Part shown: piece by piece, positions 1-64,000 of the stretch
Numbering within the stretch: position 1 is the first letter of the stretch
Layout: the number at the start of each line of letters is the position of its first letter
Assembly (NCBI GenBank): GCA_023256475.1
Contig: JAGDXP010000024.1
Span: 267 to 64,266 of the forward strand
Length of the DNA stretch: 64,000 nucleotides
From: Thermoplasmata archaeon
GTDB taxonomy: Archaea > Thermoplasmatota > Thermoplasmata > Thermoplasmatales > GCA-001856825
Reading direction: 5' to 3'
Made by a program: the position numbers and the translations under genes
The notes under the pieces: model-generated
Told to the model about the DNA's origin: nothing
Databases searched by the model: none
Seen by the model: the letters and a program-made list of their open reading frames with translations, nothing else

Positions 1-12
1 TTATGTAGATTT

Positions 13-242
13 GTTAGAATAGAACCTTAATAGGATTGAAAGAAAATTAAAAGAAATAATTATACTGGAACGTGGAAATGTTAGAATAGAACCTTAATAG
101 GATTAAAAGTTCGGCTGGACATTGTAGTACGGCTCTATTACGGGTAGTTAGAATAGAACCTTAATAGGATTAAAAGGAAAAGAGGCGTTGAAATTTTCAA
201 TGTGAACGGTTCGTTAGAATAGAACCTTAATAGGATTGAAAG
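13..242 (+). CRISPR. CRISPR array (distal end; continues off the left edge of the window)
   Basis: Four 30-bp repeats GTTAGAATAGAACCTTAATAGGATT(G/A)AAAG at 13-42, 80-109, 147-176 and 213-242, separated by non-identical spacers of 37, 37 and 36 nt. The 3' ATT(G/A)AAAG end suggests + orientation with the leader to the left. Confidence 0.95.
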
Positions 243-248
243 TTTCTT

Positions 249-292
249 ACTAGAGTTTCTGATGGAATTCTTAAATTCCTTTGATCTCTAGT
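249..292. repeat. Imperfect hairpin just after the last CRISPR repeat
   Basis: ACTAGAG (249-255)/CTCTAGT (286-292) outer arms and GGAATT (264-269)-CTTA-AATTCC (274-279) inner stem. Confidence 0.6.
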
Positions 293-560
293 ATTAACAG
301 TAGGTCTAAAAAATCATAAATTCGAGTTTTCCATATTGAAAAGCCCATGCGAAAACTTAATTTCGACGATCCAAATCATAATATGTTCTTATAAAGTGGG
401 GTAAGGATCACTCCATTAGAGTGGAGATCCGGCTGTCCTATTATCGTTGTACCTCTGATGATAAAATGACTATTCCGTTATCATCCTTCACCGGCAGCAG
501 TATTCAAAGCCTTATGAGCCTTATTATATTCGGAACGGTCATGGCATAGGGGACCATCGA

Positions 561-1256
561 CTATATCATCAGCAACAGAATGTATGCGATCAGTGCGGAG
601 AATATCTGTACGAGGACGCCTTTGATCGTCTTGGATATGAGGCGATCAATCTTCAGGTATGTTTTCATCGTCCTGAGAAATATCTCTATATTCCATCTCT
701 GTAAATATATCCAGTGGATGTAGAGATCAGGAAGGTTCATGATGTCCTTGAGATAATCCTTCCGCTCTCCGTCGATTACCATACTCACGAGCCTGAGCGT
801 GAGACCGTTGCGGAACTCAACAATCTTCTAATAGGCATAAGCCTTGTTCACCCCATACTTCGCGTTCCTCTTTATCCTCGTCACGAATTTTATCCCCTTA
901 TCCTTGAGCTTCATGAACCTTTTGAGATCATAATAGCCCAGTTCGAATTTCAAAACCGATTGATTCAGAGTATTCTGATCTATGCCTTCTATTATCTCTT
1001 CAAATTCTGGATAATTATTCAGGTTCGCGGGAGTCATGAGTGCTTCGATTTTTGTGTGAATCTTTTATATTTCTGGTATCTTATAAATCCTCCTCTTCCT
1101 GGTTATCTCCTTCTCAGGCGATTCTATTATCCTGATTCTCTTGAGATCCTGGACATATGGATCCTCAATATTTCTGCGCTTCCTTCCACAGCTGTTGAAT
1201 CATGCTCTCTTGGAGGAATTGTTCTGGGTTTTTATCGTGTCATATTCTCTCCATGA
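561..1256 (-). pseudogene. Degenerate IS4-family-like DDE transposase
   Basis: Two minus-strand ORF fragments in different frames read consecutively: 'VLKFELGYYDLKRFMKLKDKGIKFVTRIKRNAKYG' (828-1037) then 'YIHWIYLQRWNIEIFLRTMKTYLKIDR' (561-788), resembling the DDE core and Y-x-x-RW-x-IE-x-x-F(R) motif. Upstream in-frame stops. Confidence 0.75.
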
Positions 1257-1429
1257 AAATTTTCCTGTGAGTTTTTATATTCTTTGTTGATCGTTCCTGC
1301 TTTTACTCTGATTGCATTGGAATTTCAATTTCAATAGGATTGTTGAAATAATAACCTGATCATTACGGTACAACAGATTCATTCCATTCTATACGGATAT
1401 TCGTATTATCATATGAATTGATTATAACA

Positions 1430-1529
1430 CGCCGGGGGGGAGATTTGAACTCCCGATCCCTTGCGGGAACAGGCTTTCTGTACCTGAAGAACTCCAGGCC
1501 TGCGCCTTACCGGACTGGGCCACCCCGGC
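1430..1529 (-). tRNA. tRNA-Ser(GGA), type II, with a predicted 16-nt intron at 37/38
   Basis: Minus strand GCCGGGG...CCCCGGC acceptor plus G discriminator, T arm GGGAG-TTCAAAT-CTCCC, long variable arm TTCCCGCAAGGGAT, anticodon stem CAGGC/GCCTG, anticodon GGA. Extra TTCTTCAGGTACAGAA (1476-1491) in the anticodon loop. Confidence 0.9.
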
Positions 1530-1579
1530 AAATTCAAACCGCATAACATTTAATATTATATTTGTTTTTCTAAGTACAT

Positions 1580-2344
1580 ATGGAATTACCTGAAGGTACT
1601 ATAGAGGTTATTGATACATTCATCAAGGAATTCGTGAATAGCAAAGATGTGGTATTGGGGATCTCAGGCGGGATTGATTCATTAATGGTGGGTTATTTCC
1701 TAAAAAGAAATATTCCAAAGGAGAAGATACACCTTTATTCTCTGCCTTATAGAAAGGAAGACCAAGATGTTATTAAAGTTGAACAATTTTTGGGAATTGA
1801 AATAGAGAGAATATACATAGATGAATTTATGCAACCATTCCAAAACCTAGTAAATGACAAGAAGGCCTTTGGTAATGCAATGGCAAGGATAAGAATGACC
1901 ATACTTTATTCTATGGCAAATAAGTACAACGGCTTGGTTGCAGGAACTTCAAATAAGAGCGAGATTTTAACTGGATATTTCACAAAATTTGGAGACGGCG
2001 GTTCTGATTTTCAGCCATTGGGTGATCTCTATAAGACTCAGATATACGAATTGGCCAGAAAATTAGATTTTCCTGATTGGGTATTAAATAAGAAACCAAG
2101 CGCCAATCTCTGGGAAGGGCAAACCGATGAAGATGAGCTTGGCATAAGGTATGCTGATCTGGATAAAATATTGCAATGCATTGAATTTTTCAAAAATAGG
2201 GAAGAATGTCAAATAAAAACAGGACTCGATATGAAATTGATAAATAGAGTCTATGAGATGGTAGAAAATTCAAAACATAAAAGAATAATATTATATATTC
2301 CAAAAATAAATTTTAGGTCAGTAGGTACGGATTGGCTTGAATGA
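1580..2344 (+). CDS. nadE: NAD synthetase (NH3-dependent)
   Basis: SGGIDS PP-loop motif, AGTSNKSEILTGYFTKFGDGGSDFQPLGDLYKTQIYELAR. Confidence 0.93.
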   Translation: MELPEGTIEVIDTFIKEFVNSKDVVLGISGGIDSLMVGYFLKRNIPKEKIHLYSLPYRKEDQDVIKVEQFLGIEIERIYIDEFMQPFQNLVNDKKAFGNAMARIRMTILYSMANKYNGLVAGTSNKSEILTGYFTKFGDGGSDFQPLGDLYKTQIYELARKLDFPDWVLNKKPSANLWEGQTDEDELGIRYADLDKILQCIEFFKNREECQIKTGLDMKLINRVYEMVENSKHKRIILYIPKINFRSVGTDWLE

Positions 2345-2791
2345 TTATTGCACTGGTGGATTTGGCGGGGATTGAGTGAATGCCATCTGCTGTTCCTTAG
2401 TTATTAGGGAATCGAATTTAGTATATGCAAGTATCATCAGGATTCCGGTAATGAGGAAGGAAAACAGAAGCGCTATTATACCCCATAAAAGTGTTGAAGA
2501 TTTTGCCTGAGTATATTGCTTTTCCTCTACCATCTTCTTTATCTTATTGATCCTGGTATAAACGAATAGCGTAATCACTCCGAGAATTATGTATATTACC
2601 CCTACGAAGAAAATTAATGTTACTAATCCTACCACAACCTCCAAAATACCAATTATCAATTGGAGTATTCCTGACCACTTCAGGAGGGTCATGATTGATT
2701 GATATTCCGGAGGTTTTATTTCTGTTGGATTATATATTGGTTGACTACCTGGGTATGTTCCGGATGTCATATTAAAGTAATTTATTCCCAA
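2345..2791 (-). CDS. Small multi-TM membrane protein (DUF5362-like)
   Basis: Three to four hydrophobic segments, Pro-rich termini. Confidence 0.5.
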   Translation of the reverse strand: MGINYFNMTSGTYPGSQPIYNPTEIKPPEYQSIMTLLKWSGILQLIIGILEVVVGLVTLIFFVGVIYIILGVITLFVYTRINKIKKMVEEKQYTQAKSSTLLWGIIALLFSFLITGILMILAYTKFDSLITKEQQMAFTQSPPNPPVQ

Positions 2792-2865
2792 TATTTAATC
2801 TTGTTTAGAACATTTAATTAGTTTAATATAAACATTTTAGTGTTAAAATGATTCAATGATTCCTC

Positions 2866-3204
2866 TTAAATTAGCTTAAGATGTCCTGTGATTTTATCAA
2901 CAACATCCTCCTCTGAAGGTCCAAAACCAACACAGGTTAAAGTGTCAGGAGGTAATTGAGTTAGACCAGCATCTCTTACCTCATAGAACGGGACTCCCAA
3001 CTCCCTAGCTTTGAGTTCTAACTGAATAATTTCAGCTTCATCTTTTGCCCACAGTGCCACCTTCTTCTGACCGTCCTCCAACCATTTCCTTAACGTCTTT
3101 TTATCTGAGTTTAATGCCATTATAACGGCTGCATGGGCCACCTGCACAGCTATCTTTCCCTTTCCCATATCCAGATCCTTTCTAACAGCAAAGGTTGCTT
3201 TCAT
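2866..3204 (-). CDS. pth2: Peptidyl-tRNA hydrolase 2
   Basis: MKATFAVRKDLDMGKGKIAVQVAHAAV...PPDTLTCVGFGP typical of archaeal Pth2. Confidence 0.93.
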   Translation of the reverse strand: MKATFAVRKDLDMGKGKIAVQVAHAAVIMALNSDKKTLRKWLEDGQKKVALWAKDEAEIIQLELKARELGVPFYEVRDAGLTQLPPDTLTCVGFGPSEEDVVDKITGHLKLI

Positions 3205-3246
3205 TCATATGAAAAATAGTTATGGATAATAAGCATTTAGCATAGG

Positions 3247-3882
3247 ATGAATTTTTATCAGTCAGCATTGATATCACTGGCAGTTTTCACCGCAATATTC
3301 TATTATCATTGGAATAGATTTGACCAGTCAATTGACGAATCCAAGTTTGCCAGATTTTTGGCCTTTGGGATACTTACTGGCATTGTTTATGGTTTTCTGT
3401 TTTCATACCTTTACATCTTCGATTTTTATTCTGCTTTTGTAATAGTTTTCTCAACTCTTCTTCTTTTCCCTGTAATTGAATCTGGTGCAATTCTATCAAT
3501 TATATCGGGGAAACACAGAAAGGAGAAAAATCTACCCATCCTCTCAACAGCCATTGGTGGTGGAATGGCCCTACCACAGATATTCTTCTACTCTATACTA
3601 CTTTCGACTTCCTTCCTTGATGTTTTATTCTCGATTTCACTAAGTGTAACTGCAATATTTTCTAACATGATCTCGTCATATTTAATTGGAAATGGAATTT
3701 CACATGGAAGGATGATTATATACTATAATGCATCTATAATAACTCAGTTTCTAGTGGGATTCACTTTGGTCTCTGATTACCTTTTTGGAAGATACTCAAT
3801 TTTCATCTCAATCTCCCTTTCTGCATTCTCCGCAATAATATATATGCTTATTTTCAATAGGTATAATAATGAAATGGAGTAG
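3247..3882 (+). CDS. Polytopic membrane protein, unknown function
   Basis: ORF with multiple TM segments, 14-nt overlap with the downstream gene. Confidence 0.6.
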   Translation: MNFYQSALISLAVFTAIFYYHWNRFDQSIDESKFARFLAFGILTGIVYGFLFSYLYIFDFYSAFVIVFSTLLLFPVIESGAILSIISGKHRKEKNLPILSTAIGGGMALPQIFFYSILLSTSFLDVLFSISLSVTAIFSNMISSYLIGNGISHGRMIIYYNASIITQFLVGFTLVSDYLFGRYSIFISISLSAFSAIIYMLIFNRYNNEME

Positions 3883-5023
3883 TGTGATACTGGCCATAAT
3901 CTTTCTTGTGATATTGGTACTTTCTTCTTTCATTGTCAATGACCTTAAGGGGAACGTCAATTTCCTAAATGGCTTTGGAACATCCGGTTATTATTATGTG
4001 CCAGATTCCATGGATATAATTTTGAGCGAAAACTACAGCATGAGCGCTTCAGTTGAAGGAAATTCGGATTATTACATTATTATGAGTGTACCACAAAATA
4101 ACAGTTATCAGGCTGGTACCACCTCCCTTGTCTATGGAGCAAATGTTACAGAACAACTTTACAATCAATTCAATCTTACCTATTTCAAGTTCAGAATAGG
4201 AGGCGGAAATAATTTTATAAATGCAACCTACAACTTTACAACTTACGGGTATAGCTGGCATGACCTGATGAATGACAACTCAACTGTTTCCATGATACCA
4301 CAATACCTGAAGGCAGAATATGATCATCCTGAATATTTCAATTATACAGATGGTTTGAAGAAATACAGCTATGAGGTCATCAATCCAAATTTTTTCAGAA
4401 ATATGACATTGAATTTAACCAGGAATTACTCTACCGTAGTCGGTAAGCTTGAAGCTATTTATGACTATATTGAGGAAAATTACAAATACAATATATCGTA
4501 CAATTTTGGGAATGTACCATTAACTGCACAGCAGGTATATCAGAAAGGTGAGGGTGATTGTGAAGAGCTTTCCTACCTATTTGAAAGTATGGCCAGAAGC
4601 ATTGGTATACCCGCCTGGACCCAATACGGCATACTCATTAACAAAAATGGAGATTCATATAGTGTTGCTGAACATGCCTGGGTTCAAACTTACATACCCA
4701 TTAACAATACCTCTGGAAGTTTTGTCACTATTGATACCACCGTTGAAGCCGGAAAATCTCCGAGTCAAATTTTGAACCTTGGTTTTCTGGTTAAATATCC
4801 CAATGAATTAATGCTTTGGACTGATGATGGCAATTCAACTCATATGGCTTTTTTCCACATTTTCCTAGAGTATCCTGAGTTTGGTGTAGTCATCAGAAGT
4901 ATTAATCAGGTCTTCTATGTAAAGGAGTTTAATCAGTTCGGTCAAATTCCAATTTCAGGCCTGCAGCAGGTGATGTTTTATGGAGTTAATACCGTATATA
5001 ACAATAAGCAGAAAGAGGATTAA
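3869..5023 (+). CDS. Membrane-anchored transglutaminase-like domain protein
   Basis: N-terminal TM then GDCEELSYLFESMARSIGIPAW...AEHAWVQTYI...IDTTVE catalytic Cys-His-Asp pattern. Confidence 0.8.
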   Translation: MKWSSVILAIIFLVILVLSSFIVNDLKGNVNFLNGFGTSGYYYVPDSMDIILSENYSMSASVEGNSDYYIIMSVPQNNSYQAGTTSLVYGANVTEQLYNQFNLTYFKFRIGGGNNFINATYNFTTYGYSWHDLMNDNSTVSMIPQYLKAEYDHPEYFNYTDGLKKYSYEVINPNFFRNMTLNLTRNYSTVVGKLEAIYDYIEENYKYNISYNFGNVPLTAQQVYQKGEGDCEELSYLFESMARSIGIPAWTQYGILINKNGDSYSVAEHAWVQTYIPINNTSGSFVTIDTTVEAGKSPSQILNLGFLVKYPNELMLWTDDGNSTHMAFFHIFLEYPEFGVVIRSINQVFYVKEFNQFGQIPISGLQQVMFYGVNTVYNNKQKED

Positions 5024-5462
5024 AGAGAAGGTTGATTGGGATTCTCTAAGTTCCTCTAAACTGTGGATAATTGATCTTGACGCAAAAATGGGGAAAGAGA
5101 TGAATTTCAAGTTATATAGCAAACTGGATTACCTGGATTTGATATTGGATATTTCCGCTAAACACCCTGATGATGTATTCGATGCGCTTACTTCAGGAGC
5201 CATAAGGGTGACAGTATCAGGAATTATAGAGAATAAGAAAATCTCCAGCATAATTGAAGCTACGGATAATGCCATATTTACCGTGGAATCCTTGGAGCAA
5301 TACCAGAAGATCAGGGGGCTTGGAGGTTCTAAGTTTTTCTCCAATATTATTTCTCCTCCGTTTTACGATGAATTTTATTCACAGAATATTGAATGTGATA
5401 ATTGTTATAAACTAGTTACCATTGAAGAGTACAATGGGGGAAGAAACAAGGAAACTGATTAG
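4980..5462 (+). CDS. HisA-related (proFAR isomerase-like) TIM-barrel protein
   Basis: 'LWIIDLDAKMG...LDLILDISAKHPDDVFDALTSGAIRVTVSG' resembles truncated HisA-like archaeal proteins. True start may be downstream of 4980. Confidence 0.45.
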   Translation: MELIPYITISRKRIKEKVDWDSLSSSKLWIIDLDAKMGKEMNFKLYSKLDYLDLILDISAKHPDDVFDALTSGAIRVTVSGIIENKKISSIIEATDNAIFTVESLEQYQKIRGLGGSKFFSNIISPPFYDEFYSQNIECDNCYKLVTIEEYNGGRNKETD

Positions 5463-5904
5463 CTATATCAAGAAATTGACGGGAAAATATGAACTGAAAG
5501 AATCCGAAATCATCAACCTCCTAAGCATAAAAAATGATTATCTCACCCCAGATGAAGTTAAAGAATTTCTAAGGATAGCTCTCTCCAAGGGATATTTAAA
5601 ATTTGAAAACGGATTTTACAGGATAATGATTTCCACAGATGATTTCGAGCCTGATCTGAATTTTTTTCCAGATATGGATAAGATTAGGATGGAAAATGAA
5701 GATGTGGATATATTCACAGAAGCTATGAAGAGGATAATCAGCAAAACTGGTATGCAGAAGAATGCCATTGTCAAGGAAATAAACATGATGAAGGAATCGA
5801 ATCCTTTTCTTTACCCGGAAGTGGCCATTTTATATATTGCAAAGCGAAATGGAGTAAATGTGGACGATTTAATTGAAAAAAGCAGAAAAATTATAATCTC
5901 GTAA
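5422..5904 (+). CDS. DUF2240-family archaeal protein
   Basis: Length and pattern of archaeal DUF2240 proteins (winged-helix-like N-terminus plus helical C-terminus). Confidence 0.55.
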   Translation: MKSTMGEETRKLISYIKKLTGKYELKESEIINLLSIKNDYLTPDEVKEFLRIALSKGYLKFENGFYRIMISTDDFEPDLNFFPDMDKIRMENEDVDIFTEAMKRIISKTGMQKNAIVKEINMMKESNPFLYPEVAILYIAKRNGVNVDDLIEKSRKIIIS

Positions 5905-5907
5905 ATT

Positions 5908-6639
5908 CTATTTTGTCTTCTCTAACGGATCCCTATTTAGATATGAGGCATATTTCGTGGCAAGATCGTATTGCTCCAAATCCATGGCTATATCAGATGC
6001 AGCACTGAATATTTCCTCATAATTATTGACAAAATCGATTCTCTCCTTTTTCTTTTTTATTTTAGAAGCTTCCTTTAACATTTTATCAATGAAATTGTCA
6101 ATAACCTTTAGAGCCTCTTCTCCGCTGACGTTTTCTGCCAATAGATAAGCGTAGTTTATGGTGGCCTGAGCCTCCATATCCAGATTTCCTTCTTGTGCCG
6201 ATAATTCTATGGCCTTCTTGAACAATTGACTGGCTTCCTTGAAATCTTCCAATATGGTTGCCAGGGATATCAGAGAGTAGATATAATTTTCCTTATCGCC
6301 GGACTTTTCAAAAAGTTCAACTGCCTTTTTTGCATATTCTATTCCCTTCGGATCTTCAAGCTGGCTCAATATTTGTGAAAACAGGAGATAAGATTCTGCC
6401 ATCCTGTGTTCATCGTTCAATTCCTGTGAAATATCAACGGATCTCTCAGCGAATTCCTTGGCCTTTTCAATGTCAGGGTTCTCTTGGTAAAGAAAACATT
6501 CAGAGAGAATTCTGTAGGCGTCCGATCTGATATGGGGTGAACCTATGTTGCTTATGTTTTCATTCAAGAACTTAATGCACTCTTGAAATTCTCCTGCATC
6601 CTCTAGTTCGAGCGCTTTGTTAACTATTTCCTGGTCCAT
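5908..6639 (-). CDS. TPR-repeat protein
   Basis: Repeated A-x-x-Y/L...A...A-x-x-L tetratricopeptide-like helices. Confidence 0.75.
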   Translation of the reverse strand: MDQEIVNKALELEDAGEFQECIKFLNENISNIGSPHIRSDAYRILSECFLYQENPDIEKAKEFAERSVDISQELNDEHRMAESYLLFSQILSQLEDPKGIEYAKKAVELFEKSGDKENYIYSLISLATILEDFKEASQLFKKAIELSAQEGNLDMEAQATINYAYLLAENVSGEEALKVIDNFIDKMLKEASKIKKKKERIDFVNNYEEIFSAASDIAMDLEQYDLATKYASYLNRDPLEKTK

Positions 6640-7291
6640 TTACACTCACACTCATAGCATTTCTTAGGAAATTAATGTTTTCCTTTATTTTACCATTAAA
6701 TATTGCTGAGGCTGATACAATTATATCTGGACCATGGGACACTACTTCTTTAATATTCTCTCTGTTTATGCCCCCGTCCACACCGATTTCAAAGTTAAAA
6801 CCATTCTTCTCCCTAATCCCCCTGAGTAGGTCAATTTTCCCCAATGATTCCTTTATCATCTTTTGCCCTGAGAATCCTGGCTCTACCGTCATTACTAGGA
6901 CATAATCCACCCTATCCAGAACGTCCTCAATAGAGTAAACTTCAGTTCCCGGGTTTATAGCAATACCCGCACTTACCCCCTTTTCCTTGATCTTTTGTAT
7001 AACTCTTGTTACCTGTACAGGAGATTCCCAATGTATTGTGACGTACTTTGAGAATGATGTGTATTCATCTATGTACCTGTCAGGATTAGATATCATGAGG
7101 TGTGATTCTATGGGTATAGGGATTTTATCTTTCAACCTCTGCCCCAATGGAATACCGAAAGTCAGATTTGGTACAAAATGCCCATCCATAACGTCCAGAT
7201 GTATCAGATCGATTCCTCCCTCAACTGCTTCCTTTATGTCCCTCTCAAGATTCAATAGATCTGCCGAAAGTATTGAAGCTGAAATTTTCAT
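6620..7291 (-). CDS. rpe: Ribulose-phosphate 3-epimerase
   Basis: KISASILSADLLNLERDI, LDVMDGHFVPNLTFG, VMTVEPGFSGQ, VDGGINRENI. Confidence 0.95.
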   Translation of the reverse strand: MKISASILSADLLNLERDIKEAVEGGIDLIHLDVMDGHFVPNLTFGIPLGQRLKDKIPIPIESHLMISNPDRYIDEYTSFSKYVTIHWESPVQVTRVIQKIKEKGVSAGIAINPGTEVYSIEDVLDRVDYVLVMTVEPGFSGQKMIKESLGKIDLLRGIREKNGFNFEIGVDGGINRENIKEVVSHGPDIIVSASAIFNGKIKENINFLRNAMSVSVNGPGNS

Positions 7292-7375
7292 TTGCTTTTC
7301 ATGTATATTTGAATTATAACCTTTGCGTGCTGTCTCACTTCAAAAATAATTTATATAATTTCAAATTGTATCGCG

Positions 7376-7840
7376 GTGAAAAAGAGTTTTGATGCCCTGG
7401 ATGTTAGGATCATAAATGCCCTTAGAGACGATGCAACCATCGGATATGGGGAGCTCTCAAGAAAAGTCAGGGCACCGCCAACCACGGTATATCAGAGAAT
7501 TAAAAAAATGAGGGAAAATGAGGCAATAAGAAAGATCGTTCCATTGATTAACCATGAATTTTTCAATTACAATTTAACTGTGTTTCTACTTATAGGAGTC
7601 TCAGACATTAAGGAAATAGAAAGGATTGGCAAGGAATTGTCGAAATTCGATGAAGTAATGGAATCCCATCACATCACGGGCACTTCCAATATTCTTGTAA
7701 AGATAAAGATAAGGGACAATACTGAATACAGGCAATTCCTATCAGAAAAGATTGGAGCCATCAAGGGTATAAGGGATGTTCATGACTTCGTAACATTGAA
7801 TACATTCAAGGAAGAACCAACTGTAAGGCTGAAGGTATGA
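7376..7840 (+). CDS. Lrp/AsnC-family transcriptional regulator
   Basis: N-terminal HTH 'LDVRIINALRDDATIGYGELSRKVRAPPTTVYQRIKKMRE' plus RAM-like domain. Confidence 0.85.
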   Translation: MKKSFDALDVRIINALRDDATIGYGELSRKVRAPPTTVYQRIKKMRENEAIRKIVPLINHEFFNYNLTVFLLIGVSDIKEIERIGKELSKFDEVMESHHITGTSNILVKIKIRDNTEYRQFLSEKIGAIKGIRDVHDFVTLNTFKEEPTVRLKV

Positions 7841-8673
7841 TTAGCGTTAATGATCTTAAGAAGAGGTATGGAAATATCCATGCCCTTAAAGGCGTAACAT
7901 TGGATATTGATGATAAGGTAACTTCCATTATAGGAAGGAATGGAGCTGGCAAAACCACATTTATTAGAATCCTCTCAACACAGCTTAAGCCAACATCTGG
8001 CTCTGTTAAAATAAATGATCTTGACATTAACAAGGATGTCCAGAAGATAAGAAAAATAATACTCAGCATTCCTCAAGAAGCACAGCCCGTAGGTATAATG
8101 ACCCCCCTGGAGCATCTTGAGCTCTACCTTCTTGCCAGAGGGTACTCGCTTTCTGATGCAAGAAAGGAAGGCAGATATGCACTCGAAGAACTTGAAATGA
8201 GGGACTTTGAAAATGTGCCCTGTGATGAACTTTCTGGGGGAATGAAGAGGAAAGTATTTGTTGCCATGGCTCTTGCTTCAAGAGTGGAAATCGTATTCCT
8301 AGATGAACCCACGACAGGCCTTGATCCACTTTCCAGAATGGAAGTTTGGAACTCCATAAGGAAGCTTGATTCCAACATTATTCTAACCACTCATTACATG
8401 GAGGAGGCTTCAGAGCTTTCGGACAAGGTGGTGGTTTTTAGCGAAGGAAAGGTCGTGTCCAGGGGCACTGTGGATGAGTTGCTTGAACCATTCAAAGATA
8501 AGGTTAGAGTTGAAAAAACAGATGGAGAGGAATACGATGTGAAAATAGGAAAGCTTTCCATAAAGTATGTTCCGAAGCACATGGCACAGGAATATTTGTC
8601 AAGAGGCTATGATGTTAAAAACATAACTTTGGATGACCTTTTCATATCTAGGGGGATTACGCTTGAATCTTAG
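7837..8673 (+). CDS. ABC transporter ATP-binding protein
   Basis: Walker A GRNGAGKTT, signature LSGGMKRKV, Walker B VFLDEPTTGLDP. Confidence 0.95.
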   Translation: MISVNDLKKRYGNIHALKGVTLDIDDKVTSIIGRNGAGKTTFIRILSTQLKPTSGSVKINDLDINKDVQKIRKIILSIPQEAQPVGIMTPLEHLELYLLARGYSLSDARKEGRYALEELEMRDFENVPCDELSGGMKRKVFVAMALASRVEIVFLDEPTTGLDPLSRMEVWNSIRKLDSNIILTTHYMEEASELSDKVVVFSEGKVVSRGTVDELLEPFKDKVRVEKTDGEEYDVKIGKLSIKYVPKHMAQEYLSRGYDVKNITLDDLFISRGITLES

Positions 8674-9382
8674 GTTTATTCTTGTTTTTGCTTATAATTA
8701 TGGATTAAAGTTCATTAAGAGAGGGCCTTCCTACCTAATAGCATCATTAGCCCTCCCATTATCGCTTCTCTTCCTTATATTCATTATTTCTGGGGGAAAA
8801 TTGTTACCTTATGCAATTATTGGAGGAGTTCTTTCAATCGTCACATCCAATGCCATCAATGGTGCAGCTGATGCAGCATTTTTCAGACTGCAGATAAGAT
8901 TCCAGGATCTCTTCGTGGCAAGCCCACTCACAAAGATGGATTACATGGCGGCATTAACAGCATCCTATTTTGTTTTCTCCTTGCCGGGAATAGTTTTGTA
9001 TGTGGCACTTGGCTTCATATTCCACATTCTCAACCTTCTGAAGCTTATTGTTCTTATAATTGTAATAATACTCATAACCCTATCCTTTACGAACCTAGCT
9101 TTTATAATAGCTGGTCTTCTTAGGCACATAAGGAATGTGTGGGGCATAACAGCCATTTTATCAATAATTGCAACTGTTCTTACCCCGACTTTCTACCCCT
9201 ATTTCATCATACCTAGAGATTTTCTCTTGATTTTGCTCATTTCTCCCATAACCCCCGCCTCCATCTTCCTACAGGGATATTTTGGATTGGCTCCCTATGA
9301 ACCTATTTCTATACCCATCCTCATAATTGAAACCATTGCCCTTATGATTCTAGGGAACATTTTCATAAGATGGAGGGAATAG
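8663..9382 (+). CDS. ABC-2 type transporter permease
   Basis: Six hydrophobic segments, overlaps the upstream ATPase gene. Likely TTG start at 8663 inside the longer ORF (8633). Confidence 0.85.
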   Translation: MNLRFILVFAYNYGLKFIKRGPSYLIASLALPLSLLFLIFIISGGKLLPYAIIGGVLSIVTSNAINGAADAAFFRLQIRFQDLFVASPLTKMDYMAALTASYFVFSLPGIVLYVALGFIFHILNLLKLIVLIIVIILITLSFTNLAFIIAGLLRHIRNVWGITAILSIIATVLTPTFYPYFIIPRDFLLILLISPITPASIFLQGYFGLAPYEPISIPILIIETIALMILGNIFIRWRE

Positions 9383-9421
9383 GTAGCATAAAATATATCT
9401 CTTAATATCTGTTTTCTATTC

Positions 9422-9730
9422 CGCCGGGCTTGGCCGGGAGGTTAGGCGTCTCCTACTACCCGAAATCGTCTATACGCGGGGGCGACAGCCGGCCCAGAAG
9501 GCAACTCTTCATGGTTCCCTCTCATGGATCCTATGAGGCTCTGTCCCTCTGGATCCTGGTACCGCATACCTCTCTTGGAGGAGAGGGGTGTGCGGATGAT
9601 CACGGAAACCCCGCCAGGACCGGAAGGGAGCAACGGTAACGTGGACCATGGATGCTGGAGGGGGAGCGGGGCCGAGGAGAAGTGAGCCAAAGGAGCCATG
9701 ATAGAGACCTTCGAAGCCGGTGGCCCGGCA
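9422..9730 (+). ncRNA. ffs: Archaeal signal recognition particle (7S) RNA
   Basis: Conserved helix 8 core GCCAGGACCGGAAGGGAGCAACGG, 5'/3' closing helix GCCGGGC (9423-9429)/GCCCGGC (9723-9729), about 310 nt, GC-rich in an AT-rich background. Confidence 0.95.
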
Positions 9731-9756
9731 TAAATAAAATAGCATAGTTTTATTTA

Positions 9757-10881
9757 TTGAAAATTCATATTCCATCATTGACTGATGAGAAAATCATTAA
9801 TGATTCCATTTTCGGTTCAGTAAGGTTATCAAAACTCGCATCTTCCATTATAGAAACCAGAGAGTTCCAGAGGTTGAATGGAATAAAGCAGCTGGGACTA
9901 ACCTATCTTGTTTTTCCGGGTGCGAATCACACAAGGTTTGAGCACTCCATTGGAACCTATTACCTTGCACAGCAGCTTGGAAGTAAAATAGGACTAAGTG
10001 ATGAAGAAGTTGAAAGAGTTTCCATAGCAGGCTTACTGCATGATGTGGGCCATCCCCCTTATTCTCATTCAGGCGAGGAGGCAATGCAAGATAAGTACGG
10101 AGTAGATCATCTTGGAGTTACGTTAAAGATAATCGAGGGTGAACTTGGTCATGAAATTTCAAATGCCATGAATGATGATTTTAGAGAGTCCATAATCAAT
10201 ATTCTTAAAGGTAAAGCTGGCGTATTGAGCAAGATAGTTTCAGGGCACGGCGATATGGATCAGCTGGATTATCTTTCCAGAGATTCGAAATACACCGGTG
10301 TTGCACTTGGAGTTGTTGATATAACTAGGATAATAAACACCATGGATGTTGAAGACAATCAGCTTTGCGTTGATGAGAAGGGTTTACCTGCTATTGAGGG
10401 GTTAATGATTGCCAGGATGCTCATGTATAGAAGCGTTTATAGGCACAGGATAGCTTTGATAGGATCTGCCCTGATAAATAAGGCACTGGAAAGGATGAAC
10501 ATGGACCTGGAAGAATTGATGGAAATGAATGACTGCGATTTTTTAGCCAGGATGAAGGTAGAAACGCCAGAAATATACGAATCAATTAAATATAGAAAAA
10601 TTCCAAGGGGGTATATTTTAAGAATATCTGAAAAACAATATAGGGAAATTGTTCATGACATGGGAGACCTAATCATAGCTTCAAGATTTTACGCATCACC
10701 ATATAAGCCTCAGGGTTTGAAGATAATTACGAAGAAGGGGCTGGTTGATATTAACCAGGTGTCCGCTGTGCTTTCGTTTTTAGAGAAAGAACTTCACGAT
10801 GAAGCTCTCATTGCTTTTTACAGCGAAAATGAGCCTGAAATCAGAAAATACCTTGAAGGTAGAAATATTGAACCCATGTAA
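9757..10881 (+). CDS. HD-domain phosphohydrolase (dGTPase-like, COG1078-like)
   Basis: FQRLNGIKQLGLTYLVFPGANHTRFEHSIGTYYLA, HDVGHPPYSHSGE. Confidence 0.9.
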   Translation: MKIHIPSLTDEKIINDSIFGSVRLSKLASSIIETREFQRLNGIKQLGLTYLVFPGANHTRFEHSIGTYYLAQQLGSKIGLSDEEVERVSIAGLLHDVGHPPYSHSGEEAMQDKYGVDHLGVTLKIIEGELGHEISNAMNDDFRESIINILKGKAGVLSKIVSGHGDMDQLDYLSRDSKYTGVALGVVDITRIINTMDVEDNQLCVDEKGLPAIEGLMIARMLMYRSVYRHRIALIGSALINKALERMNMDLEELMEMNDCDFLARMKVETPEIYESIKYRKIPRGYILRISEKQYREIVHDMGDLIIASRFYASPYKPQGLKIITKKGLVDINQVSAVLSFLEKELHDEALIAFYSENEPEIRKYLEGRNIEPM

Positions 10882-10891
10882 GTGAGACTCA

Positions 10892-11446
10892 ATGCTAAAA
10901 GCCATTGGTGAAAGATCTAGGGAAATAATAGTTTCGGATAATTTCAATTATTTAAAGGGAGAGGACAAGGTGGTTTATGTTTGCTTCCTCCCTGAAATCA
11001 CCGGAGAGGAGGAGAACTTCCTCATAAAAAATAAGAATAATTTCATTATTTTTATATTCCCCATGGGGGATCCTTCGCTTTCAAAGGTTAGGGAAAGTCA
11101 GGAGATATTAAATAGGATATCCAGAAGGGATTCCTACCTGGTCCTTCGTGAGGATGTAATAAACAGATTTCCATACTTCAGCCTGAAGAAAATAGTTGAA
11201 ACCAGGAATCATCTCATATACCTATTCCATGAAGCCTTCCTGGCTGATTATGATCATCTCATTGGCAAGGTTTTGAAAGGAATAGGCTATGGCAGCATCA
11301 GGTATTCGCCCGATCAAGCTTTGGAGGATGCAAGGAGAACTCCGTGGTACGTCCCTGGGAATGAGATTGTATATTCCTTTTCGAAATACAACATCGGTCT
11401 CAACATTGGAATAGATTTGAATGAAATAATGGTTGTAACTTACTGA
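10892..11446 (+). CDS. Hypothetical protein
   Basis: ORF follows the HD protein with a 10-nt gap. No recognised motif. Confidence 0.65.
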   Translation: MLKAIGERSREIIVSDNFNYLKGEDKVVYVCFLPEITGEEENFLIKNKNNFIIFIFPMGDPSLSKVRESQEILNRISRRDSYLVLREDVINRFPYFSLKKIVETRNHLIYLFHEAFLADYDHLIGKVLKGIGYGSIRYSPDQALEDARRTPWYVPGNEIVYSFSKYNIGLNIGIDLNEIMVVTY

Positions 11447-11529
11447 AATTTTGAAATTGTTCCTGTGAATTTTTATTTCTCTCCCTTAAATATTCGAAAC
11501 TTCAATTCATCTTGAAATAACCATCGGAA

Positions 11530-11830
11530 AAAGTTTAGAAAACAATGGGTCAGTCAGCTACGCCTCACTAAAGCTTCGGAGCTTGTTGCTGGTCTCCCCT
11601 CACCCTTGAGTGGAGATTCATGCAACCGCAACGATTGGTTGGCTGACGTTCCCTTGCTGGGGAAGGAGGTTGTCCATTGCCCCTTTCTGGCATGGCTCCA
11701 CAGCCTATTTCCAGCAGAGGGCTTGAGGCAGTATATCCCTTCTCCTTGCGGAAGACATGTAACTGGAACCGATGTCCATAATGCCCATCTTCAACCGTTT
11801 TTTCTTCGCAAAGCATAAGTGCGTTACCAT
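11530..11830 (-). mobile_element. Possible remnant of an IS200/IS605-type 3' region
   Basis: GC-richer block with open minus-strand reading but no intact domain. Resembles the 3' tail of IS605-like tnpB elements. Confidence 0.25.
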
Positions 11831-11989
11831 CTCAGGTGTGGGCATCAATATTAAATCAGAAAAGATGGCATTCTAAAAAGATCTTCCATTGAGGAAGTGC
11901 GTGTATCTCTTCTCTGAAAGTCGGAGTCTTAATGCTTCCACAGATCCCTGACTTTTCCGATAATATATACACGACATACATGTAATACA

Positions 11990-12830
11990 CAAGGTCAATC
12001 AACAGAATACTGAAGGAAGAGACTGATAGAAAAGTACTACTACAGGGTGGAAGGATACAAGGAAGGGAAAAGGTGACGCAGAGGGTTTTCAAATACCTTG
12101 GCATGAATCCAAACCGCATCACAATGAACGTAGATGCTGGAACCACAGCAAACATCTCTTCCATAACACTACACATACCATCACAGGCCAAGGTTGCAAG
12201 AATGCTCATGAGGGCTGGCATTCAAGTAAGGAGAAAGCGAGGAACTGTATCTATTATCTATGACCACCTTTTTAAGAGGCATATCACCAGGATCGAATGA
12301 AAGGACTATAGATCTCGGGCCTGTAAAATCATGCCCTATATGCGGCTCTCCAACCGTTATCAAGAAAACAGTAAACAGGATGGTCAAGACAGTCTCAGGC
12401 ATCGTAGTCGTGGGAGAGCACATATCCTCATGTCCCATACACAGGAAAAATCTGAGGCCTAAAAGAATGATGTCATAGCGCACATCATACGGTTCTTATT
12501 TTGTAGTGCGCAAAGGTATGTTAAGGTGCTTTCACCACAAACAGGGGAAGGAGATCATAAGGGAACTTAGGTCGAAGGGACTCAGTTTCAGGAAGATGGT
12601 AGATGATTTCAGGGAGCCGTATTCGGTGGATATCCCCTATGCTACCCCACAGCAATACTTCAAGTAGACACTACAGAAAAATGCTAACGGATATCAGATC
12701 GGGAATGAATCGAGCATATGCGAAACGAAGCCTTTCAATGGAATACAACTTGGCACAAGTCAGGAGGCAAGCAAAACTCAAACTCATACTGGGGATGCTC
12801 AGGGACTAAATACGGAGATAGGTTAAATCA
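11990..12830 (+). pseudogene. Frameshifted transposase-like gene with zinc-finger (CPICG...CPIH)
   Basis: Consecutive fragments in three frames: ...GREKVTQRVFKYLGMNPNRITMNVDAGTTANISS... (12073-12300), ...LGPVKSCPICGSPTVIKKTVNRMVKTVSGIVVVGEHISSCPIHRK (12260-12478), RCFHHKQGKEIIRELRSKGLSFRKMVDDFREPYSVDIPYATPQQYFK (from 12534). Confidence 0.55.
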
Positions 12831-13498
12831 GTTCACAAGGTTATCTATCCTGGATTCGAGAATGAAGACCTGAGAAAGGATCCATTGCACGATAGATTAC
12901 CTTAGAGAATATAAAGAAATGACACCTGAGCAAAGATTCGAACAGAATTTAAAATCGGTAAATCGGGCACGCAAGTATATGAATTGGAGCATCACATATA
13001 GCTCTGTTAATGCTCCTGTTTCGTTGGATAGCATTCTTAATTCTGAAGTATGGCTTCATAAGCTAATGCTCCTGACTCTTATAACAATATATATTATTAT
13101 GTGGACAGTCCCGGGAACATTTTTTATCTTGCCTCTACCCTTATTGTTGAGGGCTATGCTCACCATAATTATCCATCAGGTCCCCTGTTATCGTAATGTA
13201 TATCAGTACATGGCAGTTTGAAACATTTTCAATTTCATGTCTTATGACCTTGTATAATCCGTAATCTTTAATAATTTAACATCTGGGATAACAAAGACAC
13301 TCAGTTAAGAGATAATATGCATAACACCGGTATACAATTTGTCAGTCATTTTCAGTTCTCCGATACAGCTTAGCTTGCTAACAATATACAAGCATTCTTG
13401 TTTGTGGAATTAGGATAGTTGAAAGGAAATGGGATAGGTGGTATGCCTAAACCGGTCAATTTTATCATCATTTTGAGGTGGGAAGTTGAAGTAGTTGT

Positions 13499-14269
13499 TC
13501 ATCTCAGTCTGCTGATATCTCCAAGAAATAATTCAGGTGCTGGATAAGTTGGAACAGAGGATGCGCCAGAAGAGGATAAATATTTGCCCTCAACGTAATT
13601 TATTACCTGCGATATGTTGCTAGCCTCGCTTACTACTTGGTCATGGAAGGCATTTTGTGACTTGGAGAGATTGTAACACTGGCTCCAGCTCATGTTGGAT
13701 AATGGGTATGGAGAGACGGCCGAACCTATATGCAGGTACATCCCCCCTATGAGGAGGAATGGGATTGAACCGCTTGGATCGTATTCTCTGAAGAGCTGGC
13801 TTTCTGTAGAGTTAAGTGATTGAAGCTTCTGATCCCAAGAAGTGCTTGTAAGCTCCACTTCCACAAAGGAAACCTGACTGCTCTCCAAGGTGGCATTGGC
13901 GAAAGTATATCCCGGAACCTTTGGAATCGAATCGGTGGCATTGGAAATCACTGGGGAAAGACCGTTCCACGTACCATACTGAGCAAGAGCATAAACAATA
14001 CTCCAGCTCTCGGCAGCACAAAAGGGGCAAGCTTCTGCACCTATGAACAAAATTACAATTCGGCCGCTTTCTGTTAGAATGGAATTGGATACAAGGATGA
14101 AATCCCCTATGGCTTTCTCATTTTGAATTGAATTGGATGAGCTCTCACTTTGAACGATAGTTATAAATGCAGCTACAGTGATTACTATAATTGCAGTTAG
14201 TACAATGGCTTTCTTCCACTCTGTTCTGTTTTGCACCTTCTTACCCTTCAATTTCGATTGATTTTTCAT
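13499..14269 (-). CDS. DUF929-family, membrane-anchored thioredoxin-fold-like protein
   Basis: N-terminal TM, then 'IVILFIGAEACPFCAAESWSIVYALAQYGTWNGL', a CxxC active-site-like motif in DUF929 context. Confidence 0.75.
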   Translation of the reverse strand: MKNQSKLKGKKVQNRTEWKKAIVLTAIIVITVAAFITIVQSESSSNSIQNEKAIGDFILVSNSILTESGRIVILFIGAEACPFCAAESWSIVYALAQYGTWNGLSPVISNATDSIPKVPGYTFANATLESSQVSFVEVELTSTSWDQKLQSLNSTESQLFREYDPSGSIPFLLIGGMYLHIGSAVSPYPLSNMSWSQCYNLSKSQNAFHDQVVSEASNISQVINYVEGKYLSSSGASSVPTYPAPELFLGDISRLR

Positions 14270-14296
14270 TTTAGCACCCTACTTGATCACTAGGAA

Positions 14297-14905
14297 TTAT
14301 GAGTCTCGATTTCTTGGATATTCATTCCTGTACCCAAAGTATACAAGTAGGAGAGTCCCACCGACAACTAACGCTAACAAGAGCATTATCCCTAATATTA
14401 TAGAGACCTGCATATCCTGCATATTCCTGATGGAACTGTTGGAATAAAAATTGAGGAACCATAATATCGAAACATTACTGTATCCGAAAACTGTTGAGTT
14501 TCCACCGTCTACCAGAAAGCTTGTTCCGTTCAGGTCACACGTATATCCCCTTACTGGATTTAGATGCCATGAATAAGGGGTCGATGAATTCGGCAAATAG
14601 AAAACGATGAGATCGTTATTTGATTCATGGGTTATTGAGGTATTATTTGAACTGGACGTGATTGTAATTGACCAGATGGTTCCGTTGGGAAGACCTTGTT
14701 CTACAAACATCTGTCCGTAAAGTCTAGCACTGATAGATGGTGGGTAGGTAGCTTGTCCAGGAGCCTCTACCGTAATTTGGCTATCAGTCGAGATCATAAA
14801 ACCTGAGAAGGAGGCAACCGGGCTAAGTATCCCAAGTATTATAAGCATTGTACAAAGTATTGAAAAAAATTTGGTACGAAAATAGTATATCTCCATTCTA
14901 GCCAC
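14297..14905 (-). CDS. Surface-exposed protein with a GLPxGTxW (PEGA-like) domain and C-terminal TM
   Basis: Signal-like N-terminus, 'MFVEQGLPNGTIWSITI' domain, C-terminal hydrophobic helix 'VSIILGIMLLLALVVGGTLLLVYFG'. Confidence 0.6.
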   Translation of the reverse strand: MARMEIYYFRTKFFSILCTMLIILGILSPVASFSGFMISTDSQITVEAPGQATYPPSISARLYGQMFVEQGLPNGTIWSITITSSSNNTSITHESNNDLIVFYLPNSSTPYSWHLNPVRGYTCDLNGTSFLVDGGNSTVFGYSNVSILWFLNFYSNSSIRNMQDMQVSIILGIMLLLALVVGGTLLLVYFGYRNEYPRNRDS

Positions 14906-14908
14906 CTC

Positions 14909-15808
14909 TTAGCAAGCACTATACCTAAATGCAAAGCCTGGATTAGCTTGTCCACTAAGAGGTGAGTACTCCCAGGTACCATAAACGCCGTTTGTTATTG
15001 TGTATGTGTAAACCGTAGATTTAGAGCTCCCTTGTGTGATTGTTAGCTCTCCGGAAACGTCATAGTTTGGTATAGTTATGAAACCTTCGATCCAGTTTGA
15101 TGCACTAACGGTTATAGTTTCCCCGTAACCTACATTGCAGTTTGCAAAGTAACCGTATAATGCACTAGAGTTAAAGTCCAGCAAGCCAAATATGACTGAA
15201 GGATAGGAAATATGATTATGATAGAACACCATATTAAAAGAGGTGGGGACTTTATTATCCACTTGGCTTCCAGGAGGCAGAAGTTGATCTATCTGTACAG
15301 CATTTCCGTTGAACCATGCTGAGGTTATCCTCGCTGTATAAGAGGCCCTGCAAGGGTTATTATTTCCAATTCCTATTTTCCATACTGTTGTGAGCTTGTA
15401 AGTAGTCCAGTTGGCAAGTTCAAAAAGCCCTACCACAGCGCCATTTGAAGCTGATATTGAATCAGTTAACCATTTCGTCGTGGTAGAAGTAAGGGGAAAA
15501 TCTGCCGTGAATTCAAAGGAAAATGATCCCCAGGACCTGACGCTACTTGAACCCGTTGAATTTCCACCATAAGGAGATGTGAGTAGTAACACCGGTGTCC
15601 ACAGTGTCTGGGGTGGACCTACCTGGCTCATTTCGCAATATTCGTAATGTCCGTCAAAACTGGGAGAAACTGCTGCAAGAGGAAAAAACATATTAGACAT
15701 TGCTATTACCAAGACTATAATTGGTATGATAATAAAAAAGAAAGTAATCCTTTTAAAAGTCTTCGGTTTTTCTTCAATTTTAGATACCGTAGACTTTTTT
15801 AGTTTCAC
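14909..15808 (-). CDS. Secreted/membrane-anchored protein of unknown function, four extracellular cysteines
   Basis: N-terminal TM 'FFFIIIPIIVLVIAMSNMFFPLAAV', Thr/Ser/Asn-rich ectodomain, Cys in EYCEM, NPCRA, ANCNV and terminal SAC. Confidence 0.6.
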   Translation of the reverse strand: MKLKKSTVSKIEEKPKTFKRITFFFIIIPIIVLVIAMSNMFFPLAAVSPSFDGHYEYCEMSQVGPPQTLWTPVLLLTSPYGGNSTGSSSVRSWGSFSFEFTADFPLTSTTTKWLTDSISASNGAVVGLFELANWTTYKLTTVWKIGIGNNNPCRASYTARITSAWFNGNAVQIDQLLPPGSQVDNKVPTSFNMVFYHNHISYPSVIFGLLDFNSSALYGYFANCNVGYGETITVSASNWIEGFITIPNYDVSGELTITQGSSKSTVYTYTITNGVYGTWEYSPLSGQANPGFAFRYSAC

Positions 15809-15852
15809 ATATATTTAATTTATGCTCTTATTAAACTCTTTTGTCCACTATG

Positions 15853-16194
15853 TCACAGGATATGCGTAAATCCCGGATACCTTGTGCTGAAGAACATTCC
15901 ACTCAACTCATCACTGCATTTAAAAAATCCATTAAGAACTCCACGAGAATACCGATATTCTAGTTCTGCCACCCTCAGATAAACGATCTTGAGTGCTGAT
16001 TTCCCTTTCAGAATGAAATCCATTGCCTTTATATGTCTTCTCACCTCCTTGGTCATTCTTTCAATGATGTTCCTGCTTTGTATTGAACTTCTTATTGCCT
16101 GGGGATACTGGAAGTAGGTGAACAGATGGTTCATCTTATTCTCCGGGTTGTATAACTGCCCCGGATATTCCTTTCTCCACTGAGCCATTAACAT
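15853..16194 (-). pseudogene. Truncated IS256-family transposase (C-terminal part)
   Basis: 'IRSSIQSRNIIERMTKEVRRHIKAMDFILKGKSALKIVYLRVAELEYRY' matches the IS256 C-terminal pattern. N-terminal catalytic part missing. Confidence 0.75.
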
Positions 16195-16211
16195 GCTGGC
16201 CTGGCCAGCAT
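16193..16211. repeat. 19-bp interrupted palindrome at an IS-fragment junction
   Basis: ATGCTGGCC-T-GGCCAGCAT, 9-bp perfect arms. Confidence 0.8.
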
Positions 16212-16229
16212 ATCCCCCTAGTGTAAGGC

Positions 16230-16472
16230 ATGAACACCCTCTTTATCTCCCCTATATCTGCAATTTATCTGATTCACTCACCTATGACTCAAACTTCCCT
16301 GAAGAGTGTATGGTACAGAGCTGGAAGTCCGGTCACTGAATACCTTTCTAATTTCATCAAACGCAGGAATGAGCGGCTGCTCCGATTTATTGTAGATCCT
16401 AACGTGGAACCGACAAACAACATGGCTGAAAGAGCATTTAGACCTCCAGTGATAGATAGGAAGGCCTCTTGA
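16230..16472 (+). pseudogene. IS66-family-like transposase C-terminal fragment
   Basis: 'RNERLLRFIVDPNVEPTNNMAERAFRPPVIDRKAS' matches the IS66-like DPxVxPTNNxAERAxRPxVIxRK motif. Confidence 0.75.
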
Positions 16473-16697
16473 GGTAAAAGATCACCATGTGGATCACTTA
16501 CTATTCATTTAGGTTGATGTGCACGCACAACTGATCAGTAATCATTGAGGGAAGTCCGTGTATCTAATCGCTAAAGATGTTTAAATTTACAACTTCCTCC
16601 CAAACCCCTAACTTTTCTAAAATTTTACTAGAGACTAGACCCTAAAGGCTCTGCATCAATGACATAAAATAAATTAATCAATAACTCCTTTACATGC

Positions 16698-17774
16698 ATG
16701 AATATTGAAAAATTATTCGATCTTGTGGGAAATGCTGAAGGAATTTTGATTTACAATGGTGGGGAGACCAATTCAGATCCTTCATTCTTTTATTTCACAC
16801 AGTTGACCAGAGGACTTTTTGAAGGTTCATACGTCTATCTTACAAGAAAAAATCTAACTGTAATAACAAGCCGCCTTGAAGAGCAAACTGCCAGGGCAGA
16901 GGGACTCGATGTTATTGTATTTGAGAATTCAAACAATTTGAAAGAAATTTTGAAGGAAATTACATCTGGTGTAACATTTCTGGGCATAAATTATGACGGA
17001 TTGACCCATAAGGACTTCCTCAACCTCAAGGATGTTCTGCCCGATAAGGAGTTCATAGACGTAGGAGATTATATAATGGAACTGCGGCAAATAAAATCGG
17101 AAAGGGAGATTTCAAAAATACAGGAAGCCTCTAAGATAGTTTCGGAAGTAGCCGATATGATCCCTGATATGCTCAAGGAGGGAATAACTGAAAATGAACT
17201 TGCCGCAGAGGTTAATTATCAAATGATGAGGCATGGCGCATCCTCGCCATCCTTTGATACAATAGCAGCCTTCGGGCCTGATACTGCTGAGCCACACTTT
17301 ACTGGTGGCAATAGAAAGCTCAAGAAGGGGGAAGTGGTTCTGGTGGATTTCGGAGCAAAATACCAGAGATACTGCTCAGACTTGACCAGAACATACTTCT
17401 TTGGAAAGCCACCCGAAGAAATGATTGAAATATATAATACCGTACTTGAGGCCCAGAAGGAAGGCATAAAGGCCATAAAGGAGGGAGTCAATGGGAAGGA
17501 TGTGGATAGGGCTGCAAGGAAAGTTATTGATTCAACAAAGTACAAGGGGAGGTTCATTCACTCATTGGGCCATGGACTTGGATTGAATGTTCATGACCAT
17601 TCAGCCCTAGGACCCAGCTACGACTTCGTGCTGAAAGAAAACATGGTTGTGACTGTAGAGCCTGGAATATACATTCCCGATTTTGGGGGCGTAAGGATAG
17701 AAGATGATGTTGTGGTAAAGAAGACTGGATCTCAAATTTTGACCAAAGCTAAAAAGGAACTAATAATTGTATGA
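16698..17774 (+). CDS. pepQ: Xaa-Pro dipeptidase / M24 aminopeptidase
   Basis: M24 motifs: VDFGAKYQRYCSDLTRT, HSLGHGLGLNVHD, MVVTVEPGIYIPDFGGVRIEDDV. Confidence 0.92.
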   Translation: MNIEKLFDLVGNAEGILIYNGGETNSDPSFFYFTQLTRGLFEGSYVYLTRKNLTVITSRLEEQTARAEGLDVIVFENSNNLKEILKEITSGVTFLGINYDGLTHKDFLNLKDVLPDKEFIDVGDYIMELRQIKSEREISKIQEASKIVSEVADMIPDMLKEGITENELAAEVNYQMMRHGASSPSFDTIAAFGPDTAEPHFTGGNRKLKKGEVVLVDFGAKYQRYCSDLTRTYFFGKPPEEMIEIYNTVLEAQKEGIKAIKEGVNGKDVDRAARKVIDSTKYKGRFIHSLGHGLGLNVHDHSALGPSYDFVLKENMVVTVEPGIYIPDFGGVRIEDDVVVKKTGSQILTKAKKELIIV

Positions 17775-18775
17775 ACGAGGACAACTTATTTAATTATCCA
17801 TTTTTGAGGTCACTGGCGAGGGATTACTACCCTGAATTGAAGAGCAGCCTAGAAGAGTTCCTGGAAAACAACCAGGAATTTCTGGAGAAGGCAGCACATA
17901 TAATAAACAGAATACTTGAGAATAGAAATGTTGATCTTGTTGAGATAGGTTCACCCAGAGAGAGGGTTCTCCTTTACATATCCGCTAAGATGCTTCTTAC
18001 CTATATGGGGGATTATTTTGTTTCAGCACGCTATGCTCTCTGGGAAAGGAGGAACCTATACGAAGCCATGAAGAATGAGGAATTTGAGGTCCTTACGGAG
18101 ATATCAAAGGAACTTGGAATTGAACTGCAATTGCAGGATGATAACTACGCCTTACCCATTTCATCCTTCCTGAAGTATTCAACTGTCTTCAACGACAAGG
18201 ATCTCAACCTTTGCAACCAATTGATTAAAAATGGCGCAGTTCTTGTAAATCTTGATGTTCTGAGGAAAATAATAAGGGAAGCATTCTACTCACAGTTTCT
18301 GGACGATGTTTCTAAGCCAGTTGAATTTCCAGATGAAATAGCCGAAATACTCGAAAAGTACTCCAAACCAATCATAGCCTCAAGCATTGAAATTAGGAAG
18401 GAGTTGTCTGACCTGGGTCCTAGGAACGTAAAGGCGTTCCCACCCTGCATGGTAAAGATACTTGATGATGTCTCGAAAAATGCAAATCTATCGCACGCTG
18501 CCAGATTTTACATGGTAACATTCCTGCACAAAGTAGGGTACGAAAACGATGAAATAATTAAGATGTTCGGAAAGGTTCCAGACTTTGCTGAAAAAATAAC
18601 AAAATATCAGGTGGAGCACATCACTGGAAAGGGACGCGGGAGGGAATACCAGGTTCCTTCATGCCAAACTCTTGGATCCTTGGGGCTGTGCTACAAGGAA
18701 TCCGATGAGCTTTGCATGAGCGGTAAGATCAAGCATCCTCTACAATATTATAGAATTAAGAATTCTGGAAAATGA
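17771..18775 (+). CDS. priL: DNA primase large subunit
   Basis: PriL-like helical domain plus FPPCM...C-terminal Fe-S cysteines (CQTLGSLGLC...C). Confidence 0.85.
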   Translation: MNEDNLFNYPFLRSLARDYYPELKSSLEEFLENNQEFLEKAAHIINRILENRNVDLVEIGSPRERVLLYISAKMLLTYMGDYFVSARYALWERRNLYEAMKNEEFEVLTEISKELGIELQLQDDNYALPISSFLKYSTVFNDKDLNLCNQLIKNGAVLVNLDVLRKIIREAFYSQFLDDVSKPVEFPDEIAEILEKYSKPIIASSIEIRKELSDLGPRNVKAFPPCMVKILDDVSKNANLSHAARFYMVTFLHKVGYENDEIIKMFGKVPDFAEKITKYQVEHITGKGRGREYQVPSCQTLGSLGLCYKESDELCMSGKIKHPLQYYRIKNSGK

Positions 18776-19360
18776 TTAAATTGATTTTACAACCTTATAG
18801 GACCTGTACACTGAGTTCAACAGCCCAGCTATTCCAATGAATAAAAGTACCCAGCTCAATATGTAGTAATTAAATATCCTCCCTGTGAATAATTGAATGA
18901 TCAATCCAAGCATGAATATAACTAGGCGGTCAGCCCTTCCTGGAAATCCACCGTAGAACCTGCCCAATCCAACTGCCTGTGCCTGCGTCCCAACATAGCT
19001 GGTCATAAAGGTTCCAGCCAATGCAATCAAACCGAACATCACGTTACCGTAGATTGATATGGAAATGCCCAATATGATAAAGAAATCCGAATATCTATCG
19101 AACAAATGGTCCAGGAAATCGCCCAGCTTTGATGTTTTATTGGCTATCCTTGCAATTGCCCCATCCAATGCATCAAAAAATGAAGAGAGGAGCAACAATA
19201 ACAGCGAAATTAACAACATTGAATAGGACATTGTCAGTACGAAGAACATTGAAAAAACTAGTGAAAGGGATGTAATAGCATTTGGATTGATCTTAGACAT
19301 TCTCGATGCTATGGGGTTTATAAATTTTGAAGCCAGTCCCCTTCCCTTATCTAATACCAA
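18776..19360 (-). CDS. CDP-alcohol phosphatidyltransferase (archaetidylinositol phosphate synthase-like)
   Basis: DALDGAIARIANKTSKLGDFLDHLFDRYSD matches the D-x2-DG-x2-AR-x8-G-x3-D-x3-D motif. Confidence 0.9.
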   Translation of the reverse strand: MVLDKGRGLASKFINPIASRMSKINPNAITSLSLVFSMFFVLTMSYSMLLISLLLLLLSSFFDALDGAIARIANKTSKLGDFLDHLFDRYSDFFIILGISISIYGNVMFGLIALAGTFMTSYVGTQAQAVGLGRFYGGFPGRADRLVIFMLGLIIQLFTGRIFNYYILSWVLLFIGIAGLLNSVYRSYKVVKSI

Positions 19361-19839
19361 TCCAGTATCTCCTCCGTGAGATCATATATTTTATGTTCAA
19401 TTTCTTTTCCATTGATTATGTCAATAACTCCTTTCAGTGTTTCATTGATGTCTGAATTTAGCAGCTCTATAACCCTATGATCGTGGATTTCCCTTGCTTC
19501 ATCCCCGATTACGTTCAGTGCTTCAGATTCCAGATTGTCCATTATCTTTTTCCTATCATAGCCCCTATCCCTCAATCTGGAATATATTTCCTTGAGGTGT
19601 GCTCTCAAAACAATGACAATGTCGCAATTCATCAGGTAAGATAAATGCCCTTCCACTATCCCTTCAACCCTTATCTTTCGTAGGCACTTTTCATCTAAAA
19701 GTAGTTCCCCTGATTCCATGCCTACTACACATTCATTGGCAACATCCATAACACTCTTCACTTCATATCCTAGTTCTTTCAATTTTCCTGCGATAGAAGT
19801 CTTACCAGTTCCGGGAGTGCCTGCGATGCATATCATCAT
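19351..19839 (-). CDS. AK6/Fap7-type putative adenylate kinase
   Basis: IAGTPGTGKTSIAGKL, 'IVLRAHLKEIYSRLRDRGYDRKKIMDNLESEALNVI'. Confidence 0.9.
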   Translation of the reverse strand: MMICIAGTPGTGKTSIAGKLKELGYEVKSVMDVANECVVGMESGELLLDEKCLRKIRVEGIVEGHLSYLMNCDIVIVLRAHLKEIYSRLRDRGYDRKKIMDNLESEALNVIGDEAREIHDHRVIELLNSDINETLKGVIDIINGKEIEHKIYDLTEEILDWY

Positions 19840-21107
19840 ATTATTACTCCTAACTTCAGTGGCCTAGCCAAATGCCTTCGTGCAATCACGGGAACTTCAT
19901 AATAACCTTCCTTCAACCTTCTTGGAATCTCCCTTCTTATGGGTTCTGCTTTTCTTCCACATTTTCTGCACCTATAATATCCATTCCTTCCCATGCTTTC
20001 CATCTTCACATTGCAATTTTCGCAGACGGGAGGCTCCAAAATTATCTCCTTCGAGAGGGACTTAATGTTTATTTTTTCTATGTTTATGATACCCTGTTTT
20101 GTTGTCCCGCCATATATTTCCAGATGATCGCCTATCCTCAGCTGCCTTATAATATTCCTAAAGTTCTTTGTTGGCTCCATGGCCACCGCATCTATTGTTC
20201 CTGTACTATCACCGACCTTCACCCTGACAATTCCGCCTCTCATGTTTACAGGGTTCTCCTGAACAATAACGTCTATCTTTGAAGAATTATACAGCTGAAT
20301 TTCATTTACCTTTCTCAAAACAATATGGTCATCAGATCCTTGATTGGTATTATAGATAATAAATGATTCAAATTTCTCACTTTTCACATCCTTTATAGAT
20401 TTCAAAAGGTGCTCATAATTGGTGCCCCTTATCCCGAATAGCACAGGGGTTTTGGTTGTGGGCCTTATTGCATTATAATTGTTTATGAAATCATAGCTAT
20501 CGAATGTGGTTGGATAATTTTCTTCAATGTACCTCGCACTCGCATCATCCACGTAGTGTTCGCCACCCCATTTTTCTCTTGGTAGATACGATATGAGCTC
20601 AAATGTTGTAACCCTCTCTGGCCATGAAATTGCCGAAGAAGCCCCAACCAATCCGATCTCACCATTCTTGGTCCAATACCTTTTTTCCGGTATCAGCTCC
20701 TTTACTTTCCGGTAATCTACAAATTCCCTTACGGCACTATAATATAGATTTTCATTTAAGTTTTCATTGGAAATAATTAAGGCAGGATTGGTTTTCTCAT
20801 CTTTTGGTGAATATTTTTCTATTATGGATGGGATATCTATGTCTAGGTTTTCATCCTCGCCCTTATCATATGAATATATCTCATTTCCTCCAACCAATCC
20901 AATTGGCTTTTTTCCTCCGTAGCCTCGTCCAAGCCTCATGGATATAGCTGCATTTCCTCTAGTCTTAAGTGGAATATTTGGGTTCAGTCTAACAAGTTTT
21001 GGAAACCCTATCAAATCCAATGAAGTTTGCCTAAGAATTTCAATGGTGAGATATGTCGTGCACATCTCCCTTGATGAGTCAGTATCATCAATGCCGATTA
21101 TGGGCAT
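19836..21107 (-). CDS. tiaS: tRNA(Ile2) 2-agmatinylcytidine synthetase
   Basis: IGIDDTDSSREMCTTYL, OB-fold plus C-terminal zinc ribbon CENCNVKMESMGRNGYYRCRKCG. Confidence 0.93.
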   Translation of the reverse strand: MPIIGIDDTDSSREMCTTYLTIEILRQTSLDLIGFPKLVRLNPNIPLKTRGNAAISMRLGRGYGGKKPIGLVGGNEIYSYDKGEDENLDIDIPSIIEKYSPKDEKTNPALIISNENLNENLYYSAVREFVDYRKVKELIPEKRYWTKNGEIGLVGASSAISWPERVTTFELISYLPREKWGGEHYVDDASARYIEENYPTTFDSYDFINNYNAIRPTTKTPVLFGIRGTNYEHLLKSIKDVKSEKFESFIIYNTNQGSDDHIVLRKVNEIQLYNSSKIDVIVQENPVNMRGGIVRVKVGDSTGTIDAVAMEPTKNFRNIIRQLRIGDHLEIYGGTTKQGIINIEKINIKSLSKEIILEPPVCENCNVKMESMGRNGYYRCRKCGRKAEPIRREIPRRLKEGYYEVPVIARRHLARPLKLGVII

Positions 21108-21893
21108 CTATCTACCGAACCTCCGCTCCCTTTCCTGGAATGATCTTATGGCCTTTAAAAGGTCTAGCTTTGTCATTTCAGGCCAGTATATGTCCATAAA
21201 ATAAAGTTCAGAATATGCAGATTGCCACAACAGGAAATTGCTTATTCTTTCCTCTCCCGAGGTTCTTATTATTAAATCCGGGTCCTTGAGTTCACCAGTG
21301 TACAGATATTTTCTGAATAAATCATGGTCAATCTGTTCAACAGTTATTTTTCCATCCCTTACGTCAGCAGCTACCTTCTTTATAGCATCTATTATCTCCT
21401 CCCTCCCCCCGTAGGCTATGGCCACGTTGAGAAAATAATTGTTATAGTTTTTCGTATGTTCTTCCGCCATCCTTGCTGCCTCCAGAACTCTAGGGGGGAG
21501 AAGTTCTGTTTTTCCTATGAGCCTGACCCTAATTTTCTTTTCGTTTACCCTCTTGTCCTTTATCAAATCCTTGAAGCTCTCTTCATAGAGAGTCATCAGG
21601 AATTCAACTTCATCCTTGTTGCGCTGAAAATTCTCAGTGGAGAATGCATAAACTGTTACAATCTTGATCCCTATTTCGTAGCACCAGTCCAAGAATTCCT
21701 CGAGCTTCTTCTTTCCCAGATAATGCCCGTCATTTGCCGTTAGCTTCATTTCTCTGGCAAATCTCCTATTGCCATCCATGATAACTCCAACATGCTCCGG
21801 CAGAGGATATTTCCTTACGGTTTCCAATAGCTTATTTTCGTAACGTTCCCTTACTGCCTTTATTAATTCCTCAGCGATACCCCAGTCGGGCAT
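21108..21893 (-). CDS. uppS: Cis-polyprenyl (undecaprenyl-type) diphosphate synthase
   Basis: HVGVIMDGNRRFAREM, VYAFSTENFQRNKDEVE, PDLIIRTSGEERISNFLLWQSAYSELYF. Confidence 0.95.
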   Translation of the reverse strand: MPDWGIAEELIKAVRERYENKLLETVRKYPLPEHVGVIMDGNRRFAREMKLTANDGHYLGKKKLEEFLDWCYEIGIKIVTVYAFSTENFQRNKDEVEFLMTLYEESFKDLIKDKRVNEKKIRVRLIGKTELLPPRVLEAARMAEEHTKNYNNYFLNVAIAYGGREEIIDAIKKVAADVRDGKITVEQIDHDLFRKYLYTGELKDPDLIIRTSGEERISNFLLWQSAYSELYFMDIYWPEMTKLDLLKAIRSFQERERRFGR

Positions 21894-21928
21894 TATTGTT
21901 CATACCTCATTAATTTCTTATTAATATC

Positions 21929-22825
21929 TTATTCTGAAATCCTTATGAGTAGATAATACAGCGACACGGATGGCGAATATCCATGAATTTCATATTTCTC
22001 CAGGATTTGCATACCCTTGAATATATCTTCTGATTCTTTGTCTTTCTTGAGCATAATGAACAAATGCACTACCTTACCCCTGAAATTTTCCATAACTTTT
22101 AGGGTTGTTTCTATAGGCTGAGAAGGATTGTTCATGATTACCTGGTCAGCTTTGGAAAGGCAATCTGCTATGCTATTTGAATTAGCTATTGCTAGATTTC
22201 CCTGAACCTTATTCAATTGGAAATTGTATTTTGCAATTTTTATGGCCTCTGGATTTATGTCAAAGGAATAAACATTTATCCCATTCTTTCTCAACAATAT
22301 TGATATGGGACCTATACCCGTATACATATCAACAACTTTGTCCTGTTTGAATTTGAGCACATTTTCCAGTACGTGCATTCTGGCAGTTGCAAGCCGCGGC
22401 GAAAAGTATGCCTTAGATAGGTCTACATAAAGCCTGATGTGGTTCTCCCTGTGGAAGGCTTTAGGTTCACCTTCTCCGTAGACTAATTTCAGATCCCTTA
22501 TCCTTGAAAATCCCTTGACCCCAGAGTCAAGGAATATTGCTCTGGGGCTGGTTTTTTCTCTAAGCATTTTAACTATATCTTGCCAGTTATCCCTCTCTTT
22601 CACAACATAAAAGTCCCCAATCTTTTCAAAACTTCCCACGTGCTCAAGATTTTTTCTTATAACCTTTTGGAAATCAGCCCTCTCGTTTCCTTCAATACAT
22701 GGAATAAGAACATACTCCCCTTCCCTCTTCAACTGGTAACCTTGGATCAGTTTTCCCTCTCTCCTCAATTTATCTAAGGTTGATTGAGCCAACTCCTTTC
22801 TTACTTTTATGCAGGGGAGTTCCAT
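21929..22825 (-). CDS. trm5: Trm5-like tRNA (guanine-37 N1)-methyltransferase / TYW2-like
   Basis: YFSPRLATARMHVL, VVDMYTGIGPISILL, ANSNSIADCL...MNNPSQ. Confidence 0.8.
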   Translation of the reverse strand: MELPCIKVRKELAQSTLDKLRREGKLIQGYQLKREGEYVLIPCIEGNERADFQKVIRKNLEHVGSFEKIGDFYVVKERDNWQDIVKMLREKTSPRAIFLDSGVKGFSRIRDLKLVYGEGEPKAFHRENHIRLYVDLSKAYFSPRLATARMHVLENVLKFKQDKVVDMYTGIGPISILLRKNGINVYSFDINPEAIKIAKYNFQLNKVQGNLAIANSNSIADCLSKADQVIMNNPSQPIETTLKVMENFRGKVVHLFIMLKKDKESEDIFKGMQILEKYEIHGYSPSVSLYYLLIRISE

Positions 22826-22866
22826 TAAGGGAAAATGTATTAAAGAGATTTAAATTAGAGGTCTTT

Positions 22867-23178
22867 GTGTTTTGCCCAAAGTGCGGATCAATGATGATGC
22901 CCAAAAACGGAAAATGGGTTTGCACCAACGCCTCTTGCGGATATGAGATGCCCATTAAAAAGGATGAAAACAAGAAGATAATTGAAAAGGGTAAGAAGAG
23001 GGAACTAATAGTTGTTAAAAAGGAAGAGATTAATCTTCCGCTGGATAAAAATGCCATTTGCCCCAAATGCGGAAACCAGGGGGCCTATTGGGAAGCTGCA
23101 CAGACAAGGGCCGCTGATGAACCTGAGACCAAGTTCTACATTTGCGCCAAATGCGGCCATAGATGGAGAGAGTATTGA
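22867..23178 (+). CDS. tfs: Transcription elongation factor TFS
   Basis: Two zinc ribbons (CPKCGSMM...C..C; CPKCGNQGAYWEAAQTRAADEPETKFYICAKCGHRWREY). GTG start inferred. Confidence 0.93.
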   Translation: MFCPKCGSMMMPKNGKWVCTNASCGYEMPIKKDENKKIIEKGKKRELIVVKKEEINLPLDKNAICPKCGNQGAYWEAAQTRAADEPETKFYICAKCGHRWREY

Positions 23179-23631
23179 TTATCCAAAACCTATAATATCC
23201 TTCTTCTTTTGTATCGTTGGCATTGGTAGCGGCGGGGGCAATCTTAGATCCCTTGCTAAAAGTATGGTTTCTACCGTGGAAGCCGCAAATATAGATCCCT
23301 GAATTTCCTGGGCTGCAGCCTCTGCTATGCTTTTATCCTTTTTCCACGCGGGTTCCAAATCAATACCATTGTACAAAAGGTCACCCTCTATGTTAATACT
23401 TCCCATTCCAGAAAATGTCGTTATGAATTTGAAAAATATTCTGAAATTCTCCCCCTCCCTTCTCACATCAACTATGGTCAAGTTTTGGTCTATCCTTACC
23501 TCCTGGGGCCTAAAATCCACCGGTGAAAACCTCTTTCCTTCCATGGAAGTAAATTCAATATCCCTTATCATCGTACATAAAGCATTATTTCCTATATGCA
23601 TTTTTCCAAAAAATATTGGGATGATTTTCAA
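23179..23631 (-). CDS. Conserved archaeal hypothetical protein
   Basis: ORF with C-terminal LRLPPPLPMP motif. Confidence 0.6.
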   Translation of the reverse strand: MKIIPIFFGKMHIGNNALCTMIRDIEFTSMEGKRFSPVDFRPQEVRIDQNLTIVDVRREGENFRIFFKFITTFSGMGSINIEGDLLYNGIDLEPAWKKDKSIAEAAAQEIQGSIFAASTVETILLARDLRLPPPLPMPTIQKKKDIIGFG

Positions 23632-23638
23632 TTAATTT

Positions 23639-24244
23639 TTACGTTTGCGTTGGAACATATCCTATTGGCTTATCATCCACTTTATTTATCAAAACATACC
23701 CGGATAGAAGAACACCGATAGAAATCGCTATTACAATGAACCAGTATAAGTTAATGTATGTCAATATATCCTTGGGCTTAACGAAGGCGCCTATCATTTC
23801 AATGTATACAAGGCCACCATCTATCAATGAGTGCAATGTTATGGCCAGTGCAAGGTATTGGAATCTCTTCCCAATGAGACGACCATACTTCAATAACATT
23901 GCAGTCCCTGGATGGAATGATAGTGATGAAATTAGATTGAGGAAAATAAATATGGTTATAAGCCTGGCAATTGATGCATCAATGAATAAAGCAGCTATAT
24001 CTATGATTGAGAAACCCAGACCAATCCATATCGCAAATCTCTTTGGTTTAAGCTCAACACCCAGATATTTGAAAGCTTCCTGCATTATACCGGCTATTAT
24101 ACCTATATATAATGCATAAAAGAAGGAAAAGCGCTTTTCAAATCCCAAAAAATTTGCAATATAATCCTTAATCCCATACTTTCCAATGAAAATCAGGAGA
24201 GGAATCGATTGGAAAACTGACTGAATAACAATGGCACCTATCAT
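23639..24244 (-). CDS. Polytopic membrane protein (YhfC-like/putative intramembrane protease)
   Basis: 'GIIAGIMQEAFKYLGVE', 'FHPGTAMLLKYG', 'LAITLHSLIDG' TM-embedded polar motifs. Confidence 0.45.
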   Translation of the reverse strand: MIGAIVIQSVFQSIPLLIFIGKYGIKDYIANFLGFEKRFSFFYALYIGIIAGIMQEAFKYLGVELKPKRFAIWIGLGFSIIDIAALFIDASIARLITIFIFLNLISSLSFHPGTAMLLKYGRLIGKRFQYLALAITLHSLIDGGLVYIEMIGAFVKPKDILTYINLYWFIVIAISIGVLLSGYVLINKVDDKPIGYVPTQT

Positions 24245-24330
24245 TAGGATTATTCCTAGGCCTACAGAATATAACTTTTCCTTTCCTTCGGATGACGTAT
24301 CGACACCGGGCGAATATCCAAATAAGATAT

Positions 24331-25107
24331 TTAGAATTTCTTCTTATTCTTTAACAGATTCTCAATATATTCCCTGTAAAAATCTGGGTATTCCTCATAT
24401 GGTATTGGGTCAACTAACCCAGATTCCATGAAGCCCTTCAGTCTCAGTTTGCAGGAATCGCACCTTCCACATGCCTTCTCCCCACCCCTGTAACAGGACC
24501 AAGTAAGCTCGAAAGGCAACCCTAATTTGTTTCCCAACTTTACTATATCTGATTTTGTCATTTGAAGCAGAGGCGCTTCAACTTCTATGGGGTCGCCTTC
24601 AACACCTCTCTTTGTACCCAATCTAAAGGCCTCATTTAAAGCCCTAAAATACTCTGGCCTGCAGTCCGGATAACCAGAATAGTCTATGGCGTTGGCTCCG
24701 ATAAATATCTTCTTTGCTCCTTTGACCTCTGCCAAACCCAGAGCTATGGAAAGTAAAATTGTATTCCTTGCAGGAACATAGGTTATTGGTATTTCCTTAC
24801 CTATTTCTTCCATTTTATATTCGGGAACATCAATATTATCAGTAAGTGCGCTACCCCCTATTGACCTTAGATCAAGATTCATTATGTGGTGCTCCACTCC
24901 ATAATATTTTGCAATTTTTTTGGCCGATTCTAGTTCTCTGCTATGTCTCTGTCCGTAATTAAAGGACAGGGCTGTAACTTCATACCCCTGACTTACAGCC
25001 CAAGCCAGGAGTGTTGAACTGTCCAATCCTCCAGAAAGAAGGCTAATGGCCCTTAACCCATGTTGCTTTTGCATACTGACCAGGCCCTTCGTGAACTTCA
25101 ATTTCAA
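24331..25107 (-). CDS. queC: 7-cyano-7-deazaguanine synthase
   Basis: LLSGGLDSSTLLAWA...CYRGGEKACGRCDSCKLRLKGF. Confidence 0.95.
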   Translation of the reverse strand: MKLKFTKGLVSMQKQHGLRAISLLSGGLDSSTLLAWAVSQGYEVTALSFNYGQRHSRELESAKKIAKYYGVEHHIMNLDLRSIGGSALTDNIDVPEYKMEEIGKEIPITYVPARNTILLSIALGLAEVKGAKKIFIGANAIDYSGYPDCRPEYFRALNEAFRLGTKRGVEGDPIEVEAPLLQMTKSDIVKLGNKLGLPFELTWSCYRGGEKACGRCDSCKLRLKGFMESGLVDPIPYEEYPDFYREYIENLLKNKKKF

Positions 25108-25516
25108 TTTTCTTCAAGTTTGGATCTAGCTTTTTCCTAACTTCTTCCAGTATATAATTGGAAAGGCATTCTGCGGTGGTATCCATTATATCCAGAAACC
25201 TTACTTCCCGTGCTGGAAACATGTAAGTCTTGTCACGGAATGAAACCGTTACCTTGCCATTTTCTTCCTTTATAGTCATCTGTTTGTTGTTCCTTGGAAC
25301 TAGAACCATATGGTCCAAATAATCTGAAATATCACGCAGTGCCTTCTTAGCGCCCGTGAAATCAAGGAAATAGGATTTACCTTCAAGCTCACCCTCTATT
25401 GTCGCTGAAATGCTGTAATCATGTCCGTGAATCCTATCGCATTTCCATTCACCGGGAATAAAATGAGCCGCAGAGAATCTTATATTATTGGCATTACCGT
25501 CAATGTGGATCTGCAT
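25043..25516 (-). CDS. queD: 6-carboxy-tetrahydropterin synthase (QueD/PTPS-like)
   Basis: FSAAHFIPGEWKCDRIHGHDYSISATIEGE, DYLDHMVLV, VHEGPGQYA. Confidence 0.93.
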   Translation of the reverse strand: MQIHIDGNANNIRFSAAHFIPGEWKCDRIHGHDYSISATIEGELEGKSYFLDFTGAKKALRDISDYLDHMVLVPRNNKQMTIKEENGKVTVSFRDKTYMFPAREVRFLDIMDTTAECLSNYILEEVRKKLDPNLKKIEIEVHEGPGQYAKATWVKGH

Positions 25517-25597
25517 ACCCTACTATATTAACTTCATGTGTAAATATTTTGGAGTTGGACTAAGAAAAGGTTAATTATAGTTACTTAATAAACCTTC

Positions 25598-25939
25598 ATG
25601 ACTAAACTGCTCTATTTAGTTACAAGCGGAGATGATGCACCCCAGAAATTTGATCTTGCCATAAACACAGCACTTCACATGATTGAAAATAAAAGGTTTG
25701 AAGATATAAAATTACTTTTCCTGGGACCAAGCGAAGCAACATTGGCCAAGGCCACAGGACAAAGAAAAGAAATAATTAATAAACTAATAAATTTAGGGGC
25801 AATAGATTCTGCATGCGTTGCATTCGCAAAGAACATGGGAATAGAAAATGAACTGAAGCTTCTGGGTGTTAATCAGGAGCCTTACGGTGCAAGATTGAAG
25901 TATTATTTGGAAAATGGCTATCACGTTGTGAGCTTTTAA
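25598..25939 (+). CDS. DsrE-like small protein
   Basis: YLVTSGDDAPQKFDLAINTALHMI...LGVNQEPYGARLKYYLENGYHVVSF, DsrE/F fold-like. Confidence 0.55.
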   Translation: MTKLLYLVTSGDDAPQKFDLAINTALHMIENKRFEDIKLLFLGPSEATLAKATGQRKEIINKLINLGAIDSACVAFAKNMGIENELKLLGVNQEPYGARLKYYLENGYHVVSF

Positions 25940-27564
25940 TTTATTTGGAAATTTATCATTTTTATTTCGCTTTCTTCTCCAATCGGCGGTATTAGAATAA
26001 TTTTAGAGTCCTTTGGAAGCTTTGATTCAAAGCCCTTAAAGGTTACGAATATTACATCCCTATATCTCGATTTCTTCTCCTGGATTCTTTCAGGCTTTTT
26101 AATATCTGAATATTCGCATTCCACTGGTACTTCTATCCCATTGATTTTAACTACTAGATCAGGTTGGCCGTCACCAATTACTATATTCTCATAGGCATCC
26201 AATCCCAGTGATTTGAAGAACAAGTAAGCTCTTGTTATTAGGTATCTGTGATATAGGCTTTCCCTCCCTTTTATCTTTCTGCTCCCTAAAATCTTCATGT
26301 AACTTTCATTGGGCACGATTTTGTTTCCCTCCAATGATACCAGGTTAAGTGTTGATAAGATATGCAGATAGTAAGGATCTTTCCAGGTTCTTTCATCTAA
26401 GTTCAAGTCACCTTCAAAACCATAGAACTCTCTTGATAACTCAAATATTCTCTCTTTTCTTGCTGAATATCTCATTGACCCTCTGAAGTACATGGATGAA
26501 AATGTATCTGCCCACAGGAATTGATGCTCATGGTTCAGGTGTAGTTCATCCTTTGTAAGATTGTAGAAATCATTCTCTGAACCTTTGAACGCTATGATAT
26601 TGGATACGTTTGTTCTCAAAACCTCATTTATTTTCTGACCTAAAGTGGAAGTGGTTTGTGTAGCTACAACCAGGTTTAAGCCAAATTTTCTGCCTTCGGT
26701 GAGGAATATTTCCGCTATGGAAGGTGTCAAGATCTGGAATTCGTCTATTACAACTGTTACATCTTTCAGCCTGTTGATTATAAGATTGTTCCAGATTTTA
26801 TAAAGGAGCATGATGGAAAATTGCTTCACTATCAATGGAGATGAATATTCTGCTGAGAGGACGATATACAAATCCTTGTCAAGTCTAGCGAAATCTAAGG
26901 AATCGTACTTTGAGGAAAAGGCATTCTTGGAAATTTCGCTGGAAAGAAGTGGCATTAACTTATTTACGCTAGAACTTATATAATCGTATCCTTGGGAATT
27001 GAAGATGCTATAGTACTTCATCTTGTCATTCTCTTCCAGCTCTGACAGAAAGTCCCTTCTTGCATATGGATCCAATAGTATTTCCAGCATGTCCTCGATG
27101 GTTGGATTCACTCTGTATTTTAACAGCAGCTTTGGCAATAAAGTGAATATTAACTCTATTCTTGGACCCCATGTTCCATGTGAGTAAACCTCTTCCCTTG
27201 AGAAAATATCCTTTAGGCTCTTTATCATAAGATCCTCGTTTAGCATCCTCTCATACTGATTTCTGTGTGGGAGTATTCCCATGAGGTTGAATTTCAGGTA
27301 TCCTAGCTTTGAATCTATATAAGGTCTAAGGGCAATTATATGGGAGTCTTGCTTACTGTATTGCCACAGTTCTCCGTGCAAGTCAAACACAATTAACCGT
27401 CTCAATCCTCTGATATTTTCAATCAGGTTTGTCAAGAGGTAAGATTTGCCAGTACCGGTTTTACCTATTATCAATGTGTGCCTTTGAAGTTGCTCCCTGC
27501 TAGCAAGGATCCTTTTCCCTGCTACGCCTATTTCCAATCCTTCCTGTATCTGCCAGAAATCCAA
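25936..27564 (-). CDS. HerA/VirD4-superfamily ATPase with C-terminal PD-(D/E)xK-like domain
   Basis: Walker A IIGKTGTGKSYLLTNL, FDLHGEL, Walker B VVIDEFQILTP, sensor-like ATQTTSTLGQ. C-term 'GDGQPDLVVKINGIEVPVECEYSDIKKPERIQEKKSRY'. Confidence 0.8.
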   Translation of the reverse strand: MDFWQIQEGLEIGVAGKRILASREQLQRHTLIIGKTGTGKSYLLTNLIENIRGLRRLIVFDLHGELWQYSKQDSHIIALRPYIDSKLGYLKFNLMGILPHRNQYERMLNEDLMIKSLKDIFSREEVYSHGTWGPRIELIFTLLPKLLLKYRVNPTIEDMLEILLDPYARRDFLSELEENDKMKYYSIFNSQGYDYISSSVNKLMPLLSSEISKNAFSSKYDSLDFARLDKDLYIVLSAEYSSPLIVKQFSIMLLYKIWNNLIINRLKDVTVVIDEFQILTPSIAEIFLTEGRKFGLNLVVATQTTSTLGQKINEVLRTNVSNIIAFKGSENDFYNLTKDELHLNHEHQFLWADTFSSMYFRGSMRYSARKERIFELSREFYGFEGDLNLDERTWKDPYYLHILSTLNLVSLEGNKIVPNESYMKILGSRKIKGRESLYHRYLITRAYLFFKSLGLDAYENIVIGDGQPDLVVKINGIEVPVECEYSDIKKPERIQEKKSRYRDVIFVTFKGFESKLPKDSKIILIPPIGEESEIKMINFQIN

Positions 27565-28157
27565 GGATTACCACCTCCAATCAAGCTCTCAATTTCCTCA
27601 GAATTCAGAATCGGTCTGTACCCTTTGTTCAGCTGCAGGTTTTGTTTAGAGCCCGGATGATTGTACAGCTTTGGAAGTTCTGTTGCGTAGATTTCCACTT
27701 CGAAGCACATTTGGTAAATTTTCTTGCCCAGTCTGAAACTATCCAGAATCTTAGGCCTGTGAAGCTTGGTTCTTATTATAAGCATATCACCGAGAACCGA
27801 GTACTTTATGAAATCCTCTATCAGCGAATGCTGAAGTTTTAGCAGATATTTTGGTGGTAATGTTGTGTACACATTTCCTTGCCGCGAAGGAAAGTAAGTT
27901 GCTTCCTGAATCCTTACTTCAAAATTGTCTTCGAGATATCTCAGAAAGCTGTCTGAAATACCCTTGGATTGTACTTCAAAGTAACCGTTGTTTCTGATTG
28001 CTACCTCCGATTCCTTATCAATGATAAGCTCTCTGCAAATTGCAAGCAGATCCTGTATTTTCTTTGGCCTTATTGAAAAAATTCGTTCTGCGTCAGCTTT
28101 CGTTTCCAGAATTGCTGCCCCAACAACAAAATATATATACAAAAAAATCTCTATCAT
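27528..28157 (-). CDS. Unknown protein co-transcribed with the ATPase; N-terminal hydrophobic segment
   Basis: Overlaps the ATPase start by 37 nt, SD-like GGTGAG just upstream on the minus strand, 'MIEIFLYIYFVVGAAILE' N-terminus. Confidence 0.65.
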   Translation of the reverse strand: MIEIFLYIYFVVGAAILETKADAERIFSIRPKKIQDLLAICRELIIDKESEVAIRNNGYFEVQSKGISDSFLRYLEDNFEVRIQEATYFPSRQGNVYTTLPPKYLLKLQHSLIEDFIKYSVLGDMLIIRTKLHRPKILDSFRLGKKIYQMCFEVEIYATELPKLYNHPGSKQNLQLNKGYRPILNSEEIESLIGGGNPWISGRYRKDWK

Positions 28158-28180
28158 TTTGTCTCACCTTTTTTCTTTTT

Positions 28181-28452
28181 TCTTGTTTCCTGCAAGAATG
28201 AAAAGCTGACAATATTGCAGCGTATTGAATCTATCAATTTCTATGTGTGTTTATAGCCATGGGATATATATTAATTGGAAGCGATTACTGGATGATAATT
28301 AAGGCCAAAATTTCTTAAAAAATTGTAGTAATGTTTGCTTAGTTTCATAGGCATTTTATTTTTTTATTTTAATCATAGTCTTCACTACCGTAGAGCCCGA
28401 ATACTCGAGCATAAGTCACCGAAATAACTCGGTGAATGCGCAGGAAACAAGA
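28181..28452. repeat. 13-bp perfect inverted repeat pair with 246-nt separation
   Basis: TCTTGTTTCCTGC (28181-28193) and GCAGGAAACAAGA (28440-28452) are exact reverse complements. Confidence 0.8.
28409..28439. other. Bulged hairpin in intergenic region (possible ncRNA or protein-binding site)
   Basis: GCAT-AAG-TCACCGA-AATAAC-TCGGTGA-ATGC: 11 bp with one 3-nt bulge. Confidence 0.5.
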
Positions 28453-28598
28453 CAATTTCATTATGAATAGATCATATTTAAATTTTATTGTATCTATTTA
28501 CCTTGCCTATTGAAAATCTTAGTTCATAGAATGACATCAATTTGACAAATCATTGTAACAAGCCAGTTCTAGATATAGGGGTTTTCTTGATAATGATA

Positions 28599-28632
28599 GT
28601 TCTCTGCAATTAGAGAACACGTCGAAGTGTTC
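28599..28632. other. Two overlapping hairpins sharing an arm
   Basis: GTTCTCT-GCAATT-AGAGAAC and GAACAC-GTCGAA-GTGTTC share GAAC. Confidence 0.6.
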
Positions 28633-28689
28633 CCAACCTTTTATCTACAATCATGCTCAGTATTATGGCATGTATTTATTTTCAGTCAA

Positions 28690-28920
28690 TCATCTCTGTT
28701 CTCCTTGACAATATCATGAAATCCAATGTTATTATGAGTTCCCAGTGCCATGGCAATATTCATGTCATTATTCAGGGAATTTTCTCATGACTTTTACCCT
28801 ATTCCGTATATCTTGAGAATCACAATAATCTTCACCATAGGGGCACTGTAATACTCTCTCTTCCAGTACTTGAAAGCAATATCATCCACGATATCAATTA
28901 TGGCCAGGATGTTATGTGAA
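28690..28920 (-). pseudogene. N-terminal remnant of an IS4/IS5-like transposase with in-frame stops
   Basis: Minus-strand single frame: SHNILAIIDIVDDIAFKYWKREYYSAPMVKIIVILKIYGIG*KS*ENSLNNDMNIAMALGTHNNIGFHDIVKENRDD*. Confidence 0.55.
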
Positions 28921-29305
28921 TACATACGTATATGAATTTCAAAATATTAAATGCAAAAACATACATCCAACATTTTACGTAATATGATGTTTTCATTAAG
29001 ACAAATCTCCGTTGATCTAAAATGTTATTATTTTTAAGAGTTTAGATCATAAAGATTGATTGTTATTATTGGAGTGATTGATTATCAGTATGGTTGGAAA
29101 TCAACAAATTTCAATTTCTAAATGGTGAATCACTATTGGGGATTCTACAACTTTTACCTTCTTAAAGTATTTTCATATGAAGCATTGTATCGGTCAAGAA
29201 ATGAAAAATGGGCATTCTAATGAGACTTCTGGGATGCCCTCATTTAAAGATTGAATAATAATTTAAACCGTGAATCCTGATCTGAGCTAACAGGTTAGAA
29301 GGCTG

Positions 29306-29473
29306 CTATTTTTTATATTTGTTTCTTGGTTTAACTGACCTTCTTATTGACCAGGACGTAAGTCTGAAGAATGCGTATGATAGCATATAGATAAGCATAG
29401 GGATAAATATAACATATGGTGGTAAATTGCCAATTCTTCCGAAATTAACCCTTGAAATGAATCCTATTGCCAT
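29306..29473 (-). CDS. Short membrane-protein ORF or C-terminal remnant of a transporter (55 aa)
   Basis: ATG...TAG encoding MAIGFISRVNFGRIGNLPPYVIFIPMLIYMLSYAFFRLTSWSIRRSVKPRNKYKK. Confidence 0.3.
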   Translation of the reverse strand: MAIGFISRVNFGRIGNLPPYVIFIPMLIYMLSYAFFRLTSWSIRRSVKPRNKYKK

Positions 29474-29700
29474 GGAAGCCTAATTAATTTGATCTTGATT
29501 TCCTATCCGCTTCATACGCATAAAAAATCTTGAGAGCTTTTAGGAATATTACTCTCTGAATTTAGGAAACCCTTTTAATTTTACAGATTTAAATGATTAA
29601 ATGAAATTAATTTAAGATCAAATTGATGATCAAATATCAGTTAAAATGACTTCAACTATCCAAAGAGTGCAAATTTAAATATTTAATAAATAATACTCCA

Positions 29701-30315
29701 ATGATAACCATGACTGATCAAAGCCCAGCTTCAGATTGGTTCCTTAAATTGGAAAAAGAGCTCCAGAAGAAGGAAGAAGAGGTCTTAAAGGATAATTCCA
29801 TGACAACCGGAAAAAAGGCAGAGATCAATAAGAAATTATTGACTTATTTATGGGTCACGTGGGTAAGGTTCAACAAGCAGGATATTCACTTTACCATTGA
29901 TCCTGCACCCAACAAATGGTTAGAATTCACGGCATATCCAGATAAATTCCAATTGAGAAATGATTTCTTCTTTGAGAATATAAACAATATTATTTTCAGG
30001 GATACAGCAAAGGACATAGAAAGATTGGGCGATTCGCTCAAAGTGATCTACAAGAAGGATGACCAAGAGAGAATAAGCCTTTTATTTGAGTTTTCTGAAG
30101 GAGAAAAATATGACAGGTATACTGGGTGGCACAGATATTTCACTCAGTACATTCTCTATGATAAGCCCATCAGGGAAGCAAAGCTGGAAGATATAGAAAA
30201 TATACTCTTGGATGTAATAGCTAAATGGTATGAGAGTCAGCTTAGAAGAGATAGGGATGTGATATTGAAGTACATAAAGGAGAACTACAAGAAAGGTGAA
30301 ACTTTCATTGAGTGA
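29701..30315 (+). CDS. Hypothetical protein
   Basis: Long ORF overlapping alaX at its 3' end, no recognised domain. Confidence 0.65.
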   Translation: MITMTDQSPASDWFLKLEKELQKKEEEVLKDNSMTTGKKAEINKKLLTYLWVTWVRFNKQDIHFTIDPAPNKWLEFTAYPDKFQLRNDFFFENINNIIFRDTAKDIERLGDSLKVIYKKDDQERISLLFEFSEGEKYDRYTGWHRYFTQYILYDKPIREAKLEDIENILLDVIAKWYESQLRRDRDVILKYIKENYKKGETFIE

Positions 30316-30988
30316 AGAGACGGTTGCCCTCTATCTAAAGAGCATAGAGGACTGCTATCTTAAGGAATTACCAGTGAAAATAATATCCATTGAGGAAGAT
30401 GGATATATTTTAGACAGAACCATAATGCATTATGAGGGTGGAGGGCAGCCCGGTGACAGGGGCAAGCTTATCATAGGAGATAAAGAAGTATTTATCGTGA
30501 ATGTAATAAAGAGAAGGAACAGGATAGTCCATCTGGCTAAGGAATTAGTGGAAGGCAAGGAAGGCATTTTGAAGCTTGACTGGGAGAGAAGATACGAAAT
30601 AATGAAGATGCACACTCTTCAGCATGCCATATCCGCATTGCTTTATGACAAACATGGCATCAAAACAATACAATCTCAGGTTTATAAGGGATACGGGGAA
30701 ATTTTACTTGAAAGAGAAATTTACGATTTGGAAGATGAATTCTACTTAATAAATGAAATGGCCAGAGAAGTCAAGAGATATTCCATTCAGAAGGAGAACC
30801 TCAATCCTTCTCTACTAAAAAGATGCAATTTAGAAAGATTGCCTAAATCATTGACAAAGGTTTCCATAGTTGAAATAGATGGCATCGATAAATGTGCGTG
30901 TGCTGGTACCCATGTGAAGAATACCAGCGAAATTGGAAAATACTGGCTAAGAACAATGGGGAGAAGAATAGAATTCGGTAAATTTTAG
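30296..30988 (+). CDS. alaX: Stand-alone alanyl-tRNA editing protein AlaX
   Basis: MHYEGGGQPGDRG, HTLQHAISALLYD, CACAGTHVKNTSEIG. Confidence 0.92.
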   Translation: MKLSLSEETVALYLKSIEDCYLKELPVKIISIEEDGYILDRTIMHYEGGGQPGDRGKLIIGDKEVFIVNVIKRRNRIVHLAKELVEGKEGILKLDWERRYEIMKMHTLQHAISALLYDKHGIKTIQSQVYKGYGEILLEREIYDLEDEFYLINEMAREVKRYSIQKENLNPSLLKRCNLERLPKSLTKVSIVEIDGIDKCACAGTHVKNTSEIGKYWLRTMGRRIEFGKF

Positions 30989-31668
30989 AAATAAACATCT
31001 GACCTCGAAAGAACCTCCATACCCCTTTCACTTATTAAATAGGGGTGCGCCTTCCTGTCGTGATTCATTAATCTCATTTTCAGTATCCTGATTATGGATG
31101 TGGTAGTCCCCTTCTCATCATCGAACCTGTTCTGGAGTGATATGACTCCATCACCAACGAACTCAGCAAAACCGTCCCTTGAAGAATATGGGCTCTCAAT
31201 TTTGGATTCCGCCAAAAGATAAGTGGTAACATTCAGGTCCTTCAGCGAATCTGAAAGGTTTAGCAATATGGATCTCATTTCCGATTCGCTTTCCGCAGCC
31301 ATGAGCACAATGGAAACGCTATCTACTACCAGCCTTGAAGGCATTATCTCTTGGATATCCGACTTAATGTTCTCCTTATTTTTCAATCGTTCAAGGAAAT
31401 CAAGAATTCCTGGACTCATAATAATAAAATTCTCATCTTCTAGGTTCATTCCATATTGCTTGGATGCCCTCAAAATGCTTTCCTTCCTTTCTTCCAATGA
31501 CAGATATAGAACTCTTTCTCCCAGTTCTAAACCCCTTTTGGCAAAATGGAGTGCCATGGTGGTCTTTCCGGTACCGTATCCGCCGAGCACCACGACTGTA
31601 TGACCCTTTGGAATTCCACCCCCCAGCATCTCATTGAGCCCAATTATACCCGTATCCACCAGTTCCAT
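30985..31668 (-). CDS. KaiC/Rad55-like RecA-superfamily ATPase
   Basis: GLNEMLGGGIPKGHTVVVLGGYGTGKTTMALHF, 'PSRLVVDSVSIVL'. Confidence 0.88.
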   Translation of the reverse strand: MELVDTGIIGLNEMLGGGIPKGHTVVVLGGYGTGKTTMALHFAKRGLELGERVLYLSLEERKESILRASKQYGMNLEDENFIIMSPGILDFLERLKNKENIKSDIQEIMPSRLVVDSVSIVLMAAESESEMRSILLNLSDSLKDLNVTTYLLAESKIESPYSSRDGFAEFVGDGVISLQNRFDDEKGTTTSIIRILKMRLMNHDRKAHPYLISERGMEVLSRSDVYF

Positions 31669-32468
31669 TATCTCACCCTTGTGACATTCAATATAACCAT
31701 TCCGGTATTATAATCAAATTGAGTATCAAACTTCTCAATTCTCTCCTTCTCAATGAATTGCAGAACGCCTATGAACTTTGGAATGTACATATATCTGAAC
31801 CTCTTGCTTATATTTTCTGATTCGCTCCACCTGAAAACCATTGTTCCGTCAAAAATTTCAATCAATATGTTTTCATTTTTTGGATCAGTGATGCTTCTCG
31901 TCATTAGAGTATATGCTACTGAATCCCATTCCTTAACAACCCTTGTCACACCTCTGGAAAGGTCAAGGATCTTATTGAAATCAAAATCTCTCCATGTGAA
32001 TAAATCTGTTAGTGAATCTATTATGATCAGCTTACCCTTGCCTTTTTCCTCCAAGGATTTGAATAGAGCCGTAATTAAATCTTCCTTATCTTTAAGAGTA
32101 CTCCTTCCTATCCAAGCTGCAGGAATTTGGCTTCTCGAGTAATAGATGCTGGACAGGTCCACATAATTTATGTGGGATTCAAGTGCCCTTACTAGAGATT
32201 CATCCATTATAAGATGGAATGCTCTCTGAACTTCCTTCTGAGGCCTTGAAATTGTCACATAAAGGATCCCGTCTAATGGCCTAACCTCCCGGCCCTCAAG
32301 CTCAAGGGGCAGCTTTCCCTCCATGGCCAGAGCATGCTTAGATGCAGAGGTGATGGCGAATTCAAAATTACCCGCACCTGGGTCCCCCATAAGAAGTGCA
32401 GAAGTTCCTACGGGCATTCCTCCCTTTATTATGGAATCTAGGGATGAAACAAAAGTTGGTATCTTCAT
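31668..32468 (-). CDS. KaiC/Rad55-like protein with degenerate Walker A
   Basis: 'LDSIIKGGMPVGTSALLMGDPGAGNFEFAITSA' (no GK[ST]) with Walker B-like 'KLIIIDSLTDL'. Confidence 0.8.
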   Translation of the reverse strand: MKIPTFVSSLDSIIKGGMPVGTSALLMGDPGAGNFEFAITSASKHALAMEGKLPLELEGREVRPLDGILYVTISRPQKEVQRAFHLIMDESLVRALESHINYVDLSSIYYSRSQIPAAWIGRSTLKDKEDLITALFKSLEEKGKGKLIIIDSLTDLFTWRDFDFNKILDLSRGVTRVVKEWDSVAYTLMTRSITDPKNENILIEIFDGTMVFRWSESENISKRFRYMYIPKFIGVLQFIEKERIEKFDTQFDYNTGMVILNVTRVR

Positions 32469-33400
32469 TTTACCATTAGCTCCTCCAAGGCTTTCTTAAC
32501 AGCCTCAGTGCTCTCATACTTATACTTCCATCCGTAGGAAAGGGCTTTCCTTATGTCAAGGTGCATTACCTTTATATCACCTTTCCATCCGCCCCCACCT
32601 GGTCCGCCCATGATTTTTATTTTGGCTCCTGGAGATACCTTTGAAATAACCAGCTGGGCAATTTCTAGAACTGAGGTTCTTGTTGCGGTACCGATGTTAA
32701 ACAAACCATCACCCTTTCCGTGCAATTGAAGCATGGCATCCATGGTGTCGTCTATATGTATGTAGGATTTTGATTGTGTTCCGTCCCCCAAAACTTCCAG
32801 GGTTTCTGGATTCTTCTTTAGCTTGTTTATGAAATCATAAATAACTCCGTGCGTTCCTCTCCTTCCAACTACATTTGCGAACCTGAATATGGACGATTTT
32901 AAGCCATAAATGTTTGTAAATGAAAATATGAAACCCTCCGCAGCCAGTTTGGAAGCTCCATAATGTGATACCGGCTTTAGAGGACCATAATTTTCAGGAG
33001 TTGGCATTAAATCTGGAATCCCATAAACTGTGGATGATGAAGCAAATATTATTTCCTTCACATCTGATTTCCTCATGGCTTCCAAAACTGAGTAAGTTGC
33101 AAGAGCATTCTCATTGAAATCGATCTGTGAATCTTCTGCACTCTTCCTTACATCAGGATTGGCACTTAGATGTATAATTATATCCTTCCCCTTGATTTCT
33201 TTGGCCAGATGCTCTGTATTCTTAACATCCATGTTAATGAATTTAAAATTCGGAGATTTATTCAAATCCTCAAGGTTCTCCCTTTTACCCCAGGAGAGGT
33301 TGTCAATTCCATAAACCTTATTTTCCAAAACAAGTTTTTCAGCCATATTGCTTCCAATAAACCCAGCTACTCCGGTGATTACAATATCTTTGTTTTTCAT
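32465..33400 (-). CDS. NAD-dependent epimerase/dehydratase (UDP-glucose 4-epimerase-like)
   Basis: VITGVAGFIGSNMAEKL, YGASKLAAEGF, GDGTQSKSYIHIDD. Confidence 0.92.
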   Translation of the reverse strand: MKNKDIVITGVAGFIGSNMAEKLVLENKVYGIDNLSWGKRENLEDLNKSPNFKFINMDVKNTEHLAKEIKGKDIIIHLSANPDVRKSAEDSQIDFNENALATYSVLEAMRKSDVKEIIFASSSTVYGIPDLMPTPENYGPLKPVSHYGASKLAAEGFIFSFTNIYGLKSSIFRFANVVGRRGTHGVIYDFINKLKKNPETLEVLGDGTQSKSYIHIDDTMDAMLQLHGKGDGLFNIGTATRTSVLEIAQLVISKVSPGAKIKIMGGPGGGGWKGDIKVMHLDIRKALSYGWKYKYESTEAVKKALEELMVK

Positions 33401-33431
33401 TCCGACTTAAATATCGATTTTGGTTAAATAT

Positions 33432-33968
33432 TTAGTTATTCGAGGTTATGTCATGTTTATTCTTGAATTCTATTTCTTTTCTGATTATCACGAATGCTTC
33501 ACCGATCAGAAGACCTGTACTGAAGGATAGCAGCACATCCACAAGCTCAGCCAATATCACTATGTTGGGGAAATAGAATAATATAACCAATCTCCCGATG
33601 TATGAGAAGAACCAGAGCACTAATATAGCTTGAGATCTTCTATAAAAGATCTGGTTATCCTTGTAGAAAAATTCAGCCTTTTCTCCGAATTTCAATCCGA
33701 TTATAAGACCTACTACAATTAAGAATAGGAGGAACATAACGTACTCAGAACCATACAATTTAAAATCGGCAAATATCAGAAGAGCAGTCAAAAGCAAATA
33801 TATCACCGGAGCCATTATAATCCTAGATCTTTTATATTTCCTTCCGCGAATTCCTCTGATTATTCTCCTGGATACCAAAAGACCAATCAGTACAATATAA
33901 ACCAAGAAGAAATAGGAATTGGAATTGGAAGAATTCTGAGGTATTGCAAGTAGATTCCATTCTATCAT
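33432..33968 (-). CDS. Membrane protein (CcdC/DUF1453-like)
   Basis: Four to five TM segments, 'FGEKAEFFYKDNQIFYRRSQAILVLWFFSYIGR'. Confidence 0.45.
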   Translation of the reverse strand: MIEWNLLAIPQNSSNSNSYFFLVYIVLIGLLVSRRIIRGIRGRKYKRSRIIMAPVIYLLLTALLIFADFKLYGSEYVMFLLFLIVVGLIIGLKFGEKAEFFYKDNQIFYRRSQAILVLWFFSYIGRLVILFYFPNIVILAELVDVLLSFSTGLLIGEAFVIIRKEIEFKNKHDITSNN

Positions 33969-34002
33969 TCTAATTCCGCCTATTGGTTATATCTATTTAT
34001 TA

Positions 34003-34623
34003 TTGTCTCTGAATAGTGAAATCTTATCACCTTGTAGTTCATGCATTGCCATGCATGATGAACCATCTAGAAAAGGCGCATTAGTGGTGATTGATGTTCA
34101 GAAGGCCTGGATAATTAACAACTGGGGCAATAGAAACAACCCGCAATTTGAGAAGAATTTGAAAAAACTAATCGAATTCTCCAGAGACAATGGATTAGAG
34201 GTAATACACGTACGTCACCTATCTTACAATGAAAACTCTCCTTTCAGGGAGAATAAGAAAAGCTTTGAATTTCAAGATTTTGCGAAGCCACTTGAAAATG
34301 AAAAGATTATAACCAAGAGGGTTAATAGTGCATTCATAGGGACTGATCTTGATGTTTACTGCAGGATGAATGGGATTAATAGATTATTTTTGGCAGGAAT
34401 TACAACGGACTACTGTGTTTCCACCACTGCAAGAATGGCAGGGAATTTGGGGTTTGAAAATTATGTAATAGAAGATGCATGCTACACTTTTGATAGGATA
34501 GGCAATGATGGTAAAATCATACCAGCTCAAATTGTTCATGATGTAAACATTGCATCCCTTAAGGACGAATTTTCTAAGATAATAACAACTGATGACTTCT
34601 TGAAGCTCTTTCAATTAAAGTAA
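34003..34623 (+). CDS. Isochorismatase-family hydrolase (nicotinamidase-like)
   Basis: ALVVIDVQKAWI, ...FIGTDLDVYCRMNGINRLFLAGITTDYCVSTTARMAGNLGF. Confidence 0.88.
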   Translation: MSLNSEILSPCSSCIAMHDEPSRKGALVVIDVQKAWIINNWGNRNNPQFEKNLKKLIEFSRDNGLEVIHVRHLSYNENSPFRENKKSFEFQDFAKPLENEKIITKRVNSAFIGTDLDVYCRMNGINRLFLAGITTDYCVSTTARMAGNLGFENYVIEDACYTFDRIGNDGKIIPAQIVHDVNIASLKDEFSKIITTDDFLKLFQLK

Positions 34624-34635
34624 AAAGATAAATTA

Positions 34636-36570
34636 TTACTGTTTTATTTCATTCCTAAACTTCTCCACGGCATCCCTTATTTCTGACACAGAAGCTTCAC
34701 TCTCCAATGTGGTCAGATCACCAGGAAGCTGATCCAGATAAACAGCTTTTATTACCCTCCTCATTATCTTTCCACTTCTTGTCTTTGGAAGCATTTCTAC
34801 CACATGGATCTCATCTGGAACAATTATGGGGCCGAATTTTTCCCTTACCATCTGTTTTAATCTTTCCTCCAATCCTTCTCTCTGAATTCCTGACTTTGGA
34901 ACTACAAAGGCTACAATACTTTCACCTTTTACCTGATGCGGCTTTCCAAATACGCCGGCTTCTGAAACCAATTCTGTGGATAGCAATGCATCCTCAACCT
35001 CTATAGTCCCAATCCTGTGGCCAGAGACCTTTAGAACCTCATCGGCTCTTCCCAGAAGCCAGAAATAACCATCATTGTCCATGATTGCATAATCTCCAGT
35101 AAAGTAATACCCTTTAACCTTTGAAAAGTATGTGCTTACATACCTATTGGGATCTTTATTGACTGTGAGCATTAGACCTGGCCAAGGCTTCTTTATGAAT
35201 AGATACCCCTTTTCACCCACCTTCGCGATTTCACCATTTTCTTTAATAATCACAGGTTCGATTCCCGGGTGAGGATATGTAGCTGAGCCCGGTTTCAACG
35301 GCCAGTTGGCTATACCAAGTTGCGGGGATATGATAAAACCACCTGTTTCAGTCTGCCAATAAGTATCCACAATGGGGCATCTAGAATTACCGACGTTCTT
35401 ATAATACCATTCCCATGCTGCTGGATTTATTGGCTCACCCACAGTTCCAAGTATCCTCAATGAGGAAAGATCATGTTTCTTTGGGTAGATGTCACCATAT
35501 TTCATGAGCATCCTGATGGCAGTTGGAGAAGTGTACAAGATATTTACGCCGTAAAGCTCAATTATTCTCCAAATTTGATCCGGAAATGGGTAGTCAAAGC
35601 TTCCTTCGTACAAGATTGAGGTTAATCCTAAGATCAATGGTGCGAAGACAATATAGCTATGACCTGTAATCCAACCTATATCAGCTGCGCACCACCATCT
35701 GTCTGTTTCTTGAGGATCAAATGCCCATTTTAGTGTGCTGGAGACCCATACAGCGTATCCTCCTGTACTGTGGACAATTCCCTTTGGCTTACCAGTTGTG
35801 CCAGATGTATATAATATAAAGAGGGGATCGTTAGAATCCATCGGTTCAGGCTCCACATAAATATTTTCCCCGGTGATATGATGATACCAGTAATCCCTTC
35901 CTTCCACCATGTTGACGTCTGTATTTGTGTGTTTTACGACAATTACCGTCTCAACGTTGCTAGTGTATTCTAAGGCCTTATCCACGATTTCCTTCAATTG
36001 TATGATTTTACCCCTCCTGTATCCCCCATCGGCCGTAACAATCAACTTAGCTCCTGAATCATTTATCCTTTCAGCCAGGGCCTCTGCTCCAAATCCTGAA
36101 AAAACTAGGGTAAAAGCTGCCCCAATTCTGGCTGCTGCAAGCATGGCAACCGGTGCCTCTATTATCATCGGGAGGTAAATTGCAATAGTATCCCCTTTCT
36201 TTATCCCCATGTCCTTCAATGCCTGTGCAAATGAGTTAACTCTCTTGTATAATCCATGGTATGTAACTATCTTCTCCTCTCCCCTTTCATTGGTATATAT
36301 AAAGGCAGCTTTGTTTCTCCTAAAATTGTTAACGTGCCTATCTACCGCATTATATGAAATATTCAACTTACCATTGATGAACCATCTATAGAAAGGTGCA
36401 TTGGAATCATCTAGTACCTTGTCCCACTTCTTGTACCAATTCAATATCCATGCATGTTCATCCCAAAACTTTTCAGGATTTTCAATGGATTCCTTGTAAA
36501 TCTGCCTGTATCTTTCAATGCTGGGGTTATGCAAAGAATCAAATGGCAAGGAATTACTCATTTCTTCCAT
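34636..36570 (-). CDS. acs: Acetyl-CoA synthetase (AMP-forming)
   Basis: LYTSGTTGKPKGIVHSTGGY, WQTETGG, GRADEVLKVSGHRIGT, LPKTRSGKIMRR. Confidence 0.95.
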   Translation of the reverse strand: MEEMSNSLPFDSLHNPSIERYRQIYKESIENPEKFWDEHAWILNWYKKWDKVLDDSNAPFYRWFINGKLNISYNAVDRHVNNFRRNKAAFIYTNERGEEKIVTYHGLYKRVNSFAQALKDMGIKKGDTIAIYLPMIIEAPVAMLAAARIGAAFTLVFSGFGAEALAERINDSGAKLIVTADGGYRRGKIIQLKEIVDKALEYTSNVETVIVVKHTNTDVNMVEGRDYWYHHITGENIYVEPEPMDSNDPLFILYTSGTTGKPKGIVHSTGGYAVWVSSTLKWAFDPQETDRWWCAADIGWITGHSYIVFAPLILGLTSILYEGSFDYPFPDQIWRIIELYGVNILYTSPTAIRMLMKYGDIYPKKHDLSSLRILGTVGEPINPAAWEWYYKNVGNSRCPIVDTYWQTETGGFIISPQLGIANWPLKPGSATYPHPGIEPVIIKENGEIAKVGEKGYLFIKKPWPGLMLTVNKDPNRYVSTYFSKVKGYYFTGDYAIMDNDGYFWLLGRADEVLKVSGHRIGTIEVEDALLSTELVSEAGVFGKPHQVKGESIVAFVVPKSGIQREGLEERLKQMVREKFGPIIVPDEIHVVEMLPKTRSGKIMRRVIKAVYLDQLPGDLTTLESEASVSEIRDAVEKFRNEIKQ

Positions 36571-36621
36571 AACTAATCAATAATAATTCCATTAAATATT
36601 TTAATGTCCCCTAGATTTAAA

Positions 36622-37149
36622 TTAGTTTTCAAGCATCCTCATAAACATATCCAATATGCGAGCAGACATGCCCCAGATTAAACCCTCCTTTATGTTGAAC
36701 ACAATTTCTCCATCCATCTCTTTCCTGCCCTTTTTAAGTTCGTCCAATGTTATCCATCCCAGATAGCTCGTTTCTGAGGACTGCTTCAGCTCCTGATCCT
36801 TAATATTTTCATCCAGAACATATACAAAAACATAGACAAGGAGATCCAATTTATTTCTGGGTGAGAAAGGACCAAAGTAACCCATGCTCTTCAATGAGTT
36901 AAGATCCAATCCGGTTTCCTCCTGTACCTCCCTGATTACAGTACCCCACAAATCCCCATCTTTCTTTTTGAAATGGCCTCCAGGCAATGCAAATTGCCCT
37001 GCCCACGGATCATCTAATCGTTCATTCCTCTTTTCGATTAAAAGCCCTTTTTCCTTATGAATTATTAGCGCAACGGCAGCATACGAATAAACTTCCAAAA
37101 AAGGGATCTTGTCGTTTTTAAGCTTATCTTCAATTTCTACAAAATCCAC
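36622..37149 (-). CDS. NUDIX hydrolase
   Basis: GGHFKKKDGDLWGTVIREVQEETGLDL Nudix box variant. Confidence 0.88.
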   Translation of the reverse strand: MDFVEIEDKLKNDKIPFLEVYSYAAVALIIHKEKGLLIEKRNERLDDPWAGQFALPGGHFKKKDGDLWGTVIREVQEETGLDLNSLKSMGYFGPFSPRNKLDLLVYVFVYVLDENIKDQELKQSSETSYLGWITLDELKKGRKEMDGEIVFNIKEGLIWGMSARILDMFMRMLEN

Positions 37150-37229
37150 AAAAAATAAAAAGAAATTGATTTATAAAATTTACTTATGTCCTTTCAATAA
37201 AATTAAATTCAACATTTTATTGCAAATCG

Positions 37230-37319
37230 GTGTACCTACCGCTGGAAATTATCGTGTTAATACTGCTACTGCTTGGCATTGGATACCTGTTCAACAAGCT
37301 TAGAAATAATGCCATATAA
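37230..37319 (+). CDS. Possible 29-aa single-TM microprotein
   Basis: GTG start, MYLPLEIIVLILLLLGIGYLFNKLRNNAI*. TATA-like TTTATAAAATTT about 50-60 nt upstream. Confidence 0.35.
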   Translation: MYLPLEIIVLILLLLGIGYLFNKLRNNAI

Positions 37320-37339
37320 AAAAGCTCTAAATAGGATAA

Positions 37340-37873
37340 ATGTATTATCCATTGAACATTATGCCATGGGAACATACAAGACGGATGAGAAAAGAGGCTA
37401 ATCTTGATCCAGAATTCATAGCTTCGTTCCTTGAAATAAGACAAGGGGAAAAGGTAATAGACATTGGAGGTGGCGATGGTTTCTTTTCTCAGGCGTTTAA
37501 GAAATATACCCCCAACGTTTATTTATTAGATGTTGAAAACTGGTCCAACCAAGACTTTAAGAAGATTGGAATCAACTACATTGAGAGCAATTTTTGCCAC
37601 TTCTCAGGTGATGAAAATTTCAATATAGGTTTCATGGCAAATGTTTACCATGATTTCAGGCTTGAATGCAGGGATAAAACTTTAAATAATTTGCAAAGAA
37701 TAATAAGCAGAAGGATAGGAATTCTAGATTTCATACCAGGCAAGGCATTCTTTGGGCCTCCATTTAAGTTGGAAGAAGACGTTGTTATCAATGATATGGA
37801 GAGTATAGGATTCAAATTAACCAAGAAGACCTATCTGCCATACCACTATTATCTTATATTCGATAGGCAATGA
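37340..37873 (+). CDS. SAM-dependent methyltransferase
   Basis: GEKVIDIGGGDGFFSQAFKKYTPNVYLLDVENW. Confidence 0.8.
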   Translation: MYYPLNIMPWEHTRRMRKEANLDPEFIASFLEIRQGEKVIDIGGGDGFFSQAFKKYTPNVYLLDVENWSNQDFKKIGINYIESNFCHFSGDENFNIGFMANVYHDFRLECRDKTLNNLQRIISRRIGILDFIPGKAFFGPPFKLEEDVVINDMESIGFKLTKKTYLPYHYYLIFDRQ

Positions 37874-39018
37874 ACAGGAATATAATTTTGGTGGTGGGCA
37901 GCAGGGCTCTTCTGAGCTTCAGTTATGGTATTTTGAACATTGTCATTAGTATTTACCTTCATGATATAGGATTCTCAACATTATCCATAGGTGAAATATT
38001 AGGAACTGCTATACTGATCAGCGCAATCCTGTCCTTTTTGCTAGCCATGTTTGCGGACCATTTAGGCAGGAAGTATGTGTTGACTTTGCTATTTGGTGCC
38101 TTTTCTCTATCTGTAACTGGCTTCTTTTCAACTAAAGATCCAGTGCTACTTTCAATTTTCGCAGGTATAGGAAGCTTCACAGGGTCTGGCGGTGGGCCCA
38201 TAGGGTCAGGTGGGCCATTCGGCGCCATACAGACTGCCTTATTGACGGAATTTTCACAAAAGGAAAATTTTGTAAAATATCTTTCTTGGGCTTCCACCAT
38301 TGGCATATTGTCTACCGCATTGGGCTCATTGACCCTTGGAATTTATGAAAAAATTGGATTGAGACTTGAAACCATCTATTTCATCATTTCCATATTAGGG
38401 GTAGTTTCCCTGGTTCTAATGATGTTTTTAAAAGACAACGGATTGAGGAGCCGCAAGATAATACCCATCAAATCCTGGAAAAATATCGTAAAATTATCTA
38501 TTCCAACCATTCCAGGTGGAGTGGGTGGAGGTCTCATAATTCCCATATTCTCATTATGGCTCCATTTAAGGTTCAATCTAAGTATTTCAATGATAGGTTA
38601 CATTTTCTTCATTTCAAACTTATTTGTTATTTTAACCATGCTCATATTTGCATATTCAAAATTCTCCCAAATTAAAACCATTATATACACCAGGATAATT
38701 TCATCCTTAGCCTTGATTTTGCTTGCCCTCTCTCCCGTACTTATTCTGTCAATTTTTCTATTCATCCTTAGGAATTCTCTACAAATGGGTGCGATACCTA
38801 TAAGGCAGTCCTTCTCCATGAGCATAGTTGATGAGACCGAAAGGGCCACTACATCTGGAGCTACCTCCATGGTGAGGACTGGATTCACATCAATTTCTCC
38901 ACCCTTCGCCGGAGAATTATTACAAATTAACCTTGATCTACCTCCATTAATCGGCGGATTGATCTCGTTGTTCGATCCAATACTTTACTATAAACTGTTC
39001 AAGAACAAATTGAATTGA
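37870..39018 (+). CDS. MFS transporter
   Basis: About 10-12 TM segments, ADHLGRKYVLTLLFG. Confidence 0.85.
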   Translation: MNRNIILVVGSRALLSFSYGILNIVISIYLHDIGFSTLSIGEILGTAILISAILSFLLAMFADHLGRKYVLTLLFGAFSLSVTGFFSTKDPVLLSIFAGIGSFTGSGGGPIGSGGPFGAIQTALLTEFSQKENFVKYLSWASTIGILSTALGSLTLGIYEKIGLRLETIYFIISILGVVSLVLMMFLKDNGLRSRKIIPIKSWKNIVKLSIPTIPGGVGGGLIIPIFSLWLHLRFNLSISMIGYIFFISNLFVILTMLIFAYSKFSQIKTIIYTRIISSLALILLALSPVLILSIFLFILRNSLQMGAIPIRQSFSMSIVDETERATTSGATSMVRTGFTSISPPFAGELLQINLDLPPLIGGLISLFDPILYYKLFKNKLN

Positions 39019-39404
39019 TGTGATTATTCGAAATAAGAGAATTCATTATTTTTCATGAGGTTCGATACCTTATTTTAATGAGAGATATCATTTTAAGAAG
39101 TAATTGATTGGAACGACAATCGAGCTTTTCAGACAAAATCTCTTCTAAGTTATTTTTCTTTCCATGGGAAAAACGAAATATAATTTCAATTTTATTTACT
39201 GCAATATGATTTATAAGGGGTTACACCCTTCTTATGCCTATATGAATTGTGGTGTTGGAACAATTGGAATTTAGCCACCATTTCTTTACAAAAATTTCGC
39301 TTGACAAATGTTCTTTTAACTATTTTTTATACATTTAACAAATTGTGATTGAGTTATAGAAAAGATTTAATATAGCGATTTCTAAATAATAATATTGAGG
39401 ACCA

Positions 39405-42400
39405 ATGAGGGCCAATTTCGCATTGGTTCTGTTGATTGCATTATTTGTATTGTCGCCGGTTAACATGGGAAATTCCGGCTATCATCATACTTCGTGGAAT
39501 CAAACCCATTATAAGGAAACCAATGGAAATTATGCAAATAATAGTACTATTTTCTACACTTTAGACCTCTGGAATGGCACATTAATAAATGGAAATTTTA
39601 TTAATACAACATATCAGTTGGATCCAGTTTTCGCACTTTATGACCAATTTAACAATTATCTGTACATTGCAGATTCTGGATCTGATACCATTAGCATAAT
39701 AAATTCCTCCAATGGACGTTTGGTTGGAGATATATCAGTTGGTAGATACCCCATATCCATGGCTTTAGATACCAGAAATAGGTTCCTCTATGTAGTTTGC
39801 GAAGTTTCTGACGAAATAGCAATAATAAATACTTCTACCAACCAAGTGGTAGGGAACATATCGGTAGGCTTATTTACTAATTCCATAGCTTATGATCCAA
39901 TAAATGACCTCCTTTTCGTTACAAGTTCATTCGGAGATAACGTTACTGCTATAAACCCCAACAATGGCCAGTCTCTTGTTTCACTTTCGGTTGGAAACGA
40001 TCCGCAATGGATAACTTTCGTTCCATACCATGATTCGTTATATGTCTCCAATTATGGATCAAATACCGTTTCAGTAATAAATATCACTTCGGTATCTGGT
40101 TACCTTCAGTTTAATGTGAGCAATAACATTCCTGTGCTCCCTGGGCCTACTGCAATAGCCTATGATTCAATGAACAATTCTTTGTATGTCGCAGACTCCT
40201 TATCAGATTATGTGAGCATTATTAATGTAACCTCCAATTCTCTGGTTGAAAACTTACAGGTAGGTCCATCTCCAGATGGGATTGGCTATGACCCGATTAA
40301 TAATTTTATATACGTATCTGATGGTGCCTCAGCGACTGTAAATTTGATTAATGCCACAAACAATCAGATAGAGGGAAATATAAGTGTAGGCAGCCACCCT
40401 ACAAGTTTGACTTTTTCCTATTCAACGGGGAATATGTACGTTGCAAATGAATATTCCTATAACATTTCCATAATAAATGCACATGAAAATAGCGTTGTTG
40501 GTTCCATATCCCTGGGATATTATCCTACTTCAATGGCATATGATCCTCTAAACGGTGAGATATATGTTGCCATGATGGGGGCAAATTTCATTCTAACTGT
40601 AAATGCCACCAACTTTACAGTTTACAAGAAGATCTATGTTGGTTATGGCCCAAATTATGTTTATTATAACAATTATACTCGTGAAATATACGTATCAAAT
40701 GGAATAAGTGGAAACGTAACCGTGCTAAATGCAACAAATAACCAAGTTGTATCATCCATCAAAGTGGGTTCAGGAGCTTTTGGAATTACCTATGACCCCG
40801 TTAACAAATATCTCTATGTAGCCAACCTCTGGTCTGACAACATCTCTATAATAAATTCCCTTACAGATCAGACTGTTGGATCAATAAATGACTATGTCGC
40901 ACCCAATCCACTTATGATAGGGATGGAACCAGAGAACCTAATATATGATCCTGAAAATGGTTACATATACGTTGCAAATTTCCGTGCTAATTTTCTGACC
41001 CTGATAAATTCTACTACAAATCAATATTTCTCACTGATCACTGTTGGCATAGGCCCAGATAACCTTCTCCTAGATCCCTACAATGGATTGGTCTATGTAA
41101 CAAACTATGAGTCCAATAACGTTACCGTTCTAAATGGTACCAGCTTAAATTCCATAATTAATGTTGGAAATAACCCTTATGGGATGGCAATTTATGGAAA
41201 ATCAAACTATCTGTTTGTGACAAACTCAGGGTCCAACAATATAACCGTTATAAATACCACCGATGAAGAAATTAGTGGAACAATTAAGGTAGGCATTGAT
41301 CCACAGGGCTTGGTATACGATGTGAAAAATGGCTATTTATTTGTTGCAAATGAGATGACTGGAACTATAAGCATAATAAAAATTAATAAAATAACTGGGA
41401 AAAATTATGCGGTGGTTTTCAATGAGCGCGGTCTACCATATGGGTCGCAATGGTACGTATCAATTAACGGAACTACTAAGTTCACCCAGCAGCAAAGCAT
41501 TATCTTCTACGAGCCCAATGGGACATATTCCTATGAGGCTGGAACTTATGCCCCTCAAGTTACAATGATCACTGGATCTCTGATTATTAGTGGTAAATCC
41601 ACTGTAATAAATATAACATTCACCTACTCATCTACCTCCTCCACCAATAAGTATCCAGTTAGATTTGAGGAATACGGTCTTCCATACAACACTACTTGGA
41701 GTGTTACGCTCAATGGAATAACATTATCATCTCAGAATTCCACCATAACATTCCTGGAAACCAATGGTACTTACAGTTTCCAAGTTGGGGTTCCTGTGGG
41801 ATATAAAGCATCCCCGTCATCAGGCACTGTGGATGTGAATGGGCAAAGTGTCACAATAAATGTATATTTTACCAGGCCCTTATACAATGTAGTTTTTATT
41901 GAGAAAAATCTACCAAATAATGAAACATGGGGTGTTATATTTAACGGCACGGAGAAAACTAGCAATTCAAGTTCCATCTCATTCCTCGTTCCCAATGGAT
42001 CTTATGAATTCAGAATAATCGGACCTTCAAATTATTCTGCAAGTCCATCCTCAGGAAACATTACTGTGAGTGGGTCCAATTTTACCCAGACTATATATTT
42101 CTCATTAAAATATGCAACAATAATCTTTATTGTTAGTGGGCTTCCCAGCAATTCTTCATGGTCAGTAAACTTTGCTGGGACTGTAAAATCATCCACCTCC
42201 AATATCATAACATTTAATGTTACACCTGGCACATATAATTATTCGGTAATGCTTCCCAATGGGTTCACGGCAAACAACCTGCAAGGTTCAGTTATAGCAA
42301 ACAGTTCTAAAATCATCATAAACATAAATGCTCAAAGGATTGTTACAGTTACATCGAAACAAACCGGCAGTGCAGGAGTGGAAATAATTGAAGTTTCTGC

Positions 42401-42473
42401 CCTAGTTGGAATGGTATTGGTAATAGCTGTTTTTATCTATATTACCAGAATAATTAGAAAGGGAAAGAAATAG
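39405..42473 (+). CDS. Large surface protein: YVTN-type beta-propeller plus four PEGA-like repeats and C-terminal TM anchor
   Basis: Many 'LYVAN...S(D/N)(T/N)(I/V)(S/T)(I/V)IN...V.G.I.VG..P' repeats (42-45 aa), then four GLPxxxxWxVxxNG domains, terminal TM plus basic tail. Confidence 0.85.
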   Translation: MRANFALVLLIALFVLSPVNMGNSGYHHTSWNQTHYKETNGNYANNSTIFYTLDLWNGTLINGNFINTTYQLDPVFALYDQFNNYLYIADSGSDTISIINSSNGRLVGDISVGRYPISMALDTRNRFLYVVCEVSDEIAIINTSTNQVVGNISVGLFTNSIAYDPINDLLFVTSSFGDNVTAINPNNGQSLVSLSVGNDPQWITFVPYHDSLYVSNYGSNTVSVINITSVSGYLQFNVSNNIPVLPGPTAIAYDSMNNSLYVADSLSDYVSIINVTSNSLVENLQVGPSPDGIGYDPINNFIYVSDGASATVNLINATNNQIEGNISVGSHPTSLTFSYSTGNMYVANEYSYNISIINAHENSVVGSISLGYYPTSMAYDPLNGEIYVAMMGANFILTVNATNFTVYKKIYVGYGPNYVYYNNYTREIYVSNGISGNVTVLNATNNQVVSSIKVGSGAFGITYDPVNKYLYVANLWSDNISIINSLTDQTVGSINDYVAPNPLMIGMEPENLIYDPENGYIYVANFRANFLTLINSTTNQYFSLITVGIGPDNLLLDPYNGLVYVTNYESNNVTVLNGTSLNSIINVGNNPYGMAIYGKSNYLFVTNSGSNNITVINTTDEEISGTIKVGIDPQGLVYDVKNGYLFVANEMTGTISIIKINKITGKNYAVVFNERGLPYGSQWYVSINGTTKFTQQQSIIFYEPNGTYSYEAGTYAPQVTMITGSLIISGKSTVINITFTYSSTSSTNKYPVRFEEYGLPYNTTWSVTLNGITLSSQNSTITFLETNGTYSFQVGVPVGYKASPSSGTVDVNGQSVTINVYFTRPLYNVVFIEKNLPNNETWGVIFNGTEKTSNSSSISFLVPNGSYEFRIIGPSNYSASPSSGNITVSGSNFTQTIYFSLKYATIIFIVSGLPSNSSWSVNFAGTVKSSTSNIITFNVTPGTYNYSVMLPNGFTANNLQGSVIANSSKIIININAQRIVTVTSKQTGSAGVEIIEVSALVGMVLVIAVFIYITRIIRKGKK

Positions 42474-42531
42474 GAAAATGAGAAGAATGAATTTTTTAAT
42501 TAATTCTTTAATTGCCACATATGGAACAATA

Positions 42532-44025
42532 TCAGCTGCCCTTAAATATGTAATTATACCAGTCTTTCCTTACCTTGCCTGTAATATCGAAATAAACGTG
42601 CTTTATATATGTAAACTCCTCCAATGAATATGCGGAAAGTGATGCTCCATGACCGCTTTGCTTATAACCGGCCCATGGCATTTCAGATGGAACCACCACA
42701 TGTTCATTTATCCAAACCGTTCCAAACCTCAAATCCCTTGTAGCTCTTATGGCCCTTGTCACATCTTTAGTCCATACGGAAGCGCCTAGCCCATAAATAA
42801 CATCGTTAGCCCTCTTGATTACCTCCTGATAATCTTTAAATTTCAAAACTGTAAATACAGGGCCAAAAATCTCCTCCTTCACAATTGATGATTCTTCATT
42901 TTCTGTTTCAATAATTGCTGGAGACAAATAGAAACCGTTTTCATGCCCCTGAATTCTGGGCACAGTTCCTCCAGACAATATCCTTCCTCCTTCCTGTATA
43001 CCCAATTCAATGTATCTCTTTACCCTCTCCAAATGGCTCTTGGATATTAGTGGCCCTAAATCAGTGCCTTCATCAAATGGTGATCCTACCTTAACTTGCG
43101 CCAGCCTTTCGTTCAATCTTTTTATGAACTTATCATAGATGCTTTCATGAACATAATAACGTGTTGAATTGGCGCAGTCTTCACCATTGTTAATAAGCCC
43201 TCCCACTATGGCAGCTTCAACTGCACCGTCAACGTTCCCGTCCTCAAATACTATGAACGGAGCTTTGCCTCCCAGTTCAAGCGAAACCTTCTTGAGATTC
43301 GAAGAGGATAGCTCAGAAAGCCTCTTTCCTACCTCAGTGCTTCCAGTAAAGGCAATCATATCTACCTTTTTGCTTCTGGCTATTTCCTCTCCTATCTTGC
43401 TTCCTGGACCTGTAACTACATTAAATACCCCCTTTGGGATTCCTGACTTGTGAATTATTTCGGCAAGCATTAGAGTGGTAAGTGGGGTCCAGCTTGCCGG
43501 CTTTATAACAACTGTATTTCCCATGGCAATCGCGGGGAAAGCCCTCCAGACCACCATCATCAACGGATAATTCCATGGAGTAATCACACCCACAACACCT
43601 ATGGGTTCTCTCCTTACGGCGCTTGTTCCATCTGCAACATATTCACCCATAGATTTTCCTTCTATAACTCTGGCTGCTCCAGCTATGAATCTAATGTTGT
43701 CAATTGTATAAGGTACATCATAGTTCTTGACCTGTTTAATTGGCTTTCCTGTAATCAAGGTTTCCATCTTTACAAAATCATCAAATCTTTTTTCAATTTC
43801 TTCAGCTATCTTCAGTAGATACATGCTTCTATCCGCCGGCGTAAGATAGCTCCATCTTCCATCATCAAATGCATCTCTAGCCGAATCAATAGCAGAATTA
43901 AGATCTTCAACATCACCTTCCGGAACTGTTGCGATTGGTTCCCCCTTCGAGGGATCAAGTACTTGCATACGCTTACCTGACTTTGAATCTCTCCATTCAC
44001 CATCAATATACATTTTCCAATCCAC
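42532..44025 (-). CDS. Aldehyde dehydrogenase (NAD(P)-dependent)
   Basis: GVVGVITPWNYPL, FTGSTEVGKRL, LELGGKAPFIVF, NNGEDCANSTR. Confidence 0.93.
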   Translation of the reverse strand: MDWKMYIDGEWRDSKSGKRMQVLDPSKGEPIATVPEGDVEDLNSAIDSARDAFDDGRWSYLTPADRSMYLLKIAEEIEKRFDDFVKMETLITGKPIKQVKNYDVPYTIDNIRFIAGAARVIEGKSMGEYVADGTSAVRREPIGVVGVITPWNYPLMMVVWRAFPAIAMGNTVVIKPASWTPLTTLMLAEIIHKSGIPKGVFNVVTGPGSKIGEEIARSKKVDMIAFTGSTEVGKRLSELSSSNLKKVSLELGGKAPFIVFEDGNVDGAVEAAIVGGLINNGEDCANSTRYYVHESIYDKFIKRLNERLAQVKVGSPFDEGTDLGPLISKSHLERVKRYIELGIQEGGRILSGGTVPRIQGHENGFYLSPAIIETENEESSIVKEEIFGPVFTVLKFKDYQEVIKRANDVIYGLGASVWTKDVTRAIRATRDLRFGTVWINEHVVVPSEMPWAGYKQSGHGASLSAYSLEEFTYIKHVYFDITGKVRKDWYNYIFKGS

Positions 44026-44078
44026 TTTGCATCACCTTGGTTGATTCAATAAAAAATTAAAAAGAGATTGTTCATAAT

Positions 44079-45545
44079 CTATGCTTTTTGTTGAACGTTT
44101 TTAGATACATAACTCTCTCCCAATGTTCCATTATGGTGCTTTATTGCCACTACAATGGCTGCAATTATTGCGATGATAAACACTGCAATCAGTCCTCCAA
44201 AGTATGGTTCGGTTAAGCTGCTATAGCCCTCATAGAAAGCGTACACGAATAAGACCACACCCCCAGCTGGCGCCACAACTGAAATAAGGAAATTCCTTGG
44301 TGTTGTAACTTTCCTGCCTGATTTATGTAGATAGAATGCCAAGGCCAATTCTGGTATTATGTGGTGGATGAACCATAATGCTACGACCATGCTACCCGCT
44401 AGGAAAAGTGCATAGAAAGGACCCTGACTTACCCCATAAAAATGTATCATTAGGAGTTCAATGATTACTGTAACCAAAGATCCCGCTATGGCATTAAATA
44501 GTGCTGCATTGGTGGGAGACCCCTTACTGTTTACCTTTGTTAGGAACTCAGATCCTATGAATTTGTCCCTTCCCATTGCATACAGGAGCCTGGTGAAAGA
44601 CATCCCGGGAACAAAACCTCCAAAAGCCTGACCCAAAAGAGCCACAATGAAGAATAACCATCCCGCTGCCAGGCCAAGATATGGAATGTAGGCGGCCAAT
44701 CCTGGGCTAAGCTCAGATGAAAGGTTAGATGCGTGGGAGAGACCTATGGCTACTACCTCCGAGTACATTGCATATATCCCTATACCTGTGGAAATTAGGA
44801 CACCTACGATTATGGCTTTCCACACATTTTTAAACGATGCCTTTCCCTCCTCTGAGAAGAAGAGTGGAACTCCATATCCTGTATAGAAAAGGAACCCGGC
44901 AAGAATTACTCCCAGGAAGAGGCCCGAGAATCCACCTGGAGCAACATTTGGATTGAAGGCCTGGAGGCTGTTATAAGGAGTTTTTACTATAACATATGCA
45001 CCGTATGCTAGCAGTATTATAATTTGGATTACTCCTGAGAATATTATCCATTTGGCCGCAACTTTCAAATCTACTACTGAAACTATATACATTGCAACGA
45101 AGAATAATATTGAAATAAGCACGTAAATCCATGATGGCAGAATATAGCCATTGAGCAGATAGGTCAGGGAAGAATATATAACATAGGCAAAAGCTGTAGA
45201 TGTTAGCACATCAAAAAATAGGAAATATACAAGATTCATTAAAGATACAAACTTCCCCACAGCTTTTCCAAAACCAAGTTCAGTCAAGCCATAATAACCA
45301 CCTGCAAATGATGTAAGCCTAGCATATTCCAGAATGGGAATGCTCGCCAAAAGAATGAGAATTGCCCCAAATATTGGAACTAATGGCGCAGCAAAACCCG
45401 CATAGGTAACTGCCGCAGCTGCATTTGATACAGCCATGGCCATAGGATATATGGCTGCAACCGTCATAAAAGCCATTGACCAAAGGCCAACCTTATCCTT
45501 CGAAAGACCTCCAGAATTGGACATGGAATTGTAAACCCAGACCAT
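44079..45545 (-). CDS. APC-superfamily amino acid permease
   Basis: About 12 TM segments, LTSFAGGYYGLTELGFGKAVG. Confidence 0.88.
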   Translation of the reverse strand: MVWVYNSMSNSGGLSKDKVGLWSMAFMTVAAIYPMAMAVSNAAAAVTYAGFAAPLVPIFGAILILLASIPILEYARLTSFAGGYYGLTELGFGKAVGKFVSLMNLVYFLFFDVLTSTAFAYVIYSSLTYLLNGYILPSWIYVLISILFFVAMYIVSVVDLKVAAKWIIFSGVIQIIILLAYGAYVIVKTPYNSLQAFNPNVAPGGFSGLFLGVILAGFLFYTGYGVPLFFSEEGKASFKNVWKAIIVGVLISTGIGIYAMYSEVVAIGLSHASNLSSELSPGLAAYIPYLGLAAGWLFFIVALLGQAFGGFVPGMSFTRLLYAMGRDKFIGSEFLTKVNSKGSPTNAALFNAIAGSLVTVIIELLMIHFYGVSQGPFYALFLAGSMVVALWFIHHIIPELALAFYLHKSGRKVTTPRNFLISVVAPAGGVVLFVYAFYEGYSSLTEPYFGGLIAVFIIAIIAAIVVAIKHHNGTLGESYVSKNVQQKA

Positions 45546-45709
45546 ATAAATATTTTTTCAAGCTTTCAACTTTCGGAATAACTTTTCCAATTTATGACAT
45601 GTTAAAATTAAAAAAATTTGAGATTAATTAGTAATCTTTGTAAATGTTAATTACTTTAAATCCTGAAAATCAGAATATATAAAATAATAAAAAAGGGTTT
45701 ATTAATAGG

Positions 45710-46441
45710 TTGACTATCCTTAACGGTATGACTAATATTGGAAAAGAGACTAGGATAAGCAGGATTATAAAAAATGATGGCCATACGTTGATTTCTGCAC
45801 TGGATCATGGAGGAGAGGATGCCCTGGTAAAGGGGTTGGAAGACATGGGCAAGGTTCTTAATTCGGTGATAAGCGGAGGAGTGGATGCAGTACTGATCAA
45901 TGAAGGCATTCTATTGAAATATCACCAAATCATAGTCACAAGGGTACCGGTGGTACTCAACATTCCCTTTGATCAGGATTTTGTAAAATTTGCTGTATCG
46001 TTGGGTGCAGATGCCATCAAAACCACATATTTCGGTGAAGTGCCCTTAAGGATTGAAATTGCCGACAAAATGCGCAAAATTGCAAAAGCCTCGGAGGAAT
46101 ATGGAATTCCTTACATTAACGAATTCATACCTTTGGAAAATGGCGTACCTTCCAACAATACAGAACTTGTATCCAGAGGTGCCAGGGCTGCCGCAGAATA
46201 TGGTGCGGATATAGTTAAAACTTCTTTTGTCAAAAATTTCAATGAAGTTGTCAAATCCTCCCCCGTACCTGTAATAATAGCAGGTGGAGACCCATCCGGC
46301 GGTGACATATTTAGTGCAATGAGAGAAGTCATAAGGTCAGGAGGTGCAGGAGGGGCCATAGGTAGAAGCATATTCCAGTCGAGCAACATAGAACGGACTG
46401 TTAAAGAGTTAGTTAAAATAGTACACGGTGGTGGACCTTGA
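45710..46441 (+). CDS. DhnA/LsrF-like class I aldolase
   Basis: LISALDHGGEDALVKGLE, VVLNIPFD, GADIVKTSFVKNF, PVIIAGGDPSGGDIF...GGAIGRSIFQS. Confidence 0.85.
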   Translation: MTILNGMTNIGKETRISRIIKNDGHTLISALDHGGEDALVKGLEDMGKVLNSVISGGVDAVLINEGILLKYHQIIVTRVPVVLNIPFDQDFVKFAVSLGADAIKTTYFGEVPLRIEIADKMRKIAKASEEYGIPYINEFIPLENGVPSNNTELVSRGARAAAEYGADIVKTSFVKNFNEVVKSSPVPVIIAGGDPSGGDIFSAMREVIRSGGAGGAIGRSIFQSSNIERTVKELVKIVHGGGP

Positions 46442-47463
46442 AGGCAGCAGTTTTCAATGGTCCTTCCAATATTGAAATAACAGAAATTGAGATTCCTAAA
46501 CCAAATCCTGATGAGCTTCTCATAAAAAATATAAGGATAGGAATTTGCCCAACTGATTTAAGGTACTATAAAGGTCTAAGGAAAGAATCAACATATGACA
46601 ATCCCATGTTTACTACTGGGGTTAACACCTATGGACTTTCGGGTCATGAGGTAATTGGTGAAGTGGTTGGGATGGGTAATGAAGTGAGGGGTTTCGAGAT
46701 TGGAGATATAGTAACACATGAAACCTTCACATATTGTGGACAATGCAAATATTGCAATGAAGGGCTAATAAATCTATGTGAAAATAAAAAGGATATTGCC
46801 AGGGGGTACTCTGAATACTATAAAGTTCCTTACAAATTTGCCTATAAATTCTCTAAAAGCGTGGATCCAAAATTCGGAGCTTTTGCAGAACCACTTGCAG
46901 TGGTGATACACGCTGTGAAAAAGGTACCTCAGAAGAAACTTGCAATTATTGGTGCCGGGCCTATGGGTATGCTGATGGCTCTCTATTCAAAGCATATAGG
47001 CAAGGATGTTGTTGTAATAGAAATCAAGAAAAACAGATATGAATTTGCAAGATCATTGGGAATAAATGCATTACCCCCAGATATATCCGCAGACCCATCC
47101 AAGGTTAAGGAATTCCTCCATGAGGGAATATATGGAGTAATATCATCCATTGGAGGAAGGGGTGCCATAGAAAATGCAATATCAGTTGCATCTGATTCTG
47201 CTCCAATAGTGATATTTGGAGGCACATATCCCCCTGACTCCATCCCACTGGATCTGAACTCAATCCATTATTCTGAAAAAATAATTACAGGTTCCACTGA
47301 CCATACTAGGGAAGACATGAAGGAATCCATGGAATTAATTGAGAAAAAAGCTCTCCCGTTGGATAAGCTTGTTACCAAAGAATTCGAATTCCCCGATCTT
47401 GTAAATGCATTCAATGCTGCATTAAATGGAGAGGAGATGAAAATTCAGGTAATTTTTAGGTAA
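46438..47463 (+). CDS. Zinc-dependent MDR alcohol/polyol dehydrogenase
   Basis: GHEVIGEVVGMGNEVRGFEIGDIV, CGQCKYCNEGLINLC, IIGAGPMGMLM. Confidence 0.9.
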   Translation: MKAAVFNGPSNIEITEIEIPKPNPDELLIKNIRIGICPTDLRYYKGLRKESTYDNPMFTTGVNTYGLSGHEVIGEVVGMGNEVRGFEIGDIVTHETFTYCGQCKYCNEGLINLCENKKDIARGYSEYYKVPYKFAYKFSKSVDPKFGAFAEPLAVVIHAVKKVPQKKLAIIGAGPMGMLMALYSKHIGKDVVVIEIKKNRYEFARSLGINALPPDISADPSKVKEFLHEGIYGVISSIGGRGAIENAISVASDSAPIVIFGGTYPPDSIPLDLNSIHYSEKIITGSTDHTREDMKESMELIEKKALPLDKLVTKEFEFPDLVNAFNAALNGEEMKIQVIFR

Positions 47464-47465
47464 TT

Positions 47466-48920
47466 ATGAAGTATTACATTGGTATTGATATAGGATCAAC
47501 GTCAACAAAAGGAATTTTAATGGATAGGGACAGGAATATAATTAAAAAAGACAGCAGAATACATGAATTGAAGGTTGTTGATGGCAGGTCAGAAACATGG
47601 GCTGAGCATTTTTTCCAGGAATCTATGGAAATAATTGGAGAGCTAATACAAAAGGGAAATATATTTCCAGGTGACATTGAAGCCATAAGCTTTTCTGGAT
47701 TTGAATCAGTCAGCTTTGTGGGCAGAGAAGGAATGGAAGTACATCCAACTATGACCTATCTCGATAGCAGGTCAGAGCCATTGGCCACAGAATTCACAAA
47801 ATTGATGGACCCAGAAGAATTGTTCTTCAAGACAAAAAACAGGGCAAGCTCCATATTTGAAGGGTATAAGGCAATGTACGCAGTAAAAAGAATTAGAGTT
47901 CCTTTGAAACAAATCAAATTGCTTGATGTGGCTCATTATTCAATCTTTAGGTTGACTGGAAAATATGTATTGGATCATACTTCGGCAATGTTATTTGCCC
48001 CATTCTATAACCCTTCCATATCTGATTGGGATCAAGAGATTATAGAGGTTGCAAATTTAGATCCCTGCATGTTTCCAGACATTATGGAATCCTATGAAAT
48101 TGCTGGAACAGTTAGCAAAGATTCTTCAGAAAAATTCAATTTGTCAAAAAATACCATAGTAACTGCTGGTGCTCAAGATGCATATGCATCATTGCTGGCC
48201 GATGGTGTTCTGGATAATGGCGAATCTTCATTCATATATGCAACATCAGGTGTTTACGATGTTGTACATGATGGAACTAGATTTGACCACATCTTCGCAA
48301 ACACCAGGCATATAATACCAGGCAGGTACGTGTCCGAAGCTGCAATGTATAACGCAGGTTCCCTTCTCAATTGGTTCGGTAAGATTACAAGAAAAAATTT
48401 AAGCAGATTGGATTCAGCCATAGAAGATAAAAATAGGCCAGGTAAAATCATTAGCCTCCCTTTCTTTACTGGAGAAAGAGCACCCATCTGGAACAACAAG
48501 TTGAGAGGTTCCTTCTTCAATGTGGACTTTTCAGACAATATCTACGATTTTTATCTGTCACTGATGGAGGGGGTAGGATACTGGTTGAGGTACACCATTG
48601 AGAAGTTCAATTCCATCGACATATTCCCAAAGAGCATTGTGGCAGGAGGTGGTGGCTCAAAGAGTAACATTTGGACGCAGATTGTTTCCGATATAGTGGG
48701 GTTGCCGCAAGAGATCAAGGTGAGCGAGGGGGCAGCACAGGGAGATGCATTTATTTCATTGTATTCTTCCGGTGGAATGAACAGTTTCAATGAAATTAAA
48801 GATTTCACAAAAATAAGGAAAAAAGTTACGCCTAATCAGAAGCTCAACGAAGCCTATGGAGAAAATTTTAACCTCTTCAAAAAACTTCTAGATATTTCAA
48901 TATCTGAAATATACAGTTGA
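47466..48920 (+). CDS. FGGY-family carbohydrate kinase
   Basis: YIGIDIGSTSTKGILMDRD, TAGAQDAYASLLADGVL, VAGGGGSKSNIWTQIVSDIVGLP. Confidence 0.9.
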   Translation: MKYYIGIDIGSTSTKGILMDRDRNIIKKDSRIHELKVVDGRSETWAEHFFQESMEIIGELIQKGNIFPGDIEAISFSGFESVSFVGREGMEVHPTMTYLDSRSEPLATEFTKLMDPEELFFKTKNRASSIFEGYKAMYAVKRIRVPLKQIKLLDVAHYSIFRLTGKYVLDHTSAMLFAPFYNPSISDWDQEIIEVANLDPCMFPDIMESYEIAGTVSKDSSEKFNLSKNTIVTAGAQDAYASLLADGVLDNGESSFIYATSGVYDVVHDGTRFDHIFANTRHIIPGRYVSEAAMYNAGSLLNWFGKITRKNLSRLDSAIEDKNRPGKIISLPFFTGERAPIWNNKLRGSFFNVDFSDNIYDFYLSLMEGVGYWLRYTIEKFNSIDIFPKSIVAGGGGSKSNIWTQIVSDIVGLPQEIKVSEGAAQGDAFISLYSSGGMNSFNEIKDFTKIRKKVTPNQKLNEAYGENFNLFKKLLDISISEIYS

Positions 48921-48938
48921 AAAAATAGAGTAGCTCAT

Positions 48939-49790
48939 CTAACCCAGCATGAACTCCCTTATTACGGGCCCAATCCTGTCTATGGCCTCAAAGGTCATGG
49001 AATGGCCGGAATCAACTTCCACTATCCTGCTATTAGGAAAAACCTTCCCCAAGGAATCTTCAAACCTGGGACCAAAAAGGATGTCGTGGATTCCAATTAG
49101 AATTAATGTCTCCGTGGTAATTTTATAATTCCTAATGTCAAATGATGCCAATGCTGCACCCATTTGTGAGGATCTCACTGGATCAAAGGGATGAAGCGTC
49201 TCATAGGCCCTGATTCTATCTAGATTTTCCCTGATAAATTTCTCTGAAAAAGAAGCCCTCAATGATTCCTCCTCAGATCCGACCCACATTGAAATTGTCT
49301 TGAATACCTGTTCATCCAGATGGGTTGTTGGGGAAATCAATACAACTTTCTTTAAGGAATCTTGATATTTGCTTGCCATTATGGAAGCAATCATAGAACC
49401 CATGGAAATCCCTATCACTGAAAATTTTTCAAAATTTAGGTTGTCCATGATCTTTTTGAAAATACCAGAAATTTCATCCAAACCTATTTCATAATCTCCG
49501 CTCTTTCCATGATTTGGAACATCGACATATATCCTCCTGAAATCGCTAAGATAATATGCATACGGATACATGGCGAAGTTAGCAGATCCCAATCCATGAA
49601 TAAGCAGTACCGGGTCTCCATAACCCATTATTTCTATATTAATTTGATAATCATCCACATTGCAAATCATATTTTCAAATTGGAATATAAAATGAATTAA
49701 AGACATTTTTCCAAGGACATAACTCTTAAATTGTTTACAATCTTTGCAACGCAATATGAAGATACTTGTGGCAAGCGATATACATGCCAA
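48939..49790 (-). CDS. Alpha/beta hydrolase
   Basis: PVLLIHGLGSANFAM, VIGISMGSMIAS, VDSGHSM. True start probably downstream of the annotated ATG. Confidence 0.85.
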   Translation of the reverse strand: MACISLATSIFILRCKDCKQFKSYVLGKMSLIHFIFQFENMICNVDDYQINIEIMGYGDPVLLIHGLGSANFAMYPYAYYLSDFRRIYVDVPNHGKSGDYEIGLDEISGIFKKIMDNLNFEKFSVIGISMGSMIASIMASKYQDSLKKVVLISPTTHLDEQVFKTISMWVGSEEESLRASFSEKFIRENLDRIRAYETLHPFDPVRSSQMGAALASFDIRNYKITTETLILIGIHDILFGPRFEDSLGKVFPNSRIVEVDSGHSMTFEAIDRIGPVIREFMLG

Positions 49791-50451
49791 TCCATTCCCT
49801 TTGAAAACTGCGCTGGAGGAGAGTTATGATAAGGCAATATTCCTTGGTGATTCGGTGGATTATGGGCCTTATCCAGCTGAAGTTATAGATTTATTGAGGG
49901 ATAATTTCGACTTGTTCATAATGGGAAACCATGACTACGCTGTTGCATATGGAGTGGATTGCAAATGTGGTGAAGAGAATCATGATATTTCTGTATATTC
50001 AAGGGAAAACATAACTCTGAAGATTCTTTCTAAAGAGGATATAGATTTTCTGAAGCAATTCAAAGAAAGTGATTCCATAAATGCAGAATCCGTTGAGATA
50101 AACATCTATCATGGAGCCCCATGGGATCACCTTTACGGTTACATTTTTCCCTGGAAACCTGAGACTTTAAGCTCGAGAAGTATACTTGGTGGGGATGATG
50201 GTGATTATTTCCTTATAGGCCATACCCACCATCAGTTCATATTAACTAAGGGCGGAAAGACCTTCATAAACCCGGGTTCTCTGGGTCAACCAAGGGATCT
50301 AGTTGGTTTTCCCTCATATTTGATTATAGATACTGAAAAGCATTCCTTTGATTTTAAGAGGGTAAAATATGACAGATCAAAATTGCACTATGAAATTGAA
50401 AGAATTGTCAGGGATGAAAAGATGCAGTCAAGGCTGAAAGCTATGTTCTGA
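49744..50451 (+). CDS. Metallophosphoesterase
   Basis: ASDIHANPFPL, FLGDSVDYGPYP, MGNHDYAV, IGHTHHQF, NPGSLGQPRD. ATG at 49756 also possible. Confidence 0.92.
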   Translation: MQRNMKILVASDIHANPFPLKTALEESYDKAIFLGDSVDYGPYPAEVIDLLRDNFDLFIMGNHDYAVAYGVDCKCGEENHDISVYSRENITLKILSKEDIDFLKQFKESDSINAESVEINIYHGAPWDHLYGYIFPWKPETLSSRSILGGDDGDYFLIGHTHHQFILTKGGKTFINPGSLGQPRDLVGFPSYLIIDTEKHSFDFKRVKYDRSKLHYEIERIVRDEKMQSRLKAMF

Positions 50452-50505
50452 TATTTTCCAATTCTTTACAATAAGTATTTCATTGAAGATTGAATTTTTA
50501 GTGCA

Positions 50506-51030
50506 ATGAGTTATGATTTCGAGGATAGTTCCAGGGAATTTCCACCTCGCTATAGAGTTGTCTCAGCTGGCTCCCCCTCCATAGAAAAATTTGAGAATTT
50601 CAAGGATGCCTTGGATTACTGCAAAAAATTGAAGGATTCACTTTCCAAAATAGATATTGGTGACAGGGAAGTCTGCACTATAAGGAATGAATGTGGAAGA
50701 TTATACATATCCGAAGCAGTGGAGCTAACCAAACCTGAAATAGACTCCCTGCAGGAAATTCCTGTGTATTATAAGGTTGCATTGAAAGCGTTGCTAGAGA
50801 AATATGCATCCACTTATCTAGATAAGCCCATTGAAGACCTAACATTTATAAAGGAATTGATGGCGGGGAAATCACTTGATGGTTTGAGCATGATTCTAGA
50901 GCTCTGGAACAGGTATTGGGAAGTAAGGATAAGGTTGAGAGGGGATAACAGGGATGGTTTTTATATAATCAGGAGCAGGGATGTCCTAGATCCAAAAGAT
51001 CAGAATACTCTGAATGCTCAGACTTCGTGA
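50506..51030 (+). CDS. Hypothetical protein
   Basis: 174-aa ORF in a gene-sized gap, no clear domain. Confidence 0.55.
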   Translation: MSYDFEDSSREFPPRYRVVSAGSPSIEKFENFKDALDYCKKLKDSLSKIDIGDREVCTIRNECGRLYISEAVELTKPEIDSLQEIPVYYKVALKALLEKYASTYLDKPIEDLTFIKELMAGKSLDGLSMILELWNRYWEVRIRLRGDNRDGFYIIRSRDVLDPKDQNTLNAQTS

Positions 51031-51068
51031 TATTTAACTTGAAATCCAAAAAAGATTGAATAGGTAAT

Positions 51069-52334
51069 TTATGTGTTTGCTTCCCTTATTTTTTTAAGTA
51101 TTTCCTGTGCAACATCCAACCTTATCTTCTTTTGCTTCACCAGCTCATTGGCTACTAGATCGATTTCATCACCTACTGCACCTGCACTAATGGCAACATT
51201 TCTCGCGTGAAGTTCCATGTGCCCCCTCTGTATACCTTCAGTTGCCAATGCCCTTATTGCGGCAAAGTTTTGAGCCAGTCCTACTGCAGCGAGAACCCCT
51301 GCAAATTCTTGTGCACTTGATACGTTTAGTATCTTCCTAGCTATCTTGGCCTTTGGATGGGTTGAAGTAGCTCCACCCACTATTCCAACTGCCATGGGAA
51401 GCTCTATGTATCCCACCAAGTCACCTTCTTCATTCTTCTCCCATCTGGTAAGACTTTTATAGCCGTTCAAAGCAGCATAGGCATGTGCTCCGGCCTCTAT
51501 AGCCCTCCAGTCATTGGCTGTGGCTATGAGAACCGCGTCGATACCGTTCATTATCCCCTTGTTATGGGTTGTCGCCCGGTAAGGGTCCAGCATGGCAAAT
51601 TTATAAGCTTCCAATATTCCATCCACCACATCAGGCCCACCTATGGCATCCTTGTCAAATACTGCGTAAGCCCTTGCCAGTCTATAGGTAGCAAGATTGC
51701 TAAGTATCCTCAATCTTACTTTACCCTTGGATAATTCTTCGATGTTGGGGGCTAGAGCTTCGGCCATGGTATTTACTGCATTGGCACCCATGGCATCCCT
51801 AACATCCACCAAAAGATGTACAACGATCATGGGTTCCTTTTCATCCAGAACCCTAACATCAATATCTTTTGCACCTCCTCCTAGCTTAACCAATATAGGA
51901 TCCTGCTGGTTGGCAATTTCTAGCAATTTCTTCTTATTTTCCAGTATCCTGAATTTAGCTCCAAATGGATCGGGCATTCCAGAAACTTCAATTTGTCCAA
52001 TCATTACTGGATCCGTGGCAATGGCCTTAAAGCCTCCTTTAACTCTGGCCATCTTTGCCGCATTGCTTGCAGCTGCAACCACGCTCGGCTCCTCAATGGC
52101 CATGGGTATGAGGTAATCCTTATCATTTATCAGAAAATTCACAGCTATACCCATGGGTACTTCCATAACCGAAACAACATTTTCAATCATATGGTCTGCA
52201 AGATGTTCGCCCAACCCGCCCATATTCCTTATTAAATCAACTTCTTCTTCAGTCAGGTTTGCGAATTTCTTCAAGACTTCCCTTCTCTTTTCCATGCTCA
52301 GCTTGTAAAAGCCTGGAATATTGGAACTTTCCAT
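51069..52334 (-). CDS. mvaA: Hydroxymethylglutaryl-CoA reductase, class II type
   Basis: MEVPMGIAVNFLINDKDYLIPMAIEEPSVVAAASNAAKM, MGANAVNTMAEALAP, GIMNGIDAVLIATANDWRAIEAGAHAYA. Confidence 0.95.
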   Translation of the reverse strand: MESSNIPGFYKLSMEKRREVLKKFANLTEEEVDLIRNMGGLGEHLADHMIENVVSVMEVPMGIAVNFLINDKDYLIPMAIEEPSVVAAASNAAKMARVKGGFKAIATDPVMIGQIEVSGMPDPFGAKFRILENKKKLLEIANQQDPILVKLGGGAKDIDVRVLDEKEPMIVVHLLVDVRDAMGANAVNTMAEALAPNIEELSKGKVRLRILSNLATYRLARAYAVFDKDAIGGPDVVDGILEAYKFAMLDPYRATTHNKGIMNGIDAVLIATANDWRAIEAGAHAYAALNGYKSLTRWEKNEEGDLVGYIELPMAVGIVGGATSTHPKAKIARKILNVSSAQEFAGVLAAVGLAQNFAAIRALATEGIQRGHMELHARNVAISAGAVGDEIDLVANELVKQKKIRLDVAQEILKKIREANT

Positions 52335-52371
52335 AAATCTCTATATAGAAATGACATATAGATATTGCGAA

Positions 52372-52854
52372 ATGGAGTTCATACCACTTATTATTCATAA
52401 AAACGAGGATGATCCTAAAAAATGTACAGCCAGAAAACTGAAAAGGTTCGGTCTTGCCAAATTCATTCCTTTTATACCGAAGGATGTCCTTATTCTCTAC
52501 CCATCCTCCAAGATTCGTATATCCAGGGCGGACATTGCTTACAGAAACATACTAGCAATTGATGTCTCCTGGGAAAATATAAATAATTACAAATTCAATG
52601 ATGAACAGACAAGGTCATTGCCATATCTCCTGGCTGCAAATCCAGTCAACTATGGGAAGCCATTTAAGCTTTCCACAGTAGAAGCACTTGCGGCTGCGTA
52701 CTATATTATGGGATTCAAGGATATTTCCATAAAGCTTTTGGAGAAATTCTCCTGGGGCTTGAATTTTATAAAATTGAACGAAAATCCTCTGGAAGATTAC
52801 TCAAAGGCAAAGAATTCCGAAGAAATTTACATAATTGAAAGCCAGTACTTTTAA
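52372..52854 (+). CDS. tsr3: Tsr3-type 18S/16S rRNA aminocarboxypropyltransferase (DUF367)
   Basis: DDPKKCTARKLKRFGLA, RSLPYLLAANPVNYGKPFKLSTVEALAAAYYIMG, FSWGLNFIKLNENPLEDY. Internal ATG preferred over 52321. Confidence 0.9.
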   Translation: MEFIPLIIHKNEDDPKKCTARKLKRFGLAKFIPFIPKDVLILYPSSKIRISRADIAYRNILAIDVSWENINNYKFNDEQTRSLPYLLAANPVNYGKPFKLSTVEALAAAYYIMGFKDISIKLLEKFSWGLNFIKLNENPLEDYSKAKNSEEIYIIESQYF

Positions 52855-52867
52855 TATTTTCAAAAAA

Positions 52868-54217
52868 TCAACATTTCTCTATGCCTGATGTGTATTCTTT
52901 GAAGATTCCTATCAGTTTATCCCTGAATTCTTCTGGGATTGTATCCTCCGGACAAAAATCTTTGCAGAAATGGATTTTCTCCACATTGTCATCCCTTTTA
53001 CCCAATTTCCCTTCTGAAACCTTGTACATAGCGTGCAACTTTTCGCTTTCATCTATCCTGTAAAGCCTGTTGCTATAATCTTCCATGAACCTATTAACAT
53101 CATCATCTCTGTATTTAATCAACCTCGGATCAATACCATTAGCTTCTAAGAAAAGCAATATGCCATTGCATTTAGAACACTTACCGCATGGCACTACCTC
53201 CCCATTCTCATAATGGCAGCTGTGGCAAGACCTCTGTAACTTTAAAAGTTCAGGATACCTTTGGAAAAGTATTCTTTCCTCAACAAGTCCTGTAATATGC
53301 CTCACTGCAGAAAAAAATCTCAGGTTCAGCCCAACCGATTGCATGTATTGAGTTAACATGTCATCGAAGTATTTCGTCTGATCAAGTATTCCATAAAAGT
53401 GTCTTATGCCATCCAGCGGTTCGAAGCTTCTTGGATCGTCAAATTCATCACCTTTCATAACATTTCCAATGGCATATTTTTCTATATATGGGAGTGAAGC
53501 GAATATATAAACTGGAAATATGAAAAGCTGAATCGGATAAGTATCAGACCACATTTCCAGAGCTCCTTTTTTGAATATGGGCAATATTCTATTGACCTTT
53601 CTGTAGAATCGATCGATGTCACTCCAGATCCTCAGTGTCCTAGGGTCCCTTTCAGACATGTACCTGTAAGCGGGTATTGCGGTTTTCCAGTGAGAACCGG
53701 ATTCGTTGAAATAGATTGGGTAAACCTCTGCACCAATTTCATTCATGAGACCATACGTGAGTAAGCTCTCCTTCCCCCCACTGGACATTATGGCTACATT
53801 ATTCGATTCCGTACTGAATTTTGGCCATGGATTTCCCAGTTCATATACTAATTTGGGGATCCAGGAAGCCTCACTTATGCTGGCTCTCATTGGAATATAT
53901 TCATCTCTGAAAAACTCAGGGCGTTTTATAAGCTTATTTACATATATTTCTATGCTGTTTAGTCTCAAAACCTCCCTGAAAAATCCAAGATCTTCCTCCG
54001 TTATGGGGAAATCAATTTTAATGGATTCTGTAAATAGAGAATAATTCACAATTGGCATTAGCGAAAGTATTTGCGCATACTTTCTCCTGATTTCACCTGT
54101 ATAATACTTGAAGTTGATTGTAAAAATCTGCCCATCAATATTGTAGATTGCCTTTATCCTATCCTTGTCAATTGAAGGTTCCTCAATCTCAATTTTATTT
54201 ATTACCTGTAAATTCAT
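52868..54217 (-). CDS. PP-loop ATPase-like protein with QueC-like Zn cluster, unknown substrate
   Basis: 'AIMSSGGKESLLTYGLMNEIGAEVYPIYFNES' PP-loop and 'CHSCHYENGEVVPCGKCSKC' zinc motif. Confidence 0.7.
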   Translation of the reverse strand: MNLQVINKIEIEEPSIDKDRIKAIYNIDGQIFTINFKYYTGEIRRKYAQILSLMPIVNYSLFTESIKIDFPITEEDLGFFREVLRLNSIEIYVNKLIKRPEFFRDEYIPMRASISEASWIPKLVYELGNPWPKFSTESNNVAIMSSGGKESLLTYGLMNEIGAEVYPIYFNESGSHWKTAIPAYRYMSERDPRTLRIWSDIDRFYRKVNRILPIFKKGALEMWSDTYPIQLFIFPVYIFASLPYIEKYAIGNVMKGDEFDDPRSFEPLDGIRHFYGILDQTKYFDDMLTQYMQSVGLNLRFFSAVRHITGLVEERILFQRYPELLKLQRSCHSCHYENGEVVPCGKCSKCNGILLFLEANGIDPRLIKYRDDDVNRFMEDYSNRLYRIDESEKLHAMYKVSEGKLGKRDDNVEKIHFCKDFCPEDTIPEEFRDKLIGIFKEYTSGIEKC

Positions 54218-55241
54218 AATGCTCTACTACATCAGCAAGTTTTTCAGGTTCCTGAAGTGGAAGTATAACGGGGACCTTGAATTTCTCTTCATATTCTTTT
54301 GCTATTTCCTTTGCCTGGTCAACTGTGAGGTTCTCGGTGTTGAACGTAATTGCAATGACCTTCTTCTGTGATAGAAGTTCTAGGATCTTTATAACCCTTC
54401 CAACCTCAGGCATTGGATAATCAGGAAAACCATCCAAGGTCTTCCTACCAGGTGCGTGCTGCAGTATTATTGCATCTGGCCTGCCTGCGGCAATGATTTC
54501 GAAACTCCCTGGATAGGCTGGATGAACGACCGAACCTTGCCCTTCTAGTATTATGTACTCCGGTTTTTCCTCGTCCCATGCCTTTACTACTTCGTGCTCT
54601 ATGTTTCCCGCAACAAAGTCGTTTATGCATGCATCTATTACAGCACAGTATTTGAAACCCTGCATCCATGCAGTTTGCCCGGTACCTATCATTTCTGCCT
54701 TTCTTCCCCTCCTATTGAGCTCTCTCCACAGTGTAACCGCAGTGGTCCTTTTACCGATGGCTGAATCTGTTCCAAGAACTGCAATTTTTTTAGATTTTAC
54801 TTCCTCTATCCTTCCTGTGAAAGGTATCTTCCTATCCCTGAACATTTTCCTCACATCAATTATGGTTGCGCCTTTCTCAGCTGCCAGCTTTGAGAATTCG
54901 GGATCATCGGAGATGAATTGGTGCAATCCACTAACTATACCTATGCCGTTTTCAAGTGCCTCCTTGACCACTTTTCTGTAGCTTTCAGGTAAGTAACCAC
55001 CATCTGTTGCGGCCCCGATTATAAGGAATTTTGGCTTGTAAACCATTGCTTCCTTCAATGTTGATACGATTGGAATCCCATTCTTTTTTCCAGTTAATAC
55101 CTCTCCAGCGTCCTTCCCTGAGAATTGTGAATCTATTACTGCTTCAATTTTGTATCTGGATGTAAACCTCACCAGTCCATGGGCAGTCTTACCATAGGTA
55201 CTTCCAAAAACTCCTTCTGCCAAAATTACAGCGCTATCCAT
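54195..55241 (-). CDS. DUF1611-family P-loop protein (DgcN-like)
   Basis: 'GAATDGGYLPESYRKVVKEALENGIGIVSGLHQFISDD', 'KIAVLGTDSAIGKRTTAVTLWRELNRRG', 'EGQGSVVHPAY'. Confidence 0.85.
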   Translation of the reverse strand: MDSAVILAEGVFGSTYGKTAHGLVRFTSRYKIEAVIDSQFSGKDAGEVLTGKKNGIPIVSTLKEAMVYKPKFLIIGAATDGGYLPESYRKVVKEALENGIGIVSGLHQFISDDPEFSKLAAEKGATIIDVRKMFRDRKIPFTGRIEEVKSKKIAVLGTDSAIGKRTTAVTLWRELNRRGRKAEMIGTGQTAWMQGFKYCAVIDACINDFVAGNIEHEVVKAWDEEKPEYIILEGQGSVVHPAYPGSFEIIAAGRPDAIILQHAPGRKTLDGFPDYPMPEVGRVIKILELLSQKKVIAITFNTENLTVDQAKEIAKEYEEKFKVPVILPLQEPEKLADVVEHYEFTGNK

Positions 55242-56186
55242 TCATGATCTTCCTGTTATGACCGCAACATAAAGGTTCTCTTCTGGATACTTTACAACCT
55301 TTCTTATAGCTTCTAGAGGCGCAGTGCTGGCTGGGAGTACATTTAGCCCTAGTTCCTTCTTTAGGAGCTTCCTGTAGAATATCATCCTGCTGTCACTCAC
55401 ATATTCAGCATACCCATTGGTCCTTCTTATGGCATCCAATGCCATTTCTCCATCGTATGCATGGTAGGCTATTAGGGGTTCATTGAGGGATGATTCCCTC
55501 AAGGAACTTGGGTTTAAGTCCATCAATTTTGTGTTTTCCTTGAAAGCCTTAACCACAGGATTTCCGCCGGCGGTACTTGCCCCTAGAATCCTTGGAATCT
55601 TGTCAATAAGGCCAGCAGCCCTTAAGTTCTTGAAACCAGTATACACTCCCACAAGAGTAGTACCGTTTCCTACCGGCACTGCTACCGCATCTGGAGCCCT
55701 TCCAAATTGCTGGTATATCTCATATGCTATGTTTGCATATGCCTCATAGCTTATCTCTGTTGTAGAATTGCCAGGGTTCGCATCATACCAGCCGTTCTCC
55801 ATGGCATAATCCCTGCTGAGCTCCACTGCCTCTTCATAGGCACCTGGTACTTCATTGAGTAGAGCACCATTGTGTTTTATAGCGGATATTTTTGGAGTAT
55901 GGTATCTCTCCGGAACATAAACCTGAGCTTTTACGCCAAAAAGCCTTGCATAGTAACTCAATGAAACCCCGTAATTTCCGCATGTCCCAACAGTGACCGT
56001 GTCGAACCCCTTCTCAACTGCGTACTTAACATGCCTGTAGGCAGCCCTGTCTTTATGGGTACCCGATGGATTTACACCTTCGAATTTCAGAAAGATCCTT
56101 TTGAAGGAGAAAAGCTGCTCTAATGATTTGGCACGAAATACTGGCGTGCCGCCAGGGTCAGAATCTTCAGACGTTTCTTCCATCAA
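55242..56186 (-). CDS. PLP-dependent threonine synthase-like enzyme
   Basis: LKFEGVNPSGTHKDRAAYRHV PLP-lysine motif, AVPVGNGTTLVGVYTGF. Confidence 0.85.
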   Translation of the reverse strand: MMEETSEDSDPGGTPVFRAKSLEQLFSFKRIFLKFEGVNPSGTHKDRAAYRHVKYAVEKGFDTVTVGTCGNYGVSLSYYARLFGVKAQVYVPERYHTPKISAIKHNGALLNEVPGAYEEAVELSRDYAMENGWYDANPGNSTTEISYEAYANIAYEIYQQFGRAPDAVAVPVGNGTTLVGVYTGFKNLRAAGLIDKIPRILGASTAGGNPVVKAFKENTKLMDLNPSSLRESSLNEPLIAYHAYDGEMALDAIRRTNGYAEYVSDSRMIFYRKLLKKELGLNVLPASTAPLEAIRKVVKYPEENLYVAVITGRS

Positions 56187-56248
56187 TCTTATAGCATCCT
56201 CCTTAGAGGCTAGAAATAAAGTAAGTAATTCTATAAAAATTTTTTTAA

Positions 56249-56752
56249 ATGGCGGAGCTACTTTTTAATCATCTTGGGAAAAAATTAAACACAAATATTT
56301 ATTCGGTAAATGAAGTTAAGATGTTTGAAATACACATAAGGTACAAAAGTCCCCCTAATTCTGAGGACCTGGACCTGATACTTTCGGAGTTCCTGTTGGA
56401 CATAGGATACATAAATGAGAGGGAAACCATGGATATGGAGAGCATAAAGAAGAGCATCCCATACAGACTTTTTAAGGAGGTATTCTTGCTGAGACCAGAG
56501 AAAAAATGGCTAGTTGATGAGATGCTGGTCTACCTCAACACTACAAAACCCACTTTATATAGGTACCTTAACAGGCTCAAAGCACTGGATTTATTGCAGG
56601 AGGAACTCACAGGCAAGGAAAAGAGCTATTCATTGAGGTACAATTCCCTTTCTGCAGCTTGGATGTTTGTGGAGAATAACGTTAAAATGGCAATGGATAA
56701 TTATAGGAAAACCATAGGGCTGATAGAAAAATTAGCAGGTGAAAAGAAATGA
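56249..56752 (+). CDS. Predicted HTH transcriptional regulator
   Basis: 'KWLVDEMLVYLNTTKPTLYRYLNRLKALDLLQEE' wHTH-like. Start may be 56321 (ATG). Confidence 0.55.
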   Translation: MAELLFNHLGKKLNTNIYSVNEVKMFEIHIRYKSPPNSEDLDLILSEFLLDIGYINERETMDMESIKKSIPYRLFKEVFLLRPEKKWLVDEMLVYLNTTKPTLYRYLNRLKALDLLQEELTGKEKSYSLRYNSLSAAWMFVENNVKMAMDNYRKTIGLIEKLAGEKK

Positions 56753-57006
56753 TAACTCATTTAACTAAGGGAAGTAGATATAGGATAGTGTCGGCATCTA
56801 GCACCGATGAAAACTTCATTACTGAAGGTGTCCTGGAAGGTTTTATATCCATGGGAGAAGAACCGGCGCTTCTGATAAAAATGGAAAAGGATGGTACAGA
56901 GCACATGAGGATTATACCTGTAAATGCCATATTGATGATTGACGTAATACAGCACGTGGATGAAGAAAAGTCCACATCAAAGGAGGACACCTATTATATA
57001 AGTTGA
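56749..57006 (+). CDS. Conserved small archaeal protein (85 aa), Sm-like architecture possible
   Basis: ATGA overlap with upstream gene, beta-rich pattern. Confidence 0.6.
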   Translation: MITHLTKGSRYRIVSASSTDENFITEGVLEGFISMGEEPALLIKMEKDGTEHMRIIPVNAILMIDVIQHVDEEKSTSKEDTYYIS

Positions 57007-57527
57007 TAGTCCTCTATAACTCTGTATATAGGCCCGTCCGGAGTTAATTTTGATTCATAGAGGCTGAACTTTGTTACCTCTATGGTTCCGAAATTCACTC
57101 CTTTGTATTCTTCTATGATATTTGAAAGGTCTGCAGGCTCTCTCAACCTCATAATCGTTAAATGAGGCTGAAAAGGATGATCCAGTTTTATACTTCTGGT
57201 AGCATCGTGTACCATCTTGGCAAGTTCTTCCAAGTGACCATTTGAGTATCCCTTAATGAATAGGACCCTAGCTTTTTTTGAGTTTGGAAACGCATCCAGT
57301 TCTTGTAGAGCAAGACTGAACTTACTATAATTAATACCTCTCAGATTATCCTGAACTTCCTTAGAGGATTTTAACTCTCCAATAAATTTTAATGTGATGT
57401 GGAAGTTCTCTGCCTTCACCTTCTTCCCTTTTATCTGTAAATTCTCAATTAGTTCCATGATTTTAGGAGTTTCGGGAATTGGTATCCCTATGAAAAGCCT
57501 CACAACCAAGTTATATAATTTCCCCAA
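56994..57527 (-). CDS. thpR: RNA 2',3'-cyclic phosphodiesterase
   Basis: 2H motifs FHITLKFIGEL and FQPHLTIMRLRE. Confidence 0.92.
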   Translation of the reverse strand: MGKLYNLVVRLFIGIPIPETPKIMELIENLQIKGKKVKAENFHITLKFIGELKSSKEVQDNLRGINYSKFSLALQELDAFPNSKKARVLFIKGYSNGHLEELAKMVHDATRSIKLDHPFQPHLTIMRLREPADLSNIIEEYKGVNFGTIEVTKFSLYESKLTPDGPIYRVIEDYQLI

Positions 57528-57559
57528 AAAATTTTTTTCTTAATAAAACATAAACACTC

Positions 57560-57940
57560 ATGGTCCTCGTAAAAGATGGCCTATATTATACGAAAACGCA
57601 CGAGTGGGTAAAGCTAGACGGAGATATTGCCACTGTTGGTCTAACTGACTTTGCGCAGGAACAGCTGACTGACATAGTATATGTGGATCTCCCAAAGGTC
57701 GGGGCAATGCTTAAGGCTGGAGAAACTGCAGGAACGGTTGAGAGCGTTAAATCTGCAGAGGATTATTATTCCCCTTTGACTGGGAAGGTCATGGAAGTTA
57801 ACAAGGAATTGGAGAAAACCCCTGAATTGATAAACAAGGATCCTTACGGGGCTTGGATTTTTAAATTGAAAGTTTCAAATCCCTCTGAAGTAAGTTCATT
57901 GCTTAGCAAAACAGATTACGAGAAGATTCTCAAGAAATGA
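57560..57940 (+). CDS. gcvH: Glycine cleavage system H protein
   Basis: YYTKTHEWVKLDGDIATVGLTDFAQEQLTDIVYVDLPKVG, ESVKSAEDYYSPLTGKVMEVN. Confidence 0.95.
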   Translation: MVLVKDGLYYTKTHEWVKLDGDIATVGLTDFAQEQLTDIVYVDLPKVGAMLKAGETAGTVESVKSAEDYYSPLTGKVMEVNKELEKTPELINKDPYGAWIFKLKVSNPSEVSSLLSKTDYEKILKK

Positions 57941-58536
57941 GCTGGGTAAGGGAAAGGAGAAGGGAGAAATACTACAGATTAGCGAAAGAGGAGGGATATA
58001 GAAGTAGAGCTTCATATAAGCTCATTCAAATTAATGAAAAATTCAATATCATAAGGGATGGAATTAATATATTGGACCTTGGTTCCTCCCCTGGTGGATG
58101 GAGCCAGGTAATTTCTGAATTAAATACTCACGGTAAGAATTTTGCAGTTGATATAATACCCATGGAGAAGATAGAGAATGTAAACTTCATCAGGAAGGAT
58201 ATAATGGCAGACGACTTCCCTGATTTCATCCTTTCAAAGGCTGGGGGGAAGTTCAATCTTATTCTGTCTGATATTTTAATGAAAGCTTCGGGGGACAGCA
58301 ATAGAGATCATGCCAATTCGTATTTCATCGCGAAGAGGGTTTTCGACATAGCTTTAAAGCTTTTGGAAAAAAATGGACACGTAGTTGTTAAAATGCTACA
58401 AGGAGATTTAACACAGCAACTGATCAAGGAATATTCCAAGTATTTCAGAGAGATTAAGATAACCAAACCACCTGCATCATCACCTAGATCATCTGAAATT
58501 TATATTCTGGCATTTGGTTTTTCAGGTAGCCAATAA
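57937..58536 (+). CDS. rlmE: 23S rRNA (uridine-2'-O-)-methyltransferase, RlmE/FtsJ
   Basis: YRSRASYKLIQINEKF, ILDLGSSPGGWSQV, LILSDILMKASGDSNRDH. Confidence 0.94.
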   Translation: MSWVRERRREKYYRLAKEEGYRSRASYKLIQINEKFNIIRDGINILDLGSSPGGWSQVISELNTHGKNFAVDIIPMEKIENVNFIRKDIMADDFPDFILSKAGGKFNLILSDILMKASGDSNRDHANSYFIAKRVFDIALKLLEKNGHVVVKMLQGDLTQQLIKEYSKYFREIKITKPPASSPRSSEIYILAFGFSGSQ

Positions 58537-59119
58537 CTCCACTTAAGCGTTCTATCTCAATAATCGCCAGTATCTTATTAGATTGTGATGATGCAATTTG
58601 ATTGGCCATGAATTTCTCCCTTTCATTTTCTAGCTTTCTATAACCGCCTTTTGATATTTCCTTATCCCATTCAAGGCTTGTTTTTTCTGGGTTATCAATG
58701 CTCCATTTTCTTCTCATTAATCTGTTCTTCTTGAGGCTTAATAGAATAAGGTCTTTTATATCAATGAATTTAACGTATAGATCTTCATAATCCCCCTCGG
58801 GAATATCAATACCCCTTATTTTTAAACCCTTTGCATCCGCCAGTTTCACAGCCCTTACATATGCTTCCGGAGGAACACAGGTTTCACCAAAATTCCTCAT
58901 GAGCTGTTCATACATTATTTCCAGATCATCGAGACTTATTTCGAAAGGGGCTTTTAGGAATTCCCTCAACCCCTGGATATCCTCATTGGTTGTTGAAAGC
59001 AATATCTCATCGAAATTATTATTTTCTATTACTTTTTCCACTAAATCTCCATAAGACTTGAGTGCCTTTACTATACCAACAATTGTAATATCTCTCTGGC
59101 CTGAAATTGAGACTATCAA
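58484..59119 (-). CDS. TraB-like/hypothetical archaeal protein
   Basis: 211-aa ORF coupled to the upstream HTH gene. Distant resemblance only. Confidence 0.5.
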   Translation of the reverse strand: MIVSISGQRDITIVGIVKALKSYGDLVEKVIENNNFDEILLSTTNEDIQGLREFLKAPFEISLDDLEIMYEQLMRNFGETCVPPEAYVRAVKLADAKGLKIRGIDIPEGDYEDLYVKFIDIKDLILLSLKKNRLMRRKWSIDNPEKTSLEWDKEISKGGYRKLENEREKFMANQIASSQSNKILAIIEIERLSGVIGYLKNQMPEYKFQMI

Positions 59120-60066
59120 TCTTCCTTTCTCTCCTCGATCAGGTATTTGATTTCACTCCTGTTATTTATATTTCTTATTTCCTGTAGGGTAATTATGGGA
59201 ACGTCTGCACGTTTAAACTTGTCTTTTTCTCTGACTATTAAGAACCCTTCCCTATTTACTAATTCTGACATTTCTCTTAGGAATTCTATCTTTCTTTTGA
59301 AATTCTCGTCCTCCAGTTCAAGGCCACTCAGAAAAGACTGCATTTCTTCTCTTATGACCATATTTATCATGGATTTTCTGTAAGAATAAACATCAAATCC
59401 CTTGCTTTCAAGCAATGAGCTAACTATCCTTTCGAACTCTTTCATTTTCTTGAAATTAGGCTTGGCATCACCGAGAGTTGATTTCATAAGGATTGATGTG
59501 GCTTTTATCAACTCAGTATTGAGATATTCCTCAAGTTTAAGGGCGATTTCCAAGGACATAGACATTCCATTTTCATAAAGCAATATTGTCCTTCTTGAGG
59601 TATTTGTGATTGAAGCAAGATCACCTAGTGAAATGTTTCTCTCCTCCCTTAGTTTTTTGAGCTTCTCGCCATCTATGTCCACATAAAATCCTCCTGGTCC
59701 TGCTCTTACCAATGGTCTCTCTTCATATTTTATGAAATCTATGAAGGACCTGGGTGATAAGACCGGTATAGAGTATCTAGTGTATAAAACTCCATCCTCA
59801 ATTTTCTCGTTTCTGTTTATTACTCCAACTATAACCGGATATGCATCTATGTTCTTTGCAAAAGATGCCAGAGAGGCGGCCGCATCCTCATTCATTAATG
59901 ATACATTGTAAGCTATTTTTACCACCAGAAGTTCGTCTCTCTTCAGTATCAGGTCAAAAGTATAGGAGGAATCCTGATCTGCGCATAGTACATAATAACC
60001 GGATCCCCTTGCAACATTTATAATACTGTTAAGAATGTGTTCATACCTGTCGAAATTTTTCTCCAT
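59116..60066 (-). CDS. Archaeal XRE-type HTH transcriptional regulator (COG1395-like)
   Basis: 'LKKLREERNISLGDLASITNTSRRTILLYENGMSMSLEIALKLEEYL' plus nuclease-like N-terminal domain. Confidence 0.88.
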   Translation of the reverse strand: MEKNFDRYEHILNSIINVARGSGYYVLCADQDSSYTFDLILKRDELLVVKIAYNVSLMNEDAAASLASFAKNIDAYPVIVGVINRNEKIEDGVLYTRYSIPVLSPRSFIDFIKYEERPLVRAGPGGFYVDIDGEKLKKLREERNISLGDLASITNTSRRTILLYENGMSMSLEIALKLEEYLNTELIKATSILMKSTLGDAKPNFKKMKEFERIVSSLLESKGFDVYSYRKSMINMVIREEMQSFLSGLELEDENFKRKIEFLREMSELVNREGFLIVREKDKFKRADVPIITLQEIRNINNRSEIKYLIEERKED

Positions 60067-60359
60067 ATTATTTGAGCTGATAATAAATATTTAAATAAGA
60101 GTTTTGCGCTTATTCTGGGTGATAGATTTTTATACCTCATTTTAAATAATCTAATAATAATTTAATTTATTCAATTTCCTTAGTTGTAATTTTATTTTAA
60201 ATAAAATGGAGCAGATTTTAGATTTGATTCTAACGCTATATTTTTTAATTTGCATTCAAAAGCACCTATTTTCTCAATATGAGATAAGGATAAGAAGATC
60301 GAAACGATTCATCCAGAATATAAAGAAATAGTTAAGTAAAATTAACTATTGCTAAAATA

Positions 60360-60761
60360 ATGGATTTCTTTAAGGAATGGCAATTCATGGAAGAACCAGA
60401 GGAATTAGAATTCAAACTGATTGAAAAGTTAAAAGGAAGTGGATATTTTGTAGTTGCTGAAATAGATGTTCAAAACATAATTAGAAAAAATTTCAACAGA
60501 GATATTGGATACTTCAGGATTCTCGAAGTTTGTAAGCCATTGGCCGCTTTGGAACTTATTGGCACGGATAAGCTATCTGGATTATTTGTCCCTTGCAAAG
60601 TTAACATCTTTGAAAATGGAAAATCATCCATCTTGAGGATTATACTGTTGGATGAAGTTACCAAGAATTATATTGCAAACCAATACGAAATTTTCAATAA
60701 ATTCCAGCATGAATTGATTGAGATAATCGATAATTTTCATCAGGCTCAACAGGGGAGGTGA
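60360..60761 (+). CDS. DUF302-family protein
   Basis: GSGYFVVAEIDVQNIIRKNFNRDIGYFRILEVCKPLAALELI. Confidence 0.8.
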   Translation: MDFFKEWQFMEEPEELEFKLIEKLKGSGYFVVAEIDVQNIIRKNFNRDIGYFRILEVCKPLAALELIGTDKLSGLFVPCKVNIFENGKSSILRIILLDEVTKNYIANQYEIFNKFQHELIEIIDNFHQAQQGR

Positions 60762-60766
60762 TATAA

Positions 60767-61099
60767 ATGAATGATGAAATGCGTAAGAAGATTAATGAAG
60801 TAAATGAATTGTTCCAAAGGCTCTCCGCTGAAAGACCGGACTTGATGAAGCCCTTTGGAGAACTCGTTAATCAATCCCTAAGAGAGGGGAAGTTGGATAC
60901 AAAAACCAAAGAGATAATAATGGTTACCCTTGCACTTGCAACAGGATGCGAATGGTGCTTACCTTATCACATTGACTTGGCTTTGAAATCAGGCGCAAGC
61001 AAGGACGAACTTATTGAAGCTTCTTTCCTAGCTCTCTTAATGACAGGTACTCCGAGCCTAATGAGGTTGATCAATCTTCTAAATTATTTGAAGGAATGA
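60767..61099 (+). CDS. Carboxymuconolactone decarboxylase/AhpD-like protein
   Basis: LDTKTKEIIMVTLALATGCEWCLPYHIDLALKSGASKDELIEASFLA. Confidence 0.9.
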   Translation: MNDEMRKKINEVNELFQRLSAERPDLMKPFGELVNQSLREGKLDTKTKEIIMVTLALATGCEWCLPYHIDLALKSGASKDELIEASFLALLMTGTPSLMRLINLLNYLKE

Positions 61100-61101
61100 T
61101 C

Positions 61102-61623
61102 TTATAGACCTAATTCCTTCTTTAACTGATCCATTTCCACAAGTGGATACAATTCTACTCCAATGCTTTTAAGATTGTCCCTTGCACCTTCATTTCTATC
61201 CACAACTACAATGACCCTATCTACGTCAACTTTTTTCTCTCTCATTAGGTTGATAGCCCTTAAGATGGTCCCCCCTGTGGTAGTCACATCCTCAACAAAT
61301 GTAATCTTTGAGATATTTTCTATGGAACCCTCATATTCTTTACCCAGTCCATATTCCTTCTTCTCCTTCCTCACAATTATTAATTCCTTCCCTGTTTCCA
61401 ATGATACTCCGACCCCAAAAGGAACTGCCCCAAGTTCTACGGCTGCGACCTTTTCTCCTGTAACGAATTTAGAAGCTGCCTTAGAAACTTTCTTTAAGAA
61501 TTCGGGGTTCAATAATGCGGATTTTACATCTACATAATAGTTGGATTCCTTCCCTGATGCAAGCTTAAAATGACCGAATTTTATGTTACCATGGTCCACT
61601 AAGTACTTTGCAATCTCATCCAT
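61102..61623 (-). CDS. pyrE: Orotate phosphoribosyltransferase
   Basis: FKLASGKESNYYVDVKSALLNP, VEDVTTTGGTI. Confidence 0.95.
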   Translation of the reverse strand: MDEIAKYLVDHGNIKFGHFKLASGKESNYYVDVKSALLNPEFLKKVSKAASKFVTGEKVAAVELGAVPFGVGVSLETGKELIIVRKEKKEYGLGKEYEGSIENISKITFVEDVTTTGGTILRAINLMREKKVDVDRVIVVVDRNEGARDNLKSIGVELYPLVEMDQLKKELGL

Positions 61624-61664
61624 AGAACCACAATTGTGACTCAGATAAATTTTTTTATTATTCC

Positions 61665-62894
61665 CTATTTCCTTCCCCCTTTTGGTACCTCCACTTCATG
61701 CAATTCCCTGAAAATTAACGCCAATGGAGATATGACTAACAATACAGCACCTATTAGTAGAAGGGAATCTCTTATCCCTATTAATTGAATAATTGTACCT
61801 GCCACTACACCAGACATTGCAGTAGCCGATAATCCAAATGTGTTGAAAGCTCCCATAATTCTTGCCATATACTCCCTTGGAATTTTCTTCAATAAAGAAT
61901 AGCTGAAAAATACGTTTGATATACCTATTATCAGTCCTGCTGCCAATACCAGGATTCCGATTAGATAAATATTATTCAAAAAGGAAATCAGCATAAATAC
62001 TAATGAGATTGATACCATGGTTGTCAAAACTATAGAGCTAAGTTTTCCACCCATATATTTCCCAACATAAGATCCAACGGTAATGCCGCCAATTAGCATC
62101 AGAAATATCATGGAAACGAACATTGGCGTAAGACTCAATTTCAACTCTATCAAAGAAATCAGAAGTAAAGCCATTGCACCAAACAGGAAGTTTACTATTA
62201 AACCCAATATAAGCAATTCTTTCAGCAGCTTATCATTTAAAATAAATCTCAAACCCTGCTTAATGCTTTCATTTAACTTCCCTTCCGATACATCAGTTCT
62301 CTCCTTTTCCTTCAATAATATTATTGGAATAATTGACAATATGAATATTATGAAAATTACGCCTATAGAATTCAAGTATCCGAAGGTTAGCAGGACGCCC
62401 GAAAGCGAATAACCTACAGCTTCTGACAGTGAATAAACAGAATTGGAGAGGGACGAACCTGTTTTATATTGAGATTCCTTCAAGAACATCTTCATTAATA
62501 AAGACCTCATTGAATTGATTACATCTGAAGTAAAGCCTAGCATGAAGGATGCTAGAAGGCCAAAGATAATTATCATCAGTTCACTGCGCACAAGCAGTGA
62601 ATATACCAGGCCCAACAAGGATAGGCTTCTTACTAATCCAGCCAATACCCCTATGTATTTAACTCGCCTTTGCTTGTCCAGATAGGCCCCAACTATAAAG
62701 CTGAGCAATAATGGCAATGAAATGAGCCCATCACTTAACCCAGAAATCAGTGGTGAGCCGGTTTCCTTCAGCATTATCCATATGATTATAAGATTAAAGG
62801 CGGCAAATCCTGTTCTTGAAAGACCCGAATTTAATAGCAATAATCTGAAATTGTTCCATCCGGTTTTCTCATCGTAATCGGGTTCAGCAGACAT
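61665..62894 (-). CDS. MFS transporter
   Basis: 12-TM pattern. Confidence 0.85.
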   Translation of the reverse strand: MSAEPDYDEKTGWNNFRLLLLNSGLSRTGFAAFNLIIIWIMLKETGSPLISGLSDGLISLPLLLSFIVGAYLDKQRRVKYIGVLAGLVRSLSLLGLVYSLLVRSELMIIIFGLLASFMLGFTSDVINSMRSLLMKMFLKESQYKTGSSLSNSVYSLSEAVGYSLSGVLLTFGYLNSIGVIFIIFILSIIPIILLKEKERTDVSEGKLNESIKQGLRFILNDKLLKELLILGLIVNFLFGAMALLLISLIELKLSLTPMFVSMIFLMLIGGITVGSYVGKYMGGKLSSIVLTTMVSISLVFMLISFLNNIYLIGILVLAAGLIIGISNVFFSYSLLKKIPREYMARIMGAFNTFGLSATAMSGVVAGTIIQLIGIRDSLLLIGAVLLVISPLALIFRELHEVEVPKGGRK

Positions 62895-63159
62895 TTTTAT
62901 CCAACTGCTTTATGTAGAATTTTTAGAGATATCAATGTTATTATCTATTGTTTAAGTCTAAAATCCTGCAATTAATGGTGTTACGCTTGTAAAAATTTTA
63001 CTCACAAAATATCTGGATAGGAATTATAAGATTATGAAAACCTTACAAAACTGAGCCTCTTCAACAAATGGTATTTTAGAATTTTACAGCATGATTCACA
63101 AATGATGAACTATGTGCTTAAAAAATAATATATAGGGAATGCCTATTAGGAAATACCCT

Positions 63160-63232
63160 GCCGCCGTAGCTTAGTGGGTAGAGCACCCGGCTGTTAACCG
63201 GGAGGTCACCGGTTCGAGCCCGGTCGGCGGCG
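63160..63232 (+). tRNA. tRNA-Asn(GTT)
   Basis: GCCGCCG...CGGCGGC-G acceptor, anticodon loop CTGTTAA, T loop TTCGAGC. Confidence 0.95.
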
Positions 63233-63249
63233 TAAAAAAAAAGAAAAAA

Positions 63250-63999
63250 TTATTCGTGATCTAGTCCGGCAAGGCTTTTATCTTTTGTCTCGAACCCCTT
63301 GAATTGCCAGAGCACTGTGGCCAAGAGTCCCAGTAAGAATATGAAGGTTGTAATACCCATAGCTGCATTAAATGTGAAACTGAATATGCCAGCGGTTAAT
63401 ATGCCCGTAATAACGCCTGCTGAAACCCATACGACCATTCTTACAATGGAAATGTAAATACCTCTTCTTGCAGTAGAGAAAAGTTCAGGCTCAAGAATAG
63501 CCCTAACACCCCATGTGATTTCCACAGGAATAAAGAGTATGGTCATGAGTGCCAACAATATTAATCCGGTTGTTGCTTTTGTAAGATCGTAATAAATCCA
63601 GAGGACAATCCATAAAAACACTAACAATGCGTAGCTCAATAATGCAAAAGTTTTCCTGTTGATTTTAGGAACCACAAATAAAGCTGATACTATTCCCACG
63701 ATTACCATGGTAAATCCGCCTATCAATGGGATCCAGCTCTCAATTGAAGGGAAGAAAGCGTATCCTACACCATAAGTTATGTAAACGAATGCTACATCCT
63801 GAGCGATACCAATCAATATTAGTATCAGGAATCTTAGTCCCAGACCGCCTATTGGTTTTACACTTTCAGCATTTCCATCTTTGGATTTCCATGCTTCCTC
63901 TACACTCATGTTTACCTTGTTCTTTGTGGCACTCCATGGCAGGCTCTCCTCAACTAGGAGCCATGAAACTATTAGGGCAATTATGGGACCTATAAACAT
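63250..63999 (-). CDS. MFS transporter, truncated by window edge
   Basis: Multiple TM segments, ORF open at right window boundary. Confidence 0.8.
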   Translation of the reverse strand: MFIGPIIALIVSWLLVEESLPWSATKNKVNMSVEEAWKSKDGNAESVKPIGGLGLRFLILILIGIAQDVAFVYITYGVGYAFFPSIESWIPLIGGFTMVIVGIVSALFVVPKINRKTFALLSYALLVFLWIVLWIYYDLTKATTGLILLALMTILFIPVEITWGVRAILEPELFSTARRGIYISIVRMVVWVSAGVITGILTAGIFSFTFNAAMGITTFIFLLGLLATVLWQFKGFETKDKSLAGLDHE

Positions 64000-64000
64000 T

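Follow-up and report, generated by a model that had tools for sequence, protein, structure and literature searches.

A chromosomal VirD4/TrwB-like ATPase with a nuclease-like C-terminal domain and its partner gene in Thermoplasma-related archaea: candidates for a role in DNA transfer

Introduction

What does an ATPase of the HerA/VirD4 kind, carrying a nuclease-like tail, do in an archaeal chromosome where no conjugation genes lie beside it? The question is raised by two overlapping genes on the minus strand of the window, by which we mean the whole stretch of 64,000 nucleotides analysed here. A sequence-only reading had placed the pair beside an IS-scarred intergenic zone, taken it for an accessory system and proposed that it serves defence or DNA translocation. 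Pairs of HerA-type ATPases and nucleases are established in defence, and defence genes are normally patchy in their distribution. We find that the two genes are an inherited chromosomal pair in acid-loving archaea related to Thermoplasma, and that they may help these organisms exchange chromosomal DNA.

Results

The gene pair and its locus

The list of open reading frames bears out the two genes and the 37-nt overlap between them, which probably couples their translation.

25936-27564, minus strand: ATPase gene, 542 aa, TTG start (ORF list); VirD4/TrwB-type coupling-protein-like ATPase by Pfam, TrwB fold match and a clade (100/98) across the order
27528-28157, minus strand: partner gene, 209 aa, ATG start (ORF list)
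27528-27564, minus strand: overlap of the two genes, 37 nt
27571-27578, minus strand: Shine-Dalgarno-like GGAGGTGG, 6 nt 5' of the ATPase TTG (read from the sequence)
28163-28169, minus strand: Shine-Dalgarno-like AGGTGAG, 5 nt 5' of the partner ATG (read from the sequence)

Compared with a congeneric genome (G001; NG86, dS near saturation), the ATPase has a dN/dS of ~0.03 and the partner one of ~0.10, and such low values mark the two as genuine genes on which purifying selection acts. Each of the five genomes of the family whose loci were compared preserves the gene order around the pair (5/5), and the neighbours are housekeeping genes for queuosine, tRNA and other functions (among them QueC, a PTPS/QueD-like protein and a Trm5-like protein). 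No defence, IS or plasmid gene was found next to the pair, and neither in the window nor at the other loci compared does a relaxase or type IV secretion system (T4SS) gene adjoin it.

Among the genomes compared, which are partly incomplete MAGs, a full-length ATPase is encoded in 14 of 15 from the window's family (f1), with a fragment in the remaining one (G012), in 5/5 from family f3, where two copies end at contig ends, and in most genera of f6. It is absent from f2, f4, f5, g9, g11 and g25, and missing from some complete genomes of the order. The window-type ATPases form one clade (support 100/98) that spans three families of the order, and its branches follow the families, which points to vertical inheritance with losses. 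A syntenic locus, an order-wide clade of vertical appearance and housekeeping neighbours do not suit the accessory module that had been proposed. The IS-scarred zone found no support either: the intergenic stretch of 1.45 kb beside the pair occurs only once in the genome, although an old, decayed single-copy IS there is conceivable. The non-coding stretch at 28158-29700 is ~1.5 kb long in the window; two other genomes (G002 and G004) have ~0.5 kb there.

A plasmid-borne origin was rejected, as only three weak plasmid matches were obtained, none with more than 62% coverage. The homologues are not embedded in plasmids, a situation that would have contradicted the sequence-only reading. A viral origin was likewise rejected, the ATPase having weak viral relatives only and the partner none.

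The PADLOC model mad8 matches the window ATPase (E 9e-20) and all 24 of its relatives. When ten neighbours were scanned for mad genes, the Trm5-like methyltransferase matched mad2, a KaiC-like ATPase matched mad8 and nothing else was found. The KaiC-like ATPase lies at 30985-31668 in the window and matches mad8 at E 7.5e-8. A model that also matches this protein reads the P-loop fold and is unspecific. Membership in a MADS defence system was therefore rejected, since such a system would call for both a specific mad8 match and further mad genes nearby, and so was a defence island, given the synteny, the near-universal presence in the family and the unspecific model. The defence function that had been proposed fits poorly with a syntenic locus, a vertical-looking clade and neighbours of a housekeeping kind.

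A motor of the VirD4/TrwB type

The Walker A and B motifs that had been called intact are both present, together with a third signature.

27442-27465, minus strand: Walker A GKTGTGKS, aa 34-41; G34, G39 and K40 invariant in 24 relatives
27160-27171, minus strand: WGPR signature, aa 132-135, a hallmark of the family; invariant in 24 relatives
26740-26754, minus strand: Walker B VVIDE, aa 271-275; D274 and E275 invariant in 24 relatives

The WGPR signature is common to related ATPases of bacteria and other archaea. In Pfam the window protein matches DUF87, HerA_C and TrwB_AAD_bind (PF10412, E 7e-9); among its 24 relatives TrwB_AAD_bind is found in every one (24/24) and TraG-D_C in 19. An AlphaFold model, built on a 9-sequence alignment (mean pLDDT 69, with the ATPase and nuclease core mostly at 70-90), has TrwB (1e9s, E 4e-11) as its best PDB fold match, with HerA (4d2i, 2.7e-9) behind. 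The top fold match, the TrwB_AAD_bind and TraG-D_C domains and the WGPR signature together make it almost certain that the ATPase is a motor of the VirD4/TrwB type, so the description as HerA/VirD4-like was sound and can be narrowed to VirD4/TrwB-like. Identity with canonical HerA was rejected, since the NCBIfam HerA equivalog models score only 14-28 bits on the protein, far under their cut-offs of 800-970, and a separate HerA of 479 aa is encoded in the genome (G000:C12).

A C-terminal winged-helix-like segment and PD-(D/E)xK-like domain

Beyond the motor, two further segments can be delimited in the ATPase.

26290-26394, minus strand: winged-helix-like segment, aa ~391-425 (H391-395, H397-405, E409-412, E415-418); low-confidence part of the model
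25990-26262, minus strand: PD-(D/E)xK-fold domain, aa ~435-525; core block of the model at pLDDT 67-87, with invariant columns

A relative (L042) has a weak HTH_45 match in the winged-helix region. The C-terminal segment that had been singled out as nuclease-like is modelled as a helix (435-452), three strands (456-459, 470-474 and 477-483), a further helix (491-500) and a strand (505-509), and this alpha-beta-beta-beta-alpha-beta order is that of the PD-(D/E)xK core, at moderate confidence (AlphaFold; block pLDDT 67-87). Structure prediction, a check that had been proposed for both proteins, yields a nuclease-like fold here, and we consider it very probable that the tail has one. H439, D469, E482-x-E484 and D487 are invariant in 24 aligned sequences whose domain identity to the window protein is 18-88%, and the remark that ExE stands in place of ExK accordingly holds for 24/24 aligned relatives.

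Other VirD4-like proteins from Thermoplasmatota lineages have C-termini homologous to this domain (hhalign 97.8%, E 1e-12), and ExE is found in nearly all C-termini of the wider archaeal VirD4-like family (L070, L071, L168 and L174-L187 in this comparison). That wider C-terminal family matches PF13814 (Replic_Relax) at 66% probability (P 6e-5); pooled with the C-termini of the window's order it scores 31.7 against PF13814, compared with a maximum of 12.1 among 60 shuffled or reversed controls. The C-terminus of the window's order by itself gave an insignificant result against PF13814 (P 0.05), the C-terminal piece of the ATPase has no PF13814 match up to E 10, and a search of PDB sequences with the C-terminal profile returned no meaningful match. 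To judge from these profile comparisons, the domain resembles MOBC (Replic_Relax) relaxases and would be distantly related to them; because the ATPase has no PF13814 match, it is not filed as MOBC. Members of PF13814 carry ExD in 13 of 15 cases, likewise without the lysine, so that ExE alone does not mark the site as inactive.

CONJscan uses PF13814 as its MobC relaxase family, and in streptococcal IMEs this family accompanies VirD4 (PMC5357655). In Actinobacteriota, PF13814 genes directly adjoin related coupling-type ATPases (L059, L151, L152, L153 and L157). A relaxase-family gene next to the ATPase there, and a relaxase-like domain fused to the ATPase in the window protein, provide a fusion argument for a shared function. 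The Actinobacteriota ATPases at these loci are mostly one-piece proteins with an N-domain. A plasmid search with a Replic_Relax protein gave no match.

The partner gene

The partner is present in all 14 genomes of the family (f1) with an intact ATPase, and it lies directly upstream of the ATPase wherever the locus was read. It diverges fast, with ~20-29% identity outside the genus, as against ~45-50% for the ATPase. Its hydrophobic N-terminal stretch, noted from the sequence, is real and recurs in the second genome of the genus, whereas the rest of the family lacks it. Conservation with the ATPase likewise holds within the family and not in parts of the order, where the partner is missing or unrecognisable: several f6 genera have no partner-like gene at that position, and genus g13 has a ~206-aa gene there with no detectable similarity to it. 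The last 60 aa of the partner are related to a ~220-aa upstream gene of family f3 (hhalign P 1e-4). All partners placed in one alignment are very divergent, and a model of the partner from its single sequence was unusable (pLDDT 37).

In f28 archaea, the separate gene upstream of the ATPase shows homology to the N-domain that bacterial relatives carry within a single protein (91.5%, E 9e-7) and so sets a precedent for the splitting off of that domain. Direct profile comparison with bacterial N-domains was significant for f28 only; the f1 and f6 partners gave insignificant results. That the f1 partner is the same N-domain is suggested by its position and size and by the weak link between f1 and f3, and the 209-aa protein is thus probably a split-off N-terminal domain of the coupling ATPase. 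A three-gene archaeal cassette (L070:4079-7141 and L071:5416-8435) comprises a 106-aa protein with two TM segments, an N-domain protein of 284-304 aa and a VirD4-like ATPase of 621-631 aa with a winged helix and a PD-ExE tail; an Orc1/Cdc6-like gene lies near the cassette in L070 (f28).

A T4SS-like cluster and a third gene family elsewhere in the genome

The absence of VirB4 and pilus genes that had been remarked on is true of the window, but another contig of the same genome carries a T4SS-like cluster (L068:4488-10007, G000:C7), unlinked to the pair. It encodes a pilin, a polytopic VirB6-like protein, a VirB3-like protein with two TM segments, a VirB4-like AAA_10 ATPase and a second ATPase resembling a type IV coupling protein (T4CP). 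The pilin-like protein has 119 aa, a signal-peptide-like start and two hydrophobic stretches, and its homologue in G003 matches PF18895. The window genome thereby encodes a gene set of the Ced/Ted type (VirB2-like pilin, VirB6-like channel and VirB4-like ATPase), and the cluster looks like the Thermoplasmatales counterpart of those systems. T4SS components were reported earlier in Cuniculiplasma (PMC5155288).

Clusters of pilin, VirB6 and VirB3/VirB4 genes occur in f1, f3 and f6, G033 included, and a VirB6/VirB4 cluster also in f4. The T4SS-derived cluster was seen in several families of the order (L068, L069 and L193-L198), with a T4CP-like ATPase added in the f1 copies. The f6 clusters that were read (L193-L195) have no T4CP, which leaves the window-type ATPase as the sole VirD4-like protein detected in G033 and G041. 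Cluster genes, judged by eye from E-values and open-frame lengths, are present in 29/33 genomes with the ATPase (counting G012, which has a fragment only) vs 15/28 without it (Fisher p 0.004; by genus p 0.02), a co-occurrence confounded by kinship, phylogeny being handled by the genus counts only. Cluster genes also occur without the ATPase, in f4, g11, g9 and g25. With the pair unlinked, the cluster found where the ATPase is absent and an own T4CP-like ATPase in f1, the link to the apparatus rests on this confounded co-occurrence.

Many f6 genomes have, next to the ATPase, a gene of a ~300-aa protein family with the motif FFxDWFYxxFPK and no Pfam match, and several f1 genomes have one no more than about 3 kb away (in the window genome the gene is unlinked to the pair, at G000:C23:74474-75268). 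The family was detected in 22/33 genomes with the ATPase and in 0/28 without (p 1e-8; by genus p 0.001). Members include the following.

L078:11345-12268: ~300-aa family member
L032:562-1446: ~300-aa family member
L033:2575-3498: ~300-aa family member
L054:9857-10789: ~300-aa family member

Discussion

We give a probability of about 0.45 to the reading that the pair is a domesticated chromosomal type IV coupling protein with a relaxase-like nuclease, acting in the transfer of chromosomal DNA. Its motor would be the VirD4/TrwB-type ATPase, presumably a hexameric ring, to which the 209-aa partner would supply the N-terminal accessory domain in trans; in the window genus the partner may also tether the ATPase to the membrane. 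The winged helix in the C-terminus would bind chromosomal DNA, the PD-(D/E)xK-type (PD-ExE) domain would nick or trim it, and the ATPase would pump it in concert with a Ced-like apparatus (pilin-VirB6-VirB3/VirB4), leading to exchange of chromosomal DNA between cells. The lack of a physical link between the pair and the T4SS-like cluster counts against transfer, and the replacement of ExK by ExE might mean that cleavage has been lost. For a VirD4/TrwB-like ATPase with a nuclease-like tail a function in DNA translocation is nevertheless probable, and this part of the earlier proposal survives. A further, tentative idea is that a domesticated archaeal machine for DNA exchange has in this pair its missing unit, on the donor side or for processing, with the ~300-aa proteins as a helper family that co-occurs only with it, and that the ATPase-nuclease fusion would be the first relaxase-like enzyme of archaeal chromosomes.

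The alternative that deserves most weight, although we regard it as unlikely, is a second HerA-NurA-like machine that processes DNA ends for recombination repair, its ring feeding broken DNA to its own nuclease with no transfer between cells. The union of a HerA-superfamily motor with a nuclease fold, the DUF87, HerA_C and PADLOC HerA matches, the presence of HerA (4d2i) among the fold matches, the vertical, housekeeping-like inheritance and the unlinked transfer apparatus would all suit such a machine. However, a canonical HerA is already encoded in the genome (G000:C12, 479 aa), TrwB outscores HerA in the fold search, and no Rad50, Mre11 or NurA is found near the pair; the C-terminal domain is related to archaeal VirD4-like proteins and distantly to MOBC relaxases, and the gene is missing from complete genomes of the order. 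The same motor could instead scan or pump the DNA of plasmids or viruses for its nuclease to degrade, as the known defence pairs of HerA and nuclease and the mad8 matches in the window ATPase and all 24 relatives might suggest. We think this improbable, because the pair is syntenic, nearly universal in the family and low in dN/dS whereas defence genes are usually patchy, because its neighbours are housekeeping genes with no further defence-system genes among the ten scanned, and because mad8 also matches the KaiC-like ATPase and is unspecific.

Two other readings would take away the nuclease or the function. The nuclease-like domain could be catalytically dead and serve only as the tail with which a translocase, for example one for chromosome segregation, binds DNA or protein. 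ExE instead of ExK would agree with this, as would the segregation motors within the FtsK/HerA superfamily, but one would not expect a dead site to keep H, D, E, E and D invariant across 24 sequences (18-88% identity to the window protein), ExE recurs in most other archaeal relatives, and MOBC-type members carry ExD (13/15), also without the lysine; a dead domain is accordingly somewhat less probable still than a role in defence. We put least trust in the view that the pair was left behind by an integrated conjugative element that lost its other genes, and that it is kept without its first function. Mobile elements typically have VirD4 and MOBC-like parts, and the relative L070 of f28 has an Orc1/Cdc6-like gene nearby; yet no integrase or plasmid gene stands beside the pair, whose chromosomal position is the same in each of the family genomes compared, the three plasmid matches are weak with none above 62% coverage, and strong purifying selection acts on a vertical clade of order-level divergence.

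On the reading that we favour, a coupling protein with a relaxase-like nuclease, several known systems invite comparison. The window ATPase shares its fold and its TrwB_AAD_bind and TraG-D_C domains with the VirD4/TrwB coupling proteins, but it is chromosomal and vertically inherited, has no T4SS adjoining, apparently has its N-domain encoded as a separate gene and carries a nuclease-like domain fused to its C-terminus. Of the N-terminal membrane anchor of VirD4/TrwB there is here one hydrophobic stretch, in the partner of the window genus only. MOBC relaxases combine a winged helix with a core of the restriction-endonuclease type. Members such as pAD1 TraX and CloDF13 MobC (PF13814) would resemble the window domain in the succession of a winged helix and an H/PD/Ex(D/E)/K-R core, and they are likewise associated with a VirD4-like ATPase; the window domain differs in its fusion to the ATPase, in ExE for ExD, in having no PF13814 match and in having no known oriT.

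Units that pair a HerA-superfamily ring with a nuclease offer a second comparison. In Thermus, efficient donation of DNA requires the HerA-type motor TdtA, the nuclease NurA and a restriction enzyme (PMC5365140). This transjugation unit is alike in joining such a motor with a nuclease, and it is required for donating chromosomal DNA; TdtA, however, is located on an ICE, and NurA is encoded separately and is another kind of nuclease. The HerA-NurA end-resection complex is likewise a ring translocase with a nuclease, but a separate canonical HerA is encoded in this genome, the nuclease domain is different, and the Rad50/Mre11 context is lacking here.

Closest to the proposed role are the systems of other archaea. 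VirD4- and VirB4-type genes of the same order have been described in Cuniculiplasma (arCOG04816 VirD4 family and arCOG04034 VirB4 cluster; PMC5155288), in a report that describes no nuclease domain, partner gene or mechanism. The Ced system of the Sulfolobales and the Ted system of the Thermoproteales are domesticated chromosomal sets of VirB2, VirB6 and VirB4, as is found here elsewhere in the genome, but neither a relaxase nor a motor for the export of donor DNA is known for them (PMC9905601, PMC11868833). With no VirD4-type motor described in Ced or Ted, the window pair would amount to an extra motor and nuclease. The window ATPase combines in a single polypeptide what are two neighbouring genes in some bacteria, a VirD4-like ATPase and a MOBC relaxase, and, as a vertically inherited VirD4-type ATPase with a MOBC-like nuclease domain, it is a candidate for both the relaxase and the donor motor.
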